DNA of 30,031 nt, taken from a virus. How positions within the stretch are numbered: position 1 is the stretch's first letter; each line of letters begins with the position of its first letter. Under the pieces are notes generated by a model, which was not told where the DNA came from, searched no databases, and saw only the letters and a program-made list of their open reading frames with translations. The stretch is taken from positions 1 through 30,031 of the IMG/VR virus record IMGVR_UViG_3300009001_002103. The stretch is one strand, 5' to 3'. Positions 1 through 30,031 of this stretch are shown here, in pieces. Position numbers and translations under genes: made by a program.

Positions 1-444
1 TACTTCCACGACGAAGGTGTAGTGCCAGAAGAAAGAATGGCAGGCGACTGTGCTTGTATATTCCCTAACACGTGGACACCTATTCCGCCATACGATCCTA
101 ACTTCAAACAAGAAGCTGATGTTGTACTAAAGAATGATGTAATGTTGCATACATTTTTACCGCATATGCATTTCCGCGGTAAAGCAATGAGAGCAACAGC
201 ATATTATCCAGACGGTGAAGTAGAAGAACTTATTGATATTCCACGTTATGAATATGCTTGGCAACTTTCGTACACTTGGCGTGAACCTAAGTTTCTACCA
301 CAAGGTACGAGGTTACACGTAGAAGGATGGTTTGATAACTCAGCGGACAATCCAATGAATCCTGACCCAAGCAGAGAAGTACCTTGGGGACAGATGAGCG
401 AGGATGAAATGTTCTTTGGAGCATTTACTTGGAAAAACCTATAA
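1..444 (+). CDS. Copper type II ascorbate-dependent monooxygenase-like C-terminal domain (5' partial)
   Basis: The reading frame is open from base 1, so the gene begins upstream; 147 residues are visible. The sequence resembles the C-terminal copper-binding domain of the peptidylglycine alpha-hydroxylating / dopamine beta-monooxygenase family. It has a His-Met-His motif (codons at 163-171, in LPHMHFRGK) that matches the two-histidine half of the CuM site. Near the end a SEDEM motif (Met codon 409-411) lies where the family has its Met ligand (SSDEM in peptidylglycine monooxygenase). The stretch DNSADNPMNPDP is typical of bacterial members. Family members bind copper and hydroxylate C-H bonds with O2. 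The upstream copper domain cannot be seen, so activity is unproven. The stop overlaps a convergent gene inside a hairpin. The AT-rich codon use resembles the phage genes that follow. The domain call is fairly sure; the role in a phage is unknown. Confidence 0.7.
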   Translation, partial: YFHDEGVVPEERMAGDCACIFPNTWTPIPPYDPNFKQEADVVLKNDVMLHTFLPHMHFRGKAMRATAYYPDGEVEELIDIPRYEYAWQLSYTWREPKFLPQGTRLHVEGWFDNSADNPMNPDPSREVPWGQMSEDEMFFGAFTWKNL

Positions 445-457
445 TTTACTTATAGGT
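433..457 (-). terminator. Hairpin with T-run at convergent gene ends
   Basis: A perfect 8-bp inverted repeat, ACCTATAA (437-444) and TTATAGGT (450-457), encloses a 5-base loop. Read on the minus strand it is followed directly by TTTT (plus-strand A run 433-436), giving the form of an intrinsic terminator for the zinc-ribbon gene. Both stop codons, TAA of the plus gene (442-444) and TAG of the minus gene (439-441), lie in the stem. On the plus strand there is no T-run after the stem. The stem is AT-rich, so strength is uncertain. Confidence 0.5.
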
Positions 458-726
458 ATATCTGAACTGGCGTGGAGATTCCAAACTTGTTTGCGTTCCA
501 CGCCTTTCTTTTGAGCAAACACTTTAGCATCACAGTTTGAACATACGTGAAAATAGTTGTTGTTTAGACGCTTAGGATCCATGCTGCCTCTTGCACGTTC
601 AAACTCTTCATCACAACTGTCGCAACGAAACACACACATAGTCAATTCACGCTTGTAGGTGTGTTCTTTGCCCGTTTTACTAGTTCTAACGTGCCGCGTT
701 TGTTTTTTATATTCTTTTATGAACAT
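439..726 (-). CDS. Small zinc-ribbon protein, conserved in marine T4-like phages
   Basis: This 95-residue basic protein has two CxxC knuckles, Cys35-x2-Cys38 and Cys62-x2-Cys65, separated by about 23 residues, which is the spacing of a zinc ribbon. An extra Cys31 precedes the first pair. The N-terminus is rich in Lys/Arg (KEYKKQTRHVRTSKTGKEH), consistent with nucleic-acid binding. I recall similar short proteins with an MDPKRL...NNYFH core in T4-like cyanophages, none with an established function. It is one of only two minus-strand genes here. It is divergent from iscA, with 61 AT-rich bases between the starts, and convergent with the copper-protein gene, overlapping it by 6 bases. A hairpin followed by a T-run on its own strand sits at its stop codon. 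A DNA- or RNA-binding role is inference only. Confidence 0.75.
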   Translation of the reverse strand: MFIKEYKKQTRHVRTSKTGKEHTYKRELTMCVFRCDSCDEEFERARGSMDPKRLNNNYFHVCSNCDAKVFAQKKGVERKQVWNLHASSDIPISKL

Positions 727-758
727 AATTATATTTACATTAAGATTATAAAATTATA

Positions 759-767
759 TCATAAATA
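759..767 (+). promoter_or_regulatory. T4-type late promoter (TCATAAATA) before iscA
   Basis: The 9-mer TCATAAATA matches the T4 late consensus TATAAATA in its last seven bases and is shared in form with other sites in this window. It ends 20 bases before the iscA ATG. A start site about six bases downstream would give a leader of roughly 15 bases containing the AAGAAAGG ribosome binding site. Recognition by a gp55-like late sigma factor is inferred. Confidence 0.5.
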
Positions 768-787
768 GTATTAAGAAAGGAAAAAAC

Positions 788-1147
788 ATGAGTATCTGTA
801 CACTTACTGATGCTGCAAAAGCACAAATTGATTTACTATGTGAGGAAAATTCGTGTTATGCAATTAGTTTAAACATCAAAGGCGGAGGTTGTGCAGGTTT
901 TGAGTATGAATGGGGAATGATGCAGTCCCCTGAAGAGCTTGAAGAAGGCGACGAAGTTATTAAAACTGACAACAATTGCAGTTTTGTAATAGGCAAACAC
1001 TCACTTATGTTTTTGATAGGAACAACAGTTGACTATACACGCAGTTTAGTAGGTTCAACTTTTGAAATAAAAAATCCTAATGCCCAATCGTCGTGCGGTT
1101 GTGGTGTTAGTGTAAACTTTGATATGGATAGTATTCCACAAATTTAA
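788..1147 (+). CDS. iscA: A-type iron-sulfur cluster carrier (IscA/HesB/SufA family)
   Basis: The 119-residue length is near the family's usual 105-120. The three conserved cysteines that bind the cluster are present: Cys35 in GGGCAGFEY, and Cys103 and Cys105 in SSCGCGVSV. The spacing matches bacterial IscA/ErpA/SufA. These cytosolic proteins bind a [2Fe-2S] or [4Fe-4S] cluster as dimers and pass it to target enzymes. HesB/IscA-like genes are known accessory genes of marine T4-like phages. The start ATG has an upstream AAGAAAGG and a late-type promoter, so expression is probably late in infection. Additional cysteines (4, 18, 23) are not part of the family motif. A natural client within this genome would be the ferredoxin at 22705, although the two genes are 21 kb apart and probably in different expression classes. 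Confidence 0.88.
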   Translation: MSICTLTDAAKAQIDLLCEENSCYAISLNIKGGGCAGFEYEWGMMQSPEELEEGDEVIKTDNNCSFVIGKHSLMFLIGTTVDYTRSLVGSTFEIKNPNAQSSCGCGVSVNFDMDSIPQI

Positions 1148-1160
1148 CGGAGCAAATTAA

Positions 1161-4100
1161 ATGGCAAGACAACAGGTTGATATTGGCGTAGAAGGTAATG
1201 ACGGCACAGGCGATAGTATTCGCGAATCGTTTCGTAAAGTAAATGAAAACTTCCAAGAACTATACGCTGTATTTGGTATAGGTGGACAAATATCGTTTAC
1301 AGACCTAAGTGATACTCCTAACAATTATGAAGGCAATGAAAATAAAATTCCTGTTGTACGTTCAGACGGCAGTGGACTAAACTTATTAGAATTTGCTTCT
1401 GATAATGCTTTAGACGGATCTAACGATACTATCGGATTTGATTTTTCGATTGACGGAAAATTAATTGTAAAACAATTAGTATCTAAACTGTCAAATGACC
1501 CAGAACCTACTCTAAGTGGACCTTTAGATGCAGCAACTCAACCTATTGCAAACGTTACTGTTTCCCAAGACGCAATTAACCTTTTTAACGATGTACACGG
1601 AACAAATTTAGATATTGGTGCATTAGTAATTAATAAAAACTATGCTGACAGAAACTATCAAGAAAAGGCAGTTGCAGGCGGTGGCTTAAGAGTTGGTGAC
1701 GAACCTGCTAGTACTGATATCTATACAATAACAGCTGACGGACTTACAGCAGGTTATTTTAGAGCAAATAGTCATGGACTATCAGAAGCTTACACAGGTG
1801 CTCCTTTTATTTTTAACAGCACAGGAGACGATCCTTTTGGTGTTGTGACCGGAACAACATATTATATAGGTATTGCTAATGATAACGATATAGGGTTATT
1901 TGCTACAGAAGATGACGCTATTGCTGGTAATAATAGAATATTATTAAGTGGCGGTTCAGGAGTATTTACTTTACTCGATGCTGCTTATGACGATAGTTTA
2001 GAAGGTAATTGGTTATCTAATGTAGCGTTACCGCGTAAGAGTATTGTTCGTCGTCAAGGCGATACAATGACAGGACCGTTAAATTTATATGATCATCCTG
2101 GCGAATTAATTGGTACAGGTTTACCATTTGGTCCAGATGACCTGCAGGCAGCAACAAAACTTTATGTTGATAATGCCGCAGCATCTAGTAAAGTTAACAT
2201 TTATGTTAGTGCTGCATCAGGAGACGACAGACAAACTTATACTCCAGTAGGAAAAGAAGGCAGAAATCCTGCGTATGCATATAAAACAATAAATGCTGCT
2301 GCACAAAAAGCAGAAGAAATAATGTTGTCTGCTCCAAAAGAACCAGGTCCTTATATGCAGACTATGACATATAATACTGGCGAAAATGAAGGATCTATTG
2401 TTACTGCAGGTATAACAAGTCCTATTTCGGGAAGATCAAATGCAAGAACTCTTATAGTTGAAAATAAAGAGTTTGTTGCAAAAGAAGTCACAGGTTATAT
2501 AGATGCACTATACCCTTCTTTTGCAGATAATTATGACAAAGAAATATGTCAGCGAGATGTACAATTAATACTAGATAGTGTTAGTCTTGATGCATTGCTA
2601 GGAAATAACGCTAACTATCTATCCCGCTATGCAGGTTTAAGATATTATTCAAATGTAAGCGCACAAAAAGCAATCGGTTCACAAAAAGCATACACTGTTG
2701 CTGGCATAGAATATGCTAAAGTACTAGTTAGAGATTATATTCTCACTAACACTGCTGTTCCAACAACTTATCAAGATAGAGTAGAACAATTTATAGATGT
2801 TGCTGTTATACCTGACAGTTTAGCAGACGAATCTATTGCAGCTAAGTTTGATATTATTTTAGAAGTTATTGAAAACGGCGTACTAGATGCTCCTCAAATT
2901 GTTGACGGCACTACAAATTACAAAATTAACATCAGTAACGGTAACTTTGGATTTATAGATCAAGCTAATCCAGGAAATACAGATATTATTCCAGGTAAAG
3001 TAGTACGAGGTAAAAATTCAGGTGCTATTGGTAGAATAATCGACTATAAGTATGAAGCAGGAACAAGACCGGTTAGTGTAATTGAGACTGACGAAATTGA
3101 AATACAACTGCTGAAACCTATTGAATTTGAAGAAGGCGAGCCTTTAGAATATGGTAATATTGTCAATGAAACTCAAGTCACTATTAGAGTTGAATCTGGT
3201 ATATACGAAGAAGATTTTCCCATACGTGTTCCGCCAAACGTTTCTATCAAAGGTGACGAATTTAGAAGAACTATAATACGTCCAAAAGACCGCATATCGC
3301 AATCACGATATGCAAGTCTTTTCTTTTATAGAGATGCAGTATTTGATGGTCTTGTATTAGGTAAATCAAGTATTGAAACTATAGACTTTACTGCTAGTGC
3401 AGATGCACTAAGACCAGCAGGTACTTACACTGTAACCGATGTAGACTATTCTACAAACAAATTAGGCAGCGATGCAATATTTGAAATTACAGTAGATGGA
3501 ACAGGGGCTGTTACAGATGTAACAGTAACTAATGCTGGTAAAGATTTTCAAGCAAATGAAATTGTTTCAGTACAAGATGCTGCTTTAGGTAACAATGGCG
3601 CAGCAGCATACAGCTTTACAGTAGTAACAGTTCCAAATGGTGTACAATATACTAATCCTATTTCAGACGAAGTAGACGGTTATTTTGGTAATCATTATCT
3701 ATTAAAGCCTAATAAACTTAAAAACGTAGGTGCTGGTTACGAAAACGTTGGCGATTGGGAAACGGCAGCACTAGCGTTAATTGACAACAGAGAGTTTATT
3801 CAAGAACAAGTTGTAAACTACATAGAAACAACCTATCCGGCACTAATCGGCTTATATTCAAGAACAAAATGTTCTAGAGACACAGGCTTAATTGTAGATG
3901 CTTTAGTGAATGACTTGCGTAATGGTGGCAACGAATTTTCTTTAGAAGCACAAGGTGAGTATTATGTAGGTGCATTACCGGTAGATGGAAGCCAAACAGA
4001 AGAAACAATAGATGGCATCCGTCATATATTTACCCTTGCAGACGATATTATTAGAGGTGTAGAACCAACTACACTATATGGCCCGAGTGGATCAGCGCCA

Positions 4101-7100
4101 AATCCTGGTGTTAACTTAGATTATGCATATGATGGATTTAACGGCGACGGCGATCCAGCAGAATGGACTGCTTCTACACTATATAGATTAGGTAACGTAG
4201 TAAAATATTTTATTGGAGGTGAAGATCGTTATTATACTCCAACAACAGAACACACATCGGGTAATACATTTAATGCAGTTGAAATAGCTAATTTTTGGAG
4301 ACAAATAGACGGACCACAAAATGTTGTATATAACTTGATTGAAACAGTTGTATTTGCATTTAATGATGATTATAATCCGCCATTAAGAAACACAGAAATG
4401 GATGTGTTCCTAATGAATGATGCTACTATTCTACGTAACATTACTGGACAAGGACACGGCGGTTTCCAGATGGTACTTGATCCTGAAGGGCAAGTACTTA
4501 CTAAATCACCTTATTGTCAAACTGGTACAGGTTTTGCCGCAAGTATTAACAAACAAGCATTCCGAGGAGGATTATTTGTTGATGCATTCGTAGGTAACTC
4601 AGCAGTTCAAGTTGTTGAAAGAGTAGACGGTGATGCATTTAGATTAAGCATACAGAGTTTAGGTAGTGCATTAGAACCACAAGGATTATTTGTTAGAAGA
4701 CCAGAAACTCCAAGTGTATTTTATATTGATGGTAGACGCTTCCAGATTAACGCAGTCACACAGTACGATAAAGAACTAGGAACAGCAGAACTAATATTGT
4801 CACCGGGCTCAAATGACGGTCAAGGATTTGCAGGACTAACTAGTGAATTATCTACAGGAGTAGATCTCGACGATTTAAGTTCGCCTATTCCAATTACATT
4901 GCAAACAGCTGGTAACAGAAGTATGCTAGGTAACGACTTTACTCAAATTAATGATAAAGGTTATGGTCTAGTTTGTGTAAACGGTGCGCTATCAGAAATG
5001 GTTAGTATGTTTACGTACTATTGTTGGACCAGTTACTATGCTAAAAATGGATCAGAGATTAGATCGCTAACAGGCTCAAGCTGTTATGGTGAATACGGTC
5101 TAGTTGCTGAAGGATCAGATCCAAACGAAATTCCAGACAGTATTGCACTTGCACAAGACATGGTTGAAAGTGCAAAAACATTTAGTGCTAACGTAATTTT
5201 AGAACTTGCAGGTCCGATTATACTAGAAGAAGGCGAAATAATAACACAAAACATAACAAATGCTACAGGTACTGTATCTAAAGATACGAGTCAACTAGGA
5301 GATAGCGTAGCTGTTCCTATCGGAGAATCAGTAATATATTTAAAAGATACTTCAGGTGCTTTTGATACAACAAACGAACTAGTAGTTACTGGCCCAATTA
5401 CAGGAGATTCTACTGCAATAGCATTAGGCTCGGATAGCATACCTATAAGAGTAGATAGCACAGGTTATGCTAACGAAAAATTAAATCTATTCTTATATGC
5501 TTATGACTTTAAAGAACTTCCTAGCAATAGATCAGAATTTGATATATATCACCCTGATCGTCCTGCTTTTGCACGTTATGAAGTTGCAAATGTTGCACCA
5601 ACAGCCGCTCATATAGGAAGAATAAGATATTTAGGCGGTGATATTCCATTTAAGAACGAAGTTTTAGATAACGGTTTAGCAGCAGGTGTTACATTTACTT
5701 TATACAAAACTATTAGAGATGGTTACAGTATAGAGATAAACAATCCTGGCAGTAATTATACAGTTGGCGACACTATGGAAGTTGACGGATTGTATTTAGG
5801 CGGCGGCACAATTGAAAATGATGCATTTATTACAATTACTGAAGTTGATGGCGGATCTGTAACAGGCGCAACAATAACAGGATCTCCGTTTGTAGATTCT
5901 AATAGCCCAATGTATAGTGGTAAAGTTTACAAACTAAATTTCTCAACTAGTGACTCACAGTTTAGTACAGATGGGTTATTAGAGGATGTAGGATTTGGTG
6001 ATAGAATTAACTATAGAAGAAACCAAACTCATACTATTTCAGACTTTGCAAGACCAGATATTCTTACAATTCGTCCAAGTACTGCTGTTATCTTTAACGA
6101 AAATCCAGACTTTGTTTATAGAAGTATTAGTTTCTTAACATCAGATAGTCTAGGCAATGAATTAGAAAATGATCAATTACAATCAGGTTTTGATAGTTCA
6201 TATGATTATATTAGATTGATTATAGATAGTGCAAAAGCCCAAGAAATTCCTTTAGCAGGATTAGGAACAACCAAAGGCGGCACAATTGGAGACAGAGTTC
6301 TTGCAGTACAACCAACACTAGATGATAATGAAATTTCTAGATTGAATAATAATGCTAGAACTCCTGAAGCTAATAGACCGATTGGTTGGACAGTGGAAAA
6401 CTTACAAGAAGCTCCTATATTTACATGGAGTGGTAAAAAGTTTTATGTGTATAATGCAAGAGGAGTAGATGGAACTAATACAGAAGTTCCGTTAGCCGAA
6501 GACAATGAATATGTAATTGTCGACATTGAAGTAATCGACAGTATTAATTTAGAAGATTATTCTAATCCAGGCGGATTAGAAGAGGGGTTAGGCTCTCCTG
6601 TTGTATTAGGGTCAGAAACTGTAACAATTAGAGCAGGTCTAAAAGCTGGTGCTGAAGGAACAGTAACAGTTAATATTTCAACTTGTCGTGCTACATCACA
6701 TGACTTCTTAGATGTTGGATCGGGCGGGTTTAATGAATCCAATTATCCTACAGTTATTTTTGGTGAACCAGCCTCAAAAGATCAAGCAAAAGAAGTTGAC
6801 GAACGTGGTAAAGGTCGTGTGTTCTATGTAAGTACAGACCAAAACGGTATCTTTAGAGTTGGTAGATTCTTTAGCGTTGACCAAGGTACTGGTACAGTTA
6901 CATTTAGTGCGTCACTTGCACTTTCAGATGTTGATGGACTAGGTTTTAAACGTGGTGTTGTTATTACTGAATTCTCAACAGATACAGCAATGACAGATAA
7001 TGCATCAGATACTGTTCCGACAGAACTTGCTGTACGTGGTTATGTTAACAGAAGACTAGGTTACGATGTAAACGGTACTCCTGTTTCAAACAAATTAGGT

Positions 7101-9095
7101 CCAGGTGTACTTGCTCCTAACGGTGCTGTTCCAATGACAGACGATTTAAACGCAGCAGGTAACACAATTACAAACCTAAAAGCACCTAATTCTGAATCAG
7201 ATGCTGCAACTAAAAAATATGTTGATGACGGTCGTGGTTTAAGTGACGAAATTAAAGATCTAAGAAGTTTACAATATCAAAGCTTTGGTGCTAACCAATT
7301 ATTAGTATCAACAGAGTATAAAAAAATCTATGTATTATTAAGCAGCATAGTAAGTGGACCCTTTGAACGAGGAGATACAATTACAGGTAGTGTTACAGGT
7401 GCTACAGGAACAATCGTAGATGTACAAAATGTAGAAGGATATGAAGGTGATTTAATTGAAATAACATTTACACCTCTTACCGGTACATTTAGTGACGGTA
7501 AACCGATTGGAAGTTCGCCTGATCCTGATGTACTATTAGTATCAGGAGGTGCTGAAGGTTTAGTAGTAGACGGACCTGTTGACGAATGGGTAAACGGTGT
7601 TGAAAGTCCGGCTAGTGATATAGAACTGTTAACAAATAAAGAAGTTACTATAGACGGATTTGGAGTTGTAACAGATAGATATACAACTCTAAATTTCCAA
7701 TTAAAACCAAACTCTATTGTAAATGACGATGTAAATGGTGTAGCAAATATTTCTCAAAGTAAACTTAACTTGAATAGTGCAACTACAAGAGGAAGTGCTA
7801 CAGGCATTACACAAAATGATTTAGGTGTTGTTGCATTTGATGAAAGAATATTTACAACTACTGATGGTTGGGTAAGCATAGACAACGGCCAGCTACCATT
7901 AGAAAAAATACAAAGAATAAATGACGGTACTGTGTTAGGAAACTGGAGTGGTGATAGTTCAGATAATGACATAGATCAAATTCCATTTAGCACAGTTATT
8001 TCAGAAGGCGGTGGCCTAGGAGATGCGGACTTTATAACTGAATTAACAACACTAGATGATCCAGGCGAGGCATTAATTAAAACTGGTGAAGGTACTTATG
8101 GTATTTCGAATGTAAGTGTTTCAGGTGAAGTTAACAGCATTGTTAAAACAGATGCAGATGGCAGTATACAAGTTAACTCACTTATACTAGGTGGTAATGC
8201 AAGTTACGAAGTACTATCGCTAGATGGTACAACTGTAATTTTCAAAACTCCTTCGCAAGGTGAAATACTAAGAGCTGCTGGCGGTTCTCCTGCTGTAGGT
8301 GCACCTGCTGATCCTGGATATGTAGCTCCTACATTTCCTGATTTAGAAATTTCAGGAAGTGTTAATATTGGTGCAACAGGTGTAGCAGAAAGTACACTAC
8401 AAGGTTTGTCAAACTTTAATGGCGAAAGCAATTTAGGTGTAGATTGGATTTATTCTAGTTTTATCGAAGCACCAGGCGAAAAAGGCGCAGCATCAACAGG
8501 TATAGGTATTGGTGCTAATACTGGTAAATCACTTGTAGGTGAAATTGCAATAATTACTGCTGATAGTGCTACAAGTTCAAGTGTATCTCCGATGACATTT
8601 AGTTCGTCAGGTGCATTACCTGATACAGATAATACCTATGATATTGGTAGTTCATCACTAAAATATGCAAACGTATATGCAACAACATTCCATGGTACTG
8701 CTACTGAAGCATATTATGCTGACTTGGCAGAAAACTACTTAGGTGATGCTGATTACGAACCAGGAACAGTGCTAGTGTTTGGTGGTGATGCAGAAGTTAC
8801 TGTATGTACTGCTAAAGGACAAACAAGTGTAGCAGGTGTTGTTACAACTAACCCAGCACACTTGATGAACAGTGCATTGGAAGGTGATCACGTTGTAGGA
8901 CTAGCACTACAAGGTAGAGTACCATGTAAAGTTATTGGCACTGTAAAGAAAGGCGACATGCTGGTTACAAGTGCAGTACCAGGTTATGCAATAGTGAATA
9001 ACTCCCCAGGCGTTGGAACTGTTATCGGTAAAGCAATAAGCGAAAAAACTGATCAGGATAGAGGAATTGTTGAAGTGGTTGTAGGGAAGCACTAA
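1161..9095 (+). CDS. Giant tail-fiber-like virion protein, 2644 residues
   Basis: This is probably a distal tail or fiber component. Residues 1-35 carry an adaptor-like motif (VEGNDGTGDSIRESFRKVN) shared with the starts of genes at 9222, 12753 and 17625. The motif FTDLSDTPNNYEGN follows. Two fiber modules of the type DAATKxYVD lie near residues 315-340 and 1990-2025. Two related helical units centred near residues 430-475 and 870-915 (EFVAKEVTGYIDALYP and EFIQEQVVNYIETTYP, each followed by C-x-RD) suggest internal duplication. A segment reading SGIYEEDFPIRVPPNVSIKGD near residue 680 has the rhythm of a right-handed beta-helix. The C-terminus contains YADLAENYLGDADYEPGTVL, a domain common at the ends of marine phage tail proteins. 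It starts 13 bases after iscA with a GGAG site. Virion assignment is strong; its exact place on the tail is not known. Confidence 0.85.
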   Translation: MARQQVDIGVEGNDGTGDSIRESFRKVNENFQELYAVFGIGGQISFTDLSDTPNNYEGNENKIPVVRSDGSGLNLLEFASDNALDGSNDTIGFDFSIDGKLIVKQLVSKLSNDPEPTLSGPLDAATQPIANVTVSQDAINLFNDVHGTNLDIGALVINKNYADRNYQEKAVAGGGLRVGDEPASTDIYTITADGLTAGYFRANSHGLSEAYTGAPFIFNSTGDDPFGVVTGTTYYIGIANDNDIGLFATEDDAIAGNNRILLSGGSGVFTLLDAAYDDSLEGNWLSNVALPRKSIVRRQGDTMTGPLNLYDHPGELIGTGLPFGPDDLQAATKLYVDNAAASSKVNIYVSAASGDDRQTYTPVGKEGRNPAYAYKTINAAAQKAEEIMLSAPKEPGPYMQTMTYNTGENEGSIVTAGITSPISGRSNARTLIVENKEFVAKEVTGYIDALYPSFADNYDKEICQRDVQLILDSVSLDALLGNNANYLSRYAGLRYYSNVSAQKAIGSQKAYTVAGIEYAKVLVRDYILTNTAVPTTYQDRVEQFIDVAVIPDSLADESIAAKFDIILEVIENGVLDAPQIVDGTTNYKINISNGNFGFIDQANPGNTDIIPGKVVRGKNSGAIGRIIDYKYEAGTRPVSVIETDEIEIQLLKPIEFEEGEPLEYGNIVNETQVTIRVESGIYEEDFPIRVPPNVSIKGDEFRRTIIRPKDRISQSRYASLFFYRDAVFDGLVLGKSSIETIDFTASADALRPAGTYTVTDVDYSTNKLGSDAIFEITVDGTGAVTDVTVTNAGKDFQANEIVSVQDAALGNNGAAAYSFTVVTVPNGVQYTNPISDEVDGYFGNHYLLKPNKLKNVGAGYENVGDWETAALALIDNREFIQEQVVNYIETTYPALIGLYSRTKCSRDTGLIVDALVNDLRNGGNEFSLEAQGEYYVGALPVDGSQTEETIDGIRHIFTLADDIIRGVEPTTLYGPSGSAPNPGVNLDYAYDGFNGDGDPAEWTASTLYRLGNVVKYFIGGEDRYYTPTTEHTSGNTFNAVEIANFWRQIDGPQNVVYNLIETVVFAFNDDYNPPLRNTEMDVFLMNDATILRNITGQGHGGFQMVLDPEGQVLTKSPYCQTGTGFAASINKQAFRGGLFVDAFVGNSAVQVVERVDGDAFRLSIQSLGSALEPQGLFVRRPETPSVFYIDGRRFQINAVTQYDKELGTAELILSPGSNDGQGFAGLTSELSTGVDLDDLSSPIPITLQTAGNRSMLGNDFTQINDKGYGLVCVNGALSEMVSMFTYYCWTSYYAKNGSEIRSLTGSSCYGEYGLVAEGSDPNEIPDSIALAQDMVESAKTFSANVILELAGPIILEEGEIITQNITNATGTVSKDTSQLGDSVAVPIGESVIYLKDTSGAFDTTNELVVTGPITGDSTAIALGSDSIPIRVDSTGYANEKLNLFLYAYDFKELPSNRSEFDIYHPDRPAFARYEVANVAPTAAHIGRIRYLGGDIPFKNEVLDNGLAAGVTFTLYKTIRDGYSIEINNPGSNYTVGDTMEVDGLYLGGGTIENDAFITITEVDGGSVTGATITGSPFVDSNSPMYSGKVYKLNFSTSDSQFSTDGLLEDVGFGDRINYRRNQTHTISDFARPDILTIRPSTAVIFNENPDFVYRSISFLTSDSLGNELENDQLQSGFDSSYDYIRLIIDSAKAQEIPLAGLGTTKGGTIGDRVLAVQPTLDDNEISRLNNNARTPEANRPIGWTVENLQEAPIFTWSGKKFYVYNARGVDGTNTEVPLAEDNEYVIVDIEVIDSINLEDYSNPGGLEEGLGSPVVLGSETVTIRAGLKAGAEGTVTVNISTCRATSHDFLDVGSGGFNESNYPTVIFGEPASKDQAKEVDERGKGRVFYVSTDQNGIFRVGRFFSVDQGTGTVTFSASLALSDVDGLGFKRGVVITEFSTDTAMTDNASDTVPTELAVRGYVNRRLGYDVNGTPVSNKLGPGVLAPNGAVPMTDDLNAAGNTITNLKAPNSESDAATKKYVDDGRGLSDEIKDLRSLQYQSFGANQLLVSTEYKKIYVLLSSIVSGPFERGDTITGSVTGATGTIVDVQNVEGYEGDLIEITFTPLTGTFSDGKPIGSSPDPDVLLVSGGAEGLVVDGPVDEWVNGVESPASDIELLTNKEVTIDGFGVVTDRYTTLNFQLKPNSIVNDDVNGVANISQSKLNLNSATTRGSATGITQNDLGVVAFDERIFTTTDGWVSIDNGQLPLEKIQRINDGTVLGNWSGDSSDNDIDQIPFSTVISEGGGLGDADFITELTTLDDPGEALIKTGEGTYGISNVSVSGEVNSIVKTDADGSIQVNSLILGGNASYEVLSLDGTTVIFKTPSQGEILRAAGGSPAVGAPADPGYVAPTFPDLEISGSVNIGATGVAESTLQGLSNFNGESNLGVDWIYSSFIEAPGEKGAASTGIGIGANTGKSLVGEIAIITADSATSSSVSPMTFSSSGALPDTDNTYDIGSSSLKYANVYATTFHGTATEAYYADLAENYLGDADYEPGTVLVFGGDAEVTVCTAKGQTSVAGVVTTNPAHLMNSALEGDHVVGLALQGRVPCKVIGTVKKGDMLVTSAVPGYAIVNNSPGVGTVIGKAISEKTDQDRGIVEVVVGKH

Positions 9096-9241
9096 TGGAA
9101 AATAAAAACATAGATAAATTGATTCAAAAAGGAGCAAAAGCTTCTGTAGACAATAAAAACCCGCAGCCAAGACGTGTTGTTGCAACTGCTGGAAAATTAA
9201 GAGTACAACTTGGAGCACCAAATGGCAAAACAAATAATTGA
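9095..9241 (+). CDS. Small basic ORF, 48 residues
   Basis: An ATG overlaps the stop of the giant fiber gene by one base (TAATG), and the frame runs to a TGA at 9239-9241, overlapping the next fiber gene by 20 bases. A GGGAAG lies five bases upstream of the start. The peptide is lysine-rich (MENKNIDKLIQKGAKASVDN) with a C-terminal VVATAGKLRVQLG. There is no membrane segment and no motif I recognise. The 126-base space between the two fiber genes would otherwise be empty, which is unusual in this compact block, and the overlaps suggest translational coupling. A short non-functional frame remains possible. Confidence 0.5.
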   Translation: MENKNIDKLIQKGAKASVDNKNPQPRRVVATAGKLRVQLGAPNGKTNN

Positions 9242-10163
9242 TTTAGGAACAAGTCCAAATAAGGGCGACGGAGATCCGCTACGCACAGCATTCGACAAAG
9301 TCAACGATAACTTTGATGAATTATATCTTGCTTTAGGAAATCCTTCCGGAGCAACAACAGATGTTTTGCCAAACACTAACGGTACTATAAATTTAGGTAG
9401 TGCAGATAAAGCGTGGGCAGACTTACATGTTGCAGACTTTATCTACTTAAATGGTGCTAGAATCGAAGTTACAGCAGGAGGCGCATTACTTGTAAATGGT
9501 GGCGCACCTGCAGAAGTACAAGATACTGTAGGCAGTGTATTTGGCGACGATTCAACACTACTTGTAGATGGTGTTAATTCGCAAATTGTTGGAGATTATT
9601 ACGGAACACTCAGAAACCAAAATTGGATGGCAGCATATGATGGATTTCTAACTATTGCAAATGGTGGCTCTACTGGTCCAGGACCTATTCAAATTGTAGC
9701 ATCAGCAAATTTAGATCTTTCTGCAGGCGCGGGACAAGTAATTAATGCAAATAGAAATATTGTAGCAGCAGAAGGTGTAACTGGCGATGTAACTGGTAAC
9801 GTTTCGGGTAATATTACAGGTGATGTCAAAGGTAGCGTGTTTGGCGACGATAGTACACTATTAGTTGACGCAGTAAATAGCGTTATACCTAAAGCAGTAG
9901 TAGAAGATAGTGCAAATTGGGACACAGCGTACAGCTGGGGAGACCATAGTGTTGCAGGTTACTTAACTACATTTACAGAAACAGATCCTATAGTAGGTGC
10001 TGTCAACGGTATTGTAAAAGCAGACGGCGCAGGCAATATTACAGCAGCAGTTGCAGGAACTGATTATATTGTTTCTGAAACAATTGACTTGGCAACACTT
10101 AAAACAGAAGTAGCAGCAAGTGTAGATTTTACAGACTTCCAAACTAGGATAGCGGCGCTTTAA
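9222..10163 (+). CDS. Tail-fiber-like protein with GDDSTLLVD repeats
   Basis: I start this gene at the ATG at 9222 because GGAG at 9212-9215 is well placed and the product then begins MAKQIIDLG, matching the start of the giant fiber (MARQQVDIG). A TTG 12 bases upstream is less likely. The product has 313 residues. The N-terminus carries the same adaptor-like motif (GDGDPLRTAFDKVNDNFDEL). Two copies of a GSVFGDDSTLLVD unit occur at 9531 and 9831. The second is followed by NWDTAYSWGDHSVAGYL, a recurrent tail-fiber motif. A Gly-rich run of TGDVTGNVSGNITGDV precedes it. The protein ends LKTEVAASVDFTDFQTRIAAL, which resembles the end of the next gene's product. It is probably a fiber or receptor-contact protein; no receptor can be deduced. 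Confidence 0.8.
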   Translation: MAKQIIDLGTSPNKGDGDPLRTAFDKVNDNFDELYLALGNPSGATTDVLPNTNGTINLGSADKAWADLHVADFIYLNGARIEVTAGGALLVNGGAPAEVQDTVGSVFGDDSTLLVDGVNSQIVGDYYGTLRNQNWMAAYDGFLTIANGGSTGPGPIQIVASANLDLSAGAGQVINANRNIVAAEGVTGDVTGNVSGNITGDVKGSVFGDDSTLLVDAVNSVIPKAVVEDSANWDTAYSWGDHSVAGYLTTFTETDPIVGAVNGIVKADGAGNITAAVAGTDYIVSETIDLATLKTEVAASVDFTDFQTRIAAL

Positions 10164-12648
10164 GCAGATACGATAAATATATTAAATAACAGGATTTATA
10201 AGAATGGCAAATAGATTTCCACTAATACTAGACACAACAGATGGTAATAAAATTAAAGAATTGCCAGACGGAGATAATCTTGATTTAACTAACAGTAGCA
10301 TAACAAGTGTTAACGATATTACATCAGCTGGTACAATAAGCACACAAGAACTTCTTGTTAGAGGTAATACTGTTGCTCCTGTTGAATTTTCTGATCTAGT
10401 AGACACTCCAGACAATTTTACAGGCTCTGCAAATTATTTTGTAAAAGTTAATGCGGCAGGCACCGGCATAGAATTTAGACCGTTGAGCGATATTGGTAAT
10501 ATCGATGTTGAAGGTATTAATATAAGTGGTGATATTATTCCTACTGATAACGGATCGCAAAATATAGGAAGTGACGATTTTAAATTTAATAAAATTAGAG
10601 TTCAGCAATTAGCCGGTAATCTTGTTGATACAACCGGAAGTGTTGTTTTTGATTATGATACAGGTAAAATAACTTATGCAGCACTACAAGGCGCTCCTCA
10701 ATTTTTATCTGAATTTACAGACGATGTTGGATATTTAAGAACTGCTGATTTAGATGACACTCTAGGTACGTTATTCGGTTCAGAACCTTTTGTTTCAGAT
10801 CTTAAAGGTAGTGTTGTTGCTGACGATTCTACCGTTATAATCGATGGAGTAGCAGGACTTGTTGTTGGTGATATACAAAACGATTTTACTCAATCTAATG
10901 AAATTGTTGTTGGTGACTTAACAGTTACAAATGTGGATGTTAACGGAACATTTGTTTTTAGTGGTGCTCAAGCAGTCGGATTAACCATTCAAGATAGTAT
11001 AACAGGTGTAGGTGGACTTGTACTAACAACTAATGGATCATTATTACAAGAACTTATTAACATTTCTCCAGCACTAGCAGACGGTGAAGTTAATATTGAT
11101 GCAAATAAAATTAGATTACTAGGTGATGTTTCAGAACCTATTACAGCTAGTGGCGGATTTGTAGGCGACCTTACTGGTTCTGTTGTATCGGATAACAGTA
11201 CAGTTATTATAGACGGCGTTGCCGGAAAAATTGTAGCACCAAATGTAACAGGTACAGCAACATTTGAAGATAATGTAATTGTTGTAGGAAACCTAACAGT
11301 ACAAGGTTCGACTACTAGTGTAGAAACAACTAATACAACCATCACTGATAATATTATTACACTTAATGATGGTGAAACTGGTGCAGGAGTATCATTAGGA
11401 ACAGCAGGAATTGAGATCGATCGTGGTACCAATCCTAACGTATCTTTTGTTTGGAGTGAAGCTGATAGTTATTTTACTACAGAAACAAATAATTTAAATG
11501 GGAACATTGTTTCTGCAACAACTCGTTTTGAAGGTGCGCTTACAGGTAATGTAACTGGCGATGTAACAGGTGACCTAACTGGTGATTCTGCAGGTACACA
11601 CACAGGACCTGTAGTAGGCATAGTGACAGGTTACTTGATTGGTGACATGACAGGTTCTGTATTTGCCGATGATAGTACAGTTATAGTAGATGCTGTTAAT
11701 AACTCTATAAATGCTACAACCGCAGATCTTCCAATTATAATTGGTGGACAAATCAATCCATCAGATGGCGGCACAATATCTTTGGGCGGATCGTTTGGCA
11801 GTGTAAGCTATAATGATAGTTCTGGTAATATACAAATTGCAACAACAGGTACAACTAGTATAATTGGTGCTGCTTCGGGTGCTATTAACATCGGAACAAG
11901 CACAAGTGGAACAGTAACTATCGGTAATGGTACTAACACTATAGATATTAATACTGGTTCAACTTTAGATTTATCAGGAGTTACAGTTACAGGCGCAACA
12001 TTTAATCTATCAGGTGATATCGACAACTCGGCTGAACTTGATATAGGTGGAACTAATGCTACTGCTGTTAATATTGGTAGGGCAGGAATTACAACAACAA
12101 TAAACGGTACTGTAAGTTTTGCAAGTGCTCTTATTGCAAATAATATTACAGCAGACGACAGTATACAAATTACAACAGCAGTTGGGTCTAATAATGCAAT
12201 TACAATTAGGCCTCAAGGTACTAATAATTCTATTAACTTAACTTCAGATACAATTAATATTAATGGAACTGTAGGTACTTCATTTACAGTAAATGGCGTC
12301 ATAACTGGTGACATTAAAGGTAGTATTTTTGCAGACGATTCAACATTACTTGTAGATAGTGTAAATGGGATTATACCTAAAGCAAATATACAAGATAGCA
12401 CTAATTGGGATACAGCACACGGATGGGGAGATCATGCAGGCGCTGGATATTTAACTAGTGTAGCATTTGGCGATCTTACGTCAACACCTTCAACGCTTGC
12501 AGGTTACGGTATTATCGATGCTGCAACATCAGCACAAGGTGCTCTTGCAGATAGTGCTTTACAAGAAGGCGACAAATTTGATGTGATAGGTTCTGTTTTT
12601 GCAGACGATTCAACTGTTCTTGTTGATGCACTAACTGGGACTATACCA
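9531..12648 (+). repeat. Seven dispersed coding repeats GSVFADDSTxLVD in two adjacent fiber genes
   Basis: Units of about 20 codons begin at 9531, 9831, 10807, 11176, 11653, 12319 and 12589. The consensus is GSVFADDSTVLVDxVxGxI. Nucleotide sequences have diverged while the protein pattern is kept, so these are old duplications under selection and not recent copies. Two of the units (9831 and 12319) continue into the same longer module, ending with WDTA-x2-WGDH-x3-GYLT, in both genes. Confidence 0.8.
10171..10179 (+). promoter_or_regulatory. Late promoter CGATAAATA before the 845-residue fiber gene
   Basis: CGATAAATA lies between the stop of the previous fiber gene and the ATG at 10204, ending 24 bases before that ATG. 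It is identical to the sites at 13486, 17598 and 18968 and differs from the T4 late consensus only in the first base of TATAAATA. Confidence 0.6.
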
Positions 12649-12741
12649 GGTTATGTAAGTATTGAAGATCTAAAAACAGCATTACAAGATGGCGCTGGAG
12701 ACTATGCTGCATTTAAAGCATGGGTACTAGCAAATCTATAA
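10204..12741 (+). CDS. Tail-fiber-like protein with five DDST repeats, 845 residues
   Basis: The N-terminus MANRFPLILDTTDGNKIKEL is a signature I associate with T4-like cyanophage fiber proteins. It is followed by FSDLVDTPDNFTGSANYFVK, also seen in the giant fiber. Five units of the form GS(V/I)xx(D)DSTxx(V/I)D begin at 10807, 11176, 11653, 12319 and 12589. The fourth is followed by NWDTAHGWGDHAGAGYLT, parallel to the preceding gene. Between them are beta-rich, Thr/Gly/Asn-rich stretches (for example LTGNVTGDVTGDLTGDSAG), typical of extended trimeric fiber shafts. The C-terminus, IEDLKTALQDGAGDYAAFK, is similar to that of the previous protein. It has its own late-type promoter. Structural role likely; receptor specificity unknown. 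Confidence 0.8.
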   Translation: MANRFPLILDTTDGNKIKELPDGDNLDLTNSSITSVNDITSAGTISTQELLVRGNTVAPVEFSDLVDTPDNFTGSANYFVKVNAAGTGIEFRPLSDIGNIDVEGINISGDIIPTDNGSQNIGSDDFKFNKIRVQQLAGNLVDTTGSVVFDYDTGKITYAALQGAPQFLSEFTDDVGYLRTADLDDTLGTLFGSEPFVSDLKGSVVADDSTVIIDGVAGLVVGDIQNDFTQSNEIVVGDLTVTNVDVNGTFVFSGAQAVGLTIQDSITGVGGLVLTTNGSLLQELINISPALADGEVNIDANKIRLLGDVSEPITASGGFVGDLTGSVVSDNSTVIIDGVAGKIVAPNVTGTATFEDNVIVVGNLTVQGSTTSVETTNTTITDNIITLNDGETGAGVSLGTAGIEIDRGTNPNVSFVWSEADSYFTTETNNLNGNIVSATTRFEGALTGNVTGDVTGDLTGDSAGTHTGPVVGIVTGYLIGDMTGSVFADDSTVIVDAVNNSINATTADLPIIIGGQINPSDGGTISLGGSFGSVSYNDSSGNIQIATTGTTSIIGAASGAINIGTSTSGTVTIGNGTNTIDINTGSTLDLSGVTVTGATFNLSGDIDNSAELDIGGTNATAVNIGRAGITTTINGTVSFASALIANNITADDSIQITTAVGSNNAITIRPQGTNNSINLTSDTININGTVGTSFTVNGVITGDIKGSIFADDSTLLVDSVNGIIPKANIQDSTNWDTAHGWGDHAGAGYLTSVAFGDLTSTPSTLAGYGIIDAATSAQGALADSALQEGDKFDVIGSVFADDSTVLVDALTGTIPGYVSIEDLKTALQDGAGDYAAFKAWVLANL

Positions 12742-12752
12742 CGGAGATATAA

Positions 12753-13481
12753 ATGGCTATAGAATTAATTAACATAGGGCAAATAGCAAATGACGGAACA
12801 GGAGATGATCTCCGTGAAGCATTTATAAAAGTTAATGCAAACTTTGAAGATCTTGATCTTCGTGATAATGAAAAAACAACAGTTACTAATTTAGGATCTG
12901 GCGAGGGTATTTTTGATAATATTGTTAACTATGATATTAAATTAAAAAGTATTAGTGCAGGCGACGGAATTGGTATAGAAGCTACTCCTACTGGAGAAAT
13001 ACAAATATCAAATATAACAGAGTCATTTAACGAAATAATAGTAGAATCTAATAATCGTCAAGAGATGACATTATCTACAACCGATAGATTTAAATTATAT
13101 GCAGGTGTTGGTTTATCAACTAGTATAGATCCTGTTGCAAAAATTATGAGGATCGATAATACAAAGACTACTAGAGTAATACAAGACACAGACCCTACTC
13201 TAGGTGGCGATTTGGATGCAGATGCTCATAATATTTTAAGTGCTAACAACATTCAAGCAAATACTTTTACAGGTAATCTTATAGGTAATGTCACAGGTTT
13301 AATAAATGGCTACGATCCTTCTACTATTGCACCTTATTTTGACAATTATTTTGATTTTGGAGAAATGGGAAGAACAGTAAACGGTATTATCGATTGGCTT
13401 ATTGAAGATGCTGATGTAGATTTTGGAACATTCCCACTTCCTGATCCAAGGACAATTGATCTAGGCGCAATCGCAGATTAA
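12753..13481 (+). CDS. Short fiber-like protein with shared N-terminal adaptor motif
   Basis: The 242-residue protein opens with MAIELINIGQIANDGTGDDL followed by REAFIKVNANFEDLD, the third copy of the adaptor-like N-terminus in this block. A middle segment contains TDPTLGGDLDADAHNI, a pattern frequent in marine phage fiber proteins. The C-terminus (NGIIDWLIEDADVDFGTF then PDPRTIDLG) resembles endings I recall from T4-like cyanophage tail proteins. It lies 11 bases after the previous stop with an ACGGAG ribosome site, so it is probably co-transcribed from the promoter at 10171. A structural role is likely but the location on the tail is not resolved. Confidence 0.7.
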   Translation: MAIELINIGQIANDGTGDDLREAFIKVNANFEDLDLRDNEKTTVTNLGSGEGIFDNIVNYDIKLKSISAGDGIGIEATPTGEIQISNITESFNEIIVESNNRQEMTLSTTDRFKLYAGVGLSTSIDPVAKIMRIDNTKTTRVIQDTDPTLGGDLDADAHNILSANNIQANTFTGNLIGNVTGLINGYDPSTIAPYFDNYFDFGEMGRTVNGIIDWLIEDADVDFGTFPLPDPRTIDLGAIAD

Positions 13482-13485
13482 CGCT

Positions 13486-13494
13486 CGATAAATA
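13486..13494 (+). promoter_or_regulatory. Late promoter CGATAAATA before the Ig-like structural gene
   Basis: CGATAAATA begins five bases after the stop of the upstream gene and ends 22 bases before the ATG at 13517. The leader includes AAAAGGAAAA as ribosome binding site. Confidence 0.6.
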
Positions 13495-13516
13495 CTGTTA
13501 CAAAAGGAAAAACAAT

Positions 13517-16500
13517 ATGGCAGAACCTGGCAGTATTTGGACAGTTGGTACTGGATACAAAATTACAACTTTAATAGAAAGATCTACAGTAAGCATTCGC
13601 TTACCTTTAGTTTCTTATTTACAAAATCCTAGTGCTGAATTAATTTCGGGTTCTTTACCTCGTGGGTGTAGACTAGAAGGATTATACATAGTAGGAACTG
13701 CATACGAAGTTATTAGAGACACGTCATATAAATTTACAATACGTGTATATCATGAAGATATATTTGAAGATAGAACTTTAGAAATTGTTGTAAGTGGACC
13801 AGATGAACCAATTTGGTTAACAAATGAAGGATTGTTACCAGTAGGATCAAATGAACAACTTTTTATACTCGATAACTCAATAATAGACTATCAATTAATA
13901 GCAACAGATCCTGATATTTCTGCAGGAGACGAGTTAGAATATTTTATTGCAGAAGGAGATGGCCAATTACCGCCCGGTATATCTTTAACTGAAGATGGTA
14001 GACTTACCGGAATAGTTGAGCCTTTATTAGCATTAGATCAGCGAACAGAACGAGGTGGATACGATGCAGCACCATACGGAAATTTGCCTATAGATTTTGC
14101 AGCATTGTCTAATAATGGTTACGGAAGTTATTTTTACGATAGTGAAGTCTTTGATTTTAATACAACTACTAACCAGCCAAAAAAACTTAATAGATACTAT
14201 CCTTTCAGAGTAACTGTAACAGACGGTGACACTTTTACCACAAGAGAGTTTAAAATATATCTTGTCGGTGATGATTATTTAAAATCTGATAACACTCTAA
14301 TGCATGCAGGTACTGGCGTATTTACATCGGATGCAACAAATGTAAGAACACCAGTATGGCTTACACCTAATAATTTAGGTTATAAAAGAGCAGATAATTT
14401 TGTAATTTTACCAATCGAAACTATTGAAAACGATCAACTGGAAGGCATTGTACGTTATACACTAGAAGATATAAACAATGACGGTACACCTAGTGTTTTA
14501 CCTACAGGATTAAATTTAGATTATTCTACAGGAACAATTACAGGCTATTTGCCATACCAACCTGCTGTAGTAAAAGATCATAAATTTACACTACGTGCAA
14601 CAAGACTAACTTTTGATTTAGAAACTGTAGAAATATTTGGAACATATTATGAAGATGTTTTATTAGGAAATTCTAGTTTTAAAATTTATAAAACTGATTT
14701 AACAGGGTTAGATGACGGCGTTAACGACTTGTTAGCACTGAGAGGCAGACAAATTTTAATAAAAAATAGATTGTATAATGTTATAAACGTAGATGATTCT
14801 AATACAGACTATGATGTAATATTTTTAGATGAAACATTGGCTCCTGAAATAAGTTTAGTTGTTTCTCAAACAGCAAAAACAGGCCAGTCTTATTTTTTTG
14901 CTAATAGATTAGGATTAAAAGAAAAAGAAAAATATAAAAATAGAACATTAAAATTCTCAGAAACAGAAAAATACACAATTGGAAGTATTGTTCCTTACAT
15001 CGAATATGATGTTGTTCAAATCAGTCCGCAGAATAATCCAATATTTCCTTATTATGCACCTAGTAATATTGAAATAGGCGAAAGTTATTTTGTAGACGAC
15101 TATGTTATATACGACGAAAACTTAGGTGGTAATGGATTTATATATAAATGTGTTGAAGCACATACTACTGAAGCACAGATAGACGGCGACGGAGATTTTA
15201 TTTTAGATGCTAATGGTAATCAGCAAATAATATTTGAAGGTGCAAAATGGACACAAGTTGCAGAGACATTAGAAGAATTAAGTTTATCTAATAGGCTCAC
15301 AGTAACTAGGCAGGCAATACAAAGAGAATATGGCGGGCCGGTTTATATTACAGCTAAAGATGACAGAGTTTGGAATGTTAAACTACCTAGTACAAGTTTA
15401 ACAAGAATTAAGCAAAATATAAGTCAATTTTTTAAAGGTGCCGACAGTTCAGACTTTAGAATAGATTTAATAAGAGATAATGAAGATCGAATCGAATTAG
15501 ATATTAATTTACAAAGCAATCTAAATCAAGGAAGAAATATAGGTATTGCATTATTCCAAAAGGACTTTTTCAGTAAAAATATTGTTATATCAAATAGGGA
15601 CGAAGTAGATATACCAAGCTCAATAAAAACCTTTGAACTTAAAACAATTGGTGAAATAGATAGTACTATTGCTTGGATTACCGATAGTGATTTAGGTACT
15701 ATTGCAGCAAACTTACAAAGCACATTAAGTGTTAAGGCTGAAAGTACAGTACCTGATACAAAAATGATATATTCAATTGTAAGCGGTAAACTGCCAAATG
15801 GGATGTCTCTTACATATGACGGGGAAATTATAGGTGTTCCTAGACAATATCAAAATTCAGATGGCTCAGGTTTAACATATTTCGACGGTGATGCAACTTG
15901 GGATGGTGTATTTCCGGGAGATACGTCATTTGATAGACAATTTAAGTTTACGGTACAAGCAAGAGACAGATTTAATTACGCTACTCTAACAAGAGAATTT
16001 GTTTTAGTTGTAGAGGATAATGATAATACAAAGTATACTAAAATATATATGAAACCTATGCTAAAAGAAACAGAAAGAAGCTATTTGCAATCTTTTACTA
16101 GCAATTCAGATATATTTGAGCCAGAGAAAATCTATAGACCTCAAGACCCTGAATTTGGAATACAAACTGATTTAGAACTTTTAGTGTACTCTGGAATAGA
16201 AGCAAAGGATATAAACAATTTTGTTTCAGCTGCTGCAAAAAATCACAAAAGAAAGAAATATATTCTAGGAAGTTTACAATCTGCTTTTGCAAAATTGCCA
16301 GGCACAAATGATGTTATCTATGAAGTAGTTTATATTCCTGTAATAGATCCTGCTAATGCTTCAAAAGGAACAACAGCAAAATCTTTTAAAATAAACACTA
16401 CTAAAAAAATTACAGTAGACAGTATGCTTTATAATACAAAAGATGATGTTACTAAAACAGGAGCAGGATATGATGCACTACCTATTTACGGAAGAAATAC

Positions 16501-17038
16501 AGTAAAATTTATACAAATAGATAATAGCGAAATTGTAATAGAAACTAAAGATCAAACATTATCAGTTGATGCAGATGAAAGCGATTTTGAAATAGTAATC
16601 CGTAGTACCGATAATGTAACGATTGAATTACAAATAACAGATTCAGAGCCTTATAAAATACAACCTCAACCTATAAACACAATAAAAGTAGATTCTAATG
16701 CAATTAATATAAGTCAAAGTAAAGATAATTTGAAATATATTAGTAGCTTAGATAATATGAGAGATAACATATCAACTATTGGAAAAACTAAAAGAAGCTA
16801 CTTGCCTTTGTGGATGAGAACTCCGCAAGTAGGTTTACAAGAATTAGATTACATTCCTGCAATACCGTTATGCTATTGTAAACCAGGATATGCAGCAGAC
16901 ATAATTAGAAATCTTAACGGATACAATTTTGATCCTAAAAAACTTAACTACGACATAGATAGATATATTGTAAAGTCTGCAAATGATAAAGAAAATGAAA
17001 CTTTTATATTATTTGCAAATTATCAATTTAATGAATAA
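13517..17038 (+). CDS. Large Ig-like virion structural protein, 1173 residues
   Basis: At least four segments have the LPxGxxL...G-x-(I/L)-x-G signature of bacterial Ig-like (putative Ig/cadherin-like) folds: LPRGCRLEGLYIVGT near residue 45, LPPGISLTEDGRLTG near 150, LPTGLNLDYSTGTITG near 328 and LPNGMSLTYDGEIIG near 758. Such domains are common on the exposed surfaces of phage virions. The C-terminal 90 residues (from about SYLPLWMRTPQ) include AIPLCYCKPG and a conserved-looking DIDRYIV; I recall this ending from large structural proteins of T4-like cyanophages. There is no signal peptide or membrane segment. It has its own late-type promoter and is followed 11 bases later by the sulfotransferase-like gene. 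Structural assignment likely; its precise position is unknown. Confidence 0.75.
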   Translation: MAEPGSIWTVGTGYKITTLIERSTVSIRLPLVSYLQNPSAELISGSLPRGCRLEGLYIVGTAYEVIRDTSYKFTIRVYHEDIFEDRTLEIVVSGPDEPIWLTNEGLLPVGSNEQLFILDNSIIDYQLIATDPDISAGDELEYFIAEGDGQLPPGISLTEDGRLTGIVEPLLALDQRTERGGYDAAPYGNLPIDFAALSNNGYGSYFYDSEVFDFNTTTNQPKKLNRYYPFRVTVTDGDTFTTREFKIYLVGDDYLKSDNTLMHAGTGVFTSDATNVRTPVWLTPNNLGYKRADNFVILPIETIENDQLEGIVRYTLEDINNDGTPSVLPTGLNLDYSTGTITGYLPYQPAVVKDHKFTLRATRLTFDLETVEIFGTYYEDVLLGNSSFKIYKTDLTGLDDGVNDLLALRGRQILIKNRLYNVINVDDSNTDYDVIFLDETLAPEISLVVSQTAKTGQSYFFANRLGLKEKEKYKNRTLKFSETEKYTIGSIVPYIEYDVVQISPQNNPIFPYYAPSNIEIGESYFVDDYVIYDENLGGNGFIYKCVEAHTTEAQIDGDGDFILDANGNQQIIFEGAKWTQVAETLEELSLSNRLTVTRQAIQREYGGPVYITAKDDRVWNVKLPSTSLTRIKQNISQFFKGADSSDFRIDLIRDNEDRIELDINLQSNLNQGRNIGIALFQKDFFSKNIVISNRDEVDIPSSIKTFELKTIGEIDSTIAWITDSDLGTIAANLQSTLSVKAESTVPDTKMIYSIVSGKLPNGMSLTYDGEIIGVPRQYQNSDGSGLTYFDGDATWDGVFPGDTSFDRQFKFTVQARDRFNYATLTREFVLVVEDNDNTKYTKIYMKPMLKETERSYLQSFTSNSDIFEPEKIYRPQDPEFGIQTDLELLVYSGIEAKDINNFVSAAAKNHKRKKYILGSLQSAFAKLPGTNDVIYEVVYIPVIDPANASKGTTAKSFKINTTKKITVDSMLYNTKDDVTKTGAGYDALPIYGRNTVKFIQIDNSEIVIETKDQTLSVDADESDFEIVIRSTDNVTIELQITDSEPYKIQPQPINTIKVDSNAINISQSKDNLKYISSLDNMRDNISTIGKTKRSYLPLWMRTPQVGLQELDYIPAIPLCYCKPGYAADIIRNLNGYNFDPKKLNYDIDRYIVKSANDKENETFILFANYQFNE

Positions 17039-17049
17039 GGATTTAAAAC

Positions 17050-17577
17050 ATGTTTTTACGATCTACCGAAAATTATAGCGTATTATGTGCTCCGAGAAGT
17101 GGACACTTTAGTATGTACAATTACTTTGGATTGAACTATTTAACAGAACCAGATTCATCAGGAAAACGTAAATTAAGTTCTTCAGGTAACGTAGGAGAAT
17201 GGCTAAATTCTGAATCTAAAAATAAAATACTTGTTATTAGGAATCCTTATTCAAGATTACAGTCTGCAATTAAACATACAGAAAATATGAACAAAGGCGA
17301 TGATTGGACTAAAAGTCATTCAGGATTGTTTCTTGAACAGATTAGTTTTACAAAAGTTGACTTTGAAATTATTAAATTTGAAAAATACAACGACTACGTT
17401 ACAGAATACGGTCCACACGTAATTACTACACATTCTAATTGCAGAAATTGGCAACCAATGTTTGAACGCTATTATTCAAAAAAACAAATGGATGCAGAAT
17501 TTGCTGCTTATAGAAAAATTCTTTCTGAAAGAAAAGAGATTTCAGTAGATAAATGGAAAAAACTTACTTCAGAATAA
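17050..17577 (+). CDS. Small sulfotransferase-like protein
   Basis: The 175-residue protein has the two PAPS-binding signatures of sulfotransferases. PRSGHFS (residues 15-21, after a short beta strand) matches the 5'-phosphosulfate loop. VIRNPYSRLQSA (61-72) matches the 3'-phosphate motif, including the conserved Arg and Ser. Sulfotransferases move sulfate from PAPS to hydroxyl or amino groups of sugars, lipids or proteins in the cytoplasm or at membranes. Most family members are 220-300 residues, so this is a compact version with a short C-terminal part. It sits 11 bases after a virion gene and before another, apparently in the late block. Its target could be a virion glycan, a host surface molecule or a small metabolite; nothing in the sequence decides. 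No transmembrane segment is visible. Confidence 0.7.
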   Translation: MFLRSTENYSVLCAPRSGHFSMYNYFGLNYLTEPDSSGKRKLSSSGNVGEWLNSESKNKILVIRNPYSRLQSAIKHTENMNKGDDWTKSHSGLFLEQISFTKVDFEIIKFEKYNDYVTEYGPHVITTHSNCRNWQPMFERYYSKKQMDAEFAAYRKILSERKEISVDKWKKLTSE

Positions 17578-17597
17578 ATTATAATAGAAGCACTATA

Positions 17598-17606
17598 CGA
17601 TAAATA
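17598..17606 (+). promoter_or_regulatory. Late promoter CGATAAATA before the 193-residue tail protein
   Basis: CGATAAATA ends 18 bases before the ATG at 17625. The short leader contains AGAGGAAA as ribosome site. A TATAAT-like string at 17580-17585 lacks a -35 partner and is not called. Confidence 0.6.
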
Positions 17607-17624
17607 ATACAAAGAGGAAACATC

Positions 17625-18206
17625 ATGAGCAATATAGTAGCAACAACAATTGACGCAGCATATCCGGTAGCCGGGGTAGATAACGATACTCAAGGGTTTC
17701 GTGATAATTTCCAAATCATTAAAGATGGATTAACAACTGCCGCTACAGAAATTACTACACTAGAAGATAGCACTGCAAAACTAAATGCCGAGAATAACTT
17801 TAACGGTACACTTCTTACAAATGGCACACTTAATGCAAGCACCGAATCCTTTTCCTCTGTCGGTAATGTTTCATCAGAACAAGAAATTAGTTTTACTAAC
17901 GGAATGTATCAAAGTATTAGATTTGCTGAAGAAGCAGCCGGAACAACTATAAGTTTAACATTATCAAATTTCCCAGCAGATGGTGACAGGGTAGCCAAAT
18001 TTAGATTACAGTTTTTTGGTACAGAAGGTGAGCCTGTAACTGTAAATTTTTCAGCCCTAGGCGGAGCAACAATTTATAAATCTCCAAATTGGCCAGCAAA
18101 CTTTTTAGTAGACAGTCCAACTAATCCAATAATCGTAGACTTTTGGTCGTATGATGGCGGCAATTCTTATGTGTTTGGAGAATACTTAGGAAGGTTTGAA
18201 CCTTAA
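17625..18206 (+). CDS. Conserved tail-associated protein of marine T4-like phages
   Basis: The 193-residue protein begins MSNIVATTIDAAYPVAGVDN and continues DTQGFRDNFQIIKDGL, a start I recall from structural proteins of T4-like cyanophages. The GVDNDTQGFRDNFxxIKxxL stretch looks like a divergent form of the adaptor motif at the N-termini of the three fiber-like genes. The next 30 residues are likely helical, and the remainder is beta-rich with aromatic residues (PNWPANFLVD, DFWSYDGGNSYVFGEYLG), suggesting a compact globular C-terminal domain. It has its own late-type promoter. Its stop overlaps the next start by one base. A virion role is probable. Confidence 0.7.
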   Translation: MSNIVATTIDAAYPVAGVDNDTQGFRDNFQIIKDGLTTAATEITTLEDSTAKLNAENNFNGTLLTNGTLNASTESFSSVGNVSSEQEISFTNGMYQSIRFAEEAAGTTISLTLSNFPADGDRVAKFRLQFFGTEGEPVTVNFSALGGATIYKSPNWPANFLVDSPTNPIIVDFWSYDGGNSYVFGEYLGRFEP

Positions 18207-18442
18207 TGCACCCGTTGATTAACGATGCTAACCAATTATCCGAGTCTGAGTTGGAAGAAAAAATCTTTAAACTTAACAGAGTTTATCATATTACTTCTAA
18301 CGAACAGACTAGACATCAAATTATTCTTGCTCTTGACACATATAAAATTGCTTTAGAAGAAAAACGACAAGAACAAAAAAAATTACAGCAAGAACAAAAT
18401 CAAGGCAATTCTGATCTTGACAATCTTATAAATGTATCGTAA
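18206..18442 (+). CDS. Small coiled-coil protein conserved in T4-like marine phages
   Basis: This 78-residue hydrophilic protein starts at an ATG overlapping the previous stop by one base (TAATG). The first 25 residues include the heptad-friendly ELEEKIFKLNRVYHI. A second helix, EQTRHQIILALDTYKIALEE, runs into a Lys/Gln/Glu-rich tail (KRQEQKKLQQEQNQ). I recall short proteins of this type (MHPL...L-x3-ELEEKI) in T4-like cyanophages beside structural genes, without a known function. Translational coupling to the tail protein upstream suggests joint production. An assembly helper or minor structural role is a guess. Confidence 0.7.
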   Translation: MHPLINDANQLSESELEEKIFKLNRVYHITSNEQTRHQIILALDTYKIALEEKRQEQKKLQQEQNQGNSDLDNLINVS

Positions 18443-18451
18443 AATACATAT

Positions 18452-18973
18452 ATGCTTATGAAAACTGACGAACTAGGTATACCAAGATTCTCTAATCGTG
18501 ATCTTATCGATATGATTTATTCTGGCCAAACAGATAAAATTCATGTGGTTTTGTGTGAACCTACTGATGAAATAGAAAAATTCAATAGTGCAATGGAAGA
18601 ACAAGGTATGGGTCCATTGCAGAAATATATTCCACTAGATGTAGATCAAAAGACTTTTGACGGTGTATGTCAAGGTGAATGGTTTATGCCTGAAGAATAT
18701 AAGAACATGGACATATATTCATGGGTAGAACAAAGATGTCAAACACACAAAGAAGTTGATAGAATTGATGAAGAATTTATTGCGTATGAAGAAAAAGGTT
18801 TATTAGACTTATTACGCTATATGGTATATCTTGTAGACTTTATGCGTGAGAATGACATTGTATGGGGTGTAGGCAGAGGATCAAGTGTAGCAAGTTATGT
18901 ATTATACATAATAGGTGTACATAAAATAAATTCAATCCAGTTTGACCTGGATTGGCGAGAGTTTTTACGATAA
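18452..18973 (+). CDS. DnaE-like fragment: region of DNA polymerase III alpha ending before the catalytic aspartates
   Basis: In this 173-residue protein the last 70 residues align by eye with the end of the PHP-to-palm region of bacterial DnaE. MVYLVDFMRENDIVWGVGRG (124-143) followed by SSVASYVLYIIGVHKINSIQ and FDLDWREFL corresponds to the family pattern DF-x6-I-x-G-x-GRGS-x2-S-x3-Y-x2-GI-x2-(I/L)-P-x3-DL-x3-FL. In DnaE the catalytic PDxDxD motif follows directly after that FL. Here the frame stops one residue later, so the protein cannot polymerise. The N-terminal 100 residues are unlike anything I recognise. A second ATG at 18458 is an alternative start. The stop codon lies inside the late promoter of the next gene. 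It may be a domesticated DNA-binding or regulatory piece; I believe related short proteins exist in other marine T4-like phages. Confidence 0.65.
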   Translation: MLMKTDELGIPRFSNRDLIDMIYSGQTDKIHVVLCEPTDEIEKFNSAMEEQGMGPLQKYIPLDVDQKTFDGVCQGEWFMPEEYKNMDIYSWVEQRCQTHKEVDRIDEEFIAYEEKGLLDLLRYMVYLVDFMRENDIVWGVGRGSSVASYVLYIIGVHKINSIQFDLDWREFLR

Positions 18974-18976
18974 ATA
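18968..18976 (+). promoter_or_regulatory. Late promoter CGATAAATA overlapping the end of the DnaE-like gene
   Basis: CGATAAATA supplies the last codon (CGA) and stop (TAA, 18971-18973) of the upstream gene and ends 27 bases before the ATG at 19004. A TAGGAGAAGG ribosome site follows in the leader. Confidence 0.6.
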
Positions 18977-19003
18977 TATACGTATATAATAGGAGAAGGC
19001 AAA

Positions 19004-19411
19004 ATGGCCAAAGGTAGAAAAACATATAGAAGCATGCGAGGTAAAGCCGTTGACATGGATCTATTAATGAAAAAGAATGAACTAACTCCGGCTGTTGGTA
19101 ATGCAAAAGTAAACGCCCGAGGTGATCGTTTGGGACCAGGCGGACAAATTGTAAAAAAGCGTGAAGATCTAATTAAAGAATATTACGATCAGGTTGGATC
19201 AGTAAAACAATCTAGTGGCAAGCCAGCACCTACGCCAACAGAAGAAGTTCAAGAATCAGTAGTTGAAGAGAAACCAGCTAAAAAAACTACAAAAAAAGTA
19301 GAACCAAAAGTTGAGTTAACTACTGAAGAACAAGAAATGTTCGATGAAGCTGAAGCACAAGATGAATGGATAGAAGACGCAGACGGAAATTTTGTAAGAA
19401 AAGGTGAATAA
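19004..19411 (+). CDS. Conserved T4-like phage protein with basic start and acidic tail
   Basis: In this 135-residue protein the N-terminal 60 residues are basic (MAKGRKTYRSMRGKAVDMDL) and include GNAKVNARGDRLGPGG, a stretch I recall from conserved hypothetical proteins of T4-like cyanophages. The middle is a Pro/Glu/Lys-rich linker with KKTTKK. The last 35 residues are acidic (TTEEQEMFDEAEAQDEWIED). It has a strong ribosome site and its own late-type promoter, and its stop overlaps the start of the co-chaperonin gene by one base. This pairing could mean a role in capsid or scaffold assembly, but that is inference. No catalytic motif is seen. Confidence 0.7.
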   Translation: MAKGRKTYRSMRGKAVDMDLLMKKNELTPAVGNAKVNARGDRLGPGGQIVKKREDLIKEYYDQVGSVKQSSGKPAPTPTEEVQESVVEEKPAKKTTKKVEPKVELTTEEQEMFDEAEAQDEWIEDADGNFVRKGE

Positions 19412-19815
19412 TGTCTCAAAACATTAATAGTATTAAAGGAACTCCAAAAGCAATTGGTGATAGAGTTTTAGTAACTGATATGTATTTTGGTGAGCAAACT
19501 ACTAAGGGTGGAATAATTTTAGGCAACGATGACGGTAAAACTAGAGGAATTTATCCACGTTGGGCAAAAATATATTCTAAAGGACCTAGAAATAGAGATC
19601 CTTATGAAGTTGGAGAATGGATTCTTATAGAACACGGTCGCTGGACACGTAGTATTAAATTAGAAACAGAAGAAGGTGAAATAGAAATACGTATGGTAGA
19701 AACTGAAAGTATTTTAGCATACTCGGATGAAAAACCCGAAAGTGTTCAAATTGGCGCAGAATATAGTGACGGTGAACATGCAACTATAGATCCTTCAGCT
19801 TTTGTGAGTCAGTAA
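19411..19815 (+). CDS. groES: GroES/Cpn10-like co-chaperonin (functional counterpart of T4 gp31)
   Basis: Over residues 10-100 of this 134-residue protein the Cpn10 pattern is visible: PKAIGDRVLVTDMYFGEQTT followed by KGGIIL, with the mobile loop then SKGPRNRDPYEVGEWIL and a C-terminal strand MVETESILAY. The KGGIIL hydrophobic tripeptide corresponds to the GroEL-contacting part of the GroES mobile loop. Co-chaperonins cap GroEL in the cytoplasm; T4 gp31 replaces host GroES so that the large major capsid protein can fold. The protein is longer than host GroES (about 95) owing to an insertion around residues 35-55 and a 25-residue acidic C-terminal extension. It overlaps both neighbours by one base and is likely transcribed from the late promoter at 18968. 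Confidence 0.82.
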   Translation: MSQNINSIKGTPKAIGDRVLVTDMYFGEQTTKGGIILGNDDGKTRGIYPRWAKIYSKGPRNRDPYEVGEWILIEHGRWTRSIKLETEEGEIEIRMVETESILAYSDEKPESVQIGAEYSDGEHATIDPSAFVSQ

Positions 19816-20165
19816 TGAATCCATTTAAAGATATTGACACGTTTCAAACAGCGTGTGATCAAGAGCCATCAGAAGCAAACTATAAAATGTATCTTGATTT
19901 GATCCGTGAAGAAACAGATGAACTAGAAGAAGCTATCCTAGATAACGACAAAGTAGAACAGTTAGACGCACTAGTAGATATTCTTGTTGTTACCATGGGT
20001 GCTATTCGTGCCGCAGGTTGGGACGGGGAAGGTGCATGGAAAGAAGTAATGGACACAAACTTTGCAAAGATCGATCCAGACACAGGCAAGGTACGCAAAC
20101 GTGAAGATGGCAAAGTTCTAAAGCCAGAAGGCTGGCAACCCCCTAAGTTAGATAAATTTATATAA
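19815..20165 (+). CDS. mazG: MazG-like nucleotide pyrophosphohydrolase
   Basis: This 116-residue all-alpha NTP-pyrophosphatase-type protein has the metal-binding signature Glu32-Glu33-x2-Glu36, followed by Glu48-x2-Asp51 and Asp55 on the next helix (EETDELEEAI and EQLDALVDILVV). The family hydrolyses NTPs or dNTPs to NMP and pyrophosphate. Phage MazG proteins are widespread in marine T4-like and T7-like phages and have been proposed to act on (d)NTP pools or on host stress signals. The C-terminal 40 residues (FAKIDPDTGKVRKREDGKVL) match the usual single-domain phage/HisE-like form. Its ATG overlaps the groES stop by one base (TAATG). It is the last gene before the promoter/hairpin element and so ends the late-reading unit. 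Confidence 0.85.
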   Translation: MNPFKDIDTFQTACDQEPSEANYKMYLDLIREETDELEEAILDNDKVEQLDALVDILVVTMGAIRAAGWDGEGAWKEVMDTNFAKIDPDTGKVRKREDGKVLKPEGWQPPKLDKFI

Positions 20166-20172
20166 AAACTAC

Positions 20173-20201
20173 TTGACTCCTTAGCATTTATACGTTATAA
20201 T
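20173..20201 (+). promoter_or_regulatory. Sigma-70-type promoter (TTGACT-17-TATAAT)
   Basis: TTGACT at 20173-20178 and TATAAT at 20196-20201 are separated by exactly 17 bases. This is the best match to a bacterial housekeeping promoter that I found in the window. Transcription would begin near 20208. It is placed to drive the packed operon from 20225 to 26283 and suggests early expression by host RNA polymerase. Confidence 0.75.
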
Positions 20202-20220
20202 ATGTATAAAGCTAAGGAGT
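20176..20220 (+). promoter_or_regulatory. Long inverted repeat overlapping promoter and ribosome binding site
   Basis: ACTCCTTAGC (20176-20185) pairs with GCTAAGGAGT (20211-20220), and TTTATAC (20187-20193) with GTATAAA (20204-20210). That gives 17 Watson-Crick pairs with a single unpaired A (20186) and a 10-base loop holding the -10 box. The right arm contains AAGGAG (20214-20219), the ribosome binding site of the ATG at 20225, five bases away. It is followed by TTT, so in read-through RNA it could also terminate. A transcript begun at the embedded promoter would lack the left arm and expose the site. Confidence 0.75.
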
Positions 20221-20224
20221 TTTC

Positions 20225-20386
20225 ATGAAAATTACACCACAAACAGCAGGCGTAGGTACAACAGGACTTACAGGCATTGCATTAATGGCACTACATATCA
20301 CAGGATTCTTAACAGGATGGGCATGGCCTATTCTTTATGTATTCCTTATCATCTCAGGCATTGGACAAGAAAATAGGAAGGGCTAA
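20225..20386 (+). CDS. 53-residue membrane peptide, first gene of the early-type operon
   Basis: The ATG is preceded at optimal distance by AAGGAG. The peptide has two hydrophobic stretches, roughly residues 12-30 (TGLTGIALMALHITGFL) and 34-47 (WPILYVFLIISGIG), joined by GW(A)W. A charged end, QENRKG, follows. This looks like a small two-helix inner-membrane hairpin. No family is recognised. Placement directly behind the strongest promoter suggests abundant early production, as for small T4-type host-takeover or superinfection-exclusion proteins, but that is inference. A holin is less likely because the lysis genes are 8 kb away. The next gene starts two bases after the stop. Confidence 0.7.
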   Translation: MKITPQTAGVGTTGLTGIALMALHITGFLTGWAWPILYVFLIISGIGQENRKG

Positions 20387-20388
20387 CT

Positions 20389-20913
20389 ATGGCTACTCAC
20401 GGAATGATCGATTTAGAAACGCTGCATACTACACCTAAAGCAAGCGTTTTAACAGTAGGTGGTGTAAAATTTAATCCTTACGACAACTCTGAACCTCATA
20501 GTGAGTTTTATTTTAAATTAGAATTTGACAGTCAAGATAGAGATGTTAGCGAAGACACACTTGCTTGGTGGAGTAACCAAGATCCAAAAGCGCAAGAAGA
20601 AGCATTTGGAGAAGACGACAGAACACCCGTAATAGACTTTTTATATACATTGCCTAAATGGATAAATGGTGTTGATGTACTTTGGGGTCACGGTTATGGA
20701 TTTGATATTACTATTCTTGAAGACATGCTTAGACAAAACAAGAAAAATATTCCTTGGAACTTTTGGCAAGTACGAGATAGCCGCACACTTTTTAGCATGT
20801 GCAAAAGTGACCCTAGAAAAGGTATACAAAAAGATTTACACAACGCATTAGCTGATGCATACTTCCAAGCAAAAGGTGTGCAAATGGCCTATAAAGAATT
20901 AGGGTTATCTTAA
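20389..20913 (+). CDS. dexA: DEDDh 3'-5' exonuclease (DexA-like)
   Basis: The 174-residue protein has a complete DEDDh exonuclease set: Asp8 and Glu10 (MIDLETL, motif Exo I), Asp106 (GHGYGFDITIL, Exo II), and His151 with Asp156 (HNALADAYFQ, Exo III). The RNase H-like fold would bind two metal ions and remove nucleotides from 3' ends. The short single-domain form resembles T4 DexA and the related Rv2179c-type exoribonucleases. In T4 DexA degrades single-stranded DNA. It lies directly downstream of the membrane peptide and overlaps the next start by one base, inside an operon that also encodes the clamp loader subunit. The substrate, DNA or RNA, is not decided by sequence. Confidence 0.82.
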   Translation: MATHGMIDLETLHTTPKASVLTVGGVKFNPYDNSEPHSEFYFKLEFDSQDRDVSEDTLAWWSNQDPKAQEEAFGEDDRTPVIDFLYTLPKWINGVDVLWGHGYGFDITILEDMLRQNKKNIPWNFWQVRDSRTLFSMCKSDPRKGIQKDLHNALADAYFQAKGVQMAYKELGLS

Positions 20914-21794
20914 TGCAAAAACTTGATCACCAATTTAATGTTCAACTAGAACATAACAATCCTGTCTTTGAAGCAGTTGTAGGTAGTTACTTAACTGAAA
21001 CAAACAAAGAAAATAGTGATCGAGACAGTATACTTTTTTATTCACACAAAGTACAGATTAATCCTTTCTTCGCTTTTCCTAATAATGACGAAGTATTATC
21101 AATAACTTATGATAAAGGATTAATGCAAGAGCAAGCATCAGCAATACTTGCTAATTATGCTGCAATGCTACTTCGTCCTAAGTATTTAAAACAAAATGAA
21201 TTTTCACATGCTATTAAACATCTAGCAGCAATTAAGTTTGACAAAATTAGTATCACAAATCAAGAATTATTTTCTAAGTATTATGATTTTATTTGTGTTC
21301 CTGGCAATGGATTAAACTTTTGGCAGCAGGCACGGTTGTCTTATGAAAATTTTTGGAATTGTATTCCTAGTGTAGAATGCAATTGGAGTCAAAAATTTGA
21401 AGGTAGTAGCCAAGAACATGTCGACAAGAAAAATAATTGGAGTATGTATAATGATTACTATCCAACTGTTGACAGTAAGGTAGGCTATGATATAAATTAT
21501 GTTGTTTGGTTGCTAACAGATATGATTCTTATTAAACACATATTGTTTAATGATCATATCATTGATAAAGAAGAAGTTAATACTATAATGCGAATTAAAA
21601 ACAAAGATGTAAGTTGGGATGAAATTAAAACTATAAAAATTCAACTATGGAAAAATGCTCGTAAGGGATTAGAAAGTCCTATGTCTTCTTACCTGCTAGG
21701 TAGAGGAATGAGCTTACAAGAAGCACAACAAAAAAACCTTTTTGGACTACAAGGATTTTTGAACACTGTAAATAGTTTTGAGGAAAGCAAATGA
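20913..21794 (+). CDS. Unknown 293-residue protein between DexA and gp44
   Basis: I do not recognise this family. The protein is soluble-looking, rich in aromatic residues (FWQQARLSYENFWNCIPSVE) and probably largely helical in its second half. It has no Walker motif, no CxxC pair and no signal peptide. The C-terminus is LWKNARKGLESPMSSYLLGR followed by GMSLQEAQQKNLFGLQ. It overlaps dexA by one base and gp44 by four (ATGA), so translation is probably coupled to replication genes. The T4 small clamp-loader subunit gp62 is not obvious elsewhere in the window; this gene is in the wrong order (before gp44) and too long (T4 gp62 is about 187 residues), so I do not assign that role. Confidence 0.75.
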   Translation: MQKLDHQFNVQLEHNNPVFEAVVGSYLTETNKENSDRDSILFYSHKVQINPFFAFPNNDEVLSITYDKGLMQEQASAILANYAAMLLRPKYLKQNEFSHAIKHLAAIKFDKISITNQELFSKYYDFICVPGNGLNFWQQARLSYENFWNCIPSVECNWSQKFEGSSQEHVDKKNNWSMYNDYYPTVDSKVGYDINYVVWLLTDMILIKHILFNDHIIDKEEVNTIMRIKNKDVSWDEIKTIKIQLWKNARKGLESPMSSYLLGRGMSLQEAQQKNLFGLQGFLNTVNSFEESK

Positions 21795-22705
21795 AAGAAT
21801 TATGGGTAGAAAAGTATCGTCCTAAAACAGTAGATGGATATGTATTTAGAGATGAAGCACAAAAAAATCAAGTCAAAACATGGATCAAAGATAAAACTAT
21901 TCCGCACTTGCTTTTTAGTGGCAATGCTGGGATTGGTAAAACTACTCTTGCTAAGTTATTATTTAACGAGCTTGAAGTAAATGATCTAGACATTCTAGAG
22001 ATTAATGCATCGCGGACAAACTCAGTAGATGATGTGCGTGATAAAATTGTAAACTTTGTACAAATGATCCCATTTGGGGACTTTAAGGTTGTATTACTAG
22101 ATGAAGCAGATTACTTATCACCAAACGCTCAAGCAGCTCTCCGTGGGGTTATGGAGGAGTATCATACTACTGCTCGTTTCATTCTTACTTGTAACTATCC
22201 AAATCGTGTTATACCCGCTTTGCACAGTAGGTGTCAAGGTTTCCACATTGCTAAGATTGACCAAACTGAATTCACGGCTAGAGTTGCTGAAATTCTTATC
22301 AGCGAAGGTGTTACTCCTGATTTGGATACGCTTGATACATACGTAAAAGCAACATATCCAGACTTGCGTAAGTGTATCAACACTGTACAAATGAATTCAG
22401 TTGACGGTGTGTTGAACAAACCCAATGAAGGTGACACAGGCGAAAGCGACTGGAAACTTGATATGGTTGAGTTGTTTAAAGCAGGCAAAATTCAAGAAGC
22501 ACGTAAGCTACTATGTGGTGCTATTCGTCCAGAAGAAATGGAAGAAGTGTATCGTTGGTTGTACGACAACATTACACTGTTTGGTGAAGAAGAAAAACAA
22601 GACCAAGCAGTACTAACAATCAAACAAGGGATGGTTGATCACACACTAGTGGTTGACCCTGAGATTAACTTAGCGGCAACGCTTATTAGATTAGCGAGGT
22701 TATAG
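21791..22705 (+). CDS. 44: Sliding-clamp loader large subunit, gp44-like AAA+ ATPase
   Basis: This 304-residue clamp-loader ATPase opens with [15 protein letters not shown], typical of RFC/gp44 proteins. Walker A is GNAGIGKTT (residues 44-52), Walker B is VVLLDEAD (100-107), and the SRC motif carrying the trans-acting arginine finger is at 146-148. Sensor-type sequence [20 protein letters not shown] lies between. In T4, four gp44 and one gp62 load the gp45 clamp on primer ends. T4 gp44 is about 319 residues, so length fits. It overlaps the upstream unknown gene by four bases and the ferredoxin start by one. No gp62- or gp45-like gene adjoins, which differs from the T4 order 45-44-62. Confidence 0.92.
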
Positions 22706-23052
22706 TGACATATCTAGTAACAGAAAATTGTATAAAATGTAAACATACAGACTGTGTTGAAGTCTGTCCTGTAGACTGTTTTTACGAAGGTGAAAATTTT
22801 TTAGTAATTAATCCAAACGAATGCATAGATTGCGGAGTATGTGTTCCAGAATGTCCGATTGATGCAATTGTAGCTGACCACGAGTTAGAAGAACCTGAGC
22901 GAATAAAATGGATCGAAATAAATGAAAAATATTCAGACATTTGGCCTGTAATTACAGAATCAAAAGGTTCACTACCAGATGCAGTTGATTGGGAAGATGT
23001 AGAAGGAAAACTAGAAATGTTGTCACCGGAACCCGGAGAAGGAGACTTATAA
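22705..23052 (+). CDS. fdxA: Seven-iron ferredoxin (FdxA / Azotobacter FdI type)
   Basis: The 115-residue protein starts with GTG overlapping the gp44 stop by one base. Cysteines at 9, 12, 17, 21, 25, 40, 43, 46 and 50 follow the pattern of 7Fe ferredoxins carrying one [3Fe-4S] and one [4Fe-4S] cluster: [17 protein letters not shown], then [13 protein letters not shown]. The early part is nearly the same as Azotobacter FdI as I remember it. The C-terminal extension typical of that family is also kept ([20 protein letters not shown] then EGKLEML). Such proteins carry low-potential electrons in the cytoplasm. It is not the plant-type [2Fe-2S] ferredoxin found in some cyanophages. It may feed reductases or replace a host ferredoxin; partner unknown. 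The phage IscA homologue could help to mature it. Confidence 0.9.
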
Positions 23053-23541
23053 TTGATTAGAGCAATCTTAGCTTGTGATGACACAGGCGGCGTAAGCAAA
23101 GATGGTACACTACCGTGGCCTAACAATTCAACAGACTTAAAATGGTTTAAGGAAAATACAGCAGGACATATTGTTGTAATGGGGTCTACTACTTGGGACG
23201 ATCCCCATATGCCTCGTCCCTTACCAAATAGACAAAATGTACTTGTAACTACTCGTTCCAATGAATATACAGGCGCCCATGATTATATTAACGGTGATCT
23301 TAAACATCAAATAGGATTATACGCAGATAACAATCCAGGTTTAATTACTTGGATTATTGGTGGCCCGAACATTATCGAACAAACACTAGGCATTATTGAT
23401 GAATTTTATCTAAGCCGTATTCCAGGTGAATACGATTGTGATACTTTCTTACCTTTAGGAAAAATTGCTACATTGTTTGAACTAGACTGGGAAGAAAAAC
23501 ACCCAGAAGTAACATTTCAAATTTGGAAAAAACGTAAATGA
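23053..23541 (+). CDS. frd: Dihydrofolate reductase
   Basis: The 162-residue protein starts with TTG (23053) directly after the ferredoxin stop, supported by AGAAGGAGA upstream and by alignment of MIRAILACDDTGGVSKDGTL to family N-termini. The DHFR landmarks are LPWPNN, the active-site acid Asp28 (STDLKWFKENT), VVMGSTTWDD, RPLPNRQNVLVTT and WIIGGPNI, the last binding NADPH. The enzyme reduces dihydrofolate, which thymidylate synthase produces, to tetrahydrofolate. Its stop overlaps thyA by four bases (ATGA), matching the common phage DHFR-ThyA pair (T4 frd-td). The rare TTG start may limit its dose relative to ThyA. Confidence 0.9.
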   Translation: MIRAILACDDTGGVSKDGTLPWPNNSTDLKWFKENTAGHIVVMGSTTWDDPHMPRPLPNRQNVLVTTRSNEYTGAHDYINGDLKHQIGLYADNNPGLITWIIGGPNIIEQTLGIIDEFYLSRIPGEYDCDTFLPLGKIATLFELDWEEKHPEVTFQIWKKRK

Positions 23542-24404
23542 AACAATATCTTGACGCATTAGAACACATATTAGAAAACGGCAAGGATCGTAATGATAGA
23601 ACAGGTGTAGGAACACGTGGTGTTTTTGGCTATCAAATGCGTTTTGATTTGCGCAAAGGATTTCCTGCTGTTACAACTAAAAAACTTGCTTGGCGTAGTG
23701 TAGTAAGTGAACTACTTTGGATGCTAGAAGGATCTAGTGATGAACGCAGACTAGCAGAAATACATTATGGTAAGCCTAGAGAAGAACTTGTAGGTAAAAC
23801 TACTATTTGGACTGCTAACGCAGATGCACAAGGTAAAGATTTAGGATACATTAACGACGATACTACTAAAGACCTAGGTCCTGTATATGGTCATCAATGG
23901 CGCAAGTGGGATGCACAACTTGGTTTTGTTGATCAGATTGCAGAAGTACTAGAAAATATGTATTACAACCCAGAAAGTCGTAGACATATTGTAAGTGCTT
24001 GGAATGCAGATCGTGTAAATGTAATGGCTTTACCGCCTTGTCATACATTATTCCAATTTCATATACAAGACGGAGAACTAAGTTGTCAATTGTATCAACG
24101 TAGTGCAGATATGTTTTTAGGTGTTCCTTTTAATATTGCTAGTTACAGTCTACTTACTCACATGTTTGCACAACTATTAAATCTTAAGGTTGGTGATTTC
24201 GTATGGACAGGTGGTGATTGTCATATTTATCAAAATCATATGGAACAAGTTAAAGAGCAAATTACTAGACAACCTAGAGAATTACCAGAATTATTAATGC
24301 CCCAGTTTGCTAATTTAGAAGAATTAGTAAACACAAAACCTACTGATTATGAATTAATTAGATATGATCCTATGGATAGTATCAAAGCACCGATGGCGGT
24401 ATAA
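23538..24404 (+). CDS. thyA: Thymidylate synthase (ThyA)
   Basis: This 288-residue ThyA-family enzyme methylates dUMP to dTMP with methylene-tetrahydrofolate. The catalytic cysteine is Cys168 in LPPCHTLFQF. The substrate-binding sequence QLYQRSADMFLGVPFNIASY follows, and the N-terminal phosphate-binding DRTGVGTRG is present. HIYQNHMEQ near the C-terminus and the APMAV end, which closes the active site, are also typical. The length equals T4 Td (286) and there is no intron, unlike T4 td. It is coupled to DHFR by a four-base overlap. With dCMP deaminase at 25846 it forms a complete dCMP to dUMP to dTMP route. Confidence 0.95.
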   Translation: MKQYLDALEHILENGKDRNDRTGVGTRGVFGYQMRFDLRKGFPAVTTKKLAWRSVVSELLWMLEGSSDERRLAEIHYGKPREELVGKTTIWTANADAQGKDLGYINDDTTKDLGPVYGHQWRKWDAQLGFVDQIAEVLENMYYNPESRRHIVSAWNADRVNVMALPPCHTLFQFHIQDGELSCQLYQRSADMFLGVPFNIASYSLLTHMFAQLLNLKVGDFVWTGGDCHIYQNHMEQVKEQITRQPRELPELLMPQFANLEELVNTKPTDYELIRYDPMDSIKAPMAV

Positions 24405-24405
24405 T

Positions 24406-24624
24406 ATGTTTAATAATGACGAAGATTATGAACTACAAAAAGAAGCAAAAGAAGTTGCTCGTAAAACAATGCAAATGGATGATTGGGAACGTTATGTAGA
24501 AGGTGCAGCATTTAAAATTTTGAAACTTGAAAGAGAGGTACAGCGTCTCAAGTATAATTTTTATCTTGCAGCATTCTTACTTTTTGGTTTGCCTATTATA
24601 TTAGCAGTACTAGGCATTAGATGA
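24406..24624 (+). CDS. Small single-pass membrane protein
   Basis: I choose the ATG at 24406, one base after the thyA stop, rather than any in-frame start inside thyA, giving 72 residues. The first 45 residues are charged and helical (DEDYELQKEAKEVARKTMQM). One membrane segment follows near the C-terminus (NFYLAAFLLFGLPIILAVLG), ending in IR. The order suggests a C-terminally anchored protein with its bulk in the cytoplasm. No family recognised. It overlaps the next gene by four bases. A role bringing phage enzymes to the membrane is possible but unsupported. Confidence 0.7.
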   Translation: MFNNDEDYELQKEAKEVARKTMQMDDWERYVEGAAFKILKLEREVQRLKYNFYLAAFLLFGLPIILAVLGIR

Positions 24625-24863
24625 AACATATAAGTGCATACTTTGATCAAGTAGAAACTGCACATGAAAAGTTTGCGTGGTGGCCTGTACGCAGCAGTTT
24701 TAGTAAAAAGCTAATATGGTTTAAAAAATATGTGCTGCTTGAAATTACATATGACGATATGGGACGTCCTCCAATTAAAGGACGTAGCTGGAACTTAATA
24801 TATACTCAACACGAGTATCTTCTATATTTGTTAAAGAAAGGAAAAAATGGGGAGAATTACTGA
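24621..24863 (+). CDS. Unknown 80-residue basic aromatic protein
   Basis: The start overlaps the membrane-protein stop by four bases (ATGA). The protein is rich in aromatic and basic residues (HEKFAWWPVRSSFSKKLIWF) and has YDDMGRPPIKGRSWNLIYT in the middle. No membrane span, metal motif or known domain is seen. It overlaps the next gene by 17 bases. Gene packing supports it as real; function unknown. Confidence 0.65.
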   Translation: MKHISAYFDQVETAHEKFAWWPVRSSFSKKLIWFKKYVLLEITYDDMGRPPIKGRSWNLIYTQHEYLLYLLKKGKNGENY

Positions 24864-25104
24864 TCCTTATTCAGGAAAACAAAAGTTTTTTAAAGGGAAA
24901 GGTCGTAAAGGAAATAAAAAATTAGACGAGTATCAAAAAACTTTATTACAACAAGAACACAATAACAAATTAGAAGAAGCTGGTAAGCTCAACCAAACAA
25001 GGCAAAAACCGTTAAAAGGTAAAGCACTAAAAGAATACCAAGTAAAAATGAAAGCACTAAAGATGCAACGCTATTACGGAATACAACCAAAGAATAAACA
25101 GTAA
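24847..25104 (+). CDS. Unknown 85-residue highly basic protein
   Basis: The ATG at 24847 is preceded by AAAGAAAGGAAAAA inside the upstream gene. About a third of the residues are Lys or Arg (GKQKFFKGKGRKGNKKLDEY), with a helical C-terminal half (KGKALKEYQVKMKALKMQRY). The composition suggests binding to nucleic acid, but no defined motif is visible. Its stop overlaps the SGNH gene start by one base. Confidence 0.65.
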   Translation: MGRITDPYSGKQKFFKGKGRKGNKKLDEYQKTLLQQEHNNKLEEAGKLNQTRQKPLKGKALKEYQVKMKALKMQRYYGIQPKNKQ

Positions 25105-25856
25105 TGGAAGATCGTTATACACTTAATTATGATCCTAACAATCTCTTATTAGTCTTAGGTGACAGCTGGTCATGGGGAGATAGTTTAAAAAATCGAATTC
25201 AAGACACCTATGCATCTATACTAGCAAAAAAACTAGATTTTAGTCTTATTAATAATAGTGTATGTGGTTGTAGTAATTTCGATATGCTAGATCGATTGAG
25301 TCAAGAATTAAAAAATATTGATGCAAAAAAATATAATAAAATTATTATTATTCTTGGATTAACTGAAACAGGCAGAGAGTGGCACAGATATCAAATTCTA
25401 ACAAACGACATTGATAATAAGTTTAAAATGATTGAACAAAGCACAGTTGATCGTATAGATTTTTTATCAAAATTACTTCCAAATAATGTTCAACTTATTG
25501 TTAGTAGAAATTTTACAAATTTTTATCCAGAAACAACTTTACATAATAATAAATTTTTTACTCGTAAAATTTGGTGTGAAATAATATCACAAAAATGTAA
25601 AGTTGAATGGCCTATAACGTATGGTCCTATTAGTGGCTGTGTTTTTGAACCTATGCTTTCTCGTTATAAAAATGATGCTAGTTTTAAATCTTGGTTTTCT
25701 GAAAAAATAGACCTTGCACAAAAAACTTGGGATTGGTTAGACAACAGTCCTTATAATTATAAAAAGTTCACTAAACATCCAACCGAAGAAGGTCATGTTT
25801 TATGGGCAGAGTATTTGTTGCTTTTGATAAAGGAATTTAAGTTAAATGAAAAGTAA
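25104..25856 (+). CDS. SGNH/GDSL-hydrolase-like protein
   Basis: The 250-residue protein has block I of the SGNH family, LLLVLGDSWSWGDSL, with the candidate nucleophile Ser21. A block II-like NNSVCGCSN and a block III-like IIILGLTETG follow. Near the C-terminus KHPTEEGHVLWAEYLL resembles block V, with His225 as candidate base. The Asp normally three residues before that His is replaced by Phe222, so a Ser-His dyad would be needed or activity is lost. Family members remove acyl or acetyl groups from sugars, lipids or peptides. It lacks a signal peptide and so acts inside the cell. It overlaps dCMP deaminase by 11 bases in an operon otherwise devoted to nucleotides. The substrate is unknown. 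Confidence 0.65.
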   Translation: MEDRYTLNYDPNNLLLVLGDSWSWGDSLKNRIQDTYASILAKKLDFSLINNSVCGCSNFDMLDRLSQELKNIDAKKYNKIIIILGLTETGREWHRYQILTNDIDNKFKMIEQSTVDRIDFLSKLLPNNVQLIVSRNFTNFYPETTLHNNKFFTRKIWCEIISQKCKVEWPITYGPISGCVFEPMLSRYKNDASFKSWFSEKIDLAQKTWDWLDNSPYNYKKFTKHPTEEGHVLWAEYLLLLIKEFKLNEK

Positions 25857-26283
25857 GTTTATAAATGCATATATGGACGTTGCTGAACGTTTTGCACAAC
25901 TAAGTTCAGCAAAGCGTTTACAAGTAGGTGCGATTGTTGTAAAGGATGATCGCATTATCAGTATTGGCTACAATGGTATGCCTAGTGGATGGGATAATTG
26001 CTGTGAAGAATGGGATGGTGAGGATGAATGGGGGAACACCATTACTAAAAGTAAAAAGGAAGTGCTTCATGCAGAATCAAATACGATTGCTAAACTTGCC
26101 CGATCTTCTGAAAGTGGTGAAGGGGCAACTATTTTTATTACACACGCACCTTGCATAGATTGTGCTAAACTAATCTATCAAAGCGGAATAGCCACTGTGT
26201 ACTACAAAAATGAATATCGTAGTACACAGGGCATAGATTTTCTTAAAAAGTCAGGTGTTGTTATTCATCACCATAAACTTTAA
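25846..26283 (+). CDS. cd: dCMP deaminase
   Basis: This 145-residue deoxycytidylate deaminase makes dUMP for ThyA. The zinc and catalytic motif is His75-Ala-Glu77 (VLHAESNTI) with Cys103 and Cys106 (PCIDCAKL). GYNGMPSGWDNCCE near residue 40-55 is the family's substrate-binding/allosteric-site region. The N-terminal MDVAERFAQLSSAKRLQVGA is also typical. It begins within the last codons of the SGNH gene and ends the plus-strand operon. Its 3' end overlaps the convergent phoH gene by 23 bases, and I see no terminator between them. Together with DHFR and ThyA it supports dTTP supply during replication. Confidence 0.93.
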   Translation: MKSKFINAYMDVAERFAQLSSAKRLQVGAIVVKDDRIISIGYNGMPSGWDNCCEEWDGEDEWGNTITKSKKEVLHAESNTIAKLARSSESGEGATIFITHAPCIDCAKLIYQSGIATVYYKNEYRSTQGIDFLKKSGVVIHHHKL

Positions 26284-26980
26284 GAACTTCTTTTACGGCT
26301 TGATGTCTTTCTATATCTCCTTGGCCAAAGTTGACTATGTCAATGTACGATGAGTCTGAGTTTGTTAAACGATTAGTGAAATCGATAAGTCCGTTATCTT
26401 TTAACCTATCTGCTTGAGCTAAATCTCCTGTTACACACATCTGACTACCTTCACCTAAACGTGTTAGTAGCATTTTCATTTGATTTTGCGTAGCATTTTG
26501 CATTTCATCAGCTAAAATAAATGCATTTTTAAAGGTACGTCCACGCATATAAGCTAATGGAGCGATTTCAATTATACCTTCTTCTATCATACCTTCAATT
26601 TGTCTTGCGTCAAAATATTCACGCAGCACATCAAATATCGGTCTTGTCCATGGAGCCATTTTTTGTTCTAGCGTTCCTGGTAAAAACCCAAGATCTTCGT
26701 CAACTGACACAGCTGGTCTAGTTACAATAATCTTGTCAACTTTACCTTCCTTAAACAATTTAACTGCGACCTGAACTGCAAGTAATGTTTTGCCTGTGCC
26801 TGCAGGACCAATTCCAAATACTATGTCTTTAGAATCGTCTAACAGTTTAACCACATATGATTCTTGTGATTTATTTCTAGGAAGTATTGTAACTGATTGT
26901 TTTTTTTGATGATTATTAAAATTTACTACGTTTGAATAGTTTTGACTTGCACGTGATTGTGCTTTTTTCTTTGCACCCAT
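26261..26980 (-). CDS. phoH: PhoH-like ATPase
   Basis: The 239-residue PhoH-family P-loop protein has Walker A GPAGTGKT at 58-65 and Walker B-like ILADEMQN at 155-162. It also has the family stretches VTRPAVSVDEDLGFLPG and MRGRTFKNAF. PhoH-like proteins are widespread in marine phages. They resemble the ATPase half of RNA helicases or nucleases, and their role in infection is unresolved despite the historical link to phosphate starvation. The N-terminal 35 residues are basic and probably flexible. It is the only gene in its block on the minus strand, with its own late-type promoter and a long structured leader. The start is fixed by a strong AAAGGAGGA site. Confidence 0.9.
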   Translation of the reverse strand: MGAKKKAQSRASQNYSNVVNFNNHQKKQSVTILPRNKSQESYVVKLLDDSKDIVFGIGPAGTGKTLLAVQVAVKLFKEGKVDKIIVTRPAVSVDEDLGFLPGTLEQKMAPWTRPIFDVLREYFDARQIEGMIEEGIIEIAPLAYMRGRTFKNAFILADEMQNATQNQMKMLLTRLGEGSQMCVTGDLAQADRLKDNGLIDFTNRLTNSDSSYIDIVNFGQGDIERHQAVKEVLKVYGDE

Positions 26981-27005
26981 TAAAGATCCTCCTTTTGGAT
27001 GTGGA

Positions 27006-27044
27006 GTAGGGTAGTTTGTGTTCCGTAGAACTCAGTTGCCCTAC
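27006..27044 (-). promoter_or_regulatory. Structured 5' leader of phoH with a C(UACG)G tetraloop
   Basis: Read on the minus strand, GTAGGG (27044-27039) pairs with CCCTAC (27011-27006). Inside it, GTTC-TACG-GAAC (27031-27020) forms a hairpin whose closing C-G pair and UACG loop match the extra-stable UNCG tetraloop class. With T4 late-promoter spacing, transcription would begin at about 27044, which makes this a 5'-terminal stem-loop. About 26 bases of free RNA with the strong ribosome site follow before the ATG. I do not recognise it as a known riboswitch. Confidence 0.55.
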
Positions 27045-27049
27045 AAAAG

Positions 27050-27057
27050 TATTTATA
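27050..27057 (-). promoter_or_regulatory. Late promoter TATAAATA for phoH
   Basis: The minus strand reads GTATAAATAC, an exact T4 late core TATAAATA. The distance to the phoH ATG is 69 bases, much longer than for the other late sites in this window. The predicted start falls on the first base of the leader hairpin. Confidence 0.6.
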
Positions 27058-27120
27058 CGACTACACACTTTAAAAACACATACTTTATCTTTCTTTTAAA
27101 AAAATATAAGTATCCCTTTC

Positions 27121-27129
27121 AGATAAATA
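27121..27129 (+). promoter_or_regulatory. Late promoter AGATAAATA before the 27155 gene pair
   Basis: AGATAAATA ends 25 bases before the ATG at 27155. The region 27058-27120 between the two outward late promoters is AT-rich (AAAAAAATATAAG, TTTAAAAACAC) and carries no gene that I can see. The leader includes ATAGGTTAACC with only a weak ribosome site. Confidence 0.5.
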
Positions 27130-27154
27130 ATACTAATAGACAATAGGTTAACCA

Positions 27155-27673
27155 ATGTACGACTCACTAGACATAATTAAAAATATCGAATCTATATATG
27201 ATTCTAATACAGCGTTTAACGTTCTTAAAGACTTTGAAAGAGTGTTAGATCATTTAGATTTATATGTATACGCTAATTGGCCAGAAGGTGAATTGGCAGA
27301 AGGACCTAAGATTGATAGACATTGGGTCACTTGTTCATTTATGTGGCCAGAAGATAAAATGCCAGATCCGATGGGCGGAAAACGTCTATTAGATTATGAT
27401 TGCAAAGTAAAATACAAAAAAACTAGTATTATACTTCCTAGAAAAATTGAATCACCGGATGATATTCGTCCTGGTACTAAAAAAGGTAAACTAGATAGAC
27501 ATCCTATTTGGGTTGTTGAAATTCAGATGCCTAAAAAACTTATTATGGATATTTACACAGGGTACATGCAAGATATTAATCTAAGTGCAGAAACACCTAT
27601 GCCTCAAGCGCCTGAAATGCAGCCAGCAGAAGAAGCTTCTCAAGAAACAGCACCCGAAGGAGAAAGTGTATGA
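27155..27673 (+). CDS. Conserved marine T4-like phage protein, 172 residues
   Basis: I recall close relatives in T4-like cyanophages, beginning MYDSLDIIKNIE and containing GPKIDRHWVTCSFMWPEDKM, DPMGGKRLLDY and RPGTKKGKLDRHPIWVVEIQ. No function is established to my knowledge. The core (residues 10-145) is mixed alpha/beta with conserved Trp and Gly residues. The last 25 residues are a Pro/Gln/Glu-rich tail (PMPQAPEMQPAEEASQE), probably disordered. There is no signal peptide, membrane span or nucleotide-binding motif. It overlaps the next gene by four bases and shares a late-type promoter, so the two probably work together, perhaps in virion assembly. That last point is inference. Confidence 0.72.
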   Translation: MYDSLDIIKNIESIYDSNTAFNVLKDFERVLDHLDLYVYANWPEGELAEGPKIDRHWVTCSFMWPEDKMPDPMGGKRLLDYDCKVKYKKTSIILPRKIESPDDIRPGTKKGKLDRHPIWVVEIQMPKKLIMDIYTGYMQDINLSAETPMPQAPEMQPAEEASQETAPEGESV

Positions 27674-28389
27674 CTTTGAAAGCAGGAGATCTAAGAGACT
27701 TGTTAAACAAAGTAGTAGAAATTGATTCTCATAAAAGTAAAATGGGGAATGATTCAGATATTGTTGTAGTTACACTAAGCACACTTACTAAAGAATCAGC
27801 AGACGATTTAAGTAGTTTTATAGAAAGAGGATATTCTTTTGTACTTGACGCTGATGCCACACCGGGTGAAACAAGTGACGGAACATATAAAGTTTTTATA
27901 GAAATTGAACGAGACGGAGAAGCAGCAGCAAACATTATAGAAATGGTAGATGGCATTTCAAAATTATCTAATATGGATGATCTTAGATTTAGATATTATA
28001 AAAACTTTAAAAGTAAAGAGTTAAATGCAACTAACTTAGAAGAAGTACTTCCTACAACAGCAGACGACTATGATGTAGCAATACAAGAAGGAAGAATGCA
28101 AAACTATAAAAATTTCTTTAATAAAAGTTTTGTGGAAGATGTGTATATGGAAGATGATATGATAGTAATTAACAAAGCATATGCTGATCCAGTTGCATTT
28201 AATTTTATAGATTTTGGACCAACACAAGAGACACTAGATTCTATAAACGAATCATTTAATGCTGACGACTTTGCAGAAATTATATTTCTTTCAAAATATG
28301 TCGGCGACTACAATATAACTAAATATGGACACAAGCTAACCTTTGAAAACCAAGGAAATACGCTTGTTGTAGAAAGAGTTGTAGTATAA
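27670..28389 (+). CDS. Unknown acidic 239-residue protein coupled to the 27155 gene
   Basis: The start overlaps the preceding stop by four bases (ATGA). The protein is acidic and has no membrane segment or recognised motif. The N-terminal 90 residues (SDIVVVTLSTLTKESADDLS, GTYKVFIEIERDGEAAANII) look like an alpha/beta domain. The C-terminal half has NFIDFGPTQETLDSINESFN, and the protein ends on a strand, LVVERVVV. I think similar proteins accompany the preceding gene in T4-like marine phages, but I cannot name a role. Ten bases separate it from the endolysin gene, so it probably lies in one late operon with lysis functions. Confidence 0.68.
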   Translation: MTLKAGDLRDLLNKVVEIDSHKSKMGNDSDIVVVTLSTLTKESADDLSSFIERGYSFVLDADATPGETSDGTYKVFIEIERDGEAAANIIEMVDGISKLSNMDDLRFRYYKNFKSKELNATNLEEVLPTTADDYDVAIQEGRMQNYKNFFNKSFVEDVYMEDDMIVINKAYADPVAFNFIDFGPTQETLDSINESFNADDFAEIIFLSKYVGDYNITKYGHKLTFENQGNTLVVERVVV

Positions 28390-28399
28390 AGGACAAACA

Positions 28400-29248
28400 A
28401 TGGCAGTAGAAGATTTTAAATTTGAATTCACCGAAGAAATGGTGATTGAAATGCTTCGCGGAAACGAAGAAGCAGAAGATTGGTATGACGCAATGTGCGA
28501 AATACTTCCACTATGGGAAATGGACACGCCGGAGCGTGTAGCAATGTTTATTGCACAATGTGGACACGAATCAAATAACTTTAAAGTACTAAGTGAAAAT
28601 TTGAACTACAGTGCTAAAGCACTTGATAGTTTATTTGGCAAGTATTTTAAGAGAGCAGGTAGAGATGCACAAGAATATCACAGACAGCCTCGCAAGATTG
28701 CAAACGTTATTTACGCAAACAGAATGGACAACGGTGACACAGAAAGCGGTGATGGTTGGACTTTCCGCGGAGGCGGCATACTTCAGCTTACTGGACGTTA
28801 CAACTATACCAAGTTCGCAGAAGAAATGGAAATGTCACCGGAAGAAGCAGTAGAATATGTGCGCACTAAAAAAGGCGCACTTGACTCAGCTTGCTGGTTT
28901 TGGGATACAAACGGTCTAAACAAGTATGCAGATGCGTGTGATGTTAAAGGTGCAACAAAGCGTATCAACGGTGGATACATTGGACTAGAAGATCGTGAGA
29001 AGCACTACAAACACGCTATGGAAGTACTAGGCGGAGACTGGGAGCCTGGCAAAATTGAATATGAAACAATTCGCCTAGGTTCTAAAGGACCAACTGTTAA
29101 AGCAGTACAAGAAGAATTAGAAATTGGTGCAGACGGCATCTTTGGTAGAGGTACAGAAGCACACGTTAAGACTTGGCAAGAGGAAAATGGGCTAACACCA
29201 GATGGTATTATGGGTCCTCAAAGTCTTAAATTAATGTTTGGGGAATAA
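28400..29248 (+). CDS. Endolysin: GH19-type lysozyme with C-terminal peptidoglycan-binding domain
   Basis: Of its 282 residues, 1 to about 215 form a glycoside hydrolase family 19 domain as in phage endolysins. The likely catalytic Glu57 lies in AQCGHESNNF and the second acid Glu66 in LSENLNYSA. The family stretch FRGGGILQLTGRYNYTKFAE and a closing TKRINGGYIGLEDR follow. Residues 226-282 are a peptidoglycan-binding domain with the repeat LGSKGPTVKAVQEEL, GADGIFGRGT and LTPDGIMGPQSL. It would cut the glycan strands of the cell wall at lysis. No signal peptide is present, so a holin is needed. None is evident next to it. The spanin pair follows two bases after its stop. Confidence 0.9.
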   Translation: MAVEDFKFEFTEEMVIEMLRGNEEAEDWYDAMCEILPLWEMDTPERVAMFIAQCGHESNNFKVLSENLNYSAKALDSLFGKYFKRAGRDAQEYHRQPRKIANVIYANRMDNGDTESGDGWTFRGGGILQLTGRYNYTKFAEEMEMSPEEAVEYVRTKKGALDSACWFWDTNGLNKYADACDVKGATKRINGGYIGLEDREKHYKHAMEVLGGDWEPGKIEYETIRLGSKGPTVKAVQEELEIGADGIFGRGTEAHVKTWQEENGLTPDGIMGPQSLKLMFGE

Positions 29249-29250
29249 AA

Positions 29251-29754
29251 ATGAAACTGTCAGGGATACTTTTAATTGTTATTATGACGATGGGCGGCAT
29301 AGGATACTGGTACTATACTGATACACAGCGGACTATTGCTGTTCTAACTGAAAACAATGCAAAACTTGAACTGGCAGTTGCAACCAACGAAGAAACAATC
29401 AAAACAATGGCGGCGGATTTTGCTGCCGCCAATAATGAATTAAAAAGAGTTAACGAAGAGTTTAATGCTATTCGTCAACAAAACAACAGACTAGCAAGCA
29501 AACTTGCTGATTTTGATCTGGCATTACTAGCAGCAAACAAGCCAGCTTCAATCGAACGTGCTGTAAATAGAGGTACTGCAAACGCAGCTAGATGTTTTGA
29601 ATTACTAGCAGGTGCTGCACTAACAGAGGAAGAGAAAAATGCAAAGAATGGCGAGTCTTTTAACAAAGAGTGCCCTTGGCTTTATGATAATTATAAGTCT
29701 AGCGGCATGCTCAACGACACCACGAGCAATAACAGTAACCAGCAAACCAATTGA
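29251..29754 (+). CDS. Rz-like inner-membrane spanin
   Basis: This 167-residue protein has an N-terminal membrane anchor (residues 4-21, SGILLIVIMTMGGIGYWYY) and then a long periplasmic coiled coil (about 30-95, VLTENNAKLELAVATNEETI onward). Next come two cysteines (in ARCFELL and NKECPWL) and a polar Asn/Ser/Thr tail. This is the layout of i-spanins, which with an outer-membrane lipoprotein fuse the inner and outer membranes in the last step of lysis of Gram-negative hosts. Position directly after the endolysin and an overlapping out-of-frame lipoprotein gene strongly support the call. The two cysteines could allow disulfide-linked dimers, as in lambda Rz. Its presence argues for a Gram-negative host. 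Confidence 0.82.
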   Translation: MKLSGILLIVIMTMGGIGYWYYTDTQRTIAVLTENNAKLELAVATNEETIKTMAADFAAANNELKRVNEEFNAIRQQNNRLASKLADFDLALLAANKPASIERAVNRGTANAARCFELLAGAALTEEEKNAKNGESFNKECPWLYDNYKSSGMLNDTTSNNSNQQTN

Positions 29755-30031
29755 TAAACCTGAGTTAGTGTTACCTGGTGTTGACCCTGTCAACATGCGC
29801 CGTGTTGAATGGGTTGTTATCAACCAAGAAAACATGGAAGAAAAGATTGCTGAACTTACAGCAGGTGGCGCTCCTCTAGCTATGTTTGTACTAACAGCAC
29901 AGGGTTACGAAAACCTAGGTTTAAACTTCTCTGACATCCGTGCAATGGTACAGCAACAACAACAAATTATTCTTGCATACGAAAACTACTACAAAGAAGC
30001 AAACAAAGCTCTTGACGATGCAGAAGCTCAA
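29639..30031 (+). CDS. Rz1-like outer-membrane spanin lipoprotein, nested start, 3' partial
   Basis: An ATG at 29639 in a different frame from the inner spanin, preceded by AGAGGAAGAG, opens a frame that overlaps it for 116 bases and continues to the window end (131 codons, no stop yet). The product begins with a signal peptide and lipobox: MQRMASLLTKSALGFMIIIS then LAAC, so Cys24 would be lipidated. The mature part continues STTPRAITVTSKPIDKPELV and later VEWVVINQENMEEKIAEL, resembling phage lipoproteins next to Rz genes. It is much longer than lambda Rz1 (40 residues mature), so only its N-terminal part is comparable. Outer-membrane location is predicted because the residue after Cys is Ser, not Asp. 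Confidence 0.82.
   Translation, partial: MQRMASLLTKSALGFMIIISLAACSTTPRAITVTSKPIDKPELVLPGVDPVNMRRVEWVVINQENMEEKIAELTAGGAPLAMFVLTAQGYENLGLNFSDIRAMVQQQQQIILAYENYYKEANKALDDAEAQ

Follow-up and report, generated by a model that had tools for sequence, protein, structure and literature searches.

A sigma-70 promoter, a stable hairpin and a ribosome site that share the same bases probably form, with roughly three chances in four, an insulated starting point, at which read-through RNA is silenced, for an early operon set among late genes. The element lies in a 30-kb viral record of a marine, T4-like giant phage lineage, analysed as one stretch of 30,031 nucleotides (the window), whose clamp loader has PA5oct and Atu_ph07 as nearest named relatives. 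The evidence was computed and comprises the hairpin, its covariation, a sense-strand bias in the pairing, enrichment of a U-run, co-directional upstream genes and a promoter map. It seems reasonably probable that the element represents a recurrent module of about 50 bases, found both in marine T4-like giant phages and in phages of other groups, in which terminator, sigma-70 promoter and ribosome site are fused, the anti-Shine-Dalgarno (anti-SD) sequence lies in the -35 region and the -10 box serves as the loop; such a module would act opposite to the T4 lysozyme switch, shielding early operons within late regions against late read-through.

The element and its predicted fold

All parts of the element lie on the + strand. 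The -35 box TTGACT (20173-20178) and the -10 box TATAAT (20196-20201) are separated by 17 nt and agree with the sigma-70 consensus in 11 of their 12 bases. RNAfold returns a single hairpin at 20175-20221, whose left (5') arm (20175-20195, also recovered by covariation) pairs through 20175-20185 and 20187-20195, around a bulged A20186, with the right (3') arm (20202-20221), leaving the -10 box as the loop. This hairpin has 20 pairs, two of them G-U, a free energy of -25.4 kcal/mol and a z of -6.3, with none of 200 dinucleotide shuffles folding as well. The minimum-free-energy fold that the original prediction had called for is hence a stable one, formed around the proposed promoter, and the inverted repeat of 17 pairs and a 10-base loop described there is its Watson-Crick core. 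The final bases of the -35 box open the anti-SD sequence (ACTCCT), of which CTCCT (20177-20181) lies in the left arm, while the Shine-Dalgarno sequence (SD) AGGAG (20215-20219), serving the ATG at 20225, lies in the right arm, as does the predicted transcription start at 20208, placed 7 nt beyond the end of the -10 box. A terminator-like U-run stands at the foot of the stem; the T-run expected there is present, but consists only of TTTT (20220-20223) followed by C.

Against 0.00 expected occurrences, the window contains the pattern TTGACTCCT-N-TATAAT-N-AGGAG once, and Rfam gives no match anywhere in the window. Among the consensus promoters scanned in related genomes, the orthologues of the element form the strongest hairpins (z -8.0 and -6.6, followed by -5.6, -3.8 and -3.6).

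Gene context and promoter classes

Upstream lies a MazG/PRA-PH-like pyrophosphohydrolase gene (19815-20165, + strand), whose stop codon is 7 nt upstream of the -35 box, so that mazG RNA runs into the hairpin; more generally, a same-strand reading frame ends upstream of 80 of 86 elements, mostly within 40 nt. Downstream, on the same strand, the early block opens with a gene for a 53-aa hydrophobic protein (20225-20386), which has no match in PHROG, in Pfam or by tblastn against named phages, and continues with a 3'-5' exonuclease gene (Rv2179c-like, 20389-20913), which directly follows the element in many relatives, and with genes for a 293-aa protein, the clamp loader, dihydrofolate reductase, thymidylate synthase and dCMP deaminase (20913-26283). 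No tRNAs occur in the window.

Two words show the strongest strand bias between the genes of two related genomes: ATAAATA, which is also the upstream 7-mer with the highest enrichment (46 occurrences against 7 on the opposite strand), and TTGACAA (27 against 1); judged by motif, the former are T4-type late promoters and the latter early promoters. Late motifs of the form GATAAATA occur in the window at 10172, 13487, 17599, 18969 and 27122, 26-35 nt ahead of gene starts. The one at 18969-18977 (GATAAATAT, + strand), 35 nt upstream of a 135-aa gene, heads a gene run that begins with that gene and ends in the mazG-like gene; it is the late promoter closest upstream of the element, and its RNA would enter the element directly. 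No GATAAATA motif occurs on the + strand of the window from the element to 27122, and in the two related genomes the promoter order around the element is LLLL[E]LL. The promoter map thus supports the proposed switch between transcription classes.

Distribution among relatives

A total of 160 related loci was obtained from protein-based searches with exonuclease and MazG neighbours. The pattern given above was found in at least 119 stretches; pooled over all loci, 93 distinct sequences match it, and about 90 distinct relatives in viral contigs have the same architecture. In a slightly relaxed search, GGAG pairs with the -35 region in 92 of 98 folds. One of the two large groups is the window's own lineage, where the element precedes the 53-aa gene or stands directly before the exonuclease; contigs G001, G005, G006 and G007 of this lineage carry the exact element in one copy each, among 8-15 consensus promoters. 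The other consists of phages with a cyanophage-like MazG gene after a tail-fibre-type gene (L180:2384-2434, L163, L185, L194, L219, L229 and similar loci), in which the element ends in ...AGGAGTTTTTTATG and the same architecture is apparently independent of the window's lineage. Further elements precede dUTPase-like or other genes.

Scanning of the partly syntenic stretches of Atu_ph07 (L305) and PA5oct (L304) for hairpin-embedded consensus promoters yielded no equivalent, and the four mazG loci inspected from cyanophages or marine viruses (L300-L303) likewise lacked one. Across 257 Gb of bacterial genomes there were only three exact matches with TTTT, two of them with a clear hairpin. Two copies in metagenome-assembled bacterial genomes (L347:5292-5340 and L348:5620-5675) show the architecture upstream of a metallophosphoesterase-like gene and of an Rrf2-like gene, as identified by eye, hinting at convergent use beyond phages.

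Relatives that keep the promoter and ribosome site without the left arm, which the original prediction had named as contrary evidence, do exist (L034, L044, L047, L048, L062 and L120), and the hairpin is therefore common rather than universal. In L028, L034, L044, L047 and L048, however, the upstream reading frame extends 4-26 nt beyond the start of the -35 box, so that in most of the hairpin-less relatives checked ribosomes would disrupt a left arm; L062 is the exception, being hairpin-less though its upstream gene does not overlap the promoter. Upstream of the exonuclease operon in L017, L040, L042 and L030, the promoter position is the same but the hairpin around it is spelled very differently (e.g., ACCCTCTGTG/CACAGAGGGT), and in some cases the arm has a weak SD or none.

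Selection on the pairing

Because the exact-pattern search fixes the outer five pairs, the arm re-pairing test was restricted to inner pairs, and there, subject to the relatedness among sequences that inflates all pairing and covariation counts given here, 286 of 370 cells are paired, against a mean of 163 and a maximum of 197 in 2000 re-pairings of arms between elements. Across the 18-pair helix of 15 ungapped distinct elements, standard pairs fill 93.7% of cells versus 80.6% after shuffling, percentages raised by the fixed pairs, which are invariant and add nothing to covariation. In the same elements, double changes affect 8 pairs and 27 cells, compared with 7.2 after shuffling, and the covariation score is 0.380, compared with 0.130 for shuffled and at most 0.088 for slid controls, a result with which RNAalifold agrees. 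The compensatory changes in both arms that were to be sought where TATAAT is kept are thus strongly in evidence.

When scored alike, G-U cells outnumber A-C cells by 135 to 39; in the 40 in-register elements the numbers are 47 and 8, as against 88 and 58 when arms are re-paired. Because a G-U pair appears as A-C when the opposite strand is read, this excess points to sense RNA and not to a DNA operator. Pairing that is kept in relatives while its letters change is maintained by selection, and this selection, as read from the aligned sequences, acts on pairing in the sense-strand RNA.

Accessibility of the ribosome site and proposed mechanism

The predicted cost of opening AGGAG in the window is 12.6 kcal/mol in read-through RNA versus about 3.0 kcal/mol in RNA begun at about 20208, with medians over 92 elements of 13.2 and 2.1 kcal/mol, respectively, which lends computational support to the proposal that the site is blocked on read-through RNA. 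In the two related genomes, the predicted SD opening of the element (11.8-12.2 kcal/mol) is higher than at any other of the early promoters listed, the majority of them having 0-2.9 kcal/mol; the second-highest value, 6.6 kcal/mol, belongs to G5:28801, an isolated early promoter in late territory. That SD occlusion goes with early promoters in late territory is only suggestive, because an opening energy of 6.2 kcal/mol is also seen at G7:10625, whose neighbours are early promoters, and little occlusion at G7:30700 and G5:158663, which have late promoters on either side.

In the mechanism that we propose, the promoter would start RNA near 20208, within the right arm, and this RNA, having no left arm, would form no hairpin and would leave AGGAG free to serve the 53-aa gene and the operon downstream of it. 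RNA arriving from upstream, such as that from 18969 via mazG, would carry both arms, fold and hide the SD, and would probably be terminated in part at the U-run. Translation of the early genes would then rely mainly on RNA from their own promoter instead of on late read-through. The start site, termination, loss of translation and biological benefit are what we infer; covariation, promoter map and U-run enrichment, all read from sequence, largely favour the overall model of insulator, promoter and translation switch in one element.

U-run and termination

At least four T occur in the five bases after GGAG in 68% of elements, compared with 1.3% of 617 control SD-ATG sites from those loci; the control sites are A-rich. 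Termination at the T-run, as originally suggested, is better founded for this enrichment, and many copies of the element are probably also intrinsic terminators. Measured against an intrinsic terminator, taken as a stable stem with some 6 or more U immediately behind it, the window's element has the stable stem and a U-run of 4; the cyanophage-like-MazG group has a U-run of 6-7, its elements being mostly followed by T5-T7. Several hairpin lineages have no U-run (GGAGATCTC; L201, L260); termination therefore cannot be general, and SD occlusion is the constant, with termination a frequent addition. In E. coli, a terminator just past the stop codon of a translated gene works inefficiently (PMC4824070), which argues for SD occlusion as a back-up.

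Of the 28 exonuclease genes with a hairpin element immediately ahead of them, 25 start with TTG, which lengthens the T-run (TTTTCTTTTG), and those without the hairpin nearly always start with ATG, an association that may come partly from shared ancestry. The hairpin-less homologous promoter sites (L034, L044, L047, L062, L120) are of CGGAGTA type, without a T-run.

Alternative explanations

The element may possibly, though we hold this to be doubtful, be mainly an intrinsic terminator of the upstream late transcript, fused in a space-saving manner with promoter and ribosome site, with SD occlusion as a by-product. The U-run enrichment and the TTG starts of hairpin-preceded exonuclease genes speak for this explanation, as do classical terminators with longer T-runs in the same genomes and the hairpins that include a -35 box at G5:150697 and in PA5oct (L304:1758). 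It sits less well with the U-run of only 4 in the window, with the lineages whose hairpin has no U-run while SD pairing stays constant, and with the weakness of stop-codon-proximal terminators in E. coli (PMC4824070). Translational coupling, in which the ribosome finishing mazG would open the hairpin and re-initiate downstream, fits upstream stop codons that usually fall 2-24 nt before the -35 box; we nevertheless consider it unlikely, given that these distances vary widely, to about 76 nt and beyond, that the SD lies some 50 nt past the mazG stop and that the element has a promoter of its own.

Cleavage by RNase III or another nuclease, turning read-through RNA into translatable downstream mRNA, appears slightly less probable still. 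A stem of about 20 pairs, such as the element has, is a plausible RNase III substrate, but cleavage would leave both the promoter within the hairpin and the U-run unexplained, and across groups only pairing, promoter and SD are conserved. The least probable explanation, and a very unlikely one, is the operator on which, as the original prediction also allowed, a dimeric repressor would bind the dyad and block the promoter: the dyad does overlap the -35 and -10 boxes, and TTTATAC/GTATAAA is fairly conserved inside one clade, but arm letters change in compensatory fashion, the arms are entirely different in other phage groups, and the G-U excess over A-C is a signature of sense-strand RNA. Half-site letters were not found conserved across relatives, and with the covariation and the G-U bias this led us to reject the operator.

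Comparison with known systems

According to two sources (PMC3014915; PMC2988022), T4 e, soc, 49 and I-TevI (also segB, and mobE of Aeh1) have SD-sequestering hairpins with a promoter in or beside the 5' arm, and in the T4 genes this inner promoter is late (TATAAATA) and early or middle read-through is silenced. The T4 hairpins of e, soc, 49 and I-TevI resemble the element in that read-through RNA hides the SD and an adjacent inner promoter yields RNA without the 5' strand. In the element, likewise, the 3' arm of the stable hairpin contains the paired SD, the predicted start at 20208 in the right arm would by sequence leave its own RNA without the 5' arm, and the pairing is kept by selection in relatives. 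However, it contains no T4 late promoter (TATAAATA) but TTGACT-17-TATAAT, a sigma-70 promoter of early type, with GATAAATA as the late motif here, so that late read-through would be silenced; moreover, its anti-SD overlaps the -35 box, the -10 box forms its loop and the stem is often followed by a U-run. By analogy, the element would work like the T4 hairpins without their late promoter and with opposite temporal polarity.

The transposase genes of IS10 and IS50 are protected from outside transcription by fold-back RNA, and there too the RNA from the gene's own promoter is translated while incoming RNA folds over the ribosome site. Those hairpins, unlike the element, which shows no transposon features, derive from a terminal inverted repeat and guard against transposition. 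With intrinsic (Rho-independent) terminators the element shares a stem directly followed by a U-run right after a stop codon; it differs from them in that its 3' arm is a ribosome binding site, its loop is a -10 box and its U-run is short, as it must fit between SD and start codon. Within a limited coverage of the open literature, we found no paper describing such a fusion of promoter, terminator and ribosome site.

Further hairpin-promoter fusions and implications

Other fusions occur as well. A second orthologous hairpin-promoter-ribosome-site element precedes a 142/147-aa gene in L287 (G007 near 125517, minus strand) and in L293 near 17600-17660 (G005:117645), with the compensatory change CTCCTGC/GCAGGAG versus CCCTGC/GCAGGG and TTTT after the stem. 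Near 15603-15631 of L286 (G007, minus strand), an early promoter lies within a long hairpin (z -5.6) that pairs the SD region and ATG of a 155-aa gene, and L306:196-260 (G001:15776) holds a hairpin-embedded early promoter, ACTCCTATGGTTA/TAACTATAGGAGT then ATTTTTATG, whose anti-SD is in the spacer and not in the -35 box. A different kind of hairpin-promoter fusion is seen in L295 near 10697 (G005:150697), L304:1758 (PA5oct) and L327:201, where the -35 box TTGACA is inside a hairpin, two of these hairpins being terminator-like.

If the proposed reading is true, a position downstream of late genes need not imply late expression of a gene, even where late RNA spans it. The element would be a short, insulated expression start and would offer a means of recognising the boundaries of early operons from the sequence of uncultured giant phages. 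Hairpins that silence read-through would then serve phages in either temporal direction, and a single pairing constraint could govern bases common to promoter, terminator and ribosome site.
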